A stretch of 64,000 bases of DNA from Prevotella sp. (lineage in GTDB: Bacteria > Bacteroidota > Bacteroidia > Bacteroidales > Bacteroidaceae). Position 1 is the first letter of the stretch. Every line of letters begins with the position of its first letter. The DNA lies in contig JAGCDZ010000006.1 of assembly GCA_017650905.1 (NCBI GenBank), positions 1-64,000 of the forward strand. Reading direction: 5' to 3'. A model generated the notes under the pieces. It saw only the letters and a list, made by a program, of their open reading frames with translations. It did not search any database and had not been told where the DNA came from. A program made the translations under genes and the position numbers. This document shows, one piece after another, positions 1-64,000 of this stretch.

Positions 1-1
1 G

Positions 2-796
2 TACGAGAGTTCTTTTGGCAAGGAGTACGGCAATCACGGTGGTGTATGGGAATGCCCAGACCTGTTTAAGATAGACAACAAGTGGGTGCTGATCTGTAAC
101 ATCAATCCTGGTGGTCCTTTTGGTGGAAGTGCTACCCAGTATTTTGTGGGCGACTTTGATGGCAAGAAGTTCACTTGTGAGTCGATGCCGAAGGTGACGA
201 AGTGGCTTGATTACGGTAAGGACCACTATGCTACGGTCTCTTTCTATAATGCCCCAGAGAACCGTCATGTGGTGCTGGCATGGATGTCGAACTGGCAGTA
301 TGCCAATCAGGTGCCTACCAAACAGTTTCGCTCGGGCAACTCCGTTCCTCGTGACTTGGGCCTATTCACCTGTGGGGAGGAGACTTACGTGAGTGTGGTG
401 CCTTCAAAGGAGATGTTGGCCGTTCGTGGTGCCAAGATCAAGAAACCGGCAGAAACCTGCGAAATCATCGTTGATGTGAAGAATCAGGCCGAAATCGTGC
501 TGTCGAATGCGAAAGGTGAGCAGGTAGTGATGACCTATGACGGTCAGAAGCAGACTTTCAGCATGGATCGCATGAAGAGCGGTGATGTCAGTTTCAGTGA
601 TGCCTTCCCATGTGTGACGGAGGCTCCTACCTATGGGCAGATCAAGCAACTGCGCCTCTTCATCGACCGCTGTTCTATCGAAGTCTTCGATACAGACGGC
701 AAGATGGCAATGACCAATCTCGTCTTCCCCTCTGAGCCTTATAATATAATAAAGGTAAAGGGTGGTAAAGCTACGATTTATGAGATTAATTATTAA
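2..796 (+). CDS. Glycoside hydrolase family 32 enzyme (fructanase/levanase type), 5' end outside window
   Basis: This is the C-terminal part of a GH32 enzyme, which splits beta-fructosides such as sucrose, inulin or levan. The frame is open from base 2, so the start and the N-terminal nucleophile motif lie to the left of the window. The codons at 47-58 read WECP: the glutamate of this EC(P) motif is the family's acid/base catalyst. About 264 residues are visible: the end of the five-bladed propeller, then the C-terminal beta-sandwich, with the run LFIDRCSIEVF near the end that is typical of GH32 (D and E in FIDRSSVEVF). A sugar permease and a fructokinase follow on the same strand, which fits a fructan or fructose-use locus. 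Whether it is endo- or exo-acting cannot be told without the N-terminus. Confidence 0.93.
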   Translation, partial: YESSFGKEYGNHGGVWECPDLFKIDNKWVLICNINPGGPFGGSATQYFVGDFDGKKFTCESMPKVTKWLDYGKDHYATVSFYNAPENRHVVLAWMSNWQYANQVPTKQFRSGNSVPRDLGLFTCGEETYVSVVPSKEMLAVRGAKIKKPAETCEIIVDVKNQAEIVLSNAKGEQVVMTYDGQKQTFSMDRMKSGDVSFSDAFPCVTEAPTYGQIKQLRLFIDRCSIEVFDTDGKMAMTNLVFPSEPYNIIKVKGGKATIYEINY

Positions 797-798
797 TA

Positions 799-890
799 GT
801 TTACAGTTTACAGTTGACGGTTTACAGATGATATGCAGGCAAGCCGTTCTAACGATAGAAGTAATCAACTGTAAACTGTAAACTGTAAAC
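799..890. repeat. Inverted arrays of a seven-base repeat (GTTTACA / TGTAAAC)
   Basis: Four heptamers (GTTTACA, GTTTACA, GTTGACG, GTTTACA) at 799-826 face three copies of TGTAAAC at 870-890. Bases 799-815 and 867-883 form a perfect 17-base inverted repeat with a 51-base loop. It lies just after the GH32 stop and before the permease start, so it could fold in the mRNA and affect expression between the two genes. No TAnnTTTG promoter is evident here. The same heptamer is found at 16937-16964. Confidence 0.85.
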
Positions 891-901
891 AAAAAAACAA
901 T

Positions 902-2053
902 ATGAAACAGACAAAACTAGCCCTCATCCCCGTGATGTTCTGCTTCTTCGCCATGGGTTTTGTTGACCTGGTGGGCATTGCATCCAACTATGTGAAGGAA
1001 GACCTCGCGCTGAATGATTCGACAGCCAACATCTTCCCGTCGCTCGTGTTCTTCTGGTTCCTGATCTTCAGTGTGCCGACAGGTATGCTGATGAACAAGA
1101 TCGGGCGCAAGAACACCGTTCTCCTCTCGTTGGTGGTGACCATCGTGTCGCTGCTGCTGCCGCTCTTTGGCGAGAATTTTGGCATTATGCTCTGCGCCTT
1201 TTCGTTGTTAGGTATTGGTAATGCCCTGATGCAGACCTCGCTCAACCCGTTGGTATCCACCGTGATGGGTGGTGGTAATCTCGCCTCTACACTCACCTTC
1301 GGACAGTTTATTAAGGCCATCGCCTCATTCTTGGCACCATACCTTGCCATGTGGGGTGCCACGCAGGTGATTCCCACATTCGGCTACGACTGGCGCGTGC
1401 TTTTTGCCATCTATTTCGTGGTAGGCATCCTCGCTGCCGCCTTGTTGTCTGTCACACCTATTGAGGAACAGAAGATAGAGGGCAAACCATCTACTTTCGC
1501 AGAGTGCCTGAAACTGTTGGGAACGCCTATCGTACTGCTGTCGTTCCTGGGCATTATGTGCCATGTAGGCATTGATGTGGGTACGAACACCACGGCCCCG
1601 AAGATCCTGATGGAGCGTCTGGGCATGACGCTTAATGACGCAGCCTTTGCCACGAGTCTCTACTTCATCTTCCGTACTATCGGTTGTCTGACTGGCTCGT
1701 TCTTCCTCCGTGTGATGAACAACCGTACCTTCTTTATCATCAGTGTTGTGATGATGGCGCTCTCGATGTGTGGCCTCTTCATTGGCACAGAGAAGTGGAT
1801 GCTCTATACGGCCATCGCCCTCGTAGGCTACGGCAACTCTAATATCTTCTCCATCTGTTTTGCCCAGGCCCTGACGGCTATGCCGCAGAAACAGAACGAG
1901 GTGAGCGGTCTGATGATCATGGGTCTCTTCGGTGGTACCATCTTCCCCTTGCTGATGGGCTTTATGAGCGATGCGATGGGACAGGCAGGAGCCGTTATCA
2001 TCATGGCCATCGGTGTGGTTTATCTGTTTACTTATATTAATAAGGTGAAGTAG
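902..2053 (+). CDS. MFS sugar permease (fucose/fructose permease-like)
   Basis: A 383-residue hydrophobic protein with about twelve membrane segments, of the major facilitator superfamily and nearest to the FHS sugar:H+ symporters. It starts MKQTKLALIPVMFCFFAMGF and carries the MFS loop signature after helix 2 (GMLMNKIGRKNTVLL, residues about 61-75). It would bring fructose or a related sugar across the inner membrane. It sits between a GH32 enzyme and a PfkB fructokinase with a 26-base gap to the latter, so the three form the usual Bacteroidales fructan module: cleave, import, phosphorylate. The substrate is inferred from context rather than from the protein itself. Confidence 0.9.
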   Translation: MKQTKLALIPVMFCFFAMGFVDLVGIASNYVKEDLALNDSTANIFPSLVFFWFLIFSVPTGMLMNKIGRKNTVLLSLVVTIVSLLLPLFGENFGIMLCAFSLLGIGNALMQTSLNPLVSTVMGGGNLASTLTFGQFIKAIASFLAPYLAMWGATQVIPTFGYDWRVLFAIYFVVGILAAALLSVTPIEEQKIEGKPSTFAECLKLLGTPIVLLSFLGIMCHVGIDVGTNTTAPKILMERLGMTLNDAAFATSLYFIFRTIGCLTGSFFLRVMNNRTFFIISVVMMALSMCGLFIGTEKWMLYTAIALVGYGNSNIFSICFAQALTAMPQKQNEVSGLMIMGLFGGTIFPLLMGFMSDAMGQAGAVIIMAIGVVYLFTYINKVK

Positions 2054-2079
2054 GACTTCGAAACAAAACAAGAAAGAAT

Positions 2080-2964
2080 ATGGAAAAGAAACGTTACATC
2101 GTCGGCCTCGGAGAGGCTTTGTGGGATGTACTTCCCGAAGGAAAGAAACTGGGCGGAGCCCCTGCAAACTTTGCTTATCACGCAGGCCAGTTTGGCTTGG
2201 ATACCATTGCCATCAGTGCCTTAGGTGAGGATGATCTGGCAGAAGAAACCATCGAGGCGCTGAAAGAGCACAATCTGAACTACCTGATGCCTCGGGTGCC
2301 TTATCCTACAGGCACGGTGCAGGTGACACTGGCCGAGGGTGGAATCCCTACGTATGAAATCAAGGAAGGTGTGGCTTGGGACAATATCCCTTATACCGAT
2401 GAAATGGCTGAAATTGCCAAGAATGCCCGTGCTGTCTGTTTTGGATCGCTGGCTCAGCGCAATGGTGTTTCTCGTGAGAACATTCGGAAGTTTCTGGCTG
2501 ATACGCCTGTCGATTGTCTGAAGATCTGTGACATCAATCTGCGTCAGCAGTTCTATTCGAAGGAAATCCTTGAGGATTCTTTCAAACTCTGTAACATTCT
2601 GAAGATTAATGATGAGGAACTGGTGGTGGTGAATCGTATGTTTGGCTATGATGGCTTAGACATGCGCCAGACTTGTGAGAAGATGGTTCAGGATTATGGT
2701 CTGAAGATGCTGGTGCTGACCTGTGGCACTAACGGTTCGTATGTCTTTACTGACGACGGCCTGACTTCGTTCCAGGATACACCGAAGGTTGAAGTGGCTG
2801 ATACAGTCGGGGCTGGTGATTCTTTCACAGGTAGTTTCTGTGCCTGCATCCTAAACGGGAAACCCGTACAGGTGGCTCACAAGACAGCAGTTGCCGTCAG
2901 TGCCTTTGTATGCACACAGAACGGTGCAATGCCGATTGTGCCTGAAACGGTGAAGGGAAATTAA
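2080..2964 (+). CDS. PfkB-family fructokinase
   Basis: A 294-residue ribokinase/PfkB-fold sugar kinase. The N-terminus has the sugar-binding GE(A)LWD and GGAPANFAYH motifs (residues about 10-30). The C-terminal DTVGAGDSFTG motif (about residues 243-253) holds the catalytic aspartate and the anion hole for ATP phosphates. It would phosphorylate fructose released by the GH32 enzyme and imported by the adjacent permease, feeding glycolysis. The gene closes the fructan operon, followed at once by a strong hairpin terminator shared with the convergent ruvB gene. Confidence 0.93.
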   Translation: MEKKRYIVGLGEALWDVLPEGKKLGGAPANFAYHAGQFGLDTIAISALGEDDLAEETIEALKEHNLNYLMPRVPYPTGTVQVTLAEGGIPTYEIKEGVAWDNIPYTDEMAEIAKNARAVCFGSLAQRNGVSRENIRKFLADTPVDCLKICDINLRQQFYSKEILEDSFKLCNILKINDEELVVVNRMFGYDGLDMRQTCEKMVQDYGLKMLVLTCGTNGSYVFTDDGLTSFQDTPKVEVADTVGAGDSFTGSFCACILNGKPVQVAHKTAVAVSAFVCTQNGAMPIVPETVKGN

Positions 2965-2995
2965 AAGCGCTTTGAAAAAGGCGCTTTTCTTTTTC
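2963..2995. terminator. Rho-independent terminator between fructokinase and ruvB
   Basis: AAAAGCGC (2963-2970) pairs with GCGCTTTT (2981-2988), loop TTTGAAAAAG, followed by CTTTTTC. The A-run before the stem makes it usable from both strands, as expected between convergent genes. Confidence 0.88.
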
Positions 2996-3011
2996 AGGCC
3001 AGACAACTTGG

Positions 3012-4049
3012 TCAGTCAAAGAGATTCGGCTCCATGATGTTGCCTCCGTAGGGATTACGGCCGAAGTGCTTGTAGGCCAGCTCGGTGACCATACGTCCGC
3101 GAGGTGTGCGCTTGATGAAACCTTCCATAATAAGGAAAGGCTCATAGACCTCTTCGACGGTGCCAGCATCCTCACCAATGGCTGTGGCGATGGTAGTGAT
3201 GCCCACAGGACCACCCTTGAACTTGTCGATGATGGTGAGCAGGATCTTGTTGTCAATCTCGTCGAGGCCATACTGGTCGATGTTCAGGGCCGTGAGGGCA
3301 ATCCTGGTAATCTTCGTATCTATCTTGCCGTTACCCTTCACTTGGGCGAAGTCACGGACACGACGCAAAAGGGCATTGGCGATACGGGGCGTGCCTCTCG
3401 AACGTCCTGCTATTTCCAGCGCAGCGTCTTCAGTAATGGGCACACCAAGGATACTGGCCGAACGCTCGATAATCTGTTGCAAGGTATCAGGATCGTAATA
3501 CTCCAGGTGCATATTGATGCCGAAACGGGCTCTTAAAGGTGCTGTCAGCAGACCGCTACGGGTGGTGGCACCAACAAGCGTAAACGGATTGAGGTCGATC
3601 TGGATGCTGCGGGCAGAGGGACCTTTATCGATCATGATGTCGATGCGATAGTCCTCCATTGCCGAATAGAGATATTCCTCAACAACGGGTGACAGACGGT
3701 GGATCTCATCGATAAACAACACATCGTTTTTCTCCAGCGAGGTTAGGATGCCAGCCAAATCGCCTGGTTTGTCAAGCACTGGGCCAGAGGTAATCTTAAA
3801 GCCTACCCCCAATTCATTAGCAATGATATTCGACAAGGTGGTCTTTCCCAGTCCGGGAGGGCCATGAAGGAGTGTGTGGTCAAGGGGCTCACCACGATAT
3901 TTGGCAGCCTCGACGAAGACCTCCAGATTCTCCACGACCTTCTTCTGGCCGCTGAAATCCTTAAAAGACAGCGGTCGTAGTGCATTCTCAAAGTCTTTCT
4001 CGCCTTGCGAATACCGTTCTTCACGTATGTCGAAATCCTCGTCTATCAT
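3012..4049 (-). CDS. ruvB: Holliday junction branch-migration ATPase RuvB
   Basis: A 345-residue AAA+ motor of the RuvAB complex, which drives Holliday junction migration during recombination repair. Visible motifs are Walker A GPPGLGKT (63-70), Walker B with DEIH (114-117), the sensor-1 stretch GATTRSGLL, then the arginine-finger region PLRARFG (about 171-177), and a C-terminal winged helix ending near residue 340. The length matches the family. The start is supported by a complete promoter 16 bases upstream. It is encoded alone and converges on the fructokinase. Confidence 0.97.
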
Positions 4050-4064
4050 CTTGAATCAACCTTG

Positions 4065-4096
4065 CAAAGGTACTGAGATTTCCCCAAACGGCCAAA
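4065..4096 (-). promoter_or_regulatory. Bacteroidetes-type promoter of ruvB
   Basis: On the minus strand, TTTG at 4096-4093 and TACCTTTG at 4072-4065 are 20 bases apart, the canonical -33/-7 spacing for this phylum. Confidence 0.8.
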
Positions 4097-4128
4097 CTTT
4101 TTGGGTGAAAAGTAGTCGGAGGCCCGTA

Positions 4129-5286
4129 TTATTCTATTTTCCTGCAAAGAAACAATTGATGCTGATGGCCTGCTATCGTGGTGGCGAAGAGGTAGAGATC
4201 ACCGCCGTCCTTTAATTTCAGACGCTTTCTGAGTTCGGCAACAGACATAGGGAAGTTGCGAACGGTGATGTTGGCTTTATCTATACCAGCGAGGGTAGCT
4301 TTCAGATCGCGCTTGTTCATCGAAGTTGTCTTTTCGATAATGAAACGACGGCCAGGGAAGTCGCTGATATCTCTGTCGGACACGAAGAGATGGCTGTTTT
4401 TGTCGAGCTGGGAAACCTTGAATCGCTGTTCTAACAGAGCGAAGCATCCTGCTTTCATAATAGAGGCATTGGGCTCAAAAAGGAAGGAAGATGGCTGATG
4501 GATGATGGCAGATGTTTCGTGAGGGGGGACGCTCGCTTCGAATATCTGGTCGTTGTTCACACAAACGAGTCTGAGGGGCTTTTCTTCTTTTGAAAGGATA
4601 AGCAGTAGTTCCTTGCACTCGTTATCCACAGAAACGATGTGCGCCTCATTAACGTGGGCCAAATCCTCTACGGCCTTCCGCCAGTCGAGCATAGGGGAGA
4701 GTTTCAGCATCACGCGGTCAGCCTTTTGAAGCAGCTCGTCGTGCAGTTCGAGGACATTGGGTGTGCAGTCGGCAATGCCATAGGTACGTGCCCCATGATC
4801 GTCCCTTCGTGCGGGGTCGAGGAAGATGAGGTCTGCGTGGTCGAGCTGATGTAGATAGTCGACACCATCGGCACATACCACCTCGATATGGTTGAGGCCT
4901 AAAAGCTTGTAATTCTCCGATGAAATGGCACATAGTGTCGCTTGTTGCTCTACATGAACAGCATGTTGGAAGCCTTGCGACATAAAGGCCATATCCACGC
5001 CAAAACCAGCCGTTAGGTCTACGATAAGTGCCCCTTTTCCGGCAATAAGTGCCTTGTATCGCGCTGTCTGTTCACTTGAACACTGCTCCATCGAGAGGTG
5101 TGGAGGGTAGGTAATACCATCGATAGCAGCCCACGAAGGAAGCTTGGTCTTCGCCTTCTGACGTCCTGCAATCTGGTCTAAGGCAAAGGTCAGATCGACC
5201 TCAGGGTTTTTCGTTCCCTGAAGGGCCAGCTGACGCACATCAGCCTTAGCATGCTCGCGGATAAAATCAACGGTAGCCTGATTCAT
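4129..5286 (-). CDS. Class I SAM-dependent methyltransferase with C-terminal THUMP-like domain
   Basis: A 385-residue protein found across Bacteroidetes. The Rossmann core starts at VDLTAGFGVDMAFM (SAM-binding motif I), followed by an acidic motif (HVEQQ) and a DPARR motif where RNA/DNA methyltransferases usually have (D/N)PPY. The C-terminal part (RRFIIEKTTSMNKRDLK onwards, ending FLCRKIE) matches the THUMP-like domain fused to these enzymes. The substrate is probably a nucleic acid, but this is family inference. The ATG at 5286 is chosen because it follows the TATCTTTG promoter by only eight bases; an upstream ATG reads through repeat sequence. Confidence 0.85.
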   Translation of the reverse strand: MNQATVDFIREHAKADVRQLALQGTKNPEVDLTFALDQIAGRQKAKTKLPSWAAIDGITYPPHLSMEQCSSEQTARYKALIAGKGALIVDLTAGFGVDMAFMSQGFQHAVHVEQQATLCAISSENYKLLGLNHIEVVCADGVDYLHQLDHADLIFLDPARRDDHGARTYGIADCTPNVLELHDELLQKADRVMLKLSPMLDWRKAVEDLAHVNEAHIVSVDNECKELLLILSKEEKPLRLVCVNNDQIFEASVPPHETSAIIHQPSSFLFEPNASIMKAGCFALLEQRFKVSQLDKNSHLFVSDRDISDFPGRRFIIEKTTSMNKRDLKATLAGIDKANITVRNFPMSVAELRKRLKLKDGGDLYLFATTIAGHQHQLFLCRKIE

Positions 5287-5294
5287 TTCGAGTG

Positions 5295-5302
5295 CAAAGA
5301 TA
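5295..5302 (-). promoter_or_regulatory. -7 element TATCTTTG of the THUMP-like methyltransferase gene
   Basis: TATCTTTG lies on the minus strand at 5302-5295, eight bases before the start codon, so the mRNA is almost leaderless. No TTTG -33 element is visible; the upstream bases are the AT-rich heptamer array at 5309-5343. Confidence 0.65.
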
Positions 5303-5308
5303 CATAAT

Positions 5309-5343
5309 AATTCATAATTTATAATGTATAATGCATAATTTAT
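5309..5343. repeat. Five tandem AT-rich heptamers
   Basis: AATTCAT, AATTTAT, AATGTAT, AATGCAT, AATTTAT follow one another at 5309-5343 with an exact period of seven. The array lies between two divergent promoters. Confidence 0.85.
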
Positions 5344-5359
5344 GCATGCGGCAGCAAAT

Positions 5360-5405
5360 TTTTCACTTTTCACTTTTCACTTTTCAGTTCTTTTTTGTAC
5401 CTTTG
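5360..5405 (+). promoter_or_regulatory. TTTTCAC heptamer array joined to a TACCTTTG promoter
   Basis: Three copies of TTTTCAC and one TTTTCAG (5360-5387) run directly into TTCTTTTTTGTACCTTTG, whose -7 element is 5398-5405. No TTTG stands at -33; the heptamers occupy that place. The dus promoter at 15081-15119 (minus strand) has the same layout, including the linker. Confidence 0.75.
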
Positions 5406-5429
5406 CAACCACAACCATTACAAATCATT

Positions 5430-6758
5430 ATGAGAAAGAAATTTTTGACTTTGGCCCTGCTGGCACTTGGCACTTTTGCTACCAGTAATGCCGGTGGTCT
5501 GATGACCAACACAAACTATCACATCGCCTTCGACCGTATGATGGCACGAGGCGCAACATTTGACATCGATGCAGCTTATAGCAACCCAGCCGGACTAGCT
5601 TGGGGACATGAAGGCTTCCAGCTCTCGCTCAACTTCCAAAAGCCTTGGCAGAATCGTGATATTACCTTCAACGAGACGAAGTATGAAGGTAAAGCCTCTG
5701 CTCCCATTGTACCAGCGCTCTTCGCATCTTATAAGCAGGACCGCTGGGCTCTCTCTACCATGATTGGTATCGTGGGTAGTGGTGGTTTTGTGGAATACAA
5801 ACAAGGTGTTCCCATGTTCAACGTGCTGCTCTCGAGCATGCTCGCCAGCAATGGTATCACCCCCAACCAATACACCCTCGACTCCGAGATGAAAGGCAAA
5901 CAGTATATCTATGGTGGACAGATAAACTTTACTTATAAACTGATTGACTGCCTCTCAGCTGCTGTCGGCATCCGTGCCAACTATTACGATGGCTATTATC
6001 GTGGCCACGTGAAAGCCACTGATCATCCTCAGCTGGGTGAGGTTGCCAAACTTCTGCTCGATGTCGATCAGAAAGGATGGGGCTTCACACCGTTGGTAAG
6101 TGTTAACTACCACCAGGGACCTCTCACACTCACGGCCCGCTATGAGTTCCGCACAAAGGTCAATCCCGAGAACGACACCAATATTCTGGATGCAGGCTTA
6201 GGCAGTGCTACCGTTGCTGCACTGATGGCTGCTGATCCTCAAGGTGCACAGGCAAAGCTGGCTGGTTTACAGCAACAGCTCGGAGCCTATACGGCCCCTT
6301 ATCAAGATGGTGTCCATACCCGTTACGACATGCCTGCACTGCTCTCTGTGGCAGCTGGCTACGAGTTTACCCCGAAATTGCGCGCTACATTGGAGTATCA
6401 TTTCTTCGACGACAAGAATGCCAAAATGGCCAACAACCGTCAGGATGAACTTACCCACGGCACCCATGAAATTGTGGCAGGTGTTGAATACGATATCAAT
6501 GACAAGTTCACAATCAGCTGTGGCGGACAACGTACAGACTATGGACTCTCCGACGGCTATCAGCAAAACACCTCATTCGCCTGCGACAGCTACTCTGTAG
6601 GCTTTGGTGGCGCATGGAACGTCACTGAGAAAGTTCGCCTCAATGCTGGTTTCTTCACCAGCCTTTACAGCGACTACGACAAGCAGGCCGCATATGGTAC
6701 TGAAACCTATAGCCGCACCAACTATGTGGTTGGCTTGGGTGTCGACTACAAATTCTGA
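5430..6758 (+). CDS. OmpP1/FadL/TodX-family outer membrane transport protein
   Basis: A 442-residue outer membrane beta-barrel of the FadL type, which lets hydrophobic compounds such as long-chain fatty acids through the outer membrane. It starts MRKKFLTLALLALGTFATSNAGG, a signal peptide. The mature N-terminus (GGLMTNTNYHIAFDRMMARG, then DAAYSNPAGLAW) has the conserved N-terminal hatch and NPAG motif of the family. Amphipathic strands fill the rest, and the protein ends VGLGVDYKF with the terminal aromatic expected of barrel proteins. The ATG at 5430 lies 25 bases after the promoter; upstream in-frame codons belong to the promoter repeats. Confidence 0.9.
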   Translation: MRKKFLTLALLALGTFATSNAGGLMTNTNYHIAFDRMMARGATFDIDAAYSNPAGLAWGHEGFQLSLNFQKPWQNRDITFNETKYEGKASAPIVPALFASYKQDRWALSTMIGIVGSGGFVEYKQGVPMFNVLLSSMLASNGITPNQYTLDSEMKGKQYIYGGQINFTYKLIDCLSAAVGIRANYYDGYYRGHVKATDHPQLGEVAKLLLDVDQKGWGFTPLVSVNYHQGPLTLTARYEFRTKVNPENDTNILDAGLGSATVAALMAADPQGAQAKLAGLQQQLGAYTAPYQDGVHTRYDMPALLSVAAGYEFTPKLRATLEYHFFDDKNAKMANNRQDELTHGTHEIVAGVEYDINDKFTISCGGQRTDYGLSDGYQQNTSFACDSYSVGFGGAWNVTEKVRLNAGFFTSLYSDYDKQAAYGTETYSRTNYVVGLGVDYKF

Positions 6759-6764
6759 TGATTT

Positions 6765-8936
6765 TTAGGGCTGGGCTTCAAGCATCAGTTCTATTTCCTG
6801 ATACGTCACTTCGGGCGGGCAGAGACTCTTAATCGTAGTCTTCGTCTCGCCCTTTCCTATGGTCTGAATCACCCTGAGAATGGCGTCCTGATGTTCCTGT
6901 GGCACCAGTTCTGAAAGAGTGATTGCACCCATAGGGATGAAACGGGCCAGATGGTTGATGATTGTGGTAACGGTGAGATTGCGGATTTTCGCGATTTCAT
7001 CGGGTTTCAGACCCTCTTTATAAAGCCGGAAGGTGATGTTCCACGTCTTTTCCTTCGGCTCCTTTTTGGGCTTTTCTTTCTTTGCCCGCTGCTTTCTTGG
7101 TTTCTTGATCTGTTGCTCGTCGATGGCATCCAATAGGGAGTATTGTTTTTCGTGTAGATAAATAGGGATGGAGAATCCCTGTTCAGCAATCTTTGAGAGC
7201 AGGAAACGACGTGAGAGGACAGCCTGACGTACATCAGCCAACGCATCGGGGAAACGGCTCATGGCCTGTTTATTGTTGCTCTTGATCTGTATGGCCAAGT
7301 CAATGGATTGGGCAAAAACCTCTTGAATCGACGACTCAAACCACTCCGCACTGCGCTTCACACGCTCCTGGAAATCCTCTGAATGCAATGCCTCCACCGT
7401 TGACTGACGAATTTTCTGTAGCCATTTCTCAGATACGGACATTGTCTGGGCGCTGAAATTGGAAAACACACGTTTATGAAGCTCAGTGATATCCGTAAAG
7501 CTGTGATAGAAGAATTCCGTCATCAGGTGTAGCAGATGTTCTTCTTTATAGAAGATGTCGTGGAAGTCGAACAGCTCCAAGAGCAGGAAGCGGTAGTATT
7601 CTTCTTTGAGCTGAGGCAGTTGTGAGATGCTCCTTTGGGCTTCCTCTTCCTGATGGCCGATATAGTCCTCAACCCGTTTGTCGGCAATGATGGCACGCGC
7701 CTCGATGGGGGCGGAGAGCACCATACCTTCGAGTGTCTTGCATCGGCTCAGCGCCACATACACCTGACCAGGTGCAAATGAGAGGTTGGCATCGATAATG
7801 GCACGCTCAAACGTCAGACCTTGGCTTTTATGGATGGTAATGGCCCACGCTAAACGCAGAGGCAATTGTCGGAACGTGCCCTGAATTTTCGTCTCAATCA
7901 CGCGTGTCTCAGGGTTCAGCTGATATTGGGCGTTCTCCCATTCCAAGGGTTCGACTTCAATGCCCTCCGTATCACCAGCACAGAGCACACAGACGCGACT
8001 CTCGCTGATTTCCACAACCTCGCCGATGCGACCATTATAATAGCGGTGTTCGCCTGTTGGGTCGTTCTTTACAAACATCACCTGCGCGCCCTCTTTCAAG
8101 GTCAGTACCTCGCTCGTCGGATAGGCGTATTCAGGGAAATTGCCTTCAATATTAGCCTGAAAAGTATAGCTGTGACCTGGGAGTTTTTTTAACTCGTTGT
8201 CGTTGTAATTGTCGGCCAGATAGTTATGGGTGGTCAGACGGATGTAGCCCTCACCTTGTTTGGGGATAAACGCAGGCTGGCATTGTTGGTTCAGAACGGC
8301 AATGTCGTTGGTTGTTGGATGCGCCTCGCGAATGTGATTCAGCACATCGAGGAAGGTGGCGTCTTCCTGACGAAACACCTGACTCAACAAAATGGTGACA
8401 TATTCAATTTGTTGCAAGGCCTTCGAGCCGAAGAAATAGGGTGTGTCGTAGTAGGGTTTCAGAAGTGCCTCATCCTCTGGTGTAACTACAGGCGTCAGTT
8501 GCTGTAAGTCGCCAATCATCAGCAGCTGGACGCCTCCGAAGGGTTTATAGCGGTCGCGATACCTGCGCAATACGGAGTCGATGGCGTCGAGCAGGTCGCT
8601 GCGCACCATCGAGATCTCGTCGATGATCAGCAGGTCGAGCGAGGCAATGATGCGTCGTTTCTCCTTGCCGAAATCAAACTTGCTCTGAATGCGCGCATTG
8701 GGTACATAGGGTGTAAAGGGCAGTTGGAAAAAGGAGTGGATGGTCATACCGCCAGCATTGATGGCAGCAACACCTGTCGGAGCCACTACAATCGAGCGTT
8801 TTTTACTTTGTTCTACGACGGTTTTCAGAAAGGTGGTCTTTCCTGTGCCGGCTTTGCCGGTCAGAAAGATACTTCGTCCCGTGTGTTCCACGAAATCCCA
8901 CGCAATGCGCAGTTCATCATTTGTCTTTGTTTCCAT
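6765..8936 (-). CDS. PIF1/RecD-like DNA helicase with C-terminal HTH
   Basis: A 723-residue superfamily 1 helicase. Walker A GKAGTGKT lies at 27-34, a Walker B DEIS follows (LLIIDEISMV), and later motifs include a Q-x-F-R block (LSQVFRQ) and the motif V-VI region AITIHKSQGLTFERAI and YVALSRCKTLEG. A basic KPRKQRAKKEKPKKEPKE linker precedes a C-terminal helix-turn-helix of the type found at the end of RecQ and PIF1-like proteins. It probably unwinds DNA or DNA-RNA structures. The ATG at 8936 (METKTNDELR) begins the conserved part; more upstream starts would overlap pgeF. It follows pgeF by 17 bases, so the two are likely co-transcribed. Confidence 0.9.
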   Translation of the reverse strand: METKTNDELRIAWDFVEHTGRSIFLTGKAGTGKTTFLKTVVEQSKKRSIVVAPTGVAAINAGGMTIHSFFQLPFTPYVPNARIQSKFDFGKEKRRIIASLDLLIIDEISMVRSDLLDAIDSVLRRYRDRYKPFGGVQLLMIGDLQQLTPVVTPEDEALLKPYYDTPYFFGSKALQQIEYVTILLSQVFRQEDATFLDVLNHIREAHPTTNDIAVLNQQCQPAFIPKQGEGYIRLTTHNYLADNYNDNELKKLPGHSYTFQANIEGNFPEYAYPTSEVLTLKEGAQVMFVKNDPTGEHRYYNGRIGEVVEISESRVCVLCAGDTEGIEVEPLEWENAQYQLNPETRVIETKIQGTFRQLPLRLAWAITIHKSQGLTFERAIIDANLSFAPGQVYVALSRCKTLEGMVLSAPIEARAIIADKRVEDYIGHQEEEAQRSISQLPQLKEEYYRFLLLELFDFHDIFYKEEHLLHLMTEFFYHSFTDITELHKRVFSNFSAQTMSVSEKWLQKIRQSTVEALHSEDFQERVKRSAEWFESSIQEVFAQSIDLAIQIKSNNKQAMSRFPDALADVRQAVLSRRFLLSKIAEQGFSIPIYLHEKQYSLLDAIDEQQIKKPRKQRAKKEKPKKEPKEKTWNITFRLYKEGLKPDEIAKIRNLTVTTIINHLARFIPMGAITLSELVPQEHQDAILRVIQTIGKGETKTTIKSLCPPEVTYQEIELMLEAQP

Positions 8937-8953
8937 AGTTTTTGAATTTAAAT

Positions 8954-9742
8954 TTAACGTATAGGTTTGAGCATAATGCCAGTAAATATCCTGCCGGATT
9001 GGATACCCAATCGTCGGGCTGAGAACCAGGTTTCGGGTTGCTTGAAGGTGCATTCTGGTGCAATGGAAATCTGGTGGAGAGGCACACCCAAAGCCTCGAG
9101 TTGCAGGCGATTGCACACAGGCAGGTCGATGTGCCATTTTGCATCGTGGCGACTGATGAGCGGCATCTCGAAGCCTGCTTTCGCAAAGGCTTCATAAACT
9201 TCATCGCCCACCTCAAAACTGTCGAAGCTGATGCCTGGACCTATCTGGGTCCTCAACTGCTGTGGACGGGAGTCATACGCCTGGGCCATTTGTCTGACAG
9301 CCACCTCCACGATGCGTTGCACTGTTCCCCGCCAGCCTGCATGAATGGCGCAGACGGCCTGATGCTCCGAGTCATAAAGCAGTATGGGGATACAATCGGC
9401 TGTAGAGACACCGATGCATATACAGTCGACATTGGTCATCAGGGCATCTACGCCCTCCAGCCGTTGCTGCTGTTCGTCGGCAGAAAGATTCAGAAATGTC
9501 TCGTCGATAGCAACCACCTCAGTCAGATGAACCTGATGCGGCATAATCAGTCGATCGTCGCTGATACCAAGCAACTCGCACAGCGCCTGACGGTTTTGTG
9601 CAATGGCCAGAGGTTCATCACCGCAGTAACGGTTGATGTTGAAATCACCATAATTCCCTTTACTACAACCCCCATGACGGGTGGAGCTAAAGGCTGTGAC
9701 GCCTTCGCCAAAGTCATAGTAACGGAGTTCTGGATGTATCAT
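8954..9742 (-). CDS. pgeF: YfiH/PgeF laccase-domain protein (purine nucleoside phosphorylase / peptidoglycan editing factor)
   Basis: A 262-residue protein of the multi-copper-oxidase-like YfiH family. Members remove wrongly incorporated residues from peptidoglycan precursors, and several act on purine nucleosides. Metal or active-site motifs are PHQVH (68-72), STADC (113-117) and HAGWRG (134-139), followed by GPGIS and FEVGDEV. The ATG at 9742 starts MIHPELRYYD and lies 18 bases after TATCTTTG; a longer in-frame version would read back through the promoter. The helicase gene follows after 17 bases. Confidence 0.92.
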   Translation of the reverse strand: MIHPELRYYDFGEGVTAFSSTRHGGCSKGNYGDFNINRYCGDEPLAIAQNRQALCELLGISDDRLIMPHQVHLTEVVAIDETFLNLSADEQQQRLEGVDALMTNVDCICIGVSTADCIPILLYDSEHQAVCAIHAGWRGTVQRIVEVAVRQMAQAYDSRPQQLRTQIGPGISFDSFEVGDEVYEAFAKAGFEMPLISRHDAKWHIDLPVCNRLQLEALGVPLHQISIAPECTFKQPETWFSARRLGIQSGRIFTGIMLKPIR

Positions 9743-9760
9743 TTCTGTATGTTTTGCCTG

Positions 9761-9768
9761 CAAAGATA
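9761..9768 (-). promoter_or_regulatory. -7 element TATCTTTG of pgeF-helicase
   Basis: TATCTTTG on the minus strand at 9768-9761, 18 bases before the pgeF ATG; no -33 TTTG at proper spacing. Confidence 0.65.
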
Positions 9769-9811
9769 CGAAAAAAAAGTCATAAAGCATCATGATAAAC
9801 AAAATTTTTCG

Positions 9812-9819
9812 TAACTTTG
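9812..9819 (+). promoter_or_regulatory. -7 element TAACTTTG of the DUF3237-symporter pair
   Basis: TAACTTTG at 9812-9819, 52 bases before the DUF3237 start and divergent from the pgeF promoter. Confidence 0.6.
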
Positions 9820-9871
9820 TCGACAAATTCAGAAGAATCGATAAACGTTCAACTAACAATCAAAAAAAAGG

Positions 9872-10387
9872 ATGATGAAAAAACTATTATTCATTACGTT
9901 TTTAGCAGCGCTTTCGTTGCAGGTCAATGCACAGGTCGAAGCGCCTAAGGATGCCCCACAACTTGAGTTCGCCCTCCAGCTGAAAGTCACGCTCGGACAG
10001 GCCTTTTCCATTGAAAACACCCAGCATGGACGTCGTACGGTCATTCCCATCACGGGTGGTACCTTCGAGGGTCCTGGTATCAAAGGAACCATCATCAACG
10101 GCGGCGCTGACTATCAGCTGGCTAATGCCCAGGGACGTACGGAACTGGAAGCCATCTATTGCATTAAGACCGACGATGGAGTTTATATCCACGTCCGCAA
10201 CCGAGGCATTATTGCCAACAGTAAGGATGCCAACGGCAACCCCTCTTTCTATTTCAGGGCTGCCCCTCAGTTTGAGGCACCTGCCGATAGCAAGTATGGC
10301 TGGCTGAATAATTCCCTTTTCGTCTGTGCGCCATCATTCTCTCAGGGTTTCAGCGGCATTGTTCTTAATGTCTGGAAGGTGAATTGA
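9872..10387 (+). CDS. Secreted DUF3237 (UPF0311) protein
   Basis: A 171-residue protein with a signal peptide (MMKKLLFITFLAALSLQVNAQ, cleavage after NAQ) and a single DUF3237 domain: FALQLKVTLGQAF, then VIPITGGTFEGPGIKGTI and GGADYQL, which are typical of this small beta-barrel family. Its function is not established. The periplasmic or surface location is inferred from the signal. The stop TGA shares its A with the ATG of the amino-acid symporter, so the two are translationally coupled. Confidence 0.85.
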   Translation: MMKKLLFITFLAALSLQVNAQVEAPKDAPQLEFALQLKVTLGQAFSIENTQHGRRTVIPITGGTFEGPGIKGTIINGGADYQLANAQGRTELEAIYCIKTDDGVYIHVRNRGIIANSKDANGNPSFYFRAAPQFEAPADSKYGWLNNSLFVCAPSFSQGFSGIVLNVWKVN

Positions 10388-11784
10388 TGACAGAATTGAT
10401 AGCTTCCCTGAACGATTTCTTGTGGAGCTATATACTAATAGCTGCACTGATAGGCTCCGGATTGTGGTTTACATGGCGGACACACTTTGTGCAGTTCCGC
10501 ATGGTGGGCGAGATGATACGGTTGCTGGCTGACTCGAGTATACCACCGGGAAAAGGAAAGCGACATATCTCCTCATTCCAAGCCTTTGCCATCTCTGTGG
10601 CCACAAGGGTAGGAACGGGTAATCTGGCAGGTGTGGCAACGGCCATCTTCATCGGTGGCCCGGGGGCTGTGTTCTGGATGTGGATCATCGCCCTCATTGG
10701 CTCTGCGACGGCTTTTGTAGAGTCGACATTAGGCCAGCTTTTCAAGCGCCACTACAACGAATGGTTTATTGGAGGTCCGGCCTACTATATCCAGCGAGGT
10801 CTGCATTGCCGGTGGATGTCTGTGCTCTTCGCCATCCTGCTCACTATCACTTTTGGACTCTCCTATAATTCTATTCAATCGAACACTATTTGCAGTGCCA
10901 TGCAACAGGCTTTCGGATGGTCGCCGCTATGGGTGGGCATCGTACTGTCTGCAGTTGGACTGGTCATTGTTTTTGGTGGTATCCGCCGCATCGCCCAGGT
11001 CAGCTCCATATTGGTGCCTATCATGGCCATCGGTTACTTCATACTGGCTGCGGTTATCGTTGTGATGAACATGGAGCAGATACCTCATGTTATGAAAGTC
11101 ATTGTGCTCAATGCTTTTGGAATAGAACAGGCGGCTGGCGGCGGGATTGGAGCAACAATGATGATTGGCATCAAACGCGGACTCTTCTCGAATGAAGCGG
11201 GTGAGGGTAGTGCCCCAAATGTGGCAGCGACAGCTTCCGTATCGCATCCTGTCAAACAGGGTCTTATCCAGGCCTTGGGCGTCTTTACTGATACCTTGTT
11301 GGTCTGCTCCTGTACAGCATTTATAATCCTAATTAGCGGACTCTATCAGACGCCCGAACTGAATGGTATTGCCTTGACACAATCTGCACTCGAATCAGAG
11401 GTCGGCTCCTTAGGTCCGGTCTTCATTGCTGTTGCCATTCTGCTTTTTGCCTTTAGTAGCATCATCGGCAATTATTATTATGGTGAGGCCAATATCCGTT
11501 TCCTGACACAGAATAAGACAGTGGTGACGGTTTATCGTATCTTCTCGGCTGGAGTCTTGGTGATGTTTGGAGCCCTTGCCACGCTCGAACTGGTTTGGAG
11601 CCTTGGCGACCTCTGTATGGCCTTGCTGACGGCCTGCAACCTCATTGCAATCGTATCTTTGGGACGCTATGTCTTCCGTCTGCTCGATGACTATCGCCGT
11701 CAGAAGCGTCAGGGTATCAAAGACCCTGTTTTCCACCGCCATCAGCTGCCTGAAATAGAAGCTGACCTCGATTGTTGGGAATAG
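10387..11784 (+). CDS. Alanine/glycine:cation symporter (AGCS family)
   Basis: A 465-residue inner membrane transporter with about ten to eleven membrane helices. The conserved AGCS blocks are visible: SSFQAFAISVATRVGTGNLAGVA (residues about 60-82), FWMWIIALIGSATAFVESTLGQ, and GLFSNEAGEGSAPNVAA (near residue 265), which contribute the sodium and substrate sites. It would import alanine, glycine or a related amino acid with Na+. The ATG at 10387 overlaps the stop of the DUF3237 gene by one base. Confidence 0.93.
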   Translation: MTELIASLNDFLWSYILIAALIGSGLWFTWRTHFVQFRMVGEMIRLLADSSIPPGKGKRHISSFQAFAISVATRVGTGNLAGVATAIFIGGPGAVFWMWIIALIGSATAFVESTLGQLFKRHYNEWFIGGPAYYIQRGLHCRWMSVLFAILLTITFGLSYNSIQSNTICSAMQQAFGWSPLWVGIVLSAVGLVIVFGGIRRIAQVSSILVPIMAIGYFILAAVIVVMNMEQIPHVMKVIVLNAFGIEQAAGGGIGATMMIGIKRGLFSNEAGEGSAPNVAATASVSHPVKQGLIQALGVFTDTLLVCSCTAFIILISGLYQTPELNGIALTQSALESEVGSLGPVFIAVAILLFAFSSIIGNYYYGEANIRFLTQNKTVVTVYRIFSAGVLVMFGALATLELVWSLGDLCMALLTACNLIAIVSLGRYVFRLLDDYRRQKRQGIKDPVFHRHQLPEIEADLDCWE

Positions 11785-11935
11785 TATTTCCAGACTTACA
11801 AGAAGCGGATGACCGATTTTAGGGAAGTAAACAGGCCGTTTAAGCCTGGAAGGACCTCGTTGGCGGTGTTAACATCATTTAACGAAATTACATGCAGTAT
11901 TATGGCATTTCTGGGTTTATATGGTAGAAAAGTTA

Positions 11936-11943
11936 TAATTTTG
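11936..11943 (+). promoter_or_regulatory. -7 element TAATTTTG upstream of serpin-like small ORF and sigma factor
   Basis: TAATTTTG at 11936-11943 lies five bases before the first ATG of the small serpin-like reading frame and about 155 before the sigma factor. The 150 bases before it (11785-11935) hold no gene I can support. Confidence 0.6.
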
Positions 11944-11947
11944 CAGT

Positions 11948-12106
11948 ATGATGAAAAAGAATATGAAGATGGCATCAATACCTTCCGAACCTCAGCATGT
12001 GAATTTCCACGCCGCCCGTCCGTTCCTCTATGTGATCAGCGAGCAGTCAACAGGTGCCATTTTCTTTATAGGACAGTATATGGGGATTAAAACAGTAAGT
12101 GTTTGA
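11948..12106 (+). pseudogene. Serpin C-terminal fragment as a 52-residue reading frame
   Basis: This short frame reads MMKKNMKMASIPSEPQHVNF and continues HAARPFLYVISEQSTGAIFF. The second half matches the last 30 or so residues of serpins (F-x-A-D/A-R/H-P-F-L-F-V-I...T-G-x-I-F-F-x-G), including the strand-breach and C-terminal strands, but the other 300-plus residues, including the reactive-centre loop, are absent. It starts five bases after a promoter and its stop overlaps the GTG start of the sigma factor. Either it is the relic of a deleted serpin gene, or it now serves as a leader peptide coupling translation to the sigma gene. It is too short to act as a serpin. Confidence 0.7.
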
Positions 12107-12668
12107 GATAGGGATTCAAGAAGAACAACGCTTGGTAGAGCGGCTTCGCAACGGTGAAAACGGGGCGATGCGGGAGTTCTATTCCCTCTATGCAGACCTG
12201 CTGACAGGTATCTGCTCGCGTTATATCCCAGACGAGCAGGATTTGAAAGACGTGTTCCAGGAGTCGCTCATCCGAATCATCACTCATATCTCCGACTTCA
12301 ACTTCCTCGGCGCGGGCTCGCTCAAGGCATGGGCTTCGAGAATCGTGGTCAACGAGTCGTTGAGATTCCTACAAAACACGAAGCGACAAGAACTAATGTT
12401 GTTGGATCACGATGTGGAAGAAGAGCCGGAGACTGACGATCCGCCTATCAGCGACGTTCCGCCTGACGAGATCCAGAAGATGGTAAGCCAGTTGCCAACA
12501 GGCTATCGGACAGTCTTCAACCTTTACGTCTTCGAGAATAGAAGTCATCAGGAGATAGCCTCACTACTTGGTATCAAGGAGAAATCCTCAGCCTCTCAAC
12601 TCAGCAGGGCCAAGAACCTGCTTGCGAAAATGATCAGAGAATATAACAATCAACAGTTCCCACGATGA
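12099..12668 (+). CDS. ECF-type RNA polymerase sigma factor
   Basis: A 189-residue sigma-70 family factor with only regions 2 and 4, as in extracytoplasmic-function sigmas. Region 2 covers AMREFYSLYADLLTGICSRYIPDEQDLKDVFQESLIRI (about 26-63). Region 4 covers LPTGYRTVFNLYVFENRSHQEIASLLGIKEKSSASQLSRAKNLL (about 131-174), with its helix-turn-helix. The GTG start at 12099 is the first in frame and overlaps the serpin-like frame; a somewhat later start is possible. Its ATGA overlap with the next gene suggests that the membrane protein downstream controls it. Confidence 0.9.
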   Translation: MFEIGIQEEQRLVERLRNGENGAMREFYSLYADLLTGICSRYIPDEQDLKDVFQESLIRIITHISDFNFLGAGSLKAWASRIVVNESLRFLQNTKRQELMLLDHDVEEEPETDDPPISDVPPDEIQKMVSQLPTGYRTVFNLYVFENRSHQEIASLLGIKEKSSASQLSRAKNLLAKMIREYNNQQFPR

Positions 12669-14005
12669 AAGAACAATGGAGACAACAGATGCAGGAGAAG
12701 TTGGCAGACTACAAGAAGCCAGCCCCTGAGGTGTCGTGGGATGAAATCGACAAGGCGCTTGCCAGCAACCGACAAAAGGCTACGGATAGGCGAGTATTGC
12801 CCGGGAGTGAGACGAAGGTGGTTCCAATGTGGATACGCAGGATCGCGGCTGCTGTTGTGGCGCTGGTGGCTGTTACAGCAGGTTATCTGGCCTTTCATCA
12901 TGAAGAAACGCCTGTTGATAACAAGGTTGAGGCCGTGAATAGCAAACCTATGCAAACGCCTGTCGAACCAAAGGCCGACGAGTCTCAGCAGGTAAACGAG
13001 GCGCCTGCAAAATTGATGGCAAACAGCACCACTCCACGCTTGTTGGTACAGAATCATGAGCCAGTCCTTGAGATTCAGGAAGATGCCCCTTCTGTGAATA
13101 CCCTTGAGAGCATCACTCAGGAAGAGCAGACCATTCAAGAGACTGAGGAATCCTCAGTTGAAGAGACTCATGAAACTCAAAAGGTGTTGGAATCTTCCAA
13201 ACGTCAGACTTTGGATGAGCCTTATGAAATCTGCAAATCTAAAGCTTCAGAAAATCGTCTGATGGCAAAGGTTTATCTGTCGAACGGCTTGTCTGGTGAT
13301 ATGTCTGATAACTCTTCATATAAGGCAAATATGAATTATTATAGTAAAGAAGAATATGCTGATGGCCATAAAAACGAATATGAATTTTATTATAGTAATA
13401 AGGCGAGTCTTTCAGATAATCTGATAAATAAGTATTTATCTAATTCTATTTTACAACAGAAAACGGTAGTTTATGAAGAGGAAGTGCATCATCGTCTGCC
13501 AGTTCGCATAGGTCTTTCTTTGCGCTATCGTCTCAACGACAAGTGGAGCCTTGAGAGCGGATTAGCTTATACTCGTCTTCGTTCCGATTTTGTGCAGAGA
13601 ATCAATGATATCAGCGTAAACGCCAATAATGTAAGGGTGAACACAGAACAGACTTTATCGTATATCGGCATCCCTCTCGCAGCCAATTATCTGCTAAAAA
13701 GTAGTCGTTATGTCAATTTCTATGTCTCAGCTGGTGGAATGGTCGAAAAGATGGTCAAGGGTCGGCAGCAATGCAAGTTTGAGGCTTTGAATCTGGAGAG
13801 CACGGAGAGTGTATCCATCGGTCCATTGCAGTTCTCGGTGAATAGCGGCTTTGGTGCGGAATTCAATCTCAGTCCTCTGTTCAGCATCTACGCAGAGCCT
13901 GGTGTAGCCTATTATTTCGATAACGGCAGCAGCATCCCCACCTACTATCAGGATAAACCTTTCAGTTTCAATCTGAACCTCGGCTTGAGATTCAACATAA
14001 AATAA
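12665..14005 (+). CDS. Membrane-anchored protein with anti-sigma-like N-terminus and beta-barrel domain
   Basis: A 446-residue protein with three parts. Residues 1-55 are charged and cytoplasm-like (MKEQWRQQMQEKLADYKKP). Residues about 56-75 form one membrane helix (IRRIAAAVVALVAVTAGYLAF). A long Glu/Gln/Ser-rich linker leads to a C-terminal part from about residue 270 (RLPVRIGLSLRYRLNDKWSL onward) that reads like an outer-membrane-type beta-barrel, ending FNLNLGLRFNIK. The four-base ATGA overlap with the ECF sigma gene and the layout suggest an anti-sigma or envelope-spanning regulator. Codons 13200-13480 are AT-richer than the rest. The role is inferred from position. Confidence 0.75.
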   Translation: MKEQWRQQMQEKLADYKKPAPEVSWDEIDKALASNRQKATDRRVLPGSETKVVPMWIRRIAAAVVALVAVTAGYLAFHHEETPVDNKVEAVNSKPMQTPVEPKADESQQVNEAPAKLMANSTTPRLLVQNHEPVLEIQEDAPSVNTLESITQEEQTIQETEESSVEETHETQKVLESSKRQTLDEPYEICKSKASENRLMAKVYLSNGLSGDMSDNSSYKANMNYYSKEEYADGHKNEYEFYYSNKASLSDNLINKYLSNSILQQKTVVYEEEVHHRLPVRIGLSLRYRLNDKWSLESGLAYTRLRSDFVQRINDISVNANNVRVNTEQTLSYIGIPLAANYLLKSSRYVNFYVSAGGMVEKMVKGRQQCKFEALNLESTESVSIGPLQFSVNSGFGAEFNLSPLFSIYAEPGVAYYFDNGSSIPTYYQDKPFSFNLNLGLRFNIK

Positions 14006-14063
14006 CGGTTCCCCCAAACTACTATTATAATTCCGAGATGTGCGGCTGGTAAACGCGATTTCT

Positions 14064-15056
14064 TTAGGATAAGGCTTGAGGCGCCAATTGGGTACGGATC
14101 TGTTCGAGGATAGCCAACAGGTCATCCATTGTTTCAGCGCGGAGCATGGCGATGCGGGTAGGGCGGAAGTTGGGGATACCTTTGAAGAGGGGTGTGGCTG
14201 CGAGATGGCGACGGGTATGAAGAATACCGCGTTTCTCATCAATGCGCTCCACATTGATGCGCAATTGTTCGATGAGGATGTCCAGCTTCTGATCGAAGGT
14301 AAGTGGTTTTTCGCTCGTTTCATCGAGGAAATCGCGTACTTCTTTGAATATCCAGGGGCGCCCGAAAGTGGCGCGGCCTATCATGATGGCGTCTACGCCA
14401 TAGGTGTCGAAGGCCGCTTGGGCTTCTTCTGCTGAAGTGATGTCGCCATTGCCGATGATGGGGATATGGATGCGGGGGTTACGCTTTACCTCGCCGATGA
14501 GCGTCCAGTCGGCCTGACCTGTGTACATCTGACTACGTGTGCGACCATGAATCGTGAGGGCCTGGATACCGCAATCCTGAAGCTGTTCAGCCAGTTCTGT
14601 GATGATGAGTTGCTCGTGGTTCCAGCCCAGGCGTGTCTTCACGGTGACAGGCAGTTTAACGGCATCTACCACCTTACGGGTAATCTCCAACATCTTGGGA
14701 ATGTTTTGCAGCATACCGGCTCCGGCACCCTTGCCTGCTACTTTCTTGACGGGACAGCCGAAGTTCAGGTCGATGAGATCGGGTCCAGCCTGCTCCACCA
14801 TCTTGGCTGCCTCGACCATTGCATCGATATCGCGTCCATAGATCTGGATGCCTACGGGGCGCTCCTCGTCGCTGATAGTGAGTTTCTGCAGTGTCGACTT
14901 CACATCGCGTATCAGAGCCTCGGCGCTGACGAACTCCGTGTAGACCATTGAGGCACCGAACCGCTTGCAGAGCAGTCGGAAGCCAATGTCAGTCACATCT
15001 TCCATCGGGGCGAGAAAAACGGGACGTGGGCCAAACTCTATGTTACCAATCTTCAT
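14064..15056 (-). CDS. dusB: tRNA-dihydrouridine synthase (Dus, DusB-like)
   Basis: A 330-residue FMN-dependent enzyme that reduces uridines in tRNA D-loops. The TIM-barrel begins FGPRPVFLAPMEDVTDIGFR with the FMN-binding P-M-E/A-D/G-V-T pattern. The conserved block DLIDLNFGCPVKKVAGKGAGAGML contains the catalytic cysteine (GCP). Further motifs are ALTIHGRTRSQMYTG and IIGNGDI, and GVDAIMIGRATFGRPWIF, which bind the flavin phosphate. The ATG at 15056 (MKIGNIEFG) follows the promoter by 24 bases. DusB is the closest subfamily by length and motifs, but the exact site cannot be assigned. Confidence 0.92.
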   Translation of the reverse strand: MKIGNIEFGPRPVFLAPMEDVTDIGFRLLCKRFGASMVYTEFVSAEALIRDVKSTLQKLTISDEERPVGIQIYGRDIDAMVEAAKMVEQAGPDLIDLNFGCPVKKVAGKGAGAGMLQNIPKMLEITRKVVDAVKLPVTVKTRLGWNHEQLIITELAEQLQDCGIQALTIHGRTRSQMYTGQADWTLIGEVKRNPRIHIPIIGNGDITSAEEAQAAFDTYGVDAIMIGRATFGRPWIFKEVRDFLDETSEKPLTFDQKLDILIEQLRINVERIDEKRGILHTRRHLAATPLFKGIPNFRPTRIAMLRAETMDDLLAILEQIRTQLAPQALS

Positions 15057-15080
15057 GCGCAGATGCTCATTTTGTGGGCG

Positions 15081-15119
15081 CAAAGATACAAAAAAGAAGT
15101 GAAAAGTGAAAAGTGAAAA
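15081..15119 (-). promoter_or_regulatory. TTTTCAC heptamer array joined to TATCTTTG promoter of dus
   Basis: On the minus strand three copies of TTTTCAC (15119-15099) lead into TTCTTTTTTGTATCTTTG with the -7 element at 15088-15081. The array, linker and -7 element repeat those upstream of the FadL-type gene at 5360-5405. Confidence 0.75.
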
Positions 15120-15176
15120 GTTTGGTGTTGCTGAAAATTTTTTTTCTTCTTTTATTCTTATGTCTAAAAAAAATTG

Positions 15177-15184
15177 TAACTTTG
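15177..15184 (+). promoter_or_regulatory. -7 element TAACTTTG of the DUF3332 gene
   Basis: TAACTTTG at 15177-15184, 36 bases before the start; divergent from the dus promoter. Confidence 0.6.
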
Positions 15185-15220
15185 CCCCCAACAACCAACC
15201 GTTTTTTAAACCAAAAGATT

Positions 15221-15784
15221 ATGAAAAAGTTGAATTTGAAAGTAGCAGTTGTTCTGCTCGCCGGTAGCTGTCTTTTCAGCTCCTGCATCGGATCATTCAG
15301 TTTGTTTAACAAGTATGCTGCCTGGCAGAGAGACATGACCAGCAACAAGTTCGTCAACGCCATCGTGGGCTTCTTCCTCATGCCTATCGTGGGTTCTATC
15401 ACCATGACCGTCGACTGGCTGGTGCTCAACACGATTGAGTTCTGGAGTGGTGATAATCCTGTGGCTTCGAATGTCGGTAAGACACAAAAGGTAATAGGTC
15501 AGGATGGCCGTATCTATGCCGTGAAGACTTTGAAGAACGGCTACAAGGTGACTGCACCTGACGGCGTAATAACTCTCTTCACCTATAACAAGGCAGAGAA
15601 TAGCTGGTCGATGAGCCAGAATGGTCAGACACGCGAGATCTTCCGTTTCACCGAGGATGGCAAGAGCATTCGCATGGATGTGAATGGTCAGGAGCGTGAG
15701 TTCGCTCTCAACGAGCAGGGTGTGCTGGATGCCGAGCAGACTGCTATGGGCTTCCATCAGGCTAATGATGTGGCTCTGCGATAA
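15221..15784 (+). CDS. DUF3332 lipoprotein
   Basis: A 187-residue protein with a lipoprotein signal (MKKLNLKVAVVLLAGSCLFSSC, lipobox LFSSC), so it is probably attached to the cell envelope. The mature part GSFSLFNKYAAWQRDMTSNKFVNAI, two membrane-like stretches and VDWLVLNTIEFWSGDNPV are the DUF3332 pattern, common in Bacteroidales. No function is known for the family. The gene stands alone between divergent dus and a convergent esterase. The chosen ATG lies after the promoter; a longer in-frame version would start inside the repeat upstream of dus. Confidence 0.85.
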   Translation: MKKLNLKVAVVLLAGSCLFSSCIGSFSLFNKYAAWQRDMTSNKFVNAIVGFFLMPIVGSITMTVDWLVLNTIEFWSGDNPVASNVGKTQKVIGQDGRIYAVKTLKNGYKVTAPDGVITLFTYNKAENSWSMSQNGQTREIFRFTEDGKSIRMDVNGQEREFALNEQGVLDAEQTAMGFHQANDVALR

Positions 15785-15802
15785 ACTGTTATAGTTTACA
15801 GA

Positions 15803-16933
15803 TTATAGCCAATGCATCAATGCACGGAGATAGGCTGCCAATTCGGCAGCCATTTTTTCGTGCTGCCAGATGCTGGGGTGCCAGTCGTTACCCATGCCCA
15901 AATCGCCGTTCTGAGGAGTGAAGTTAAAGCGGTAAACTTCTTTGTCGCCAGCCTTATTGGCTTCTGCTGTCACCTCATCGAGAATCTGTTTGGCAATCTC
16001 CAGTTCCTTGCCGTTTAGCATCGAACCGCAGAGGAACACGATTTTTGCCTTTGGGTTATGATCGCGCACCAACTTTAACAATCGCTGATAACCTTGCTTG
16101 AGCAGTTTCACATCGTAGTTGTTGGTAGAAAGGTCGTTGGTACCGAGGTTAATGCACACTACATCAGGCTGATAGCGGCTGAAGTCCCATTTCTCACGCA
16201 AGAACGTGGGGCCTTCGCGTAAACTCAGGTCGTAGGCATAGCCCGTATATTCATATTGTACAGGCATACACGAGCGAGGAGAGCCCGTTTTAGCTTCGCC
16301 ATAGTTGCGATAGGCACCGATGCCGCTGCGGGCTACTACCCAATGCTGGGCTTCGAGTGTACGGGCTGTCAGCGAGGCATAGCTGAAGTAGTGATTTTCT
16401 GTAGCGTAGTCGAAATGTTCCTCGCGTTTCAGACCTTCGTTACCATAGCCGCAGGTGATGGAATTACCGATGAATTCAATCTTTCTTGAGGGTAGGGCAG
16501 GCATCTCTATCAGCGATCTGCCTTTATCCAGCACAAAGCCCCAGAACTCCGGAAACATCTCGTAGCCCTCGATGATATACATCAGTCTGACGGTATGACG
16601 GCCATCGGGCAGGGCCGTTGCCAAAGTCACCACAGAGTCGTTCTCGCTGCGGAAGGCTACCTTGAAAGGCTCTGCCTGGTCTATCTGTGCCATGAAATAG
16701 CCGCTTTTGGGCTTGGCTATCATCCTGATGGAAGTGCCCTCGAAGGCTGCAATAATCTGAATGCCAGGATAGTTCCATGCAGGACGCTGAGGATTGCTGA
16801 AACTGATACGGCCTGTATATTGGATCAGTTTGTTGGCAGGACTGATGACACTTCCCTTGACGGGTGCCGTTTCATTGGCAAAAGCCAACTGGCAGCAAAG
16901 GGCCAATATAGCGATGAAATAGGCTCTTTTCAT
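15803..16933 (-). CDS. Secreted SGNH/GDSL esterase, carbohydrate esterase family 2-like
   Basis: A 376-residue secreted hydrolase. A signal peptide (MKRAYFIAILALCCQLAFAN) precedes an N-terminal jelly-roll domain (about 25-140) and an SGNH hydrolase domain. IEFIGNSITCGYG (about 152-164) holds the nucleophilic serine, VCINLGTNDLS the oxyanion asparagine, and GNDWHPS near residue 353 the Asp-x-His of the triad. This two-domain order is that of CE2 acetyl esterases, which remove acetyl groups from plant polysaccharides. The substrate is inferred. Confidence 0.87.
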   Translation of the reverse strand: MKRAYFIAILALCCQLAFANETAPVKGSVISPANKLIQYTGRISFSNPQRPAWNYPGIQIIAAFEGTSIRMIAKPKSGYFMAQIDQAEPFKVAFRSENDSVVTLATALPDGRHTVRLMYIIEGYEMFPEFWGFVLDKGRSLIEMPALPSRKIEFIGNSITCGYGNEGLKREEHFDYATENHYFSYASLTARTLEAQHWVVARSGIGAYRNYGEAKTGSPRSCMPVQYEYTGYAYDLSLREGPTFLREKWDFSRYQPDVVCINLGTNDLSTNNYDVKLLKQGYQRLLKLVRDHNPKAKIVFLCGSMLNGKELEIAKQILDEVTAEANKAGDKEVYRFNFTPQNGDLGMGNDWHPSIWQHEKMAAELAAYLRALMHWL

Positions 16934-16936
16934 ATT

Positions 16937-16964
16937 GTTTACAGTTTACGGTTTACAGTTTACA
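16937..16964. repeat. Four GTTTACA-type heptamers
   Basis: GTTTACA, GTTTACG, GTTTACA, GTTTACA with period seven, between the esterase start and the end of the metalloprotease gene. The metalloprotease stop codon (16962-16960, minus strand) lies inside the last unit. Same unit as at 799-890. Confidence 0.85.
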
Positions 16965-19530
16965 GCTTTCCGGATTCATACTTCTCACGGATCTTCTTGA
17001 TGCGCAGTAGCAGATTCTTGTAGTGCAGGCCATTGATGCCGTCGGCCTGCTGGCTCTTGAGATAATTCTCTACCTTGTCCAGATGCTGCTCGATAAAGAG
17101 GATGGCATCAGAACGCTGTGCAGCCGTGTTGCTGGTGTTGGTAATAATCGCACTTGTAGAAGTCGAACTGCTTGTGGATGTTGGATTCAGTGCCGTTCCC
17201 AAGAAATCGACATAACTGCGCTGCTGCTGGCGACGGAAGTTGTTCTGCTGTTCGTTGCTGTCGTTGAGCGGTTTCCAAACCATTGCAAACACATCGTCGA
17301 GATATTCGCTGACAGGATAGGCCTTATCCGACTGTAGATTGGTATTGTACAGATTCATGATGGCATTGGGAGCGAGGAGTGATGCGATGACCGTCTGCTG
17401 GCGTACGCGGATTTCCTCGGCATAGTCGGTGCCCAGTTTGTTGATGATGCTCTGCGGATAGAGCCACAACGGCGCTTCCATCACATTGCGATCCATCCAC
17501 TGCATGGCCTCTTTCTGCAATTCCTTTGGCACGATGTCGTAAGGCAACTGTCCAGGGGCGTTGTTGGTGTATTTACCATTGAGGTAACGCTGCACATGGT
17601 TGGCATAGCGCTGATATTGTGCTCGGCAGGCATTGAAGATGGAACTCAGGTCTTCATACTGGCCGTCGGGCTGTGCAGTCCACTTCTCAATGTTCTGCAT
17701 CACGCGCTTCAGGTTCTTCAAGCCATATTCGTTGGCTTTCATCTGGTTGTCGCCCAGATCCTCAGTCTGAGAACGGGGATCTTGTGAGTGACCTTCGTCA
17801 CCACTCCACCACAAGCGACGGTTACCTTGAAGCACTTTGCTTACCTCTGCCCTCAGGGCTTTCTTCTCCTTGGCAGGATCCTTGAACTCAGGACGGTACT
17901 GGTAACCCCACTTGATGGCCCACTTATCGTAGTCGTTGATACGGGGAAAGAGCCCCTTTTCACCAATCTTGTCCTCAGGCTGTGCCACATAGTTGAAACG
18001 GGCATAGTCCATGATACTCGATGTGTGGCCATATTTCTCCACCCAAGCCTTATCGCGCAGCTTCTCCACAGGCGTAGCCTGCGAGGCAATCATATTGTGG
18101 CGCAAGCCGAGGGAATGCCCCACTTCATGGCTGGAGACAAAGCGGATCAGCTGTCCCATCAGTTCATCGGGGAAATTCATCGTCTGTGCCCGTTTATCAA
18201 GCGCACCGCACTGGGTCATATACCATTTCTTTACCAGATTCATCACATTGTGATACCAGCAGATATGGGCTTCGATAATCTCACCGCTGCGAGGGTCTAC
18301 AATACGCGGACCGTAGGCATTCTCTGTCTCGGAGGGCAGATAGCGGATCATGGAGAAGCGGGCATCGTCGACCGACATCGTCGTATCGTTCTCAGGGAAT
18401 TCCTTGGCGATAATGGCATTCTTGAATCCTGCGGCTTCAAAAGCGACGTTCCAGTCATCAATGCCGGCCTTGAGGTATTTCACCCATTTCTTCGGCGTGG
18501 CTGGGTCGATATAATAGACAATCTGTTTCTTGGGTTCCACGAGTTTGCCGGCCTTATAAGCATTCAGATCTTTCGGCTCCAGACGATAGCGTGAGATGAT
18601 GGACTCATGATCGGTGGTCTGCTGTTCATCGCTGAACTCTGTAATCTGATTATTGAAATAACCCACTCGATTGTCGAAGTAGCGGGGCTGCATAGGATTC
18701 TTTGGCAACAGGACAATCGAGGTGTTCAGTGCCAAGGTTACCGAACCTGAATTAGAGGCCGGAGTTCTGGCGCTGCTGTTCATACCGTAAGTGCGCAGCG
18801 TCTGAATCTCAACATTAATGGGGAAGGTCTTGATGCTGTCGATAAAAGTACGATCCGCCTGAACGGCAGTAACACCAACCGATGTGCGGTCAGAGGCCGT
18901 GAAGCTGGTAATCTTATTATCCGACATCAACCACTTGGTGATGCTGATCAGCTGATCCTTGGTTTCAGGATTACGACCGATGACATCAAACTTATAGATG
19001 ATAGGGTCGGCTGTTGACTGTTTCAGGGAGATGGCAATTCGGTCGTCAGGATTAGCCAGATGCGACTGTACATATTCCCGCAGGAAGATGCTTTTCGGGC
19101 CATATTGCTCCAGATAGATGGCGGAGTGGTTCACTTCCTCGCCACTGAACGACCTGAAGCCCTGTGGTGTGCTGGTGAATCGGGTGACGGCGAGCATCAT
19201 GCGACCCAATAGGGAGTCGGGCACTTCGAGATACCAGTCATCCTTGATATGACGCACGGTAAAGAGACCATACCTCACGCTGCCTTTCTCTTTCACAATC
19301 TTGTGATAGGGGTCTGTATGGTCTGTGACAGTGGTGTCCTCACAGCAGGAGTTCTTCTTTGGCGTCACTGCGGTGGAGTCGCAATGGGTATGCGTGCTAT
19401 CGCACACGACCGGCTTCGTCTGTGTGGTGTCGGAGGGGTTAGTAACTGCAAAAGTCGCCTGCTGTCCCATCAGGAATAGCATAGCGACTATGAAACTCTT
19501 TTTGGTTTTGTTGATAATCTTTGCTTCCAT
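16960..19530 (-). CDS. Secreted zinc-dependent metalloprotease (metzincin, DUF5117/DUF4953 type)
   Basis: An 856-residue secreted protein. A signal peptide-like N-terminus (KKSFIVAMLFLMGQQATFAV) precedes a DUF5117/DUF5118-type N-terminal half with the run KIVKEKGSVRYGLFTVRHIKDDWYLEVP. The catalytic zinc motif HEVGHSLGLRH is at residues 468-478, followed by SIMDYARF, the Met-turn of metzincins. Cysteine- and Ser/Thr-rich stretches lie near both ends, including SSSTSTSAI near the C-terminus. It would digest proteins outside the inner membrane. It stands beside a SusC/SusD pair, and this may make the group a protein- or peptide-use locus. Confidence 0.9.
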   Translation of the reverse strand: MEAKIINKTKKSFIVAMLFLMGQQATFAVTNPSDTTQTKPVVCDSTHTHCDSTAVTPKKNSCCEDTTVTDHTDPYHKIVKEKGSVRYGLFTVRHIKDDWYLEVPDSLLGRMMLAVTRFTSTPQGFRSFSGEEVNHSAIYLEQYGPKSIFLREYVQSHLANPDDRIAISLKQSTADPIIYKFDVIGRNPETKDQLISITKWLMSDNKITSFTASDRTSVGVTAVQADRTFIDSIKTFPINVEIQTLRTYGMNSSARTPASNSGSVTLALNTSIVLLPKNPMQPRYFDNRVGYFNNQITEFSDEQQTTDHESIISRYRLEPKDLNAYKAGKLVEPKKQIVYYIDPATPKKWVKYLKAGIDDWNVAFEAAGFKNAIIAKEFPENDTTMSVDDARFSMIRYLPSETENAYGPRIVDPRSGEIIEAHICWYHNVMNLVKKWYMTQCGALDKRAQTMNFPDELMGQLIRFVSSHEVGHSLGLRHNMIASQATPVEKLRDKAWVEKYGHTSSIMDYARFNYVAQPEDKIGEKGLFPRINDYDKWAIKWGYQYRPEFKDPAKEKKALRAEVSKVLQGNRRLWWSGDEGHSQDPRSQTEDLGDNQMKANEYGLKNLKRVMQNIEKWTAQPDGQYEDLSSIFNACRAQYQRYANHVQRYLNGKYTNNAPGQLPYDIVPKELQKEAMQWMDRNVMEAPLWLYPQSIINKLGTDYAEEIRVRQQTVIASLLAPNAIMNLYNTNLQSDKAYPVSEYLDDVFAMVWKPLNDSNEQQNNFRRQQQRSYVDFLGTALNPTSTSSSTSTSAIITNTSNTAAQRSDAILFIEQHLDKVENYLKSQQADGINGLHYKNLLLRIKKIREKYESGKL

Positions 19531-19535
19531 AGGTG

Positions 19536-19543
19536 CAAAGTTA
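19536..19543 (-). promoter_or_regulatory. -7 element TAACTTTG of the metalloprotease gene
   Basis: TAACTTTG on the minus strand at 19543-19536, five bases before the ATG: a near-leaderless mRNA. Confidence 0.6.
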
Positions 19544-19588
19544 CAACAAAAACCAATTATTATGCAGTTTTTGCCTTTTTATTTATGT

Positions 19589-20407
19589 TTATTTCACAAC
19601 GTACTTCTTTCCGTTGGCAATATAAAGGCCTTTGCTGAGATTTTCCGTCTTGGTCACAGAGCGGCCGTCGAGGGTGTAGAGCTGGCTATTGCAGCTGTCG
19701 TCTGTTTTCAGGGTTGTGATATTGTCAGTACCGTCGGACACGAGACGTATGTCAATTTTTACGAAAACGGCAGAGAAGTAGGGATAGTTGAGCAGTATGT
19801 TCTTGGCATCACCTTCCCACATATTGTAGCTTAGATCTTGTTCCGGATATTCCTTAATCTTTGGCGAAGCAGGCGTCCATACCTTCAATTTGTTCAAAAA
19901 GGTACTGCCGTTGTATTCATACGGATACTCTTCTTCATACTCATCGCCCACCAAGAAGTTAGCATTGCGGAAATTATAAAACACCATCTTGCCGAACTGG
20001 TAGCCTGCAGGTGCCTCAAAGCGCATGGTAGTTCCTGGCTGGGTATATAGCATGCTTGTCTTACCAGCGTTAATCCCCAGCGATGCTGTCTCTGCATCAT
20101 TGAGTTCATAGTTAGCGTAGACGGATACCTTGCTATATTCATCTAAGTCGACGGCATATAGCGTGACCTTGATTTTCTCTGACGAGCCTTCGCTGATGGG
20201 CCACGAGAAGTCTGTGTTGTCAAGGATAGCACCTGGGGTATCCCAATCGGTGTAGTCAGGAGCCCAGCCTTTGGTGACTTCTCTGATGGGATAGTTCCAT
20301 GGGTTCTGGGTGAAGTCCATCATCACATACGTGGTGTCGTTCTGCTCTTGGGCGAACGATGTCATTGCCATCATAGCGAGGCATAATGTAACGTAGAATT
20401 TTCTCAT
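19589..20407 (-). CDS. Secreted protein of unknown function with C-terminal sorting-like domain
   Basis: A 272-residue protein with a signal peptide (MRKFYVTLCLAMMAMTSFAQ). The middle (about 30-215) is acidic and aromatic and reads like a beta-sandwich; I do not recognise a named domain. The C-terminus (NSQLYTLDGRSVTKTENLSKGLYIANGKKYVVK) has the pattern Y-x-L-D-G-R...GLYI-x-x-GKK-x-V-x-K of the short type IX-like C-terminal domain of Prevotella surface proteins. It follows susD with a one-base gap and is the last gene of the susC-susD operon, so it is probably a surface accessory protein that binds the imported ligand. Confidence 0.7.
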   Translation of the reverse strand: MRKFYVTLCLAMMAMTSFAQEQNDTTYVMMDFTQNPWNYPIREVTKGWAPDYTDWDTPGAILDNTDFSWPISEGSSEKIKVTLYAVDLDEYSKVSVYANYELNDAETASLGINAGKTSMLYTQPGTTMRFEAPAGYQFGKMVFYNFRNANFLVGDEYEEEYPYEYNGSTFLNKLKVWTPASPKIKEYPEQDLSYNMWEGDAKNILLNYPYFSAVFVKIDIRLVSDGTDNITTLKTDDSCNSQLYTLDGRSVTKTENLSKGLYIANGKKYVVK

Positions 20408-20408
20408 A

Positions 20409-21902
20409 TTATTCGTCTGTATTTAATGTTAGATTCGGATTTTTGTCAGTCGCGGAGTGGGGGAAGGGGATGATATAGAGACGAGAGTTCGGTCGCAAAG
20501 TATAGGCCTGCGTGGGTCTCGTCTCGCTGGCATTCACCACAGGATAGTTGCGGGTGATGGTCTTGGCATATTCCGGCTCCAGATTGAAACGTTTCAGATC
20601 GAAGAAACGATTGAAGCCGAAGAGCAGTTCCTTACGACGTTCATTGATGATGGTCTTGATCATCTCCACCTGTGACGTTGGGGTGGAGATGGCCGTCTCG
20701 TTGCCACTCAAGCGCTTAGCCCTCAACTGATTCAGATAATTGGTGGCTTCCGACAAATTATTCATACGGGCATTGGCCTCTGCCAGAATCAGATAGACCT
20801 CAGCGGTACGCAGTCCCACCGACATATAGGTAAATCGGTTGGTGGTTGTAGCAGGTGTCCAAATGGCACCACCGGAATTGGCGTCAAACCAACTGGTGAT
20901 ACTCGTTCCTGTGTCTCTTAGGAACAGGCTGTAGCGCAGGTCATTCGGCTCAAACAGTGCCTTCAGTTCCGGACTAATCAGACCATAGTAATACAAAGCC
21001 GCCTGTTCTGTTGTCCAGCCGCTACCCATCCAGTGATAGCTGAGCACCTCAGGGTTGTTCTCCTGGGAATAGTTGGTATAACGGGCCACACCACCGGCGT
21101 CCCTGATGACATTATAGTCAATAAGCGTAGAGTTTAACTTCAGTGACATTTCTGCAGCGACTTTGGCCTTCTCCCAGTCACGGTGGAACAGATAGACCTT
21201 TGCCAGCAAGGCATAACCGAAAGCACGGCTCGGGTGATAGATGTTCACGGGCTTATCTTGCAACAGGGGCACCGACTCTTCCAGATCCTTGATGATAAAG
21301 TCGTACACCTCTGCGACAGTCGCCTTACCGGGCGTTTCTTCCAGCGTATAGTGGTCCATGATAGCCACACCACCGTCCTGTGCCGCTGTAGCGGGATCAT
21401 AGGCCTTGGCATAGGTATTCACGGCGAGGAAGTGGTCGAAAGCACGGAAGGTACGGGCCTCAGCTTTGGCTAATGCCTTGATATCAGCAGGTCCCTGTGT
21501 ATCGTCGATGTTGTCGATGATCAGGTTCGAGCGCAGGATGTAGGCATACATATTCTCATAGAGGTTGTTGTCTGCCAGAATAGTACGATCGGCCTTCTCG
21601 TTGAAGGTGTAGTTAATCCCATGGAACGACAGGTTCTCATAGCCGAGGATATTCGACTCTTTGGCAAACGCATCGTCGGTGAGATGCCAGAAAGCGGAGG
21701 GATTATAGCATCGCATGGGATTCACAATCAACTCGTAATACTGGCTGGTGGAATCAACGGTGATAGCCCCCTTCGGCGTGATATCGATGTAATTGTCGCA
21801 GCTTGAAAAGAGGTAAGAGGTGAGAGGTAAGAGGTAAGAGAATGTTCCTGCCAACCACAACAACCTGCTCTTTTTATATATCTTTGTCATCATAAATTTC
21901 AT
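20409..21902 (-). CDS. SusD/RagB-family nutrient-binding lipoprotein
   Basis: A 497-residue outer membrane lipoprotein that forms the lid of a SusC transporter. The lipobox is LFSSC (cysteine about residue 35), followed by DNYIDITPKGAITVDS typical of mature SusD N-termini. SusD_RagB features include AEARTFRAFDHFLAVNTYAKAYD in the tetratricopeptide-like core and the C-terminal MIKTIINERRKELLFGFNRFFDLKRF. The signal-peptide codons contain a tandem heptamer array (21810-21837), whose copy changes would shift the frame. It follows susC by 28 bases. Neighbours suggest a peptide rather than a glycan ligand, which is inference. Confidence 0.93.
   Translation of the reverse strand: MKFMMTKIYKKSRLLWLAGTFSYLLPLTSYLFSSCDNYIDITPKGAITVDSTSQYYELIVNPMRCYNPSAFWHLTDDAFAKESNILGYENLSFHGINYTFNEKADRTILADNNLYENMYAYILRSNLIIDNIDDTQGPADIKALAKAEARTFRAFDHFLAVNTYAKAYDPATAAQDGGVAIMDHYTLEETPGKATVAEVYDFIIKDLEESVPLLQDKPVNIYHPSRAFGYALLAKVYLFHRDWEKAKVAAEMSLKLNSTLIDYNVIRDAGGVARYTNYSQENNPEVLSYHWMGSGWTTEQAALYYYGLISPELKALFEPNDLRYSLFLRDTGTSITSWFDANSGGAIWTPATTTNRFTYMSVGLRTAEVYLILAEANARMNNLSEATNYLNQLRAKRLSGNETAISTPTSQVEMIKTIINERRKELLFGFNRFFDLKRFNLEPEYAKTITRNYPVVNASETRPTQAYTLRPNSRLYIIPFPHSATDKNPNLTLNTDE
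21810..21837. repeat. Heptamer array inside the susD signal-peptide codons
   Basis: GAGGTAA, GAGGTGA, GAGGTAA, GAGGTAA (plus strand) have a period of seven and encode the residues SYLLPLTSYLF of the SusD signal sequence on the minus strand. Seven is not a multiple of three, so gain or loss of one or two units would break the frame. Confidence 0.85.
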
Positions 21903-21930
21903 TTTTTCATTCTTTCATTTTTCATCTTTA

Positions 21931-24900
21931 TCACAGCGTTGTCGAGAATCCGATACTGAATGTCTTCGGCTGCAAGAGAGTACGTGTACCCGAATTGAGC
22001 GAGTACGACTCAGGATCGATGTTGTTGCCTGCGGCCGACCAATAGAAGAGGTTGTTCACCTGAAGTGTCAGGCGCGTCTGTCCGATGCCCAGTTTCTTGG
22101 TGATATCGTCGGGCAGATGATAGGCGAGGTTAATGGAGCGCATCTTGATGTAGTCGGCAGACTTTACCTGTTGGTCGCAGTAGCGCCACCATTCTGAGAA
22201 GGTCGAGGCATACTGCTGTGTCTCTGTCGACATTTCATAGAAGTGCTTGACAGTATGGTCGTTCACGTGGTCATCCGTCATCTGATAGCTGTTCATATCT
22301 GTGGCATCCACACGCAGTTTGTTACCGCCGGAGAAGACAAACAGGGTATTCAGCTCCAATTCCTTCCAACGGAGATTCAGCGAGAGTGAGCCATTATAAA
22401 TCGGTATCAGACTACCCATATTCACCAAGGCATCTGTTCCCTTTAGGGTTGAGGAGACGGTCACCTCTGTGGGTTCACCGTTTTCATCAAACTTCGCCAT
22501 CTCATTGCCGTCGGCATTGAGAATCACAGGATAGCCGTTCACCACGCGGCTCAGACGATAGGCCCAAAGGGTGTTGTAGCCCGTTCCCTCGATGAAGTAA
22601 TTGGTTGGAGCTAGAATAAAGCTCGAGGCAATATCGGTGGAGGCATGTTCCACGCGGAGCATCTTGTTCTTGTTCCATGCAACGTTCAAGCCTGCGGTGA
22701 AGTTCCAGTCCTTGGTACGGATGATATTGCCATTCAGCGATAGTTCAATGCCTTGGTTACGCATCTTACCATTGTTGATCACGCGCTGGGTGGCGCCCAG
22801 TGTGGAGTCGAGGTACTTACGCACCAAAAGGTCGTCGCCCACGCGGTTATAATACTCCAGCGATCCATTAATCAGGTTGTTGAACAGACGGAAGTCAAGA
22901 CCGATGTTAAATGTCGATGTCTTCTCCCAGCGTAGTTTTGGGTTGGGCAGATTGTCATCGGTATAGCGCAGATACTGGGTATTCGTGGGGTCGTTGTTCT
23001 CGATACGGTAACGGGCCACAAAGTAGGTAGTGGAACTCTGGTCCACATTACCATTCACGCCGTAAGTCAAGCGCAGTTTCAGGAAGTCGAGCCAGGAGAT
23101 GCCTTTCATGAATTTCTCCTCGGTGATGTTCCAGCCGGCACCCACCGACCATAGCGGATGGTGCTGGTTCTTTGTGTCGAGTCCGAAGAGGTCGGCCTCA
23201 TCCCAACGGATACTGCCCGTGAGGTTATAGCGATATAGGTAGTTATAGCCAACGTTGGCATAGAACGAGGCATAGCGGTGGAAGGTCTCCGATTTGCTTG
23301 TGGCCAGTCCGGAGAAACGTTGCGTATTATTATACACCAGACTCTCCCAACCCGTTGAGTAGAGCGAGTTCCAATCCATACGCACAGAGGTCAGTGCCTG
23401 GTCGTTATAGCCGTACATCAATTGTTCGATGCTCTGTGGCGTGCGGTTTTCACGCAACTCGAAGCCCATGATGGCATTCACATTATGCTTCGAGTCGAGG
23501 AAACTGCGGTCGAAGTTCAGTTGGTTACGGAAGGTATAGCGTCGCGAATTGTTCGTCTGCTGCCTGTAGCGTCCGCCATCGGCTAGCAGGCACTCTCCGT
23601 TCTGGTCGATGAAGGCATTGTGCGTCATACGCATCATATAGGTCGAGGCATCGTCGTACACTTCACTACGGCTCTGTGCCCACTCGTACTGGAACATGAC
23701 GGTATATTTGAACCATTTCAGGAACTTTGCCTCAAGATTCACAAACGGACGCAGACGTACGTTTCGGCTCTTGGTCAGACTTTCGTCAAGCGACTCTAAG
23801 ACATTAAACGTAAAGGGCATCAGTTCCTCGTTGCCTGTGGCCTCTACCGCCCGGATCTGCGACAGATTGGTGGAGCTGCCGGCATAGCCACTGACATTCA
23901 CATAGGGACTATACACAAGGTTACCCTGATCGTCGACAATGCGGGCATAACGCTCTTGCATCGTATAGTTCACATACGAGTTGTCGGGCTTCGTAGCATT
24001 CATAAACTTGCCGTCGACACCCAGCTTTGCCGTGAGCCACTTCGCAAGATTGAAACTACTCTTCACGTACAGCGAGAAGGCATCACTATTGTCGTTCATC
24101 GCACGGTTTTTGTCGTGCTCGTAATTGAATGAGGCGAAATGGCTCGATTGTTTGCTGCTCTGCGAGAGCGAGATATTATAACGTTGTGTAACGGCTGTGC
24201 GCCAGGCTAAGTCGCGGTATTGCTCATAGTAGTCATTCTTGCGCCACTGACTCAGCGTCTGGTCCACCTCCGACTGTGTGATGCGCCCCTCTGCCTGGTC
24301 GCGGTAGAGTTGGTAGAGCGGCGAATAATAGTTGGCATTATAGGTATCGAAGAGCGTTCTCACACTACCACTATTTTTTATGCGCGCGTTATAAACGGCC
24401 GTCTCGTAATCGATAATATCGGAGGTCGAGGCATAGTGCATACCGTCGAAATTCGGCTTTGTCGAGATATACCAGTCGGCATTAATATTCACCTTCACCT
24501 TTTCGCCCTTGCCTTGCTTCGTGGTTACGACAATCACACCATTGGCAGCCAGTGCTCCGTAGATAGAGGCGGCAGCGGCGTCCTTCAGCACCGTTACTGA
24601 CTCCACATCGTAGGGGTTGATTTCATTCAGTGTCATGTTGGTAGCCATATCGTCAACCACGATCAACGGCTGTGTTCCCACACTGTTAGAAAACGTGCCC
24701 ACACCACGCAGAATCGGACTGTTCTCACCAGTATTGGGGTTTATTTCCATACGTAGTCCTGCCACCTGACCTTCCAAGGCGGAGAGGACATCCTTATGCA
24801 TCACACGGTTCAGCTTTGTGGAGTCCACATGTCCGAAAGCGGCTGTAGAACGCTCGCGGCTCAGTTTCTGATAACCAGTGGAGATGACGACGGTCTCTGC

Positions 24901-25203
24901 CAACTGTGTGGTCTGTTCGTTCATTTTCACATTGACGGTCGTCTGACCTCTCTTCACCGATGCCTGATAGGGTTCCATACCGATAAAGCGGAACTGGAGC
25001 ACAGCTCCCTCTTCTGCCACAATCGAATAATTTCCGTTCAGATCAGTCACAGCATGATGGTTGCCGTTCTTCACCGTTATGGTTACACCGTACATAGGTT
25101 CTCCTTTGGAGTCGGTAACAGTGCCCTTCACAGTCGTTTGTGCCATTGCTGTTACAACAGATAATAGGAAAAGTACGCAGGATAGTAGTTTTTTGTATAC
25201 CAT
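21931..25203 (-). CDS. SusC/RagA-family TonB-dependent outer membrane transporter
   Basis: A 1090-residue TonB-dependent receptor of the SusC type. It has a signal peptide (SCVLFLLSVVTAMAQ), a carboxypeptidase-regulatory-like domain (TTVKGTVTDSKGEPMYGVTI, about 23-95), a TonB-box region (AETVVISTGYQKLSRE), the plug with VESVTVLKDAAAASIYGALAANGVIVVTTK, and a 22-strand barrel ending FSIGFSTTL. With SusD it binds and imports an oligomer across the outer membrane using energy from TonB. A canonical promoter lies 20 bases upstream. No glycoside hydrolases are linked; a metalloprotease is. Confidence 0.95.
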   Translation of the reverse strand: MVYKKLLSCVLFLLSVVTAMAQTTVKGTVTDSKGEPMYGVTITVKNGNHHAVTDLNGNYSIVAEEGAVLQFRFIGMEPYQASVKRGQTTVNVKMNEQTTQLAETVVISTGYQKLSRERSTAAFGHVDSTKLNRVMHKDVLSALEGQVAGLRMEINPNTGENSPILRGVGTFSNSVGTQPLIVVDDMATNMTLNEINPYDVESVTVLKDAAAASIYGALAANGVIVVTTKQGKGEKVKVNINADWYISTKPNFDGMHYASTSDIIDYETAVYNARIKNSGSVRTLFDTYNANYYSPLYQLYRDQAEGRITQSEVDQTLSQWRKNDYYEQYRDLAWRTAVTQRYNISLSQSSKQSSHFASFNYEHDKNRAMNDNSDAFSLYVKSSFNLAKWLTAKLGVDGKFMNATKPDNSYVNYTMQERYARIVDDQGNLVYSPYVNVSGYAGSSTNLSQIRAVEATGNEELMPFTFNVLESLDESLTKSRNVRLRPFVNLEAKFLKWFKYTVMFQYEWAQSRSEVYDDASTYMMRMTHNAFIDQNGECLLADGGRYRQQTNNSRRYTFRNQLNFDRSFLDSKHNVNAIMGFELRENRTPQSIEQLMYGYNDQALTSVRMDWNSLYSTGWESLVYNNTQRFSGLATSKSETFHRYASFYANVGYNYLYRYNLTGSIRWDEADLFGLDTKNQHHPLWSVGAGWNITEEKFMKGISWLDFLKLRLTYGVNGNVDQSSTTYFVARYRIENNDPTNTQYLRYTDDNLPNPKLRWEKTSTFNIGLDFRLFNNLINGSLEYYNRVGDDLLVRKYLDSTLGATQRVINNGKMRNQGIELSLNGNIIRTKDWNFTAGLNVAWNKNKMLRVEHASTDIASSFILAPTNYFIEGTGYNTLWAYRLSRVVNGYPVILNADGNEMAKFDENGEPTEVTVSSTLKGTDALVNMGSLIPIYNGSLSLNLRWKELELNTLFVFSGGNKLRVDATDMNSYQMTDDHVNDHTVKHFYEMSTETQQYASTFSEWWRYCDQQVKSADYIKMRSINLAYHLPDDITKKLGIGQTRLTLQVNNLFYWSAAGNNIDPESYSLNSGTRTLLQPKTFSIGFSTTL

Positions 25204-25222
25204 GATATTATTTGTTTGGGCA

Positions 25223-25254
25223 CAAAATTACAAAAAAATAATAAAACAGCCAAA
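25223..25254 (-). promoter_or_regulatory. Promoter of the susC-susD operon
   Basis: Minus strand TTTG (25254-25251), 20 bases, TAATTTTG (25230-25223): canonical spacing. Confidence 0.8.
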
Positions 25255-25282
25255 ATATATTGCTATTTTCCAAAGTTTTTCG

Positions 25283-25290
25283 TATCTTTG
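25283..25290 (+). promoter_or_regulatory. -7 element TATCTTTG of the leucine-rich lipoprotein gene
   Basis: TATCTTTG at 25283-25290, 39 bases before the start and divergent from the susC promoter, with about 30 bases between the two -7 elements. Confidence 0.65.
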
Positions 25291-25329
25291 CCGCCAATCA
25301 TTCTTAATATTAACTAAAAATAAAGTAAA

Positions 25330-27132
25330 ATGAAGAAATTATTCTATTTTGGATCCATGCTGTTTTTTGCAGCTTTAACCTATTCTTGTGCCACTGACGA
25401 CAAAGCGATTCTTGAACCTTACACAACTATTGAACTCGATGGCTATAAGTATAAGACCGACTTGGTGGCAACCTTCCAAGGCCAGGTTGGTGAAGAGGTA
25501 ACACTTGGACTGGGTGTCTATGACAAGTTTGACATCTACGGTGTCGACTTTGGTGACGGCAAAATTGTGGCCGACACTGTTTGCGGCGAGAACGGCGGCC
25601 TGAAGGGCGACGACGGCCTCACCAAGCCCGGTACAGCCCATACTTCTGCTACCACGTTTAAGGGCACCATTGCCGGTGAAGGTATCGTCAAGGTCTATGG
25701 TAAGAGTGATATCTGGTATCTCACCATCAGTGGCAAGCTGATGCCGACGGCTTTTGATCAGCCCAAGCTGGCAAATGTCGTTCAGGTCAGCATCTCGAGT
25801 GCCGGTGCTGAGGAGATTGCCCTGCCTGCATTAGAGAAACTGACACAGCTCCACCTGTCTAACGTGCCGGTGAAGTCGCTCGATGTATCAAAAGCCCCAG
25901 AACTGACCTCACTGCAGGTTATCCATACAAGTATGTCTGCATGTGATGTGTCTCCCTTGGCCTCTATCGATGTCACCAAAAACACCAAACTGACTTCGCT
26001 CACCTTGGGTAATACAGCTTATAAGCCAGGCATTCTGACCTCTATCGACCTGACTCAGAATACCGCCTTGGAGAATGTTGTTATTTCAAATAACAAGATC
26101 AAGGAAATCAAACTGGCTGATTTATATGAGAAGTTAGGAACCTTCAACGCCAGCGATAACGAACTGGAAGCCATCAATCCTGCTGTAATGCCCGCAGTGA
26201 AGTGGTTCGATGTCAGAAACAACAAGATCAAGGGCGACCTCGACATCCCCTCTGACAAGCTTACCAATGTCTATGTCAACAACAACGAGCTGACCAGCGT
26301 CCGTGTGTCTGATGTCACCAAGCAGTTCTATTTCGACAACAATAAGATGACGCTTGCCACGATGCCGGCTCTGCCCGAAAGCATGAATACCACTTCTAAG
26401 AAGAAGCAGTTCCACTATCAGCCACAGGCCGATATGGAGGTGGCTCCCGAAGGGTCTGTTCTCGACCTCTCTGCTCAGGCTTCTGCCAAAGGTATTGAGG
26501 CTGAGGCTCAGGCTACCGTCTTCACCATCACCGCTGGTGATGCTGTATTGGTAGAAGGCAAGGACTACACGGTGGAGGATGGTAAGATTACCTTTATCAC
26601 CGATCAGAAGGAGGCCATTGTGAAGATGACCAATGCCGGTTATCCCGACCTGAACCTCTGCACCAAGCCTTTCGATGTGAAGGGTACTGGCGCAGCTTCA
26701 GAGGGTACTACCATCTTCTCTTTCTTTGAGGGTGAATTCGTTGGTGGTGTAGCCGTTGGTAATGGTGCTGACGAAGGCAAGGTTGCCAAGGAGATTACCG
26801 TCAGCAGCAAGAAGGCCAATATCGAGACCGATAATATCACGATCACGCTGAATGAGGCTTTGAATGCTGGTGATGTCATCAATATTACCGGTTATCGTAA
26901 GAAGGATACCGATGCCAACGGTAATCTGTATATCCTCTTTGAGACAGGAGAGGCTATCGACGAAGGTAACGACGTGAAGTGGAACAATATCCATGAGAAT
27001 GTTGGCCAGCAGCCTAATACCAATACCTACGAGGTACCTGCAGGCGCTGCTGGTAGCAAGGTTATCAAGCTGGCACGCTCCAAGTCGGGCACCAATGTCT
27101 TCATCCAGAAGTTTGAGATCATTCGCAAATAA
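25330..27132 (+). CDS. Leucine-rich-repeat surface lipoprotein
   Basis: A 600-residue lipoprotein. The signal ends in a lipobox (ALTYSC), giving a lipidated cysteine near residue 20. Residues about 150-350 contain irregular leucine-rich repeats of about 20-24 residues (for example LTQLHLSNVPVKSLDVSKAP and LTSLTLGNTAYKPG), similar to internalin- or BspA-like surface proteins. A beta-rich C-terminal part follows (from about residue 375). It is divergent from susC and separated from it by two promoters, so it may be co-regulated. A ligand-binding or adhesion role is inferred from the repeats. Confidence 0.8.
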   Translation: MKKLFYFGSMLFFAALTYSCATDDKAILEPYTTIELDGYKYKTDLVATFQGQVGEEVTLGLGVYDKFDIYGVDFGDGKIVADTVCGENGGLKGDDGLTKPGTAHTSATTFKGTIAGEGIVKVYGKSDIWYLTISGKLMPTAFDQPKLANVVQVSISSAGAEEIALPALEKLTQLHLSNVPVKSLDVSKAPELTSLQVIHTSMSACDVSPLASIDVTKNTKLTSLTLGNTAYKPGILTSIDLTQNTALENVVISNNKIKEIKLADLYEKLGTFNASDNELEAINPAVMPAVKWFDVRNNKIKGDLDIPSDKLTNVYVNNNELTSVRVSDVTKQFYFDNNKMTLATMPALPESMNTTSKKKQFHYQPQADMEVAPEGSVLDLSAQASAKGIEAEAQATVFTITAGDAVLVEGKDYTVEDGKITFITDQKEAIVKMTNAGYPDLNLCTKPFDVKGTGAASEGTTIFSFFEGEFVGGVAVGNGADEGKVAKEITVSSKKANIETDNITITLNEALNAGDVINITGYRKKDTDANGNLYILFETGEAIDEGNDVKWNNIHENVGQQPNTNTYEVPAGAAGSKVIKLARSKSGTNVFIQKFEIIRK

Positions 27133-27151
27133 TCATTTGTGTTCAAAACAT

Positions 27152-27190
27152 AATGGGAGCCTTCGTCATTAAAGGCTCCCATTTTTGTTT
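27152..27190 (+). terminator. Rho-independent terminator after the leucine-rich lipoprotein
   Basis: AATGGGAGCC (27152-27161) pairs with GGCTCCCATT (27174-27183), loop of 12, followed by a T-rich tail. Confidence 0.9.
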
Positions 27191-27263
27191 GTGGTTAGTT
27201 CCTTGAAAATACAAAAAAACAAAAATAATCTGTTGCCAATTGTCAAATATCAGTTTTTTTTCT

Positions 27264-27271
27264 TATCTTTG
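27264..27271 (+). promoter_or_regulatory. -7 element TATCTTTG of the lemA operon
   Basis: TATCTTTG at 27264-27271, 28 bases before the lemA start. Confidence 0.65.
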
Positions 27272-27299
27272 CCCCAAATAACCATAAATTATTAAAATT

Positions 27300-27878
27300 A
27301 TGAGTGTACTACTTGTTATTATCGCCCTTGTGGTGATTGTCGGACTTTATTTCATCTCCACCCAGCGTTCGCTGGTCAACCTTGATGAATTGTGTAAGAA
27401 CGCCCTGAGCCAGATAGAGGTTCAGCTCAACTCTCGTTTCGATGCCGTGATAGCTCTCGCCAAGACGGCTGCGCAGTATGCCAAGCATGAGTCGGAAACC
27501 ATCATTCAGGCTGTGCAGGCCCGTGGTGCCAACATGGGTAATGGTAATATGCCCGCCACGCCTGAGAGCATCAATCAGCAGAGCGATCTGCTCACCCAGA
27601 TGATGGGTCGTCTGAACGTGGTCTTCGAGCGCTACCCTGAGCTGAAGGCAAGCGACCTCTACAAGGAGGCCCAGGAAGGCATGAAGCAGTATGAGGAGAA
27701 CGTCCGCATGTCGCGTATGGTCTACAACGACACGGCTACGAAGATGAACCGCATGGTGCGCCAGTGGCCATCCTCCATCGTTGCTTCCATGCTCCACTTC
27801 GACCAGAAGGACTACCTCAAGGTCGACAGCGAGGAAAAGAAACAATACCCCAACCTCGATGAAGCATTTAAGAAATAA
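27300..27878 (+). CDS. lemA: LemA family protein
   Basis: A 192-residue protein with an N-terminal membrane helix (SVLLVIIALVVIVGLYFIST) and a soluble four-helix part. The stretch RSLVNLDELCKNALSQIEVQLNSRFDAVIALAKTAAQYAKHE is the LemA signature. The family's biochemical role is unclear; in many bacteria lemA is followed by a DUF2207 or TPM-type membrane protein, as here. The DUF2207 gene overlaps the last 20 bases, which suggests coupled translation. Confidence 0.92.
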   Translation: MSVLLVIIALVVIVGLYFISTQRSLVNLDELCKNALSQIEVQLNSRFDAVIALAKTAAQYAKHESETIIQAVQARGANMGNGNMPATPESINQQSDLLTQMMGRLNVVFERYPELKASDLYKEAQEGMKQYEENVRMSRMVYNDTATKMNRMVRQWPSSIVASMLHFDQKDYLKVDSEEKKQYPNLDEAFKK

Positions 27879-29523
27879 AATCATCTTGTTGCTGGTGCTT
27901 GCATCAGCAACAAGTCTTTTTGCCCGTCCGCAACTGCAAAAGCTCGACATCCGCGTGGTGCTGAGCCATAATGGCGATGCCCGCATCACGGAAACCCGTC
28001 AGATGAGCGTCGACTCCGAGGGTACCGAGTGCTACACCGGCCTGGGCGGAATGGGTCAGAGCGAAGTGCGCGACCTGACAGTGACTGATGAAACGGGCCT
28101 TGAGTTCGAGAATGTCGGCAGTTGGGACATCAACCGCTCCCGTAGCTGGAAGGAGGGCAAGTGCGGTATCGTCATCAAGCACGGTGGCTACGAGCTCTGC
28201 TGGGGCCTCGGCGATAGCGGTGAGCGGACTTATATCACCAGTTATACCATCACCGGTCTCGTGCGCTCTCATCCCGATGCTGATGCCATCCGCCATGTGT
28301 TCCTCGATGCTGATGTCTCTCCCAAGCCCGATAAGGCTTACCTCACCATCGAAGCCGAAGAAGATTCCGTTTTCCTGACCGAGGAGAACAGTGGCATCTG
28401 GGGCTTCCGTTTTGGCGGTGAGCTCGGTTTTGACAACGGTAAGATGGTGGCCTACAACGACGAGCCCTTCGGCAGCAACGGTGCTCTTTATATCATGTGC
28501 CGCTTCGACAAGGGCATGTTCGAACCTTGGTATCAGGTCGAAGATACGTTCGAGTCGAAGAAAGAGCAGGCTTTCGAGGGTAGCGACTACGTGGGCGGAT
28601 ATGATGAAAGCGGTAGTGACGATGGGGGCTTTTGGGCCTTTATCATGATGGTCATCGGTTTCTTCGTTGTGCCCATTGTCACAGGCATTTCGTACTTTGT
28701 CTATGTCTGGCGAGCCCGTAAAAAAGTCAATAAGGATCTGCTCTGGTACCGTGACATCCCCCTGAAGGGCAACCTCCAGCAGGCCAACGACATGCTCAAT
28801 GCCTATAAATACTTTGGCACAGACTACAACAACCTGCTCTCCGCCTGTATCCTCAAGCTCATCGACATGGGGGCCATCTCTATAGAGACACATCTCAACC
28901 AGAAGGGCAAGAGCGAACAGAACTTCGTTATCCACGAGTTGTCCAACCCAGCCGACCAGCCCCTGCTGCTGCGTAAGATCCATAGCATCTTCAAGACAGC
29001 CGCCGGCTCCGATACCGTCCTCGAGCCGAAGGAGCTGAAGTCGTTTATGTACAACACCAAGAACGAGAGCGTCACCGACTCCTTCATCAGCACTCTCCAC
29101 ACCAAGACGAGCATCTCCGCCTACAAGGACCGCCTTGGCGAGGTGCGCCAGGTGTTCGGCCTGAAGAAGTTCCTCAAGGAGTTCACCCTGCTCGACGAGC
29201 GTCATGTCCAGGAGGTCGCCCTATGGAAAGACTATATGATCTACGCCACGCTCTTCGGCATCGCCGACCAGGTGATCAGCGACATGAAGAAGATCAATCC
29301 TGAATACTTCAACATGGATCAGGTGGCCAATCAGATGGCCGACAACATGACTTTGCCGATGATCCGTTCCACACTTCTAAACAGTACCTCGCGTGCCGTT
29401 GCCAACAAGGCGGCCCGTGAAGCAGCCCGCGAGGCACGCCTCTCAGGCCGTGGCGGCCATTCCTCATGGGGTGGCGGCGGTGGCGGCTTCTCCGGCGGCG
29501 GCTTCGGCGGCGGCGTCAGATAA
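27859..29523 (+). CDS. DUF2207 membrane protein with glycine-rich tail
   Basis: A 554-residue envelope protein. A signal peptide (NKIILLLVLASATSLFARP) leads to an extracytoplasmic DUF2207 beta-domain (QKLDIRVVLSHNGDARITETRQM to about residue 235). A membrane helix (FWAFIMMVIGFFVVPIVTGISYFVYVW, about 257-283) and a cytoplasmic part follow. The tail is Ser/Gly-rich (GRGGHSSWGGGGGGFSGGGF), as in other LemA-partner proteins. Function is unknown; the constant pairing with LemA suggests one complex. Confidence 0.88.
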   Translation: MKHLRNKIILLLVLASATSLFARPQLQKLDIRVVLSHNGDARITETRQMSVDSEGTECYTGLGGMGQSEVRDLTVTDETGLEFENVGSWDINRSRSWKEGKCGIVIKHGGYELCWGLGDSGERTYITSYTITGLVRSHPDADAIRHVFLDADVSPKPDKAYLTIEAEEDSVFLTEENSGIWGFRFGGELGFDNGKMVAYNDEPFGSNGALYIMCRFDKGMFEPWYQVEDTFESKKEQAFEGSDYVGGYDESGSDDGGFWAFIMMVIGFFVVPIVTGISYFVYVWRARKKVNKDLLWYRDIPLKGNLQQANDMLNAYKYFGTDYNNLLSACILKLIDMGAISIETHLNQKGKSEQNFVIHELSNPADQPLLLRKIHSIFKTAAGSDTVLEPKELKSFMYNTKNESVTDSFISTLHTKTSISAYKDRLGEVRQVFGLKKFLKEFTLLDERHVQEVALWKDYMIYATLFGIADQVISDMKKINPEYFNMDQVANQMADNMTLPMIRSTLLNSTSRAVANKAAREAAREARLSGRGGHSSWGGGGGGFSGGGFGGGVR

Positions 29524-29537
29524 TAGTCTGTCCCGAT

Positions 29538-30872
29538 ATGCGCATCACGATGAAGCATACCTTACGTATCGCAGGAGCCGTGCTCTTGGTGGCCGTCATC
29601 GCCGGCGGCCTCTACCTCAACCGTCTGCTGCCCATCATCACGGGCTATGCCGCCAAGAACCTCGCTTCGGCGGTATTCGTCTCAGGCCGTGATGCGAAGG
29701 ATGTGGAGGCCCTCGACCTGAGCTTCTCCATGATCCGCTTTACAAGCAATACGGTCGATTATGACCGTAAGACCGTCACCAGCCGTTTCCTCTGGGGCAA
29801 GTCCACGGCGGTCTACCGCGAGGGCTTTGGCGTCACCTTGCTGTGTGGGTCTGCTACCGATGAATGGCTGCAGCAGCCCTATCCGTTGCCGCCCGATACC
29901 GCCACCTCCATGCCCTTGCCTCATGGCGACTCAGCCATCAGTGCACGGCTGGTGCCCATCGCCGAGGCCTTCGTTGATCGCCGTGCCTACCGTGGCCATC
30001 CCTTCGCCTTCCTGGCACTCCATAAGGGTGGCGTGGTCAGCGAGCGTTACAATCGCGGTATCGGCCCCGACACCAAGCTTCTCAGCTGGAGTATGGCCAA
30101 GAGTTTCGTCCACGCCCTCGCAGGCATCATGGTCAGCGACAGTCTCATCGACATTCATGCCCCCATGGCCATTCCCGAGTGGCAGGGCGACACCCGCAAG
30201 ACCATCACTCTCCACCACCTTATGCAGATGCAGAGCGGTCTTGAGTGGAACGAGGACTACGGCGCCCGTTCCGATGTCAACATCATGCTCCACTGTGCGG
30301 CCGATATGGGACTCTATGCCTTACAGAAGCCCCTCGACCATGCGCCCGGCACCTTCTGGTATTATTCCAGTGGCAGCACCAACCTCGTCCTGCGCTACCT
30401 GCGCAGCCTGTTCCCTTCCGATGCGGCCTTCCTCGCCTATCTGCGCGACCGTCTCTTTGCTCCGCTGGGCATCTGTAACCCCGTCTTCGAGCCCGACATG
30501 AGCGGCACCCCAATCGGCTCGTCATACCTTTATGTCACCGCTGCCGATTTCGCCCGTTTCGGTCAGATGTACCTCGACGACGGCTGTGTCGGCGGTGTTC
30601 GCATCCTTCCCGAGGGCTGGGCTGACTATGCCCGTACGCCCGCCGCCTGCAGCAGTCTCCGCTACGGCGCCTTCTTCTGGCTCAACCGTTGCGGCAAGTA
30701 TCCTGATGTACCCCGCGATATGTACTGGTGCGACGGCCACGACGGCCAGTGCATCTTCATAATCCCCTCCTGCCAGCTCGTGGTCGTCATTCTGGGTTAC
30801 TCCCCCAAACCCGATCATGTCATCGACTTCAATGCGCTCCTGAAGGATATCATCAGCGCGGTAGAGGGATAG
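29538..30872 (+). CDS. Serine hydrolase, class C beta-lactamase/esterase fold
   Basis: A 444-residue protein with an N-terminal membrane anchor (LRIAGAVLLVAVIAGGLYLNRL) and a beta-lactamase-like domain from about residue 150. The catalytic S-x-x-K is SMAK in LLSWSMAKSFVHAL. The Y-x-N-like motif lies in FWYYSSGSTN, and the K/H-T/S-G position in CDGHDGQCIFIIP is HDG. The family includes D-Ala peptidases, esterases and amidases; the substrate cannot be read here. The start at 29538 (ATG) is 14 bases after the DUF2207 stop, so it is probably the third gene of the lemA operon. A start at 29550 is also possible. Confidence 0.88.
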   Translation: MRITMKHTLRIAGAVLLVAVIAGGLYLNRLLPIITGYAAKNLASAVFVSGRDAKDVEALDLSFSMIRFTSNTVDYDRKTVTSRFLWGKSTAVYREGFGVTLLCGSATDEWLQQPYPLPPDTATSMPLPHGDSAISARLVPIAEAFVDRRAYRGHPFAFLALHKGGVVSERYNRGIGPDTKLLSWSMAKSFVHALAGIMVSDSLIDIHAPMAIPEWQGDTRKTITLHHLMQMQSGLEWNEDYGARSDVNIMLHCAADMGLYALQKPLDHAPGTFWYYSSGSTNLVLRYLRSLFPSDAAFLAYLRDRLFAPLGICNPVFEPDMSGTPIGSSYLYVTAADFARFGQMYLDDGCVGGVRILPEGWADYARTPAACSSLRYGAFFWLNRCGKYPDVPRDMYWCDGHDGQCIFIIPSCQLVVVILGYSPKPDHVIDFNALLKDIISAVEG

Positions 30873-30895
30873 AAACGTTTTTTTTCGTCTGATTA

Positions 30896-30927
30896 TTTGG
30901 CGGTTTCAGGGAAATTGCCTATCTTTG
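30896..30927 (+). promoter_or_regulatory. Promoter of the DUF2851-dprA operon
   Basis: TTTG (30896-30899), 20 bases, TATCTTTG (30920-30927), 27 bases before the start. Confidence 0.8.
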
Positions 30928-30954
30928 CAGCGTCAAACCAATAAATAGAATGCT

Positions 30955-32253
30955 ATGGAACAATTATTACATTATGTGTGGAAGCATAAACTGTTCCCGT
31001 TAAAGGAACTGGAGACGACCGACGGTAAAGGCGTCGAGGTGATAGACCCAGGCCTGCACAATAGGAATGCGGGGCCTGACTTCTTTAATGCGAAGGTGAA
31101 CATCGGCAGGACCCTGTGGGTGGGCAATGTCGAGATTCACGACAAAGCCAGCGACTGGTATCAGCACCATCATGACCGCGACCCACGGTATAATAATGTA
31201 GTGCTCCACGTGGTGGGCGAGGTGGATACCGATGTGCAGAATGCCCAAGGAGAGTATCTTCCGCAGATGCAGTTGGAAGTGCCGCAGCACGTCAGTGAGC
31301 ACTACGAGGAACTGCTGAAAACCGACAGTTATCCGCCTTGCTATAAGGTGATACCCGAACTGACGCGGTTGAAGGTGCATGCCTGGATGGCGGCCTTGCA
31401 GACAGAGCGGTTGGAGCAGAAGACAGAGGCGATACGCCATCGTGTCGAACTGTGTGGCGGTTCTTGGGAGGATGCCTATTTCGTGACCCTCGCCCGTAAC
31501 TATGGCTTTGGCATCAACAGCGATGTATTCGAACAATGGGCCAGAGTGGTACCCCTCAGTGCAGTGGCACATCACCGAGATGACCTCTTTCAGATAGAGG
31601 CCATCTTTATGGGACAGGCGGGTTTGCTCGAATTAGAGACGATACCCGACTATTACCAGCAGTCGGCGCTCAACGAGGGCTACTTTGCCAAACTTCGTAA
31701 CGAATACCTCTATCTGGCTCATAAGTTCTCGATGAAACCGATGGATTTCAAGCTTTGGCGCTTTCTTAGGCTTCGGCCACAGAACTTCCCACACATCCGC
31801 ATCTCGCAACTGGCAAGCCTCTATTACCAGCAGAAGGCAGGACTGAGTCAGTTGCTGGAATGTGAGACCATCGACCAACTGAAGAACCTTTTCAGCTCGC
31901 ACGTCACACCTTATTGGGAGACACACTACACCTTCGGCTCGACGAGTTCGAAGAATGAGAAACGCCTCTCTTATAGTTCACTCAACTTGTTGATGATCAA
32001 TACGGCAGTGCCGATGCTCTTTGCTGTGGGGCGTCATCAGGGCAAGGAGGTGCTGTGTGACAGGGCCTTTGATTTTTTGGAGCAGTTGAAGGCAGAGAAC
32101 AATTATATCACGCGTATGTGGCTGCAAGTGGGCCTGCCCGTTGAAACGGCTGGTGACTCGCAGGCGCTCATCCAACTGAAAAAGGAATATTGCGACAAGA
32201 AAGATTGTTTAAGATGTCGCTTTGGATACGAATACCTTAGCAGGAATAAATAG
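30955..32253 (+). CDS. DUF2851 family protein
   Basis: A 432-residue soluble protein. It begins MEQLLHYVWKHKLFPLKELETTDGKGVEVIDPGLHNRNAGPDFFNAK, the hallmark of DUF2851, a family almost restricted to Bacteroidetes. WVGNVEIHDKASDWYQHHHDRDPRYNNVVLHVV near residue 60-95 is also conserved and holds acidic and histidine residues that could form a PD-(D/E)xK-like nuclease centre. The C-terminus has four cysteines (YCDKKDCLRCRFG, near 420), possibly a metal site. The function is not established. It is coupled to dprA, with the TAG stop overlapping the GTG start. Confidence 0.87.
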   Translation: MEQLLHYVWKHKLFPLKELETTDGKGVEVIDPGLHNRNAGPDFFNAKVNIGRTLWVGNVEIHDKASDWYQHHHDRDPRYNNVVLHVVGEVDTDVQNAQGEYLPQMQLEVPQHVSEHYEELLKTDSYPPCYKVIPELTRLKVHAWMAALQTERLEQKTEAIRHRVELCGGSWEDAYFVTLARNYGFGINSDVFEQWARVVPLSAVAHHRDDLFQIEAIFMGQAGLLELETIPDYYQQSALNEGYFAKLRNEYLYLAHKFSMKPMDFKLWRFLRLRPQNFPHIRISQLASLYYQQKAGLSQLLECETIDQLKNLFSSHVTPYWETHYTFGSTSSKNEKRLSYSSLNLLMINTAVPMLFAVGRHQGKEVLCDRAFDFLEQLKAENNYITRMWLQVGLPVETAGDSQALIQLKKEYCDKKDCLRCRFGYEYLSRNK

Positions 32254-33386
32254 TGAAAAAAATGGAGCAGGAATTGTTTTATGCGATGGCGTTGACGCGC
32301 CTGACGAACTTTAACTTCCAGCAGGCACTGGAGTTGTATAAGGCCGTGGGGAGTGCGCAGAGGATTTATGAGCATAGGAATGAGATTGGGGATGTGGTCA
32401 GCGATGCTTCACCCCGACTGATAGAGGTTCTGAAGAACTGGGATGATGCGATGAAACGGGCAGATTTTGAACTGAAGTTCATGCAGGAGCATCAGATTCG
32501 GGCCCTGACACCTCTGGATGACGACTATCCCCAGCGCCTCTGTGAGTGTGCCGATGCCCCCATTGTGGTTTATTTCCGTGGCAATGCCGATTTGAATCAG
32601 TCCAAGATTATCAATATTGTGGGTACCCGCCAGTGTACGCAATATGGTAAGGACCTGATTCATCGGTTTGTGAGCGACCTTCGACAGATGTGTCCCCAAG
32701 TACTGGTGGTCAGCGGTCTGGCATATGGCGTGGACATCTGCGCCCACAATGAGGCCTTGGCCTTTGGCTATGAGACGGTGGCTGTGTTAGCGCATGGGCT
32801 TGATCAGATTTATCCCTATCGGCATCGCGAGACGGCCGTCAAGATGTTGGAGCATGGCGGTTTGCTGACGGAGTTTATGAGTCAGACGAATGCCGACAAG
32901 CAGAATTTCGTGCGGCGCAACCGGATTGTAGCTGGTATGTCGGATGCCTGTATCGTTGTGGAGAGTGCCGCCAAGGGTGGAGGCCTGATTACAGCAGACA
33001 TTGCTCAGAGTTACGATCGTGCCGTGTTTGCCTTCCCTGGGGCTATAGGCATGACCTATAGCGAGGGCTGCAACCATCTGATACGTGACAATGGTGCGGG
33101 TTTGATTACCTGTGCCGAGGATTTTGTCAAGGCGATGGGATGGCAGGATGAGGCTCTGCGACAACAGGCCCATGCTGAGGGTATCGAACGTAGTCTGTTC
33201 GTAGACCTTTCGCCAGAGGAGGGTAGTATCGTCAGTCTGCTCCAACAGACCAACGACCTGCAGCTGAACATCCTCAGCGTGAAGACCGGCATCCCCATCG
33301 GACAACTGACAGCCTTGCTCTTCCAATTAGAGATGAAAGGCGTCGTCAAGCCCCTCGCCGGTGGCATGTATCATTTGATTTTGTAG
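32253..33386 (+). CDS. dprA: DNA-processing protein DprA
   Basis: A 377-residue DprA/Smf protein, which loads RecA on incoming single-stranded DNA during transformation. The Rossmann-like core contains IINIVGTRQCTQYG, VVSGLAYGVDICAHNEAL, the AVLAHGLDQIYP block and GGLITADIA. An N-terminal helix-hairpin-helix-like part and a C-terminal winged helix (SLLQQTNDLQLNILSVKTGIPIGQLTALLFQLEMKGVV) complete the usual layout. It may start with the GTG at 32253, coupled to DUF2851, or with the ATG at 32262 (MEQELFYAM). Confidence 0.95.
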   Translation: MKKMEQELFYAMALTRLTNFNFQQALELYKAVGSAQRIYEHRNEIGDVVSDASPRLIEVLKNWDDAMKRADFELKFMQEHQIRALTPLDDDYPQRLCECADAPIVVYFRGNADLNQSKIINIVGTRQCTQYGKDLIHRFVSDLRQMCPQVLVVSGLAYGVDICAHNEALAFGYETVAVLAHGLDQIYPYRHRETAVKMLEHGGLLTEFMSQTNADKQNFVRRNRIVAGMSDACIVVESAAKGGGLITADIAQSYDRAVFAFPGAIGMTYSEGCNHLIRDNGAGLITCAEDFVKAMGWQDEALRQQAHAEGIERSLFVDLSPEEGSIVSLLQQTNDLQLNILSVKTGIPIGQLTALLFQLEMKGVVKPLAGGMYHLIL

Positions 33387-33406
33387 TCTAAACTCTAAAC
33401 AAAATT

Positions 33407-33438
33407 TTTGGTGTTTTGCCAAATAAGCGTTACCTTTG
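33407..33438 (+). promoter_or_regulatory. Promoter of the thioesterase gene
   Basis: TTTG (33407-33410), 20 bases, TACCTTTG (33431-33438); the ATG follows nine bases later, giving almost no leader. Confidence 0.8.
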
Positions 33439-33447
33439 CAGCCGATT

Positions 33448-33855
33448 ATGGAAAAGAAGTATATTTTTGAGACCCGTATGCAGGTGCGCGACTATGAGTG
33501 CGACATCGAAGGCATCGTAAACAATGCCAATTATCTGCATTATTGTGAACATACCCGTCACCTGTTTCTGAAACAATGCGGACTGAGTTTTGCAGAGATG
33601 CACGCGAAAGGTGTAGATGCTGTGGTAGCCCGCATGTCGATGCAGTTTAAGACACCGCTGAAGCCAGATGATGAATTTGTGTCCAGACTTGGTTTGACCA
33701 AGGAAGGCATTAAATACGTGTTCCATCACGACCTCTATCGCGCAGCGGATGACAAGCTCTGTTTCCGTGCCAATGTGGAACTGGTGTGCATTGTAGACGG
33801 CAGGCTCTCCGGCAGTGAGGACTACGACCGCGCCTTCGCTCCATACATCTTGTAA
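33448..33855 (+). CDS. Hotdog-fold acyl-CoA thioesterase
   Basis: A 135-residue single hotdog domain of the 4-hydroxybenzoyl-CoA thioesterase/YbgC type. The helix and active-site stretch RDYECDIEGIVNNANYLHYCEHTRHLFL (residues about 14-41) has the D-x-x-G-I/H-V-N-N-A/x-x-Y pattern with aspartate near residue 18. It would hydrolyse short acyl-CoA or similar thioesters; the exact substrate cannot be read. It stands alone with its own promoter and terminator. Confidence 0.88.
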   Translation: MEKKYIFETRMQVRDYECDIEGIVNNANYLHYCEHTRHLFLKQCGLSFAEMHAKGVDAVVARMSMQFKTPLKPDDEFVSRLGLTKEGIKYVFHHDLYRAADDKLCFRANVELVCIVDGRLSGSEDYDRAFAPYIL

Positions 33856-33862
33856 AAAAAAG

Positions 33863-33897
33863 GATTCGCAACCATCAACAGATTGCGAATCTTTTTC
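33863..33897 (+). terminator. Rho-independent terminator after the thioesterase gene
   Basis: GATTCGCAA (33863-33871) pairs with TTGCGAATC (33883-33891), followed by TTTTTC. Confidence 0.88.
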
Positions 33898-33941
33898 TTC
33901 AGTTTGGCGACATGTTTATCAGAAAGATGCCAGACCAATTT

Positions 33942-34055
33942 TTAAAAGATCAAGGGACCGCGTCCCATGCAGCTCGTAGTAGTGATGGCCGTCAGGAAGG
34001 CTGTGAGCGCAGCTACTAACACCTTCACTGCAATCTCAATCACCCGTTTCTTCAT
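33942..34055 (-). CDS. 'Smalltalk'-type small lipoprotein-like protein, 37 residues
   Basis: A short gene starting MKKRVIEIAVKVLVAALTAF and ending TTTSCMGRGPLIF. The basic start, one hydrophobic helix and the TTSC ending are the pattern of the 'smalltalk' small proteins of Bacteroidales, which are commonly encoded just after an HU-like DNA-binding protein gene. That is the situation here, although the HU-like gene is damaged. Its Shine-Dalgarno sequence is perfect (34056-34068), which is unusual in this phylum. Function is unknown. Confidence 0.75.
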   Translation of the reverse strand: MKKRVIEIAVKVLVAALTAFLTAITTTSCMGRGPLIF

Positions 34056-34068
34056 AGGTCACCTCCTT
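34056..34068 (-). promoter_or_regulatory. Perfect Shine-Dalgarno sequence of the smalltalk gene
   Basis: The minus strand reads GAAAGGAGGTGACCT before the ATG: AAAGGAGGTGA is fully complementary to the 16S rRNA 3' tail, with six bases between AGGAGG and the start codon. Most genes in this window lack any such match. Confidence 0.85.
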
Positions 34069-34071
34069 TCG

Positions 34072-34785
34072 TTAGTCCTTGTCGAAGCCATCGTCACCCT
34101 CAGCCGTGCCCGTATTGATTACCAGCGTACTGGCCTGTGCGGGCATCGCGAAGTTACCGGTATACACACCGCCGCTCTCAGTGAGCTCCACCTCTGAGCC
34201 ATTCAGGGTTGCCGTAGGTACTTGGTCCTCAGCAGGCGTGATGCTGATTTCTACCTCGTCATCCTCGTTGAGGCTTGCGCCTGAGGTCACGACATTGCCG
34301 TTATGAGTCACACTGGCGGAACCACTACCGCTGGTTGTAATCGTCAATGCGAAGCCAGTCTCCTGATTCTGGCCGCCACCTTGTGATCCTCCCTGAGAGT
34401 CACCGCCCTGCTGGCCGCTCTGCGAACCACCTTGTGATCCGCCCTGGTTCTGTGAACCGCCGCTACCGGAGTCTGAGCCCGTCGAAGACCCGCCTCCGCC
34501 GTTACCGCCATTGGCCGAAGCCTTAGCAGCCGCAATCTCGGCAGCGGCCTTGTCAGTCCAACCCAGCTTACCGTCCTTGTTCAGCTCCTCGCGGGTGTAC
34601 TCACCGGTGGCCTGTGCAAGAAGTTTCAGGCTCTGTACGGCAGGACCGGTCTTGTCGGTCTTGGCGAGGGTACCGATGCTGGCGCTGATGGTCTTGTCGG
34701 TGGCAGCGTCGTACAACTCGCTGCAGCCGTTACCGATTACACTTACCTTGAAAATCGCCAGATTGTCTACTTTGACGGTATTGCC
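34072..34785 (-). pseudogene. HU-like DNA-binding protein, N-terminal part lost; repeat-rich linker and beta-sandwich tail remain
   Basis: The open frame begins without an ATG at 34785: GNTVKVDNLAIFKVSVIGNG resembles the beta-arm start of Bacteroidales HU-like proteins (G-x-x-V-x-L/V-x-x-L/F-G/A-x-F). A low-complexity linker rich in Gly, Ser and Gln follows (about 34340-34510, many GGSQGG units), then a small beta-sandwich ending QASTLVINTGTAEGDDGFDKD. This order is seen in Prevotella HU-like proteins with C-terminal extensions. The N-terminal helices are missing: the only ATG after the promoter (34820, MEKGRNYLTLNEA) is in another frame and stops after 17 codons. Deletion or frameshift is likely; a TTG at 34716 could give a shortened product. 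Confidence 0.55.
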
Positions 34786-34896
34786 TCATTCAAAGTTAAA
34801 TAATTACGTCCTTTTTCCATATCTTAAATATTTTGTTTATAAAACATTAAATAGAAAAAACCAGTCATCATCTAAATTTAAGTGTAAAATTCTCCG

Positions 34897-34904
34897 CAAA
34901 TATA
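34897..34904 (-). promoter_or_regulatory. -7 element TATATTTG of the HU-like/smalltalk unit
   Basis: TATATTTG on the minus strand at 34904-34897. The next 77 bases lead to the short out-of-frame ATG at 34820. Between 34905 and 35163 I see only AT-rich sequence without a supportable gene. Confidence 0.5.
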
Positions 34905-35163
34905 AGACAAAATATCCAAAGATGCATAATTTTGGCTATTTCAAATTTGGGCAAAAAGGGCGGGTTTGGTATGGGCGCAATTTGTATTGTTCTGAATATT
35001 AGATATTTGGAAATGATTAGGGGTGGTAAATATTGAAATATAAAATATTCAGAATATGGATATCGTTTGTGCTTTTCTGTTGTTTGTGAAAAGAAAAAAG
35101 TGGGTTGGAGAAATATTCTTCGGCCACACTGTGAAGCTAAAAAAATAAATTTTTTATGATTTG

Positions 35164-35255
35164 TTTGGTCATTCCGAATGAAAAGTGTAATTTTGCAGCG
35201 TAAAAATATATTGAAAAGTGTAGTTTTTGGTCAAAAATAGTTGTTGAAAAGTGTA
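35164..35255 (+). promoter_or_regulatory. Promoter with three 33-base-spaced TGAAAAGTGTA repeats
   Basis: TTTG (35164-35167), 20 bases, TAATTTTG (35188-35195) is a canonical promoter. TGAAAAGTGTA occurs exactly at 35179, 35212 and 35245, each 33 bases apart, so all three lie on the same face of the DNA. The first copy overlaps the -7 element and the last ends seven bases before the ATPase start codon. They are probable binding sites for a regulator, perhaps the ATPase itself. Confidence 0.75.
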
Positions 35256-35262
35256 GATAACC

Positions 35263-36627
35263 ATGTTGTATAGGAAGATTTCATCATACATCGAGGACTA
35301 TCTGAAGTCTGATACTGACAAGATCCTGATACTGGAAGGAGCGCGCCAGATAGGTAAGTCGTTTAGCATCCGCGAAGCAGGCCAACGACTATATCCAAAC
35401 TATGTGGAAATTAACTTCGTGGAGGATGACGAGGGCGAGCAACTGTTCAAGAACATCCATAAGAAGGAGGATTTTTACCTGACTCTCAGCATGGTTGCTG
35501 GTGACAAGCTTAACCATCACGATGATACGCTGGTATTCCTCGACGAGATTCAGCACTATCCTCAATATCTCACCATGCTGAAGTTCTTACGTGAAGATAA
35601 CCGCTACCGTTATATCGCCAGTGGCAGTCTGTTGGGCATTGCCCTACAAGACACGACCTCTATCCCTGTGGGTAGTATCATCATTAAGGATATGTTCCAG
35701 CTCGATTTCGAAGAGTTCCTGATAGCCAATGGCTTCGGCATCGATGCAATTGCTTTGCTCCGCCAATCCTACAAGAATCGCCAGAGCCTTACTGAGGAGC
35801 ATCACAACCACGTGCTCGATCTATTCCGTCGATATCTGTTGGTTGGTGGACTGCCCGATGCTGTCAATACTTATCTTGAAACGCATAACATCGTAAAGGT
35901 ACGAGAGGTACAGGATGGCATCCGTAGTCTTTATGCCAGCGACGCTTCCAAATATGAAAAAGAACATAAGAAGAAGTTGCTCATTCGTCGTATCTACGAA
36001 ATGATACCTTCGCAGATGGAAAACAAGAAGAAACGCATCGTGGCTCAGGAAATACGTGGAAAGGAAGGTGACCGTTTCGATCAGTACAAGGAAGAGTTCG
36101 AATACCTTATTTCGTCTGGTATATCTTTGGCTGTTCATGCCATATCCAATCCTCACTTCCCGCTGAGTGAGTCGCTGCAGAAGAATCTGCTGAAGCTATA
36201 TCTCAATGATGTGGGCCTACTAACCGGCTTGCTATATCGTAATAACATTCGTCCAATTCTTGACGATATACGCAGCATTAATCTTGGTTCCGTCTATGAA
36301 AGTGTGGTGGCTCAGGAACTGCGCGCCCATGGCCACAAACTCTTTTATTACGACAACCGCAAACAGGGTGAGGTTGACTATCTGGTTGACAACCACGCGA
36401 CAATGAGTGTCCATCCGATTGAGGTCAAATCGGGTAAGGATTATACGGTGCACAGTGCCCTCAATAATCTTCTGAAGAAACCAGAGTATAATATTCTTGC
36501 AGTCACTGTCATTTCCAACGAACGAAAGTTCTATCAAGAAGAAGAGGTCACTTATATGCCCGTCTATTTCGTGATGTTTATGGAAGCCGGTACGCCTCAG
36601 ACTGATGAAAGTGACTACATTTTCTAA
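35263..36627 (+). CDS. AAA ATPase with DUF4143 domain
   Basis: A 454-residue ATPase of the AAA_14/DUF4143 family, common and mobile in Bacteroidetes. Walker A GARQIGKS is at 26-33, Walker B ends in FLDEIQHYP (near 92), and the sensor block YRYIASGSLLG follows. The DUF4143 part (from about 215) contains LYLNDVGLLTGLLY and a PD-(D/E)xK-like core FYYDNRKQGEVDYLV...PIEVKSGK (E/D...E-x-K), as in restriction-like domains. Function is unknown; toxin, regulator and defence roles have been proposed for relatives. Direct repeats surround its promoter. Confidence 0.85.
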   Translation: MLYRKISSYIEDYLKSDTDKILILEGARQIGKSFSIREAGQRLYPNYVEINFVEDDEGEQLFKNIHKKEDFYLTLSMVAGDKLNHHDDTLVFLDEIQHYPQYLTMLKFLREDNRYRYIASGSLLGIALQDTTSIPVGSIIIKDMFQLDFEEFLIANGFGIDAIALLRQSYKNRQSLTEEHHNHVLDLFRRYLLVGGLPDAVNTYLETHNIVKVREVQDGIRSLYASDASKYEKEHKKKLLIRRIYEMIPSQMENKKKRIVAQEIRGKEGDRFDQYKEEFEYLISSGISLAVHAISNPHFPLSESLQKNLLKLYLNDVGLLTGLLYRNNIRPILDDIRSINLGSVYESVVAQELRAHGHKLFYYDNRKQGEVDYLVDNHATMSVHPIEVKSGKDYTVHSALNNLLKKPEYNILAVTVISNERKFYQEEEVTYMPVYFVMFMEAGTPQTDESDYIF

Positions 36628-36727
36628 ATGTTTTGCCAATACGAAAGCAAACATTCATTTTCATTAACTATGTACACCCTAAAGAGAACTAATAGCCTGA
36701 AATTATCAATTTGGCTCAAGAAAAACA

Positions 36728-37861
36728 TTAAATGATCCCATATTCGCGTTTTAACCACAACTCAAACAATGGGTCAACGAATGAGTACTCATCCCGATTC
36801 TTCTCGACTAAGTCTTTTTCAACAAGGGTCCTTTTGTTCCTTGTGATAGTCTGTGATTGGCCAAGGTGGTATTTCTCAACCACATCTTTAGCATTGAAAT
36901 GTGTTTCACCTGCGGCGACTGCCTTCAATAAGGCAATCTGTGATGGAACCAGCTCGTCAAGTTCATTTTGGAACGTTTCCCCATTGGTGTCTATCACCAG
37001 ATCAAGTTGGCGATCCAGATCCTCATCTGTTACAATGCTTTCCGTATGCGACCATACAAAGAAACAATATTGCTGAACATACCACGAATTATATTTTACC
37101 TTTTCACACAACTTTTCTGCCTGTTCCTCCGAAATATGCTTTCCTGTGGCTTCAAAGTTGTTGACGATATATGGCAGCCAGTATTCCTTAGATATTCTCT
37201 TCAACTGCATCATTTGGCCGAATTTGTAAAACGGGCTGCTGGAGTTATTGAAGATTTTCTTCATCATATGCATCTTACTTCCGTACAGGCAGTAGGTGGT
37301 ATGATGCTGCAATTGCCACTCAGACCGTAGCATCGATTCCAGTCTCTCCCAGTGGGGGATATTCGCTAATTGCTGGAATTCATCGATACAGATTATGACA
37401 CGGATGCCTTTCTCGATAGCAATCTTCTCGGGCAACTGAAGGATGGTCTCGGGATTTTCTTTCAAAGGGTTTATCTTCAAGTCCACCTCAATAGAATTCG
37501 TCGGGTCACTTGCAATGGTAATGCTGGGCGTCAGTCGGTTGATGAACCTGAGGAAGTCTCCCCACTTCTGCTCCAAGGTAGAGGATACGCCTTGGATAAC
37601 AGCTGATGCAAATTTATTATAGAATTCTTCTTCCGTATGCAGTTTATAAGCATCCAGGAAACATACCCTGACTTTTTTATCTTCTTCCACAAGTTCCCTC
37701 ATGGCTTCCTTTACCAATGATGATTTCCCCCATCGTCTTGGTGAAACCAATATCGTATTTATTCCGTGACTCAGAAAGTTTTTCAACTCCTTTCTATCCT
37801 CTACTCGGTCTATAAAACTCTTTGCCTCAGCTAATCTTCCGTATTGAAAAGGTACTTCCAT
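36728..37861 (-). CDS. Archaeal-type P-loop ATPase (STAND-like)
   Basis: A 377-residue ATPase. Walker A is SPRRWGKSS (40-48) and a Walker B-type IICIDEFQQL lies near residue 155. The C-terminal third is a winged-helix region (ALLKAVAAGETHFNAKDVVEKYHLGQSQTI) and ends EYSFVDPLFELWLKREYGI, the typical end of these 'ATP-binding protein' genes. They are frequent in Bacteroidales accessory regions without known function. The start follows two overlapping -7 elements and an inverted repeat. Confidence 0.82.
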   Translation of the reverse strand: MEVPFQYGRLAEAKSFIDRVEDRKELKNFLSHGINTILVSPRRWGKSSLVKEAMRELVEEDKKVRVCFLDAYKLHTEEEFYNKFASAVIQGVSSTLEQKWGDFLRFINRLTPSITIASDPTNSIEVDLKINPLKENPETILQLPEKIAIEKGIRVIICIDEFQQLANIPHWERLESMLRSEWQLQHHTTYCLYGSKMHMMKKIFNNSSSPFYKFGQMMQLKRISKEYWLPYIVNNFEATGKHISEEQAEKLCEKVKYNSWYVQQYCFFVWSHTESIVTDEDLDRQLDLVIDTNGETFQNELDELVPSQIALLKAVAAGETHFNAKDVVEKYHLGQSQTITRNKRTLVEKDLVEKNRDEYSFVDPLFELWLKREYGII

Positions 37862-37886
37862 CGTTATACAAGTTTATAATTTGGGG

Positions 37887-37935
37887 CAAAGATACAAAAT
37901 TATACGCACGTGTATAATACGAGCGCGTATAATTT
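37887..37935 (-). promoter_or_regulatory. ATPase promoter overlapped by an inverted repeat
   Basis: TATCTTTG lies on the minus strand at 37894-37887. An 11-base perfect inverted repeat (AAATTATACGC at 37897-37907, GCGTATAATTT at 37925-37935, 17-base spacer) begins two bases upstream and includes an alternative TAATTTTG (37902-37895). A repressor operator is likely. Confidence 0.65.
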
Positions 37936-38494
37936 ATTGTTTTTTAAGAGAAAATGTCATTTTAATCATGGTGCATTGTAGTCGGAAGATCATGGAGTCG
38001 GTTCTAATGATTATTTTTGAGTTTTTGAATAACACCAAAAGAAACTCCTGTAATTCTTGGGAGTTGTCTGATTCCTGCTCCGATGGTGAGGGCGGACATC
38101 AACACTTCGTTCCGTTTTGTCTTTTCATGTAGATAATAATTGAAAAGTATACCACCATAATAATCGAAAAGTATACCATCCAATCAGGGCTCTACGTTAT
38201 AAAATAGTAGCTCGCATGAGCGCTGTTTAACGTACAGAGAGATTAACAATGATTGAGATGGATCAGAAAGAACAAATCCTTCATTAGTTCGCTCAATGAT
38301 ATTTCCAGAGCGACATGCCTCAGACTGAAGCTATATAGATATTTGCTCTACAAGATTCTTCATAATATCACCATTGATATTTTACGAGACTTTCCAGACT
38401 TATAGATGTAGTATTATAAATAAAAGGTTAAAAGACCAATCCCTTTGACTCCCTCCATACGTTTTGTGCTGAAAATGATCAGAGGCCTCAGTAA
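37936..38494. other. Gene-poor stretch with paired TGAAAAGTATACCA-type repeats
   Basis: No convincing gene is seen. TGAAAAGTATACCA at 38141-38154 is repeated as CGAAAAGTATACCA at 38165-38178. The repeats resemble those at the ATPase promoter at 35179, or the internal end repeats of an IS21-type element. An aborted reading frame (MIEMDQKEQILH, from about 38251) follows. AGACCAATCCCTTTGACTCC at 38433 resembles motifs at 55962 and 56225. This may be a decayed element at the island border. Confidence 0.35.
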
Positions 38495-39313
38495 TCAGAC
38501 TTTATTTATCCTCGGATATACTTTATATAATAAAGACTGTTGAATACGGCAATCTACCTTTTCTTTCAAAACTGCTTTTATTTCATCAGACTCGATCTTA
38601 TTTATTCTCTCCCTTACATTGAATGCTAGGTCGCCATTCTCTCGAACAGGGGGATATGGTGACAACATAACATTCGATACCAATCCGCTCGCTTTGTAAT
38701 CGCATGGTATTTTCAATAATGTCTCTTTGATGGAATCCTTAACTAAGAATATCCGTACCTCATTTTCGTAATTGAAAGCTTTTCTTTTCAATAACATTAG
38801 CGACAGATAATGTTCTCGGTTCATTAGTGAAGGGAAATATACATTGTAATATGCCGATGTTGAGTTGTGCAAACCTTTGATATCCTTCTTTTCAAATGAG
38901 TAATTAACCCTCCCTATAAATACATCAAAACCATTTGTTGATGCATAATTATCCAATAATTCAAGTAATATATCTTTTTCTATAGATAGTCTAACCGTTT
39001 TATTGTTTGAACCTGCGTACACTCTCCAACAAGCATCCTCGTTAGTGGATGATTTCTCAGACACACACATACATACAATATCTTCAGTATGATATCCCCT
39101 TGAACTACAGTCTATTCCAAAATACAACTGTTCAAAAGGGTCATACCATGTTTCAGGTGAAACAAAAACCAACTCTTGGTTATCGACCGAATTGATAAAT
39201 CTGTCCATGGGCATATACTTAAAGACAGTACTTTTATCTTTTGGAAACGAATAACCGTTCAGCATATAAATATGCGAATAACCAGACTGTTTACTACTTG
39301 TTCCAATCTTCAT
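38495..39313 (-). CDS. DUF2971 protein
   Basis: A 272-residue soluble protein of the DUF2971 family. The N-terminal signature is present: VFKYMPMDRFINSVDNQELVFVSPETWYDPFEQLYFG (about 31-67), followed by IVCMCVSEKSSTNEDACWRVYAG, in which a cysteine and the W-x-x-Y/A pattern are typical. Members are frequent in defence islands and beside phage genes; no activity is established. It is the last gene of the island on the minus strand, 144 bases after the HAM1-kinase gene, and may be read from the same transcript. Confidence 0.8.
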   Translation of the reverse strand: MKIGTSSKQSGYSHIYMLNGYSFPKDKSTVFKYMPMDRFINSVDNQELVFVSPETWYDPFEQLYFGIDCSSRGYHTEDIVCMCVSEKSSTNEDACWRVYAGSNNKTVRLSIEKDILLELLDNYASTNGFDVFIGRVNYSFEKKDIKGLHNSTSAYYNVYFPSLMNREHYLSLMLLKRKAFNYENEVRIFLVKDSIKETLLKIPCDYKASGLVSNVMLSPYPPVRENGDLAFNVRERINKIESDEIKAVLKEKVDCRIQQSLLYKVYPRINKV

Positions 39314-39457
39314 ATCTCATCGTATTTATTTAGAAACTCACTTTTCCCCATTGGCATTTCCACTGTCCTGTGATTCATGCCTCCTTTATTTTGATTTGCC
39401 TTCACTCAGCAGATAATGCTATCCCACCCGCCATAATGGACAAATACCGATTTCTAT

Positions 39458-41113
39458 TTAATTGCCAAAATCTATTGAAAGTGGGTTAATCACTTCATGA
39501 GTATCACTCTTTACCACATATTCTCTACCTATATAATGATTGATATGTCTCAAAATTTTTATAGCTTCAGAATAGCCTATAGGCGAAATCCTATAACGAT
39601 TCTTCCGATTCACACACTGGACTTCATAATATACATAGAAAGCCTGATTAAAATAGCGGCTGACATTATTTTTACTTCTACTGATCAGTTTAAAATAATT
39701 GTTGACAAGATGAGCGATTTCTGTTGTTGTATACCAGCGTGATTGGTCTTTCCCGAATTCCAAAGCCAGCGTTATTAGGATTGCCCTTTCCAGTGAAATT
39801 TTCATATATTTCAAATCCTCATTTGCAATGTTAACATGCTCTTTTTTCTGATTTTTCAGAAATTTCTTTTCAAAGCATTTATATACATCAACAACTTCTG
39901 TAGTATCATTTGAAATAGATATTATTCCTTGCATATTTGCAATTTCACCGATGCCCATGCTCTCTTGCACCCTATCAATAGCTCTGAATCTTTCTTCTGT
40001 ATAGTTATCTTTCTCTCTCTGTCTTAGTTTCCAACGTCTGAATCTTTCTTCAAAACTTGTATTAACAAAAACCAGCTTTAAGCGTTCAGCATGGAATCTA
40101 GTTATGAAATCTAATAATTCACCCTTTGTTCTGAAACCTGTTATGATAAATCTATCATAAATATTGTTTCTATGCATGTATTCTATAAGTCTGTTCACCA
40201 CAAATACAGGTTCCGTTTTTAATACATTAGCTGCAAACAAGTGCTTATCCACCTTTGATCGAGTACCATGAGTATCTAAGCGCTTGTGTGTCATAAACTC
40301 ACTAGCCTCTATGTGATAATAGCCATAATCATCTACTAGATGCTTACCAAGTGTAGATTTACCAGAACATGTCCTTCCACAAACAACAAAACTATCATAG
40401 AATTCGAGAGATAACTGGTTGGGTATTTGTCGTTTATCTTCGATAGCGCCATAGGTCTTTAAGAAAGAGAGCATCTGCTTAAAGGCTTCTTTTCTGAAAT
40501 CTCCCGCATCAGCATTAGTAATGTCAAGCATGCTGACAGGGAGATCATGGCCATCTGGTACAAACCATTTGTTAAAGGTCTTATCATCAAGCCATGGATA
40601 GAGGATGTTTGTATCAAAATTGTGTTCCTTGTCAGTCACATTGCCGTAAACAGTGCTCTTAAAGACTTTATAGTCATCATAAATGCCAGAATTCTTTTTA
40701 AGTTCTTCCGTGAGAAACAAAATAATGTGTGAGGTGACACTACACTTCCGGTTATTTCCATGTTTTCTCAGTTCTGCATCTAGTTTTTCAAAATTGATTG
40801 ATTTCATCCAGTACTTCACATCAACTCCTGGTACCTCATTTTCTTCATCACTTAATGCGTCCAATCTCATAGATGTATCCTCTATGAAGAAAATCCTGTC
40901 TTCTGATCCAGACACATTTCTTTTCCATCTTGCAGCAGCATCGTAGAAACTTGCTGTCAAGAGTTGTTTCCTGTCATAAATCCTTGGCTCATCATATCCT
41001 ATGCCATAATAAAACTTCTTATAGGATAAGATGTTGACATTATAATCCCTGCATAGGTATCGTGCATGGGCCAATTTAGTTTGGTTCGACGTGACAAAAG
41101 TTAAATCAGTCAT
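39458..41113 (-). CDS. Fusion of HAM1/ITPase-like domain, P-loop kinase-like domain and winged helix
   Basis: A 551-residue protein with three parts. Residues 1-225 follow the HAM1/RdgB NTP pyrophosphatase pattern: LTFVTSNQTKLAHARYL (T-x-N-x-x-K, 4-20), FFIEDTSMRLDAL (75-87, replacing the AEDSGL block), PGVDVKYWMK (95-104) and a late WFVPDG...FRKEAFKQMLSFL. Residues 240-415 are a nucleotide or dephospho-CoA kinase-like P-loop domain (VVCGRTCSGKSTLGKHL, with GRTCSGKST 246-254) with an R-rich lid (ERFRRWKLRQREK). Residues about 436-530 look like a winged helix. It overlaps the GHMP-fold gene by eight bases. I infer a nucleotide-handling enzyme with a regulatory domain; the domain order is new to me. 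Confidence 0.75.
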   Translation of the reverse strand: MTDLTFVTSNQTKLAHARYLCRDYNVNILSYKKFYYGIGYDEPRIYDRKQLLTASFYDAAARWKRNVSGSEDRIFFIEDTSMRLDALSDEENEVPGVDVKYWMKSINFEKLDAELRKHGNNRKCSVTSHIILFLTEELKKNSGIYDDYKVFKSTVYGNVTDKEHNFDTNILYPWLDDKTFNKWFVPDGHDLPVSMLDITNADAGDFRKEAFKQMLSFLKTYGAIEDKRQIPNQLSLEFYDSFVVCGRTCSGKSTLGKHLVDDYGYYHIEASEFMTHKRLDTHGTRSKVDKHLFAANVLKTEPVFVVNRLIEYMHRNNIYDRFIITGFRTKGELLDFITRFHAERLKLVFVNTSFEERFRRWKLRQREKDNYTEERFRAIDRVQESMGIGEIANMQGIISISNDTTEVVDVYKCFEKKFLKNQKKEHVNIANEDLKYMKISLERAILITLALEFGKDQSRWYTTTEIAHLVNNYFKLISRSKNNVSRYFNQAFYVYYEVQCVNRKNRYRISPIGYSEAIKILRHINHYIGREYVVKSDTHEVINPLSIDFGN

Positions 41114-42086
41114 ATTCCAAGATTCTACCAGAATTGTTAAATGAGGTCTTGTAACATTTGCCTCCTATTAAATCTGTATTTACCCGATCAACAACGCCAT
41201 CAATATCTTCTCCAAAGAAATAAAGCAAAGGACCTAAACTTGACAAACCTACACATTTTGCGCCAGCCTTTCTTATCAACGATTCGACAACCTTCAATTC
41301 ATCTCCATACAAATCTCGCTCCAACGATTTCCATTTGGTTCCCTGAATCGAATCCACTGATTTACAGAAGGTATTGAAATCATTCTCTAACAAGGAAGAC
41401 GATATTCCATAAACAGATTCGTACAGAATATTCTCAACAGCCACTTTTCCAATCGGACAACTTTTATCAAAAAATGCCTTTTCCTCATTTTCAGTCTTGT
41501 TTTGGATTGGAGGTATGCATATACCCATTTCCCATCCAGGCAAACTTATATTCTTAAAAATGAGAGGTTTGCGATAATCGTCACCTTTAAAGCATGATGA
41601 AGGAGCTAGGTCTCTGTCTGTATTGTTTGTTACACCTGTATCGAATACAAATCCACCTTTGAAATAAGTACTAATTCCAATTCCTGATGTTCCGCCTCTT
41701 CCTGAAAGCTTCACCACATCGTTGTTCGTGTATTCTCTTTTGTTTTTTATTAGTAGAGCTTCAATGCAAGAAAGATAAACCATTGTACTTGTACCAAACC
41801 CATAATGCGAATATATCTGGCTTTCTTCGATGACACAACGGAATCCTTCCGCGAGATGTTCATCTTTCATCAGTTTATTCAAATGATTGTTAAGACGAAA
41901 TAGTTCATTCTTCGAAAAGCCCTGACTACGCTTGTCCAAAACATAGATTTCCCCATCTGGTTCAAATCTCATATTTAGCGTTGGAGATGCTATCGAGAAC
42001 CCTATGCCACCATTGATCCGGTATCCCTCTCTGTTCATCCCGATCAATGTGATATGTATTCTTGGAAAAGCCTTTATTTTAAGCAT
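41106..42086 (-). CDS. GHMP-fold enzyme, beta-RFAP synthase-like
   Basis: A 326-residue protein of the GHMP superfamily. Its closest match is beta-ribofuranosylaminobenzene 5'-phosphate synthase, which joins PRPP and an aromatic acid with loss of CO2. The N-terminus KAFPRIHITLIGMNREGYR fits, as does the GHMP loop YGFGTS (95-100). The strongest signature is GRGGTSGIGISTYFKGGFVF (129-148), which matches the R-G-x-x-S-G-I-G...G-G-F-x-x-D-G block of that enzyme. The archaeal pathway that uses it (methanopterin) is not expected here, so the reaction is probably different. Start at 42086 (ATGCTTAA overlap, eight bases) rather than the longer frame. Both neighbours overlap, so translation is coupled. 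Confidence 0.75.
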   Translation of the reverse strand: MLKIKAFPRIHITLIGMNREGYRINGGIGFSIASPTLNMRFEPDGEIYVLDKRSQGFSKNELFRLNNHLNKLMKDEHLAEGFRCVIEESQIYSHYGFGTSTMVYLSCIEALLIKNKREYTNNDVVKLSGRGGTSGIGISTYFKGGFVFDTGVTNNTDRDLAPSSCFKGDDYRKPLIFKNISLPGWEMGICIPPIQNKTENEEKAFFDKSCPIGKVAVENILYESVYGISSSLLENDFNTFCKSVDSIQGTKWKSLERDLYGDELKVVESLIRKAGAKCVGLSSLGPLLYFFGEDIDGVVDRVNTDLIGGKCYKTSFNNSGRILEYD

Positions 42087-42798
42087 GCTCTGCCTCTTTT
42101 GCCTGGTCCCACTCTGAATCAAAATAATCAAGATAATTAATCGCCATTGGGCTAGAGCTCATAACATGCAAGGCTGGAGTGTTGCGGCTTTCTATGTCCG
42201 GAAAAATCGGTCCTATAATACACGTATCGTCAATTCTAAAAATGCTATGAGCTGCCTTATGCTCAAAATATCTTATTTCAAGATTTTTATGATTAATCTC
42301 ATTCTTCCTTGCTTTCACTTCTTTTGCATCTTGCCGTTTCTCATCGTTAGGAAGATTATCCTCACTAGGCAATAGTATTCGCACTTTCACCCCCCTATCC
42401 ATAGCCAATAAAAGAACTTTTGAGTTTTCAGGAGCGCCCTTGGTCGTATCAGCAAAGTCACGAAACAACCTGACCGCAGTAGAGCCCATCACATCCAATT
42501 TCCTTGTTGCGCTCTTAATATATTCACAATACTGTTCCTTTGTCCTTCTGTTATACAACACTTCAACCAGTTTTAGTTCTTTCAACTTTTCCGTTTCTTG
42601 ATATTCTTGCCATGATATTAAGAATTGGATAATGGCAACTAATAATCCTGCTATCAAGCTACCAAAGATGGCCCCCCAATTACTACCAGGGTTATTTTCC
42701 CTCCAATATAGAATCCCCACAATTATTAGCAACATAACAAGTATCGAAAGAACTACAATACTCATTGACATCTTAAATTTCTTTGAAAAAAGCTTCAT
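42079..42798 (-). CDS. Two-helix membrane protein with phospholipase D-like domain
   Basis: A 239-residue protein. Two membrane helices lie at about 12-31 and 41-62. A short coiled stretch leads to a cytosolic PLD-like domain: YCEYIKSATRKLDVMG (90-105), GVKVRILLPSEDN (136-148) and HSIFRIDDTCIIGP (184-197). The last is an H-x-K-x4-D motif with H184 and D191 kept but K replaced by Ile186, so catalysis is doubtful, and only one HKD-like motif is seen. Start ATG 42798 lies one base after the methylase stop. Such a membrane anchor with a degenerate PLD fold could be the effector of the operon. Confidence 0.7.
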   Translation of the reverse strand: MKLFSKKFKMSMSIVVLSILVMLLIIVGILYWRENNPGSNWGAIFGSLIAGLLVAIIQFLISWQEYQETEKLKELKLVEVLYNRRTKEQYCEYIKSATRKLDVMGSTAVRLFRDFADTTKGAPENSKVLLLAMDRGVKVRILLPSEDNLPNDEKRQDAKEVKARKNEINHKNLEIRYFEHKAAHSIFRIDDTCIIGPIFPDIESRNTPALHVMSSSPMAINYLDYFDSEWDQAKEAEHA

Positions 42799-42799
42799 A

Positions 42800-43885
42800 T
42801 CAATATCCAATTAATAAATATTCTCTATTCAACTCCGCATCTCTATTTTGTTTATTCAATGCATACTTATAATGACGGTAATAAACGTCAAGATGCTCTT
42901 TATATTTAAGCATAATGGTAGTCAACTCGTCTATACTAGGAGTTCCTCCATATCTATATGACAATACAATAATGCTATTTCTATATTTTCTAATCAACTT
43001 TTCAAAAACAGCATTTGCCTCAGCAGGCTTAAAGTAATTTGGAGCAAAAGATGCCTTTATTCTCTTATTAAGTGTTTCCCAATCTATTAAGTCTGGCCAT
43101 TCATTATATCTTGCTAGACCTTCTAGAAAATGATAACACTTCAAATAATCAGAACTCTCATTGTCCTCTCCACATTTTTTTAGATATGGAGGATCCAAAT
43201 ATACAAGATCAAAATGTCCAGTCTTAATAGAAAAAACATCCCGGCATATTGCTTTGCATTTCTCTGAGGAACAATACACAGAATTGTTAATTTCCTTAGC
43301 GAAAGAAAAGAAATGCTCTGAGAATGGTTTGTCCCATGTATTTTTATTACCAAATCCACGAATAACATCCCTTGTCCTCATTTCAAGGTTCTTTCGATGA
43401 AATAAATTATATGGTCTCTTAGCCAAACACGACTGAAACAGTGCGTTATACGCAATCGCCTTTTTGTATTTTAATTTGCTACCATTATATATGGAGCTCA
43501 GGGCTTCTATATTATATACAATATTGTCAAGCCACCGATTTTCCTCATCAAGATAATAGATACTATGAAAGTTATTTGAAATAAAAGAATTGGTGTTCTC
43601 GTTTTGAGCTAACAACAAGTTTATATCTTCATCTGACAAATATACTCTATTATTCTCTATAATAGATTCACCAATAATTTGGTTAAACCGATACAGATCA
43701 TTATATGTTACGCTCTTGTCCATTCTCTTAAACAAGCAGCTCACCACACCACTTCCTCCAAACGCATCAAGTACAGTATGGAATTCATATCTTTCTAAGC
43801 ACTCAAAAAGCCATGGAAGAATCTTACGCTTACTTCCCTGATAGCGTGTGGAGGGAATGCTTTTCAGTTTTTCGTCGATTATCAC
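42800..43885 (-). CDS. DNA adenine (N6) methyltransferase, Dam/D12 class
   Basis: A 361-residue class D12 methylase. The N-terminal RYQGSKRKILPWLFECL contains the conserved Y-x-G-S/G-K. SAM motif I is AFGGSG (41-46), motif IV is DPPY (231-234). Such enzymes methylate adenine in short sites such as GATC or GANTC. No restriction enzyme partner is next to it, so it may be solitary or belong to the operon's own system. The GTG start at 43885 overlaps the TGA of the ATPase upstream (GTGA), so the five genes are coupled. Confidence 0.9.
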   Translation of the reverse strand: MIIDEKLKSIPSTRYQGSKRKILPWLFECLERYEFHTVLDAFGGSGVVSCLFKRMDKSVTYNDLYRFNQIIGESIIENNRVYLSDEDINLLLAQNENTNSFISNNFHSIYYLDEENRWLDNIVYNIEALSSIYNGSKLKYKKAIAYNALFQSCLAKRPYNLFHRKNLEMRTRDVIRGFGNKNTWDKPFSEHFFSFAKEINNSVYCSSEKCKAICRDVFSIKTGHFDLVYLDPPYLKKCGEDNESSDYLKCYHFLEGLARYNEWPDLIDWETLNKRIKASFAPNYFKPAEANAVFEKLIRKYRNSIIVLSYRYGGTPSIDELTTIMLKYKEHLDVYYRHYKYALNKQNRDAELNREYLLIGY

Positions 43886-45147
43886 GGCTTCAACAAATTT
43901 ATCGGAGCCACAAATACCCCGTCCTCTCTCTTATAAGCACCACCAACAGCAGTCAACACCAGCAAGAATGACGGAGTCTTCTCATCACTCTTCTCCACAA
44001 TCTTGTTGCGCAGCGTTATCAGAGACGATGCTCCCTCTTCAATAAGGTCATCACCCCCCAACTTAATCTCTATACCACCCCATCGACCATCTTCCAGTTT
44101 TACCACAGCATCACACTCCAGTCCGGTATTGTCACGATAGTGCTTCACCGTACCACCCAGCGTGTCAGCATAAACCCTCAGGTCTCTTACGGCAAAGTCT
44201 TCAAAGAACAACCCAAAGCTATTCAAGTCCTTCATTAAGTCTGCCGGACTCACGCCCAGACTACGACACGCTATCGATGTATCCACAAAATGCCTCGTCG
44301 GTGTGCTCCTGATTGACGTTTTCGACCTGATGTTTGGATTCCAAGCCTCCATATCCTCAATGACATACAAGTCTTTCAGTGCCTCCATATAGTCATCATA
44401 TGTCTTCACATCCATCGTGCGTTCATTGCTCTGACGTATATCAGCGATGATGGTTGACACAGCGGCTTCCGTCGAAATATTCCGCGCATAGCTCCTCAGT
44501 ATCATTCTAAGCACCTCAGGCTTTTTATTCCTGAACCGCTCATTCTCACTGTCCTCAAATACAAACAACCCATTATAATAGTTCTTCGTGATTTCAAGCG
44601 CGAATTCCTTCTGTGCCAACACCGACACGGGCCATCCACCACGACAAAGTAAAAAAGCCACATCTTCCAGTGTGAAATCCTGATTCATATCCCAAGGAAA
44701 ATTCTCACCACCTTCAAACAAGTCTCTAAGTGATACAGTACCCTTCGACTCTTTCGATTCCCATAGTGTCATCGGCCTCATTTTCAGTGGCGTTATTCTC
44801 CCGGCTCCACTATGGTGAACTTCTGTCTTATCTGCAGGTGTCGAACTTCCCGTCAGGATATACTTTCCAAATTCATAGTTAAAATCCAGATCATCCTTCA
44901 CTTGGTTCCAGATGTCCGGAGCCTTCTGCCATTCATCTATCAATCTCGGTTTATCTCCGTTCAAAACGGCTTTAGGATTCATCCTGGCCATCATGATAGA
45001 CTGTTTCGTATTCAGTTTCACGAAACTCTTCTGGTAGAGCATACACGTAGTCGTCTTACCGCAGAACTTCGGACCTGCCACGACCACAGCACCTGATGTA
45101 TTCAACTTCAGAGCGATTTCGTCTTCTATAAGTCTATTATAATACAT
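43882..45147 (-). CDS. AAA ATPase with DUF4143 domain, first gene of the coupled operon
   Basis: A 421-residue ATPase of the AAA_14/DUF4143 family. Walker A is GPKFCGKTT (25-33), Walker B is LIDEWQKAPDIWNQVK (about 72-87), and GKYILTGSSTPADKTEVHHSGAGRI follows. The C-terminal nuclease-like fold has GLECDAVVKLEDGRWGGIEIKLGG (E/D...E-x-K), as in many of the family. Start at 45147 (MYYNRLIEDE) because it lies ten bases after TATCTTTG; longer versions would start before or in the promoter. It overlaps the methylase by four bases. Confidence 0.87.
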   Translation of the reverse strand: MYYNRLIEDEIALKLNTSGAVVVAGPKFCGKTTTCMLYQKSFVKLNTKQSIMMARMNPKAVLNGDKPRLIDEWQKAPDIWNQVKDDLDFNYEFGKYILTGSSTPADKTEVHHSGAGRITPLKMRPMTLWESKESKGTVSLRDLFEGGENFPWDMNQDFTLEDVAFLLCRGGWPVSVLAQKEFALEITKNYYNGLFVFEDSENERFRNKKPEVLRMILRSYARNISTEAAVSTIIADIRQSNERTMDVKTYDDYMEALKDLYVIEDMEAWNPNIRSKTSIRSTPTRHFVDTSIACRSLGVSPADLMKDLNSFGLFFEDFAVRDLRVYADTLGGTVKHYRDNTGLECDAVVKLEDGRWGGIEIKLGGDDLIEEGASSLITLRNKIVEKSDEKTPSFLLVLTAVGGAYKREDGVFVAPINLLKP

Positions 45148-45156
45148 AATTGGCGA

Positions 45157-45217
45157 CAAAGATACACAAAAAACTTAAATTCCCAAAATTTTCAGAAAAA
45201 AATTCCCAAAATTTTCA
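45157..45217 (-). promoter_or_regulatory. Promoter with tandem 18-base repeats, head of the five-gene operon
   Basis: Minus strand TTTG (45187-45184), 19 bases, TATCTTTG (45164-45157). The 18-base sequence AAATTCCCAAAATTTTCA (plus strand) occurs perfectly at 45177-45194 and 45200-45217, offset 23; the TTTG element lies inside the first copy. The remaining 220 bases to the FRG gene contain no feature I can support. Confidence 0.75.
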
Positions 45218-45437
45218 ATCTGCAATTTATATAACGAGCATCACTTACATCTTTTTCACTTTCTTACCAATCAATATACCTTTATACAATCCGGTTATAT
45301 TCATGTCCTTTATTATATGCCATCACCCTAATTTCCCTTATGTTCTCAACTCATCCTCTATTCCATAAGTCGCTGCATCCAGCCCCTATTTCCATTGCCT
45401 TTTCATCTCCTCTTTCTCTGAAGAAGAAACTCAAAAC

Positions 45438-46124
45438 TCACTTCACCCTCCCTACATACCTCTTATGATGTATCTGCACAATCTCCTGACTCAAACTATC
45501 CAGCGAAGGCATGATATACGATCTCGTCATTCCTATCTTTTCCAACTTATTCAAGATATTCACCTTCGCACCTGCCGGTATGATAAACTTCGTCATCACG
45601 TGCTCCGACATCTGATCCTCCCAAGGCCTTGAATACAAGGTAAATAACCCATTCTGGTTCTTATACCTCACATCCGTAATATTTGGAATCAATATTGAAA
45701 GGTGCGGGAATGTCAGAATATCATCTTTGTTTTCATCAAACAAGTGATACTCAAATGGTAAACAATGATACACCACCCCCGATTGATTAAAATTCTTATT
45801 GCATGCAAAATACAAGGCAATTAGCGGGTTATAGGTCCAATCCAGCAGTCTTGTTGGCAAACCATAGTGTTGCCCCAAGAATAAAAGCTCTTTATCATTC
45901 TTAGGCCTCACATCAGTAAACATCGCATACTTCCTCTTAAAGTCATCGAAGAGTTCCTTTTCAAACTGTACCAGCACGCTCTCCTCTCCTTCCGTATAGT
46001 ACCGGCCAATAGATGGAATTAAAGGATAATCCTCTCTTGACAATCCCCGAAAGAAATCCACTTCGGAATAGATATCCAGAAACCCTAGATAGTTCTCCAA
46101 TGATGTTATTATACGCTCAACCAT
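45438..46124 (-). CDS. FRG domain protein
   Basis: A 228-residue protein with a single FRG domain, named for its FRG motif, here FFRGLSR (24-30). YPLIPSIGRYY, LLFLGQHYGLPTRLLDWTYNPLIALYFAC (about 91-119) and the following strand are the rest of the signature. FRG proteins are common in phage-defence and toxin settings, but their activity is unknown. It overlaps by 16 bases the remnant of a GIY-YIG gene, from which it may get its translation. Confidence 0.88.
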   Translation of the reverse strand: MVERIITSLENYLGFLDIYSEVDFFRGLSREDYPLIPSIGRYYTEGEESVLVQFEKELFDDFKRKYAMFTDVRPKNDKELLFLGQHYGLPTRLLDWTYNPLIALYFACNKNFNQSGVVYHCLPFEYHLFDENKDDILTFPHLSILIPNITDVRYKNQNGLFTLYSRPWEDQMSEHVMTKFIIPAGAKVNILNKLEKIGMTRSYIMPSLDSLSQEIVQIHHKRYVGRVK

Positions 46125-46342
46125 ACCTCTAGTTCCTTACATCGGCTCCCTTTTACAACACATTTCTCATCCTCACCCAACAAAATATAGAATGCAGGTG
46201 TCTGCAATTCTTGTCGCTCATTCAAAAATGAAAGATTAGAGTGAGGAATCACATACATCTGGCAAATCTTATTGCTAATAAATACATACTGAGTCCCTTT
46301 CGGATCTCCGTCTATCAAATATGTTGTTACTGTCTTCTCCAA
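46109..46342 (-). pseudogene. N-terminal fragment of a GIY-YIG nuclease-type protein
   Basis: A 77-residue frame: MEKTVTTYLIDGDPKGTQYV, then SNKICQMYVIPHSNLSFLNE and PAFYILLGEDEKCVVK. This is the N-terminal lead of the GIY-YIG/DUF4357 proteins of Bacteroidetes (TTYLIDGDPKGTQ...RSN-L...PGVYFLLG). The GIY-YIG nuclease core and the rest are missing; the frame runs into FRG codons. It is probably the 5' end of a replaced gene. A second, decayed copy is at 47290-47401. Confidence 0.7.
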
Positions 46343-46346
46343 ACAG

Positions 46347-47285
46347 TTATATTTCTTTGTTCATTTTTTTTAGTATTCTATTAATGTCTTCACGCCCGGA
46401 AACAAATTCTTTTGTAGAAGGAATATATGCGAGATCTTTGCTGCCACCAGGATATAACAATATCATATCAATAACCAATCCTTTCATAAATTTCGAAGCA
46501 TTTTCTTTTTTTACAAAGAATTGCAAGCACCCCATGTTTATTTCTTCTTCAGGATATATTGTCTCTTTTGAAGATCTACTAAACTTAATTCTATGTTCAT
46601 TTAATGCTGTGTATATAAGTTTCTCCCCAAACACCTCATTCCCAATGTCACAATAACGATAATTATTGATGTAGTAATTCAGCTTAAAAGACTCGCAAGC
46701 TTGATGCCCAACATTCAGCACATTTGCCATTAATTCGTAAATAATCTCATTTTCATTCTCCTCCGCTTTATAAAATGAGCATCCTGTAATTTCTAATTTG
46801 GGAATCGAAACCCTATTATACAAGTCTTTAACTTCATAATCTTCCATTGGTTCTGATTTGAAGTTAAATCGTTTGTAATAACGTTTGTCTCTTGCCATAT
46901 GAGGTGCATTACTACTTCTTGGTGTTTTAACCACATAGATGGATTGTCCTATATCATCAACCCTTATTGGATATATCTTTACTTCTTCGATCCTTGGCTG
47001 AATTAGTAGTATTACATTTTCCAACCATTCTTTTGTATAGACTCTACCATCAATAGGGTTAATCTCTTTGGGTCTGTGATCTTCCTCAGATACTCCATAG
47101 ACAATAATACCACCATCAGAATTAGCAAACGCAGAGATATCTTTAGTTATTTCCGTACGTTTTTTGTCATCCTTATCCAATGCTCCAGCCGCCTTGTAAT
47201 CAAGGTGTATGTTTTCTTCTACCTCATTTATAATAAGGTTGTTGATGTCTTCTATTGAATAACTATCTTTTTTAAAAAATACCAT
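46347..47285 (-). CDS. Schlafen/AlbA_2-domain ATP-binding protein
   Basis: A 312-residue protein. The N-terminal AlbA_2 (Schlafen-type) domain runs about 1-155: ENIHLDYKAAGALDKDDKKRTEITKDISAFANSDGGIIVYGVSEEDHRPKEI is the signature (E-x-D-K and F-A-N-S/T-x-G-G-x-I-x-x-G-V). The rest (about 165-312) is a beta-rich domain not recognised. Such proteins are frequent in defence islands, sometimes as DNA- or RNA-binding regulators or nucleases. It is preceded by the decayed GIY-YIG 5' end and followed by another GIY-YIG fragment after four bases. Confidence 0.82.
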   Translation of the reverse strand: MVFFKKDSYSIEDINNLIINEVEENIHLDYKAAGALDKDDKKRTEITKDISAFANSDGGIIVYGVSEEDHRPKEINPIDGRVYTKEWLENVILLIQPRIEEVKIYPIRVDDIGQSIYVVKTPRSSNAPHMARDKRYYKRFNFKSEPMEDYEVKDLYNRVSIPKLEITGCSFYKAEENENEIIYELMANVLNVGHQACESFKLNYYINNYRYCDIGNEVFGEKLIYTALNEHRIKFSRSSKETIYPEEEINMGCLQFFVKKENASKFMKGLVIDMILLYPGGSKDLAYIPSTKEFVSGREDINRILKKMNKEI

Positions 47286-47289
47286 ATTT

Positions 47290-47401
47290 CTAACGTTTAA
47301 GTTTCCATACCTTAAAACAAGATACCTTATTGCTAATATAAATATATTGAGTCCCTTTTGAATCTCTATCTATTAAATATGTTGTTACAGTTTTACCCAT
47401 A
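47290..47401 (-). pseudogene. Second, decayed 5' end of a GIY-YIG-type gene
   Basis: From the ATG at 47401 the frame reads MGKTVTTYLIDRDSKGTQYI and then shifts by one base in an A-run near 47340-47343, after which SNKVSCFKVWKLKR follows in another frame. It is nearly the same as the first 30 residues encoded at 46342. It lies four bases before the AlbA_2 gene. Confidence 0.65.
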
Positions 47402-47511
47402 ATCACAGTTTTTCACAATTGTTTGCATAATATTCAAAGTACCATGTTATGTAATTACAATATGCATGGAACATCAATCCTTTTCTTTTTCGTTCCACAG
47501 TATATTATGTA

Positions 47512-48870
47512 TTAATCTTTCAGTTGATGGTTCTTCCGTTTCATTCTCCATTCCTCGTCATCACGTGCTATCATCATCTTGACAAAAAGTGTCAACAATT
47601 CACCACCCTCAAGATTTGAAGACTTCTTTCTGTCCAGCATATTCGTACATGCAATAAATACAAGGAACGACTTCGCTACCACTATATCAATCTCCTTATT
47701 TAATAATGAATCACCAGATTGAACATTTTTGAACGTTGATACAAAAAGGAATAAGAAATATGTCGCGTAAACGATGAAGTTAAGATTTTCTTTCGTATAT
47801 ACAAACCGAACCAACTCCCTCTCAAACAAATGGTAATGATGATCGTTCTCGCTAAACGGAGACATCCTCAGAATAATACCACGAATATAGTTCGAGCAAT
47901 GTGTTGCTATAATAAGAGGAAAAGTAAGAAATATAAAAAGTTTCCCCTCTATCGTTATACTGTAACCAGCCAACTCTATTAATTTGACGACTCCAAAAAC
48001 TGGCAGAAAACTGTAAGCGAACATAAGACCTAATGTAACCATAATCGTTAGAGATGGCATCACAAGTTTTGTAAGGCCCAATATACCTATAGGAACTCTC
48101 AGTACATATCGTATTCCTTCACAAAAGCGATTATGAGAAAGCCTCTTATCAGCCAATTCATACAGTGGTACGAACGCTAGCAAACCTAAAAATATGACAA
48201 ACAGAAGTATATAATTCTCTACACTATGCACAAATTTTACTATCAAGTACAAGACCCCAATTCCAAATCCAAGTATAAGGGCGATAACACCCCATGTCAT
48301 CAAATTTATGAATAAAGGAGAACCCGCTACCTTCGAAATCAATGATTTCCTAAGGATATGCTTCTTTTGCTCATCATTTTTGCACACTTCACCTTTGTTG
48401 ACAATCAGTTTATGGTTGTATTTTTCATCCTTTCTATTGAGTTGCTTGATAGGATACTTTAGTATGGTTTTATCACTCATCAATGCCAGTACATACTCTT
48501 CATCAATAGTACCATATGAATCAAGGCTATCAGAACAAAATTTAACCTTTAATACCTTCTGATTACGCCCTTCTGCATCTTGAACAACAACATCATTGAT
48601 TATGTTGATAACAAATTTTCCTTCCGTCTTTCCTAAAGAATGTCCGCGAATCACCAGATATGCAATTATTCCGAAACCAATTGATGCTAATATTCCTACT
48701 ACGATGTCTACAGAAATCACACCAAAACTTTTCAGGATGAGACGACACAGTACAGCTACAATCAAGATTATTATGCCCCATTTTAGCCATCTCATATCAG
48801 TATCAATGTCGTTCAGCACCTTATACTCAACGTCACCATTGGATCTTTTCTTTACTTTAGCAACTTTCAC
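47512..48870 (-). CDS. Multi-spanning membrane protein of unknown function
   Basis: A 452-residue protein with about eight to nine membrane helices, two near the N-terminus (WGIIILIVAVLCRLILKSF, VDIVVGILASIGFGIIAYLVI), a soluble section of about 100 residues, then a cluster of helices from about residue 188 (LMTWGVIALILGFGIGVLYLIV) to about 405. The N- and C-termini are charged. I recognise no family. Its place in the island after the HNH nuclease and a broken gene suggests an immune-type role, such as a membrane effector, but this is only context. Confidence 0.6.
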   Translation of the reverse strand: MKVAKVKKRSNGDVEYKVLNDIDTDMRWLKWGIIILIVAVLCRLILKSFGVISVDIVVGILASIGFGIIAYLVIRGHSLGKTEGKFVINIINDVVVQDAEGRNQKVLKVKFCSDSLDSYGTIDEEYVLALMSDKTILKYPIKQLNRKDEKYNHKLIVNKGEVCKNDEQKKHILRKSLISKVAGSPLFINLMTWGVIALILGFGIGVLYLIVKFVHSVENYILLFVIFLGLLAFVPLYELADKRLSHNRFCEGIRYVLRVPIGILGLTKLVMPSLTIMVTLGLMFAYSFLPVFGVVKLIELAGYSITIEGKLFIFLTFPLIIATHCSNYIRGIILRMSPFSENDHHYHLFERELVRFVYTKENLNFIVYATYFLFLFVSTFKNVQSGDSLLNKEIDIVVAKSFLVFIACTNMLDRKKSSNLEGGELLTLFVKMMIARDDEEWRMKRKNHQLKD

Positions 48871-48901
48871 TATTTCGATTGTCTCTATTTTGTTCTACGT
48901 C

Positions 48902-49281
48902 CTATTTCGCCATAAGCCTTCCCTTTACCACGTCATATTCAAATTTCCGATAAGGCCTATACGTATCTTCTTGATCTATTTTCGTCCATATTACAATATT
49001 CGGGTATTTCTGATTGTCCCTCACTACAATATGATCGATACCTATCACAAATATGGGCCTGGTGCAGCTATTATGCTTTGCAATCTCATCACCCAACGAT
49101 GAATGCTCTTGTATGTGTCCATCCGCCATTCCTGCACCCGCCCTTTAATATCCATATGGATATTCTTTCGTTTCACATACACATTAGCAAAATATGCCAA
49201 ATCAAAGCCACCACTACGTATCTGATGACCAAGAGTATGACATTTTATATTTATGGAGACATATTTATCATATCTTCTCAA
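48902..49281 (-). pseudogene. Frameshifted small gene of unknown function
   Basis: Two overlapping frames, 49281-49045 (MRRYDKYVSINIKCHTLGHQ) and 49129-48902 (MADGHIQEHSSLGDEIAKHN, ending VVKGRLMAK), together look like one gene of about 125 residues interrupted by a frameshift near 49130-49145. The first overlaps the HNH gene's stop by 14 bases. I recognise no domain. Confidence 0.45.
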
Positions 49282-50320
49282 ACTCCGACTTAAAAAAATC
49301 CATAATCCCCAATACCGTCAGGATATCCTTCTTAAACTTGCTTAGCGGTCTCTCCATTCTTTCCGAATCGTACAACTCTCCACCGAACATTGACCGGTAT
49401 GCATCTGCCTTGCCTATATTCAGCCCAGCCATAATCTTCACTAAGTATTCCTCAATATATTGCTTACCGTTTTTTTGAAGCAGCCTCAGCAAGTCATCCA
49501 GTTCTGTTTCACTATGCTTCTTATAGAATGCCCTTAGTTGAAACGCATCTATCGTCTTTTTCTCTTGCCTGTCAGTATCATCAACAATAGTCACTTCCCC
49601 ATGCATCCTTGAATGGTCAATATAGTTAAAACTGAATCTGAACCGAGGATCACTATGCTTCAGATACGGATGAACATAATCGTTCAGATTAAACACCTGC
49701 GTACCTTTCACAGTCAGGTTGCAGATATGGCAGCATGGTATCAAATTATAGTAATTCAGCGACAACAACGGATATAATTCCTGCGAAAGGAAATGATCAA
49801 AATCTGGTCGGGCTATATGCTTGATTCTATCCTCTGGAGTCAGTTTCTCAACCGTATAGATATATTCTCTACCACAATAAGTACAGGTCCTAGTCCCTTT
49901 GGCTTTAGATAACCAATAGGCAAAATCCGAATTCCCCGATATCCATTGGTCATACTTGAACACCACTCCCAGCCTTTTCAGTGTATGGTCATAACGTCTA
50001 AATATCTCCTTTTCTTCTTTTTTCTTTGGGCTTCTCATCCGCTTGATGCGCTGATAGTCAGCCAATTCACCCTCATTATACGTTTTCTTCTCTGCTCTCA
50101 GCAGTTTCCTCATCAATTCATTGCATAAGCCCAAAGCCTCTTGTGGCTCGTCTGTCAACAGGCGGTGTATCACATCCCGGCTTCCTCTTGGTAGTAGAAC
50201 CTTTTTCAGCGAAGCCTTTTTTCTACCTGTATAACCAATAATACTGTCATACAGTTTCTGTTCCAACTTCTCAGTATAGATGGTCAAAATATCTTGAGTT
50301 GGCGATGATAAGTGCCACAT
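49268..50320 (-). CDS. HNH endonuclease
   Basis: A 350-residue protein with a zinc-HNH nuclease centre: CTYC (146-149), then FDHF (H176, the catalytic His position), and CHIC (197-200) before N201. An N-terminal alpha-helical part of about 140 residues and a C-terminal helical tail frame it. Similar HNH proteins act with ATPases in PtuAB-like and retron systems; no ATPase partner is adjacent here, but the gene just upstream (50326-50745) may be the partner or what remains of it. The five-base gap to that gene suggests one operon. Confidence 0.82.
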   Translation of the reverse strand: MWHLSSPTQDILTIYTEKLEQKLYDSIIGYTGRKKASLKKVLLPRGSRDVIHRLLTDEPQEALGLCNELMRKLLRAEKKTYNEGELADYQRIKRMRSPKKKEEKEIFRRYDHTLKRLGVVFKYDQWISGNSDFAYWLSKAKGTRTCTYCGREYIYTVEKLTPEDRIKHIARPDFDHFLSQELYPLLSLNYYNLIPCCHICNLTVKGTQVFNLNDYVHPYLKHSDPRFRFSFNYIDHSRMHGEVTIVDDTDRQEKKTIDAFQLRAFYKKHSETELDDLLRLLQKNGKQYIEEYLVKIMAGLNIGKADAYRSMFGGELYDSERMERPLSKFKKDILTVLGIMDFFKSEFEKI

Positions 50321-50325
50321 ACTGA

Positions 50326-50745
50326 TTACTCTCCTCTTCTTAATTCTTCTAATCTGTGTTCCAGTCTGGCAATCTCGTTTTGACGATCAAACTCTTTGGG
50401 GAAGACTTCATAATACGCCCTCATCAGTTGCTGTCTGACAAAAAACTCGTCAATCATTTTGATGGTTCTTCTCAACTTTTGTTTGTTATAGTCCTCCTCG
50501 AATCTTGAACAGTCCATACCCCCCAATTCTATAAAATACGATTTCAAGAATTCATAATCCTGCGATTCCAATTCTTTGCTCTTCACATGAGTCATTAGTT
50601 CATCGTATGTTGGTATTTCTTCCTCTGTCTGTAGATATTTCCATACACTCAGTGCAATGATAGTTCTTGTAATCACCCACTGAGCATAGCTTCCTATAGG
50701 CGTGCCCTCCAAGAAGAAACTGCTCTTCAGCCGTTGGTCTGACAC
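50326..50745 (-). CDS. Hypothetical protein upstream of the HNH nuclease, possibly 5'-truncated
   Basis: A 139-residue helical, charged protein (GTG start at 50745; SDQRLKSSFFLEGTPIGSYA). It has a hydrophobic stretch (WVITRTIIALSVWKYL) and a helical C-terminus that ends RLEHRLEELRRGE, probably a coiled coil. The frame opens only at 50754 and overlaps the PIN gene for 146 bases, which is far more than usual. I take it as the C-terminal part of a gene whose 5' end was deleted and joined to the PIN gene; a complete small gene with a GTG start is the alternative. No domain recognised. Confidence 0.5.
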   Translation of the reverse strand: MSDQRLKSSFFLEGTPIGSYAQWVITRTIIALSVWKYLQTEEEIPTYDELMTHVKSKELESQDYEFLKSYFIELGGMDCSRFEEDYNKQKLRRTIKMIDEFFVRQQLMRAYYEVFPKEFDRQNEIARLEHRLEELRRGE

Positions 50746-51196
50746 AGATAGACTTTATCGATTCCCAAATCATGGCATCACATAAACCTATCGTATCTTC
50801 TTTCACCTCTCTGAAAGGCTTTTTCAAGAGCAAGTCTTTTGACACCAGCTTTTTTGCATCCACACTGGGATAAGGTATTATATTTATTCCAAGTTCATGT
50901 AGTCGGCTCAGAAGGACAGGTCTGTAATCATATACACTTTTGCTTACAAATGCATCCTTTTCAAAAGAACTCTTTGCACCAGTCTTCACTTCATCTATCA
51001 GCTTTACAACGGCAGAATAACCAGACATGTTTTGCAGGAGTTTCTTTCTATATTGATTAACCAATTCATCACAAACCACCTCTGGTATTAACACTTCATA
51101 GCCCAAAGAAGGTGCAGCGCTACACAGCTTTGTTATTCTTGGTCCATGCAACATAAAATCGTCATGGATAACATTCGTATCAAGAACTAATTTCAT
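50600..51196 (-). CDS. PIN-domain protein (DUF4935-like), C-terminally truncated
   Basis: A 198-residue frame. Residues 1-150 are a PIN ribonuclease-type fold: MKLVLDTNVIHDDFML with the first Asp (D6), a second acidic pair in VVCDELVNQY, and CDAMIWESIKSI (about 139-150) with the D-A-x-I-W motif of DUF4935. Beyond this point a PIN domain should continue to a strand with 'TNN-x-D'; instead the frame reads through the overlapping hypothetical gene (RPTAEEQFLLGGHAYRK). I conclude that a deletion near 50750 cut it. It follows the DUF3800-like gene by 16 bases. Confidence 0.7.
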   Translation of the reverse strand: MKLVLDTNVIHDDFMLHGPRITKLCSAAPSLGYEVLIPEVVCDELVNQYRKKLLQNMSGYSAVVKLIDEVKTGAKSSFEKDAFVSKSVYDYRPVLLSRLHELGINIIPYPSVDAKKLVSKDLLLKKPFREVKEDTIGLCDAMIWESIKSICVRPTAEEQFLLGGHAYRKLCSVGDYKNYHCTECMEISTDRGRNTNIR

Positions 51197-51212
51197 AGAT
51201 TAACGATGGTTC

Positions 51213-52319
51213 TTAAGTTCCATATTTCTCCATCAACTGATTGATGTTGTATTGCATCTCAATGCTGGTCGTATAATGAAAATACAGCGGGCTATTATCC
51301 AAAGAACGTTTCAGTATCTTATTAAGCAACTTAAAGTTCGACAATTGAGCAGCTTCAAACTTAGTGATATCACCCTGTACCTCGTTTAAAGAACGATCAA
51401 TAAAAACCGCATACTTTCTCAATATCGACACAACATAATCACAAACCTGAATCATTGGATTCGACGAATCTTCAAATCGATAGTTTGCCATCGCCACGCC
51501 ATCAATCTCTATCGGTTCCTCACTGATTACCTTCTCCACCTGCTTTTCTGTATCAAGCACAAGTGTTTTATTGGGATATGACGTAATCTCGGTAATATAA
51601 AAATGGCTGAACCATGTTACCCATTCGTCAGAGGTTTCATCTTGGATAAAAGTAAGTTCTTTCTTCGCCTTCGCATTATTAAGTAATCCAATAAGCAGAT
51701 GCGTTATTATGACATCGTTCATATTTGGCTGAGATTTTAGGAACTTTTGAGCAATATCTACAAGACCAGCAAGAAAAGCCACCTTATCTTTATCTGCGAT
51801 ATTCGGATAATGATATTTACCTAGATGACTCACGGTGTCATCAGGATATTTCTTCAGAATTTTATATAGAACAGCTTTCAGCGGGAATGATAATTGTATA
51901 TTATCGTTAATAGAATCAATAATATCAGCGAAAGCAAAATACCACACTTGCACCATTGAGAAATGGATATTCCATCCTTTCGTATCAATTAACTCCAACA
52001 TTTTCTTCAAGGTGTCTTTTCTCAAAATATCTTCAAAGCAACCTTTCAGATCCTTATTAGCTTTCAGTTCTTTCCCAGATGTTTTCCCGAGTGCTGTATG
52101 TAGCTCTGCATCGGAAATCACGACCTCTGCTTGGATACCTCCAAGTACAAAACATGTATTCTCACCAGCATTGACCTTTTTGCTTGGCAAAAGAACCAGA
52201 TGTTTAACATTATCCGTTTCGTCATAATACCACGTTTCGTTACTATCAAATTGCTCAGGGGTCACTCCTTGTAGCAATGCTACCACTCTTGCTAATTTTG
52301 ATTGTTTACTATAATTCAT
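51213..52319 (-). CDS. DUF3800-like protein
   Basis: A 368-residue soluble protein. The pattern of the DUF3800 family (RNase H-like fold) is visible in weak form: acidic N-terminal YYDETDNVKHLVLL, CFVLGGIQAEVVI, ELKANKDLKG (E-L-K/x) and near the C-terminus NPMIQVCDYVVSILRKY (D in I-Q-x-C/A-D). The first strand is less standard (D-E-T instead of F-x-D-E-S/T-G). DUF3800 proteins are frequent in defence islands. It begins 231 bases after the PRTase-like gene and has no clear promoter of its own. Confidence 0.6.
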   Translation of the reverse strand: MNYSKQSKLARVVALLQGVTPEQFDSNETWYYDETDNVKHLVLLPSKKVNAGENTCFVLGGIQAEVVISDAELHTALGKTSGKELKANKDLKGCFEDILRKDTLKKMLELIDTKGWNIHFSMVQVWYFAFADIIDSINDNIQLSFPLKAVLYKILKKYPDDTVSHLGKYHYPNIADKDKVAFLAGLVDIAQKFLKSQPNMNDVIITHLLIGLLNNAKAKKELTFIQDETSDEWVTWFSHFYITEITSYPNKTLVLDTEKQVEKVISEEPIEIDGVAMANYRFEDSSNPMIQVCDYVVSILRKYAVFIDRSLNEVQGDITKFEAAQLSNFKLLNKILKRSLDNSPLYFHYTTSIEMQYNINQLMEKYGT

Positions 52320-52550
52320 TTTAACAAATCGTTATTCTTCACCAAGAAACAAACTCTTTAACGCCCCAATCATCTCTATACCTTTACAGAAAATGTCTTC
52401 AAGTACTTCCTGCTGTGTTTGATATCATGCCAGAAGCCAAAGGAATCCTGCAATCAGGCTTATTTAACTTCAGGTAATGTATGATTGCTATAAATCGGTA
52501 TTTCATACTCCGTCCTTTCTAAATTTGATAATGTCCGCCCTTCTGCCCCC
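52320..52550 (-). other. Stretch between DUF3800-like and PRTase-like genes, with possible decayed small ORF
   Basis: A 35-codon frame (52506-52399, MKYRFIAIIHYLKLNKPDCR) is preceded by an SD-like GGACGGAG. After a possible frameshift, QTQQEVLEDIFCKGIEMIGA leads to a stop just before the DUF3800-like start. It may be a broken small gene; I see nothing else. Confidence 0.3.
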
Positions 52551-53237
52551 TCACATCTTCTTCACCACTATCTCCGGTATATAATGGTTCTTAGTTTCAA
52601 TATCTTCAAGCCCAAGACGCGGATAAACCATACCACCTATTCCAGGAACCACTTCACTACCCACGCGCTCATCATCAATGGCAAACGTTATAAAATGAAA
52701 CTTACGATTTATCTCCTTCGGAAATTCGCGCATCAAATTCGGTATGCCATCCATATACATGACAGGGGCAAGTATGGCTATTTGTTTGGGACTTATCTTC
52801 CCTATCAGTCTGGTCAACTGCGTCTTTACCACACACGAAGTGCTTATAATCGATTTGACGATTACAAGTAACTGGCAATCATCTATTGGTTCTTCGTATG
52901 CTTTCTCAATTGGCGATATTTCCACTTTGGAACCATCCTCATTGATATGCACAACCTCGCGGGAACTCCAATAGACCGATTTCTTCAATTCGCCCTTACC
53001 GAAGCCCGATTCAACACCTGTCGCCAACCAATCAGCATCTTCCGAAGCACATACCAACATTGTATTCTCTGCGGGAATTGCTTTATACTCATATGCTAAG
53101 ACTTTACCAAGTTCCTCACCAAGCACTTGGAATGCCTTGCGGTATTTTTCTATGCTCGTGGTTTTGTCCGTCAAAGCCTCAAGAGAAGCCTTGATTACTA
53201 CTTCATCACCATATTGTAGGTTTTTAAACGTTCTCAT
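52551..53237 (-). CDS. Phosphoribosyltransferase-like protein (uracil-PRTase-like)
   Basis: A 228-residue protein that reads like a type I PRTase. MLVCASEDADWLATGVESGF (about 61-80) fits the core strand-loop-helix. LLVIVKSIISTSCVVKTQLTRL (about 123-144) occupies the place of the PRPP loop (V-D-D-x-x-x-T-G-x-T), but without the acidic pair. IAILAPVMYMDGI and the ending EVVPGIGGMVYPRLGLED (about 197-214) match the I-x-P-G-L-G-D...F-G block of uracil PRTases. The altered PRPP motif makes catalysis doubtful; it may bind a nucleotide or PRPP. It lies 15 bases after a nuclease-like gene. Confidence 0.6.
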   Translation of the reverse strand: MRTFKNLQYGDEVVIKASLEALTDKTTSIEKYRKAFQVLGEELGKVLAYEYKAIPAENTMLVCASEDADWLATGVESGFGKGELKKSVYWSSREVVHINEDGSKVEISPIEKAYEEPIDDCQLLVIVKSIISTSCVVKTQLTRLIGKISPKQIAILAPVMYMDGIPNLMREFPKEINRKFHFITFAIDDERVGSEVVPGIGGMVYPRLGLEDIETKNHYIPEIVVKKM

Positions 53238-53252
53238 AAGACCTCCTTTCTC

Positions 53253-54095
53253 TTATAGAATTGCAACTAGCTCACGCCTTGTTTTTGGTCGTTTATCGAT
53301 GATTTCCTGTTCTTTCCCTTCTGGCCAGGGGCAACTGCCAGTAAAATCCCCCATCTCCCAGTAAAACATCCTTCCGCTTACATAATAGCGAAGACCTTCA
53401 ATCTTGTCCAAGACTTCACGACAGGCCGCACTAATCGTACCATCAGCAAATATGTTCAGATTAAAATGCCTCGTTTTCTCCGCACTGGCGACAATCTCCG
53501 ACAAACTTACCCGATGATTGCTACCGTATCCTCGCCAAACACCAAGGAATACCTGAGCCACATTCGCCAAGTCGTCAATAGTTGCACTGCTGCCGTTAAC
53601 TGATATTTGCCTAAGAGCGTCAATAAACTCTTCACTGATGAGAATCAGTCCGTTCAAATCATCCTCATATGGGAAAAACTCTGCCGTTGTATATTCTTGA
53701 ATACTCACAGGGATATTTTCGCCGACATTACTATTAGCTGCAGAGTAAACCAATTTCAGAGCAAACGCTTCACTACGATCCTGACAGTCCTTTATCTGAT
53801 TTTCAAAATCAGAAGATATAGTCCTATCAGACGATTTCGTATTCCAAGTCAAACTTTGGGTATTCTTCAGTTGATGATATACGTTCTTGTCGGGGTGGGC
53901 AATCAGCAAATCATCAACAAAGGTGTCTTCTAACTGCGTCTGCAAAGCCACACCCTCAAGAGCTGCTTTATATTTTGCGATGCACGATACTATCTGGAAT
54001 ACAGCATAACAATCCTCATAAAGACCGCCTTTGGCATTTGCCTCACCGCCTTTATGTTTATTTGCAAGATATGCTTTGTCTGCCTCACTTCTCAT
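53253..54095 (-). CDS. PD-(D/E)xK nuclease-like protein (DUF4297/Mrr-type N-terminus)
   Basis: A 280-residue protein. KGGEANAKGGLYEDCYAVFQIV (about 15-36), then TQLEDTFVDDLLIAHPDKNVYHQLKNTQ (about 54-81), follow the E...D-x(n)-Q/E-x-K layout of restriction-like folds such as DUF4297/Cap4 (D62/D63 and K78 the candidate residues). The rest is helical; no helicase or SAVED-type domain is fused. The start overlaps the DUF1653 gene by 11 bases. It is likely the nuclease of a three-gene unit with DUF1653 and the PRTase-like protein. Confidence 0.6.
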   Translation of the reverse strand: MRSEADKAYLANKHKGGEANAKGGLYEDCYAVFQIVSCIAKYKAALEGVALQTQLEDTFVDDLLIAHPDKNVYHQLKNTQSLTWNTKSSDRTISSDFENQIKDCQDRSEAFALKLVYSAANSNVGENIPVSIQEYTTAEFFPYEDDLNGLILISEEFIDALRQISVNGSSATIDDLANVAQVFLGVWRGYGSNHRVSLSEIVASAEKTRHFNLNIFADGTISAACREVLDKIEGLRYYVSGRMFYWEMGDFTGSCPWPEGKEQEIIDKRPKTRRELVAIL

Positions 54096-54327
54096 ACGCC
54101 TCTTCCTTAGTTATTTCTGTGAAACGTTTTATTATTTTACCATTTCTTTCAACAACACCATCAAACATCTCTTTGGGACGCACCCATACTTTATGGTCAC
54201 CGTATAAAGCCTGATAAACTACAACAGGTGCTAACGATTCACTGTCCTGCCCGATGGCCAGAACTTTATATTTACCACCCTTAAAGTGACGATAATATCG
54301 TGTTGTACCTGTCATAACCAGTTTCAA
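54085..54327 (-). CDS. DUF1653 protein
   Basis: An 80-residue single-domain DUF1653 protein. Signature: YYRHFKGGKYKVLAIGQDSESLAPVVVYQALYGDHKVWVRPKEMFDGVV. The domain resembles a small SH3-like beta-barrel; its function is not known. It is usually found alone or at the N-terminus of larger proteins; here it is the first gene of the minus-strand unit with its own promoter upstream and an 11-base overlap with the nuclease-like gene. Confidence 0.88.
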   Translation of the reverse strand: MKLVMTGTTRYYRHFKGGKYKVLAIGQDSESLAPVVVYQALYGDHKVWVRPKEMFDGVVERNGKIIKRFTEITKEEAYEK

Positions 54328-54346
54328 GTGATTAAATATTTTGCTG

Positions 54347-54354
54347 CAAATTTA
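54347..54354 (-). promoter_or_regulatory. -7 element TAAATTTG of the DUF1653-nuclease-PRTase unit
   Basis: TAAATTTG on the minus strand at 54354-54347, 19 bases before the DUF1653 start; no -33 TTTG is evident. Confidence 0.55.
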
Positions 54355-54461
54355 CAGTTTTTATTTGAATAATATACTCTTTCATCTATTTTTTTGCACT
54401 TTTTCTTCATTTTTGTGCAATTTCCTTCCAAATTTCAGTTATAATCAAAAACCATGAGTAT

Positions 54462-55055
54462 TCATTCTATCTCCTTCAGCATTACCGCCGGGACAAATGC
54501 GATTGCCACGCTCGCAACCCCTTCTATCTCCACCACCACTCTCTTGCATCTTTTCACCCGCCTAATCACTCCCGTAACACCTTCAAAAGGGCCGCCGGTA
54601 ATCATGACGTGCTTGCCTTCTTTGCCTACAACGGTCTCGTCGTCCAGAAACATCACACTATCATCAGTCCTGGAGGCCACACGCATAAAAGTCTCCATTT
54701 GCCTGTTAGACACGGTCATAATGGTATGCGGCTGCTGAGCAGTTTGGTCAATCATATATCGCAAGGGTTCCAATACCTTATTCGATGATTTCAACCCACT
54801 AATCCGCTCCTGAGTAGAGCGCACGAAGATGAGGTTATTGATGGCAGGCACCAGTTTGCGATGAGGGTTATCTGTATCAACATTTACCAGTTTATATGAC
54901 ATTGGTATAAAGTTTTCTATCCCCAGCCGGTCTAGCTCAGTTTTCACCTTGAGCTCACGCGAGTATGTCACTCTCATCGGAAACCAAATCTTGGGGTCAC
55001 CACACATCGCTGTGTCGTGCCATAAGCCTTTTCCAACTTGATTCGTTGCCATCAT
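54462..55055 (-). CDS. UpxY-family transcription antiterminator (NusG-like)
   Basis: A 197-residue NusG paralogue. The N-terminal NGN domain runs WFPMRVTYSRELKVKTELDRLGIENFIPMSY, then KLVPAINNLIFVRST; the C-terminal KOW is GKHVMITGGPFEGVTGVIRRVKRCKRVVVEIEG (about 148-180). UpxY proteins bind RNA polymerase at the start of capsule operons in Bacteroides and keep transcription going through them. Here no capsule genes follow; a 16-kb run of defence-type genes on the same strand does. A canonical promoter lies 94 bases upstream, leaving a leader in which UpxY-type proteins usually act. Confidence 0.92.
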   Translation of the reverse strand: MMATNQVGKGLWHDTAMCGDPKIWFPMRVTYSRELKVKTELDRLGIENFIPMSYKLVNVDTDNPHRKLVPAINNLIFVRSTQERISGLKSSNKVLEPLRYMIDQTAQQPHTIMTVSNRQMETFMRVASRTDDSVMFLDDETVVGKEGKHVMITGGPFEGVTGVIRRVKRCKRVVVEIEGVASVAIAFVPAVMLKEIE

Positions 55056-55148
55056 ATTACTCTGATTTTCAGTCGCTTTATGACTTTAACTATAACCTCT
55101 GATTTCTATGAATCCGATTGTTCTTGTGCAAATTATACATCTATGGTG

Positions 55149-55180
55149 CAAATATACGAAAATTTTACTTAACTACCAAA
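55149..55180 (-). promoter_or_regulatory. Promoter of the UpxY gene
   Basis: Minus strand TTTG (55180-55177), 20 bases, TATATTTG (55156-55149); no inverted repeats flanking it as in invertible capsule promoters. Leader of about 90 bases. Confidence 0.8.
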
Positions 55181-55274
55181 CAAATGCAGAAAAACTTTTT
55201 TAGTGTTAATCTACGCATTTTATAGAATGAAAGATGTTTTTTAACTAAAACTTGCATATATCAAAGATTTGTCG

Positions 55275-55282
55275 TATCTTTG
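55275..55282 (+). promoter_or_regulatory. -7 element TATCTTTG of the toxin-antitoxin pair
   Basis: TATCTTTG at 55275-55282, 26 bases before the antitoxin ATG. Confidence 0.65.
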
Positions 55283-55308
55283 CCCCGAAAATAAAAAAGG
55301 ACCAATAT

Positions 55309-55506
55309 ATGTGTACAGTTCGTATAAAAGTTGATGAGGCAGTAATGCAGAGAATAAATCCTTCGCTGACAAGTAGTGAACTTATTGGCAAGTGGTTGCA
55401 GGAGCAAGTAGACATGCTGATAGAGGAGTATGAGTCTCCAGACATGAGTGTTGAAGAACTCTATCGTGCAATTGAACAAGATGTCAAAGCTATTTACGCA
55501 GACTGA
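55309..55506 (+). CDS. Antitoxin-like small protein
   Basis: A 65-residue protein, MCTVRIKVDEAVMQRINPSL and an acidic helical C-terminus ending IEQDVKAIYAD. The start has the V-R-I-K-V strand of ribbon-helix-helix-type DNA-binding antitoxins. It is coupled to the following RelE/ParE-like gene by a TGATG overlap (the stop and next start share bases), and has its own promoter, the usual type II layout with the antitoxin first. Confidence 0.75.
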   Translation: MCTVRIKVDEAVMQRINPSLTSSELIGKWLQEQVDMLIEEYESPDMSVEELYRAIEQDVKAIYAD

Positions 55507-55820
55507 TGGGAGGATCATCATTCAGGTACGTTATAAAAGCGCGGGCGCAAATGAAGATACGCTCATTCTATAAGAATGTGGCTAAGAAGTATCGACATAC
55601 ATATGACTTTGATGATTTCATGCGTAATGTTCACGACGCACTTTTTGGCATATACCAAATTGAGGTATCCCTTCCTAGGCGCAAACCTACACTCAGTCGA
55701 TGGAAGGGCTATCATATGGCTAATACAGAAAAATGGTATTTTGCTTACACAATAAATGGTGATACGATTACGATTGTCGATGCCTGCCACGCCCAAAATA
55801 TGTATAATAAGGAACAGTAG
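55506..55820 (+). CDS. RelE/ParE-like toxin
   Basis: A 104-residue basic protein (MGGSSFRYVIKARAQMKIRS). The helices RSFYKNVAKKYRHTYDFDDFMRNVHDAL, then strands KWYFAYTINGDTITIVDACHAQNMY with C-terminal H, fit the RelE/ParE fold, whose members cleave mRNA on the ribosome or block gyrase. Which activity applies is not readable. It follows the antitoxin with overlapping codons. The end of the gene abuts a truncated transposase on the other strand. Confidence 0.72.
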   Translation: MGGSSFRYVIKARAQMKIRSFYKNVAKKYRHTYDFDDFMRNVHDALFGIYQIEVSLPRRKPTLSRWKGYHMANTEKWYFAYTINGDTITIVDACHAQNMYNKEQ

Positions 55821-55829
55821 TTTTGGGGA

Positions 55830-55875
55830 TAAGATAGATACCAATACCACTCTTTTTCCTAATCGGTCGTGCCAT
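55830..55875 (-). pseudogene. 5' remnant of a REP-associated (IS200-like) transposase gene
   Basis: On the minus strand from an ATG at 55875 the frame reads MARPIRKKSGIGIYLIPK. The first 14 residues match the start of REP-type tyrosine transposases (M-A-R-P-x-R-x-x-S-G-I-x-x-Y-H); after that the sequence belongs to the toxin end. A complete promoter (55936-55905) stands upstream, with no gene left to express. Confidence 0.6.
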
Positions 55876-55904
55876 CGATTCTGATGTCTTATACAATACA
55901 AAGG

Positions 55905-55936
55905 CAAAGATACAAACATATTCTCAATTATCCAAA
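55905..55936 (-). promoter_or_regulatory. Orphan promoter of the transposase remnant
   Basis: Minus strand TTTG (55936-55933), 20 bases, TATCTTTG (55912-55905). Confidence 0.65.
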
Positions 55937-55973
55937 TATTCAGTGAAGAAATTGATTAGTTAGAACCGACCCC

Positions 55974-56190
55974 GTGATCCCTAGGCGGGTCTATTGTTAC
56001 ATGAAGTCCGAGCTGCTCTATCCTGGTAAAAACACATCGGCAGAGGTCTTCAAGAAAGACCTGATAGAATACATTGACTATTATAACAATGAGAGAATAA
56101 AGCTCAGATTAAATGGAATGAGTCCAGTACAAAACCGGACTCAATTCCAAATGAGCAATAGTGTTTAATCTGTCCGAACTTTGGGGTTCA
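55974..56190 (+). mobile_element. 3' remnant of an IS3-family insertion sequence
   Basis: Residues MKSELLYPGKN and DLIEYIDYYNNERIKLRLNG, then MSPVQNR, are the last 50 or so residues of an IS3-family transposase (integrase core end Y-I-D-Y-Y-N-x-x-R...G-x-S-P-V-Q). The stop is at 56166-56168, and TGTCCGAACTTTGGGGTTCA (56171-56190) is a typical right terminal repeat of this family. The other end and the rest of the element are missing. It follows the REP-type remnant. The next 217 bases to the acyltransferase hold no gene I can support; an AGACCAGTCCCCCTGATCGA motif lies at 56225. Confidence 0.8.
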
Positions 56191-56407
56191 CTTCAGTGAT
56201 TGATCTTTTCTCCCTAAGGATCAAAGACCAGTCCCCCTGATCGATCCGCAAATCATGTTTCTATGCTGCAAATATACAAAAAATTCGCTTTATTTCCAAA
56301 TTAAAGCAGAAAAAATCTTCTATGTACGAAAAATACATCAGGCATCTTGGAAAAAGATACTGAGAATGATCATTAGAAACCTCGCGATTACACTCGTGAG
56401 TCCCAAC

Positions 56408-57334
56408 TTAGTTCATGATTCTCTTTTTTCTAAAAAATAACGGTGAGATTCGTAATACGTCCATTAGATATCCTATACAAAGACTACCGCTGATACAAAC
56501 TGTTAGCGAGGCTATTAAAAACAGTACGCCAGTCTTGTCATACGTAAAATATGAGACCATTACCTTGCACAAGATGGTGAAGATCGGCGAGAATATATAA
56601 AGTAAAAGACTATTTTTCCCAAAGTAAATAATTGTTTTTTGAACGGTCTTATGCGAATACTTGAACACAAGAAGGCTACAGCTGATGACGAGATAGACGA
56701 TAAGGATTCCCCCAAGTGTTGATGGATTTAGATATTGCTTGTGACAGATGATCAATATAAATGCCCAAATAGCCAGTGCTGAAGATTGGAAAAACCGCGT
56801 AAAATTAATGTTACATTGACGTAAGATGACACCAACCAGTAAGAATATGGATGATGTGAATGGAAGAATCCCTAGCACGTGGGAATAGAGGAAGAAGGTA
56901 AATCCAATCAAGATAAAACGGTTCAGGTTTTTCGCTCGGAAATAACGAAACACAACGTAATAGGTCATGCCACAGAGTACCAACGAGTGAAGATACCAAT
57001 AAGGACCCAAAGGATGAAGTAACAATTTGATAAAGAACAGTTCCACGTTTAGATGATCAAGATGTTCATTGATAGGTAACAATGAAGCCATCACGATATA
57101 TCCACTTTCCATGACGATATATGGTATAGCAAGTCCGGAAATGGCCAGCAGGAACGACCGCCAGTTCTTTTCGATGTTCATCAGATAGCCAGAAATAACA
57201 AGAAAGACAGGCATGTGGAATGTATATACCACCTGTTTTGCATACGGATAAAGGTGCTCAATATACACTAAATGGAAAGTAATGACCAAGATAATCATCA
57301 CACCCTTTAGATAATCAAGCTCCTTTATTCGCAT
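56408..57334 (-). CDS. Acyltransferase 3 family membrane protein
   Basis: A 308-residue protein with about ten membrane helices. The start RIKELDYLKGVMIILVITFHLVY (H near residue 21) and FHMPVFLVISGYLM are the acyltransferase-3 (OafA/NodX/fucose-O-acetylase) signature. It would transfer acetyl or other acyl groups to extracellular sugars. It follows the Lys-C-like protease by 15 bases and is the last gene of the surface-protein operon. The sugar target is unknown. Confidence 0.87.
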   Translation of the reverse strand: MRIKELDYLKGVMIILVITFHLVYIEHLYPYAKQVVYTFHMPVFLVISGYLMNIEKNWRSFLLAISGLAIPYIVMESGYIVMASLLPINEHLDHLNVELFFIKLLLHPLGPYWYLHSLVLCGMTYYVVFRYFRAKNLNRFILIGFTFFLYSHVLGILPFTSSIFLLVGVILRQCNINFTRFFQSSALAIWAFILIICHKQYLNPSTLGGILIVYLVISCSLLVFKYSHKTVQKTIIYFGKNSLLLYIFSPIFTILCKVMVSYFTYDKTGVLFLIASLTVCISGSLCIGYLMDVLRISPLFFRKKRIMN

Positions 57335-57349
57335 GCTCTTACACTATAT

Positions 57350-59056
57350 TCAATATATTGACCCTTTGGTAATGTCAACTATTGCCCCTAAAGAAGCTTC
57401 AAAACCATTTCGGGTCTCTATGACACCATCGTTTATAATCTGAAGAGATGCTCCAGATTTTAATAGAATGTCAACGTTCGAAATTGTACCACCATCAACA
57501 ATGAGTTTACCACCGGCTTCAACTATAATACAACAATTGCCTATCATTTCAACATCACTTTGAACAGTGAGCTGTCCGCTATTGGTAATTCGTATATTAC
57601 TGTATAGCTGTTGATCCATAGTTATTGTTTTTGTCGTAGATATAATTAGCAAGCCTTCCATAGTCTGCACACCAGCATTAATAGAGTCCAGCCAACAATC
57701 CAAGCGCCTATATATACTATTGCTATTATTGCCACTCCAAGACACATTGAATTTCCCATACCAATCAGGTTCGTCAATGTTATTGACACAATCTGCATAA
57801 CCTCCATGTAACTGACCAATTACCTTATGCTCTGCTGTAAACAAAGGGGAACCGGAAGAACCTCCTTCCGTTGTACTATGACCATTTAGAGTTGATCTCC
57901 AGATTACTTTCCAGTGATTTGCATTGGTGGATTCTGTATAACTTAAATATGATGCAGATATGGGTTGAGATGCTATTGTCGAGATTTTCTTAACATCGCC
58001 TCTTGGATGATGAATACATACGCCAGCTGCACCGCTTTGACCAGAATGATCCCATCCTAGGTAAAAGGGTGTATAATTTGAAAGTTCTTGAGGGTCTTCA
58101 GAAAGGCGTAACAATGCAAAATCAGAATTAGAATAATTGGCTAGAATTGTTGCTCCAGATGTAGAATAATATGTAGGTTCTAAACTGACATTTGCACATC
58201 CAGGTGCTTCATAATTCCAATAAAACGAATAATAGTCGAGATTGGAATTCTCTTCAGCATCTCCATAATCGCTTATACAATGATTTGCTGTCAGGAAAAG
58301 AGGTGCCTGACTAAGATTTGTGGTATTAATAAGTGAACCTGTACACCATCTGTTGCCATAAACTAAAATCATTGCAACGGCTTTTTTCTCATTCTGCCAA
58401 TTCTGTCCCTCCTCACAGTTGATATTAACCATACAACTGCCAGACTGGCCAAAACCAGCCTTTTCAATATTGATGTAACGATACCCATGGACAATATATT
58501 CTATATTGATGATGGCATCCTCGGTTACTTCTTTTGGCTGATAATATTCCAGTACAACGTCATTATCATATACCAATCCTGTTGCAAAGCCACGAACATT
58601 TTCCCTATCTCCCTTATTGTTCTTAGAGGTAAAGGCTCCTATGGAATGCTTCCTATTTTTAGAATAAACAAAGAGTTTACCACCTTTTGGAATCCAGAAT
58701 TTATTATAACAGAAGTTCACTGAAAGCGCACCAGGACAGACAACATTCAGTTGCCACAGTTTGTCGCCATTTGAGAGTTCATACCAAACGCCAGAGTTGT
58801 CAAGATTGTAGCTAACTTTGTGCTGATAGCCAAAGCGGGGTGGCATATCGTATTCTTCATCTTCCTTGTCTTCTTGTTCAATCTTAGCCATATCCAATTG
58901 GGGCATTGTGACAACAGGAAATGCACTCTTGGATCTGATCATCATATTTAATCTGGTGTCAAAACTGATTGGTTGCTCATTCGTGCTCAGTTGCGCATGG
59001 GCATTTGTAAGGAAACAAGTAAAGACAAAAAGTAAAATCGTTTTGAGATGATACAT
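57350..59056 (-). CDS. Secreted trypsin-like serine protease (lysyl endopeptidase type) with C-terminal beta-solenoid
   Basis: A 568-residue secreted protease. It has a signal peptide (LKTILLFVFTCFLTNAHAQ), an N-terminal domain with GVWYELSNGDKLWQLNVVCPGALSVNF, and an S1-family domain: WCTGSLINTT, LFLTANHCI (His), NSDFALLRL (Asp) and STTEGGSSGSPLF (Ser), with paired cysteines as in lysyl endopeptidase and gingipain-like S1 enzymes. The C-terminus (about 475-568) reads like a short right-handed beta-solenoid (LKSGASLQIINDGVIETRNG). Lys specificity is not certain. It follows the S74/T9SS protein by 15 bases. Confidence 0.88.
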   Translation of the reverse strand: MYHLKTILLFVFTCFLTNAHAQLSTNEQPISFDTRLNMMIRSKSAFPVVTMPQLDMAKIEQEDKEDEEYDMPPRFGYQHKVSYNLDNSGVWYELSNGDKLWQLNVVCPGALSVNFCYNKFWIPKGGKLFVYSKNRKHSIGAFTSKNNKGDRENVRGFATGLVYDNDVVLEYYQPKEVTEDAIINIEYIVHGYRYINIEKAGFGQSGSCMVNINCEEGQNWQNEKKAVAMILVYGNRWCTGSLINTTNLSQAPLFLTANHCISDYGDAEENSNLDYYSFYWNYEAPGCANVSLEPTYYSTSGATILANYSNSDFALLRLSEDPQELSNYTPFYLGWDHSGQSGAAGVCIHHPRGDVKKISTIASQPISASYLSYTESTNANHWKVIWRSTLNGHSTTEGGSSGSPLFTAEHKVIGQLHGGYADCVNNIDEPDWYGKFNVSWSGNNSNSIYRRLDCWLDSINAGVQTMEGLLIISTTKTITMDQQLYSNIRITNSGQLTVQSDVEMIGNCCIIVEAGGKLIVDGGTISNVDILLKSGASLQIINDGVIETRNGFEASLGAIVDITKGSIY

Positions 59057-59071
59057 AAAAATGCCCTCCTT

Positions 59072-60208
59072 TTATTTTGTGATAACCATCCGTTTTGTGT
59101 CAATCTCCTTGCCGTTGACAATCAGAGAGTAGAAGAACATGCCTTCACCAAGTTCATAACCTCCCACGGAAACGTTTTCCATTCCTGATGAGATGGGCAG
59201 TTTCTTTAGAGTTTTACCGGTCATGTCAAAAATGTATATAGAAGCATTTTTAACATTATCAGCAAGTTTAAAGCGAATAACGGTCTGTTCTTTAAATGGG
59301 TTAGGAGTATTTTGATAAAGCACGTTGCCTGTGGTAATAGTACTGAAATCTGTGGATATGTTACTAGCGGAACGAGTCTTGTTTTTCACGCCCCCCTTCA
59401 CTTCATCTAATTCCTGTTTTAGTTCCTGAATGCTACGGAGAAGTAAAGGCACCATCTCAACATAGTTGATTCCTAAATAACCGTCTTGTCCTACTTTTAC
59501 CAAATCTGGAAAGATTTCCTGCAATTCTTGTGCAGAAAAGCCGAAATGGCGTTCTTGGGCATCAGATTCCCATTTTTTATTGTATGCCTCAAGTGTTGCG
59601 TCTTGTATGGTATCTCTTTCTGCCTCTGGTACCTCATGTTTCTTGTTATTGTAACACAAGACATTTATTTTCATCAGATTATTCAAAGTTTGATCTGTAT
59701 TACTGATATTCGTAATGTTGGTTTTAAGCCTGATGTCCGATGGGGTTATTACATTTGTAGCAGTTAAAGTGCCATCGACATAGGTGTCACCATTAAAATA
59801 ACCTGCATACATTCCTGGAACATATCCTGTTATATTCACTGAGGATCCGTATACACCTGCACCGTAATTTGTCCCTTCGATTGCTCCCATGACCCCATAA
59901 TTATAACCGCTAGTTGCATTTCCAGACACACTATATGTGCCAAACGAGCGCCCAAATAATTGGGCATTGTTAGCAACGGTTTTACAATAAATTCCAGCAG
60001 TCCTACCATAGGAATTAGGGCGTATATGTATTGCCGCAGCAATATCATGACCACTATACGTATTTGCAGTTTGACCTACGGCAAACATGGTCGGAAGCAG
60101 ATTTCCCGTTGATTGCACGTTGACTTTACCTGTACTCTCGACATTCAGCTGAGCTGAAATAGTTGAGCATATTGCAAGTGATATGCTCAGTAAGATCATT
60201 TTTTTCAT
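59072..60208 (-). CDS. Tail-fibre-type intramolecular chaperone (peptidase S74) protein with T9SS C-terminal domain
   Basis: A 378-residue secreted protein. A signal peptide (MKKMILLSISLAICSTISAQ) is followed by a glycine- and tyrosine-rich repeat part (about 25-155, GVYGSSVNITGYVPGMYAGY). An S74 chaperone domain follows: PSDIRLKTNITNI (self-cleavage S-D site near 157) to FGFSAQELQEIFPDLV and LGINYVEMVPLLLRSIQEL (about 215-265). A type IX sorting domain ends it: LYQNTPNPFKEQTVIRFKL...IFDMTGKTLKKL...YSLIVNGKEIDTKRMVI (about 300-378). S74 domains normally trimerise phage tailspikes and are cut off. Here the protein is host-exported and surface-anchored. Confidence 0.88.
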   Translation of the reverse strand: MKKMILLSISLAICSTISAQLNVESTGKVNVQSTGNLLPTMFAVGQTANTYSGHDIAAAIHIRPNSYGRTAGIYCKTVANNAQLFGRSFGTYSVSGNATSGYNYGVMGAIEGTNYGAGVYGSSVNITGYVPGMYAGYFNGDTYVDGTLTATNVITPSDIRLKTNITNISNTDQTLNNLMKINVLCYNNKKHEVPEAERDTIQDATLEAYNKKWESDAQERHFGFSAQELQEIFPDLVKVGQDGYLGINYVEMVPLLLRSIQELKQELDEVKGGVKNKTRSASNISTDFSTITTGNVLYQNTPNPFKEQTVIRFKLADNVKNASIYIFDMTGKTLKKLPISSGMENVSVGGYELGEGMFFYSLIVNGKEIDTKRMVITK

Positions 60209-60227
60209 AATGTTATTATTTTATAAT

Positions 60228-60584
60228 TTATAATGTGATGCAACCCTTAAACAGCCAGTAACCCATGATGAGTTCAATTTCGTAGTTACCAGATAGAGTA
60301 AAGGGTAAGACTACCTGCGTCTGAGTAGAAAAGACTACAGTAAAGTAAACCACATTGCCGTTTTCATCCTTTATATTGAGGACATAGTCAGCATGATTGG
60401 TCTCAAACGACAACATGTGGTCCTCAATGTAAACTGATGGAGCCTGCATTGGGGATTTAGGGTAACCACTGGTACCTGGTTGATCATTTTCTTCAATCCA
60501 TATGGTTAATGGAATTAACTCTTTAGTTGATACACTTATGCTTAAAAAGAAAGCACCAATTATAGTTAAAAATAGTTTCTTCAT
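60228..60584 (-). CDS. Secreted DUF3244 protein
   Basis: A 118-residue secreted protein: signal KKLFLTIIGAFFLSISVSTK, then a single small beta-sandwich with APSVYIEDHMLSFETNHADYVLNIKDENGNVVYFTVV and a GNYEIELIMGYWLFKG end, as in DUF3244. The family is a common partner of surface proteins in Bacteroidales; function unknown. It is the first gene of a four-gene unit (DUF3244, S74/T9SS, protease, acyltransferase), with 15-20 base gaps. Confidence 0.83.
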   Translation of the reverse strand: MKKLFLTIIGAFFLSISVSTKELIPLTIWIEENDQPGTSGYPKSPMQAPSVYIEDHMLSFETNHADYVLNIKDENGNVVYFTVVFSTQTQVVLPFTLSGNYEIELIMGYWLFKGCITL

Positions 60585-60614
60585 AATTATACAGTTTAAA
60601 TTGTTTTTTCACTG

Positions 60615-60622
60615 CAAAATTA
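60615..60622 (-). promoter_or_regulatory. -7 element TAATTTTG of the surface-protein operon
   Basis: TAATTTTG on the minus strand at 60622-60615, 30 bases before the DUF3244 start; the following 120 bases towards the regulator gene are plain AT-rich sequence. Confidence 0.65.
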
Positions 60623-60747
60623 TGAAAAAATAAACGTATGTACAATAAAAATGAATTTATAGAATTAACTAAAAATTAACCAGACTTATTTGCTTAGTAA
60701 TCAAAATTATAGCCATTAAAATTAACTAAATATTTACTAAAATCCTA

Positions 60748-62361
60748 TTAATTTATTTTCCCCAATTCCTTAGAAAGTTCTTTTGAACTACCTTTCTTTC
60801 CAAAATAATCCTCTAAAATCACCGTGCAGATTTTGGAAATATATGGGGGCGTAACTCCAAGCATATTGGCAATTTCTCCTGTTTTGAAATGCAAACGTAG
60901 TAAAAGGCATATTTGATATTCTTTCGAATCAATCTCCATACGGGACAGTAGAAAATCATAGAATCCAGGATAATACTCGCTTGTCAAATTTCGAACGACA
61001 TCCCATTCTCTTTCAGATAAGTTCAGACCTTTAATTGCAAGTTCTTTAATTTGTTGATAGTTAGGAGAAAGTTTCATATTATTATCAATCTTTTCGGAAC
61101 CAAAGAATACCAGTTTTCCATATTTACCAAACTTCTTCTCTAGTTGCTTGATTCTTTTTTCGTTTTCTATAATCTGCTGATGGTTAGAAAGTGAATCCTG
61201 TTGCAATGTGATGTTTTCCGTTCTAATTTCCTGCAGTTCTCGAACTGTTCGTTCTAAACTTTCAATTACTTTACGACGCGCAATGTATAACCAAGTAGCT
61301 ACGAGAAGAACTATGAGCAAAACAACAATGCTAATCAAAAATCTAACATTTGCTGTTGCCGCGTTTTGTGATTCTTTATATGCAATCTCCTGATATCGAG
61401 TATAGTCGTACATCATTTGAATACGTTCAATCTCTTTTGCAGTCCTTTGTGCATAAAGAGAATCGCTCATAATATAGGCATACTTGTAATATTTTGCAGT
61501 AGAGTCTGATTTTTGTCGCTTGCTGTATAGTTCTGCTAAACCTAATGCTGCTGAATGTTGATTGTTGAAATCCTTGCCGTCCCTTAACTCTTTGCGAAAA
61601 TAGTAATCTGCCGAATCCAATACGTTTGTATGCAGGTAATATAATCCTTTTATTCTATAATAAATCTCACGCCCTATTTGAATATTTCCGAGAGAATCAA
61701 AGAATTCAGATTCTGATTCATATATCTGCATGTTATTTCTTGCCTTGTCGAACTCCTGACGAAAAATAAGTGTCCTAAACGTGTTAAATAATGCTCTTGC
61801 AGCATAGTAGGTATAACCATATTTTCGATAGAGTTGGGAAACAAGTTCACATATATATAATAATGAGTCTTCCCTATTCAGATTACGATACGCTTGAGTT
61901 TCTTGTTCATAACTCATCAGTGCCGCAAGTGTATCCTTGCCTTTCCATGCATGTTTGACAGATTGTTTCCCTGAAGCCAATTGTTCTCTATATAGTCCTT
62001 GTTCATAGAAAATCTGTGCCATTTGGGCATACACCCTACTTAGTTGCGAATGGTTGCAATCTACACTGAGAGTGTCGACACAATTGATGGCATTTTGGTA
62101 GCTCTCGAGGGCCATGGGAGCCTCACCATGGTCGTGATAGGCGCGGCCTAGGAGGTAGTGGGCCAGTAGGCGGTCATTAGTGGTGCCGTGATTATCGAAA
62201 AATTGAACGTATGGCTCGACATCGGCTACGGTGAAGGGTTGGTCTTTACGGTTGCGCTGATTGATGCTGTCCAAATCAGCACGCATACGGTTGCGTTCGG
62301 CCTCGGTTGAGCAGCAGATGAATGTCAGCAAAAATACGAAAACTATGATTAGATTCTTCAT
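60748..62361 (-). CDS. TPR sensor-regulator lipoprotein with C-terminal LuxR-like HTH
   Basis: A 537-residue protein. The N-terminus has a lipobox-like FICC (MKNLIIVFVFLLTFICCSTE). Tetratricopeptide repeats follow (about 65-320, for example LLAHYLLGRAYHDHGEAPMA). A membrane helix (FLISIVVLLIVLLVATWLYIA, about 350-370) and a coiled coil follow. The C-terminus (about 440-525) has NLSEREWDVVRNLTSEYYPG and KEYQICLLLRLHFKTGEIANMLGVTPPYISK, a helix-turn-helix like LuxR. Such one-component TPR regulators are frequent in Prevotella and Bacteroides. It lies upstream of the surface operon on the same strand, which it may control. Confidence 0.85.
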   Translation of the reverse strand: MKNLIIVFVFLLTFICCSTEAERNRMRADLDSINQRNRKDQPFTVADVEPYVQFFDNHGTTNDRLLAHYLLGRAYHDHGEAPMALESYQNAINCVDTLSVDCNHSQLSRVYAQMAQIFYEQGLYREQLASGKQSVKHAWKGKDTLAALMSYEQETQAYRNLNREDSLLYICELVSQLYRKYGYTYYAARALFNTFRTLIFRQEFDKARNNMQIYESESEFFDSLGNIQIGREIYYRIKGLYYLHTNVLDSADYYFRKELRDGKDFNNQHSAALGLAELYSKRQKSDSTAKYYKYAYIMSDSLYAQRTAKEIERIQMMYDYTRYQEIAYKESQNAATANVRFLISIVVLLIVLLVATWLYIARRKVIESLERTVRELQEIRTENITLQQDSLSNHQQIIENEKRIKQLEKKFGKYGKLVFFGSEKIDNNMKLSPNYQQIKELAIKGLNLSEREWDVVRNLTSEYYPGFYDFLLSRMEIDSKEYQICLLLRLHFKTGEIANMLGVTPPYISKICTVILEDYFGKKGSSKELSKELGKIN

Positions 62362-62368
62362 AACGATG

Positions 62369-62400
62369 CAAAGATAAGGATAAATTCTTAAGCATGCAAA
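62369..62400 (-). promoter_or_regulatory. Promoter of the TPR regulator gene
   Basis: Minus strand TTTG (62400-62397), 20 bases, TATCTTTG (62376-62369), seven bases before the start codon. Confidence 0.8.
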
Positions 62401-63132
62401 TATTTCCTACAAAAAAGGACGGTTACCTGCGACATTATACGTACATCTATCAAGATCTTGCGCGTTTCCATATAATGTGAAACGAAGCAGAATTAGAGTT
62501 AGCGTTTTTCTTCATATCTTTGTTGGTTTAAAATAATGTGGCAAAGATAGGAAGGAAAACAAGATATTGCCAAATTTAGGGCGTTTCAATAATTGGCCTT
62601 TTTAGATGTAATCCTATTGAATGGTTTATCTAAAGTATTGTTTTAAAGAAATATACGGATGTTGTCTACTCGTTTCAAAATGAAACAATCAGTTCCGTCC
62701 TTCATACTCTTTTTTGGTATAACATGTGGTAGTGTAGCTTTGAAAGCTATTATCTTTAACGTTTAAGAAAAATGCTCATCCTATTGGAACATTTTTCCCT
62801 TTGGTATTCTTAACGAATTGCAATATGAAGCAAATAAAGGAAAATCGCCCAAAATACGTGGTGTCAATGGATTGCAGCTACAACCAGACACCAATGTAGA
62901 CGGCATGAAGTATTTGCATTTGCATAATTCCCCCCAAAAGGATATTAATTAATCATGAGTCTGCCCTCAACTTTGGAGTTAGTGTTCACTAGTTGGTTAG
63001 AATAACGGGCATGAGCTATGGAATCATTCAAAGTATTAACGAAATTGTGGATCAGAATACCGTCCCTTGACGTGGTATTCTCAATCGTACGACGGTTGTA
63101 TTTGCAGAAAAAAACTCAAAGAATCGTTTTTC
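62401..63132. other. Gene-free, decayed stretch
   Basis: I see no gene. TATCTTTG occurs on the plus strand at 62515-62522 and on the minus strand at 62549-62542. A C-terminal-like tail (KIRGVNGLQLQPDTNVDGMK, about 62854-62950) lacks a beginning. GAATACC (63055-63061) pairs with GGTATTC (63074-63080). This appears to be a degraded accessory region. Confidence 0.4.
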
Positions 63133-63194
63133 AAAATAGAAATTTTTAGTTCTATGATGAAAAAAAACATTAATTCGATAAAAATTTCTATTTT
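63133..63194. repeat. Perfect 16-base inverted repeat upstream of a promoter
   Basis: AAAATAGAAATTTTTA (63133-63148) and TAAAAATTTCTATTTT (63179-63194) with a 30-base spacer, 27 bases before the TATCTTTG element. A possible operator for the gene pair that follows. Confidence 0.8.
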
Positions 63195-63221
63195 CATGAC
63201 ACACATTTTCGAAAAATATAG

Positions 63222-63229
63222 TATCTTTG
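63222..63229 (+). promoter_or_regulatory. -7 element TATCTTTG of the 63251 gene pair
   Basis: TATCTTTG at 63222-63229, 21 bases before the ATG. Confidence 0.65.
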
Positions 63230-63250
63230 CGGCGTGAACTACAAGTATAA

Positions 63251-63550
63251 ATGACGAATAACATTTATTTCTATCCAAAGAACCTTGCTCAATTAAAGGC
63301 CAAGAGGTTGTCTCACCCCATTAATAGCAAGCGGGTGGCTCTTTCTGATGATAAGCAGATATCACCAGAATATATGTTTTATTTTAGAAGACATCCTTTT
63401 ATGTATGGAATTGGTAGTTTAGGGAATATCTCTGGTGGGTATTCTCGCTTTCGTGTTTACTTCAGAGGTAACTACGTTCAGGATATGAGAAAAGACTGGA
63501 TGCAAGTAGGTGATGCTTTTCGTGAGTCATTCAAATCTTTTAAACGTTAA
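63251..63550 (+). CDS. Hypothetical 99-residue protein
   Basis: A basic, aromatic protein (MTNNIYFYPKNLAQLKAKRL, then FRRHPFMYGIGSLGNISGGYSRFRVYFRGNYVQDM). I do not recognise a domain. It has its own promoter and inverted repeat and is followed after two bases by a DUF2335 gene, so both are one unit, probably a small accessory module. Confidence 0.6.
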   Translation: MTNNIYFYPKNLAQLKAKRLSHPINSKRVALSDDKQISPEYMFYFRRHPFMYGIGSLGNISGGYSRFRVYFRGNYVQDMRKDWMQVGDAFRESFKSFKR

Positions 63551-63552
63551 TC

Positions 63553-64000
63553 ATGGGCAAAGATAAACAGAAAACACCTGCTATAGTCTCAGAGAACCTC
63601 CCAGAGGATGTCAACAAAGTTTTGGAGGAGTTGACTGAAGACCAAAGAAGGGTTCTAATGGGAACAATGTTTGCTATGGAACAACGTATGTATAGTGGCC
63701 CACTCCCTCCTGCAGATGAAATTGCGGCATACGAGCAAACATGCAAAGGAGCTGCCAACAGAATTATTTCCATGGCCGAGCAATCGTTGAGCAATCGGAT
63801 TACAAACGAGCAGTTTATCATCAGAGAAGATGCAAAGCAAGTCAGCAGAGGACAGATTTTGGGATTTTTATTAGCCATCTTTTTCGGAGGCATAGCCTTT
63901 GCTTTAGGTTTACAGGGCCATGATGTTCTAGCGGGGATTATTGCTGGTAGCGATATCGTTGCATTGGCAGTCATTTTCGTCCTCAACAAAGTGCCTGTTT
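63553..64000 (+). CDS. DUF2335 membrane protein, 3' end outside window
   Basis: At least 149 residues. DUF2335 features: LPEDVNKVLEELTEDQRRVL, then YSGPLPPADEIAAYEQTCKGAANRII (P-L-P-P-x-x-x-L/I-x-x-Y), followed by a first membrane helix (ILGFLLAIFFGGIAFALGL) and a second (VLAGIIAGSDIVALAVIFVL). Function unknown; often near phage or plasmid genes. The stop codon lies beyond the window. It begins two bases after the preceding gene. Confidence 0.85.
   Translation, partial: MGKDKQKTPAIVSENLPEDVNKVLEELTEDQRRVLMGTMFAMEQRMYSGPLPPADEIAAYEQTCKGAANRIISMAEQSLSNRITNEQFIIREDAKQVSRGQILGFLLAIFFGGIAFALGLQGHDVLAGIIAGSDIVALAVIFVLNKVPV

Follow-up and report, generated by a model that had tools for sequence, protein, structure and literature searches.

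A scattered bacterial gene cassette with a membrane protein and enzymes that may make and process an unusual carbon-linked nucleotide

Introduction

What would a Prevotella do with an enzyme resembling beta-RFAP synthase (RFAPS) in one operon with a HAM1-kinase fusion, a membrane protein and a DNA methylase? In the literature we searched, the described C-riboside synthases serve methanopterin synthesis and a few C-nucleoside antibiotics. We analysed this operon within a 64,000-nucleotide stretch of a Prevotella contig (the window) and followed its genes into other genomes, plasmids and viral collections. As judged from sequence, the genes form a cassette whose enzymes seem equipped to build an unusual carbon-linked nucleotide and to process it next to a membrane protein; the cassette could represent a system not yet described, and possibly an antiviral one.

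Results

Four of five coupled genes recur together in distant hosts

The window operon consists of five minus-strand ORFs (39458..45147, positions rechecked), and the overlapping or abutting arrangement described in an earlier note on this DNA holds at all four junctions: the genes for the ATPase and the methylase overlap by 4 bases (43882/43885), a 1-base gap lies between methylase and membrane protein (42800/42798), and 8-base overlaps join the membrane protein to RFAPS (42079/42086) and RFAPS to the fusion (41106/41113). Bacteroidetes-type promoters follow the consensus TTTG-N17-23-TANNTTTG, and one match to it (45157..45187, minus strand) stands directly ahead of the operon's first ATG at 45147. 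With 15 consensus matches in the window (1.76 expected by chance) and 0 inside the operon, the single promoter that had been proposed for all five genes agrees with the sequence.

Four of these genes, in the order DNA adenine methylase, two-helix (2TM) PLD-like protein, RFAPS and HAM1-kinase-winged-helix fusion, were found in 24 loci of Bacteroidales and of Alpha-, Beta- and Gammaproteobacteria, in hosts ranging from gut bacteria to methanotrophs and plant-root bacteria, with mean identities of 31-41% between distant copies; because the same order recurs in so many loci, the association is more than chance. The three-gene core without the methylase is present in one order in 24/24 loci (a few copies being fragmented or truncated at contig ends), and the methylase is present in 18, not found in 4, a fragment in 1 and undecidable in 1. 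The earlier note's five-gene set thus shrinks to four: the first gene of the operon, a PDC-S01-like AAA_14/DUF4143 ATPase (43882..45147, minus strand), is co-transcribed by position but absent from the shared order, and we rejected it as a cassette member. DUF4143 genes are common, and their products account for three of 121 flanking ORFs at 15 loci.

With the fusion as query, RFAPS was adjacent and in the same order at 17/17 genome loci (a lower bound, as the genome scan used two peptide patterns), as well as in 4/4 fusion-bearing plasmid records, one with broken frames, and in two further genomes, so that the expected co-occurrence of the two enzymes is confirmed. Genome scans show the cassette to be rare and scattered: among 295 genomes of the window's taxonomic order, only the window's own has the whole fusion, the rest of the 125 matches at E<=0.001 being weak and partial (best 7.9e-12) and nearly all to the kinase part. 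Mobile neighbours beside the cassettes were recognized by eye, and one transposase match was obtained among flanking ORFs. We found no cassette in viral and phage collections, which included two non-exhaustive viral scans with a few peptide patterns each, and reading 18 stretches upstream of the methylase by eye revealed no obvious shared operator. Neither PADLOC-DB nor the literature searched gave a description of the cassette, in line with the earlier statement that no system with this gene set was known.

RFAPS keeps the PRPP site and changes the acceptor pocket

Sequence profiles bear out the assignment of the GHMP-type enzyme (41106..42086, minus strand), a putative PRPP-dependent C-riboside synthase, to the beta-RFAP-synthase-like proteins: it scores 153.8 bits against TIGR00144 (cut-off 113.5), a family matched over cut-off in 18/18 cassette genomes, and 183.7 bits, below the cut-off of 328, against NF040726, the true beta-RFAP synthase equivalog (best E-value among the other 20 cassette enzymes, 1.3e-56). 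In a tree that predates L062/L063 and omits L005 and L007 (whose enzyme is identical to that of L006), the cassette enzymes form a single clade, apart from both methanopterin-pathway and ForT-like (formycin) copies.

The structural literature on ForT identifies E211 as catalytic and S21 and Q266 as holding one acceptor carboxylate, and maps the contacts to PRPP. We compared these positions in 21 cassette enzymes, a set that predates L062/L063 and omits L005, which has broken frames in its record. As in ForT and in PyfQ, the synthases of the C-nucleosides formycin and pyrazofurin, R19, R135, S139, S174, K263 and E211, which corresponds to E202 of the window enzyme, are kept in 21/21; H99 is kept in 19/21 and replaced by N in 2/21, and the T106 position holds T or S. 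Most of the PRPP-binding and catalytic residues expected of a ForT-kind C-riboside synthase are thus kept. Unlike ForT and PyfQ, all 21 enzymes have G in place of the phosphate contact S142 and at the I37 position, H for S21 and E for Q266, and the shared gene order is without antibiotic genes. The changes at S21 and Q266 suggest an acceptor different from the aromatic acceptor of ForT. The best PDB sequence match was 6yqq, from a profile that included one ForT-like row.

With the beta-RFAP synthases of (tetrahydro)methanopterin pathways, the cassette enzymes share TIGR00144 membership, the H at the S21 position (also present in methanopterin-pathway copies of methanotrophs) and R33, the counterpart of archaeal R26, a residue known to affect affinity for pABA. 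They differ in the sub-equivalog score of the window protein, in their separate clade and in genomic setting: in 10/18 genomes with the cassette, both mch, a methanopterin marker gene, and a second RFAPS are absent. Among these is the window's genome (71.55% complete), and the absence of mch from it accords with the earlier expectation that this Bacteroidales host would have no methanopterin pathway. On the grounds of clade, changed residues and these ten genomes, we rejected a methanopterin role as the general function. One genome, G694 (L017), has mch yet a single RFAPS; its record may be incomplete.

The fusion joins predicted pyrophosphatase and kinase domains

The 551-residue fusion (39458..41113, minus strand, as are its domains) comprises a HAM1 domain (residues ~1-220, 40454..41113), a P-loop nucleotide-kinase-like domain (~240-420, 39854..40396) and a winged-helix-like C-terminal domain with an NNVSRYF motif (~438-525, 39539..39802). 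The earlier reading of the first two stands on profile matches over cut-off. The HAM1 part scores 44.2 bits against PF01725 (cut-off 22.5), which matched 15/15 scanned fusion members at E<=0.001, and K13, E42, E78, D79 and R207 are invariant in 17 aligned rows (alignment A5, which omits L014, L017 and L023 for broken, odd or cut ends); the domain thus appears to have the score and catalytic residues of the NTP-pyrophosphatase family that it shares with HAM1/RdgB/ITPA enzymes. Unlike these, it is fused to a kinase and a winged helix, scores 24.3 bits against TIGR00042, far under the cut-off of 145.35, and has DFR aligned with the SHR of PH1917. SHR is the purine-recognition motif of RdgB/ITPA enzymes, and the domain is probably no purine house-cleaning enzyme of that type.

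The kinase part scores 33.3 bits against AAA_17 (cut-off 27), and its signature residues are kept across aligned fusion members, with K252 as the P-loop residue of the window protein. The winged helix, by contrast, is a pattern reading, with no Pfam match and no PDB sequence match. Its SRYF motif is found in 17/17 rows of the methylase-type group and has diverged in three methylase-less loci, in which the HAM1 domain is not more diverged, a contrast that rests on one clade.

A two-helix membrane protein and a methylase not found at every locus

The membrane protein (42079..42798, minus strand) is a candidate ligand-reading effector: two hydrophobic segments are present in 15/17 members of its family, and a PADLOC model of a 2TM effector matches the window protein weakly (E 0.0042). 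The degenerate PLD domain of the earlier note survives in part. The window protein has the PLD His and has lost the Lys, but the His is present in only 14/17 family members (the Lys in 0/17), and the fold match is weak: 21.2 bits against PLDc_2, under the cut-off of 27, with E<=0.01 in 6/17 members and no PDB sequence match. In alignment A6, which omits L013 (in two pieces) and the plasmid copies, the family thus seems to lack the HKD catalytic motif of the phospholipase D superfamily.

The D12-class DNA adenine methylase (42800..43885, minus strand) has a DPPY motif and scores 45.7 bits against PF02086 (cut-off 22). Marking of self DNA, the role proposed for it earlier, cannot be essential to every version of the cassette, because the gene was not found in four loci and is a fragment in a fifth.

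Defence-type neighbours flank some copies

Defence-type neighbours adjoin the cassette in the window and at L019, and among 121 flanking proteins (15 of the 17 genome loci) the SduA, DarG, PDC-S24 and PDC-S71 models each gave one strong match. In total, 176 PADLOC families matched these proteins, against 33 families over 87 proteins at seven methanopterin-copy loci of methanotroph genomes (95 ORFs listed minus 7 RFAPS and one 1835-aa ORF); this count is a weak measure, since one family overlaps with another and chance seems to account for the matches to RecQ/helicase and MotB-like models. When 30 of the 121 proteins were picked and scanned singly, 22 had no PADLOC match, so most copies appear not to lie in obvious defence islands. 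A defence role is plausible but unproven.

Discussion

The earlier note proposed that the enzymes could produce or break down a signal or cofactor resembling a nucleotide, and that the membrane protein could be the effector, an inference that the active-site map of RFAPS fits. We put forward tentatively, as possible rather than probable, that this is a mobile cassette in which a C-nucleotide is made and then phosphorylated or hydrolysed, signalling to the membrane protein, with the winged helix tied to methylated DNA. This reading is favoured by the arrangement of genes that 24 loci share across distant hosts, by the single RFAPS clade with its kept PRPP and catalytic residues and its changed acceptor side, and further by the kept HAM1 and kinase signatures, the genomes without mch, the two hydrophobic segments of the membrane protein, the SRYF contrast, the scattered spread and the defence-type neighbours; against it stand the change of S142 to G, the N for H99 in two enzymes, the weak PLD-like fold, the loci without a methylase, the single clade behind the SRYF contrast and the flanking proteins that mostly have no PADLOC match.

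In the proposed sequence, RFAPS would couple a small aromatic acid to PRPP, giving a C-riboside 5'-phosphate; the kinase domain would phosphorylate it, and the HAM1 domain would bind or hydrolyse the triphosphate. Through a link to the site that the methylase modifies, the winged helix would gate the process on unmethylated or otherwise foreign DNA, and the nucleotide would act on the probably cytosolic PLD-like domain, whereupon the two-helix protein would disturb the membrane in an abortive defence. Somewhat more doubtful is this fuller version as an immune system whose alarm signal is a C-nucleotide second messenger made from PRPP and a small aromatic acid. Recognition of DNA at the site marked by the methylase would gate the signal, and its reader would be the catalytically inactive PLD-like domain of the two-helix membrane effector.

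Kongming (KomABC) offers a precedent for a nucleotide immune signal: its base-modified signal is dITP, a non-standard nucleotide formed by phosphorylation of a monophosphate, and the signal proposed here would work in a similar way. The cassette differs in having a C-nucleotide synthase for the KomA step, its own kinase for the phage's and a membrane protein for the NADase KomC. KomB is of HAM1 type. The cassette falls outside Kongming, and Pfam and NCBIfam detect no adenosine deaminase or NADase among its four proteins. In its small size, its two helices and its soluble domain, the membrane protein also resembles the 2TM effectors of CBASS and Pycsar systems, but the cassette is without a nucleotide cyclase.

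Viperin products poison phage polymerases as nucleotide analogues, and the product of RFAPS and the kinase could, as a triphosphate, do likewise; HAM1 would shield the host's own pool, and the product would be anchored or moved by the membrane protein. Synthase and kinase are what an analogue requires, formycin and pyrazofurin, made by relatives, are bioactive C-nucleosides, and HAM1-type house-cleaning fits self-protection; we nevertheless consider such a weapon unlikely, since it leaves no clear task for the winged helix or for a membrane protein kept in 24/24 loci. It is likewise improbable that the cassette belongs to ordinary or secreted metabolism and yields a C-nucleoside or cofactor with no defence role. 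Relatives serve methanopterin and formycin pathways, 7/17 genome loci sit in methanotrophs and single flank scans mostly lack a defence gene, and the enrichment of the cassette in methanotrophs (8/251 genomes) could point to one-carbon metabolism instead of signalling. However, the shared order holds no further biosynthetic gene, unlike rhizobial ForT-like enzymes, which adjoin purine genes, and the cassette is rare, scattered and often in genomes without mch or a second RFAPS.

A restriction-like or addiction module, in which the methylase guards self, the other proteins are toxic upon unmethylated DNA or cassette loss, and the nucleotide enzymes modify DNA or pools, would suit the methylase of 18/24 loci, the overlapping genes and the mobile neighbours; it is nonetheless quite unlikely, as the shared order contains no endonuclease gene (and hence no type II restriction-modification pair) and the core is kept in five loci without an intact methylase. 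Although pathways of DNA modification are known to employ a kinase, a pyrophosphatase and a methylase, incorporation of the C-nucleotide into DNA or RNA as a modified base, its pool adjusted by methylase and HAM1 domain, is very improbable, given that the cassette has no polymerase or base-exchange enzyme and that its product would be a ribo- and not a deoxyribonucleotide.

The proposed C-nucleotide chemistry is directly testable from the RFAPS residue map, with its catalytic Glu and altered acceptor pocket. Linking such a synthase to a kinase and pyrophosphatase, a membrane protein and a DNA methylase in a mobile cassette found across phyla would put C-nucleotide chemistry to a new use. Were that use defensive, the signal or antiviral nucleotide would belong to a class that is new in chemical terms.

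The operon and its conserved core

The five minus-strand reading frames of the operon meet as the earlier note had described, with a 4-base overlap, a 1-base gap and two 8-base overlaps by their coordinates, and a scan with the Bacteroidetes-type promoter consensus found a single match before the first ATG, in agreement with the one promoter proposed. Promoter type and nearest relative point to Bacteroidota as the host's phylum. The same pattern matched 15 times in the whole window, against 1.76 expected. Profile searches bore out the methylase (PF02086), the beta-RFAP-synthase-like enzyme (RFAPS; TIGR00144) and the HAM1 and P-loop kinase parts of the fusion protein; the winged helix is a reading of the alignments by eye, and the PLD-like fold of the membrane protein matched weakly.

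The expectation that RFAPS and the HAM1-kinase fusion occur together elsewhere held: scanning species genomes with the fusion as query returned at least 17 loci. Seven of these come from methanotrophs and one from a rumen Bacteroidales MAG; the rest belong to Gamma-, Beta- and Alphaproteobacteria. In all 17 the two-helix (2TM) membrane protein, RFAPS and the fusion are adjacent, although the 2TM gene is split into two ORF pieces at L013, as is the fusion gene at L014, and the contig end truncates the fusion of L023. The 8-base overlap between RFAPS and fusion is shared by the window and 13 of these loci. By tblastn, seven plasmid records matched RFAPS. Two annotated Rhizobium plasmids share the gene order of the window, with a DNA adenine methylase, a hypothetical protein, RFAPS and a non-canonical purine NTP pyrophosphatase; profiles of the four cassette families (A1-A4) recovered this order in two Cupriavidus records (one, L005, with broken frames), and the remaining three records, from Mesorhizobium, Aminobacter and Neorhizobium had RFAPS and no match to the other three profiles. 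Two more genomes brought the total to 24 cassette loci, with the methylase present in 18 (in pieces at L005). It is a fragment at L014 and was not found at L013, L020, L022 (518 upstream bases available) or L063; L017, whose 292 upstream bases are too short to decide, was counted neither way. Across distant representatives, ten at most, identity averaged 40.1% for the methylase, 31.4% for the 2TM protein, 36.9% for RFAPS and 40.5% for the fusion.

A synthase-like enzyme, probably outside methanopterin biosynthesis

Two studies of ForT, the formycin C-nucleoside synthase, supplied the residue roles for our map, describing an E211 alanine variant without measurable activity, S142 as a phosphate contact, and S21 and Q266 as together holding one acceptor carboxylate (PMC8183095, PMC9832568). 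In ForT numbering, all 21 cassette enzymes keep R19, L24, R33, R135, S139, S174, E211 and K263; H99 is kept in 19 (N at L017 and L019), position T106 is T in 18 and S in three, and T138 is retained in 17, with A in three others and V in one. Unlike ForT, all 21 have G at the S142 position, as do methanopterin copies, and H, E and G in place of S21, Q266 and I37, whereas rhizobial ForT-like enzymes retain the S and Q. The seven methanotroph methanopterin copies differ in turn, with R at 138, F at 24 and no counterpart of S174. Because R33 corresponds to archaeal R26, which is described as affecting pABA affinity (PMC6787355), the acceptor may be pABA-like.

In a tree of 30 rows the cassette enzymes group together with support of 97/94, the ForT-like enzymes with 99/98 and the methanopterin copies with 100/100; nearest to the window's copy is that of the rumen Bacteroidales (47% identity). 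The methanopterin marker gene mch was found in 8 of 18 cassette genomes and a second RFAPS in 7; ten, including the window's (71.55% complete), yielded neither. Residue map, separate tree group and these ten genomes together make a C-riboside 5'-phosphate, not destined for methanopterin, the most likely product. On the Mesorhizobium and Aminobacter plasmids of Lotus symbionts (L006/L007, 7986-9017), a ForT-like enzyme is encoded close to purH and to a gene of the SAICAR-synthase type; rhizobia may thus carry a C-nucleoside cluster of the formycin type.

The fusion and membrane proteins

The HAM1 signature of the fusion (K13, E42, E78, D79, R207) is invariant across 17 aligned rows, and the P-loop lysine K252 of the kinase domain across 15; the nearest PDB sequences to the kinase part are UPF0200/AdkA-like proteins. 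KomB of the Kongming system is HAM1-like. Where the archaeal NTPase PH1917 has SHR, the fusion has DFR, a replacement that suggests a substrate base different from the deaminated purines usual for this family. In the window's genome the only HAM1-family match is the cassette copy, perhaps because the assembly is incomplete; a separate housekeeping copy was not found.

The winged-helix motif SRYF is common to all 17 methylase-type rows, including L013 where no methylase was found, reads SRYL at L014 with its methylase fragment, and has diverged at the methylase-less loci L020, L022 and L063. Between these three and ten chosen methylase-type representatives, identity was 34.1% in the winged helix (46.8% among the representatives), 46.6% in HAM1 (48.3%) and 31.7% in the kinase (36.5%). 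The three loci form one clade, so the divergence counts as one event; it hints that winged helix and methylase might read one shared DNA site.

Two hydrophobic segments were predicted in 15 of 17 membrane proteins and one in L020 and L022 at the threshold used, and the charged N-terminus of several members would place the PLD-like part in the cytosol. The HKD lysine, described earlier as lost, is absent from all 17, and the histidine described as kept is present in 14. The L014 protein is 21% identical to the window's. Among PADLOC models, a 2TM effector matched weakly at E 0.0042 and DrmC at 0.025; a dead PLD-like domain carried on two helices would be in keeping with an effector that reads a ligand.

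Distribution and a possible role in defence

The cassette is rare and scattered. At E<=1e-10 the HAM1-domain profile matched 8 of 251 genomes in the order of Methylovulum (seven known before, including the central genome, and one new), 2 of 398 in its phylum (the central genome and one new) and 1 of 297 in the Mesorhizobium order (the central genome); RFAPS matched 1 of 395 genomes in the window's phylum and the full-length fusion 1 of 295 in its order, each time the window's own. Neither phage records nor viral contigs gave a match, the two viral scans using a few peptide patterns each. An integrase-like ORF adjoining the Cupriavidus cassette and an integrase-like fragment at L063 (both by eye), with a transposase-type protein flanking L008, are signs of mobility, and the similar ABC-transporter gene set beside both Rhizobium copies suggests an insertion spot.

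Candidate defence genes around the operon encode DUF2971 (PDC-S31; 38495-39313), FRG (PDC-S15; 45438-46124), Schlafen AlbA_2 (46347-47285) and HNH (PDC-M62B; 49268-50320) proteins; the window also encodes an ATPase_2 protein whose C-terminus weakly matches an HTH (36728-37861) and, by eye, an AAA_14/DUF4143-like ATPase ORF (35263-36627). In a gammaproteobacterial MAG (L019, 9001-17709) the methylase and specificity genes of a type I restriction-modification system come directly after the cassette, together with a PDC-S11 gene, and a small RelE/ParE-like toxin gene lies upstream at the Methylomonas-type loci L013, L010 and L062 (by eye). Among 30 flanking proteins chosen from 121 and scanned singly, 22 had no PADLOC match at 1e-8.

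The cassette genes are conserved together and most known functional residues of the enzymes are kept; under the mechanism proposed earlier, the chemistry would yield a nucleotide signal read by a membrane effector in defence. A non-standard nucleotide can serve as an immune signal, as described for Kongming (PMC12948488, PMC12774641), and we consider it slightly more likely than not that the cassette serves some form of defence. In PADLOC-DB 2.0 no model matched RFAPS or the fusion at E<=0.5, the membrane protein matched weakly, and the methylase matched ordinary type II methylase models. In the literature searched, two papers mention both ribofuranosylaminobenzene and phage, and judged by title and abstract opening neither concerns defence; among the titles listed by further searches, none described this gene set. 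None of the described systems compared has the same genes, and by mechanism the cassette may be a variant of nucleotide-signal defence.
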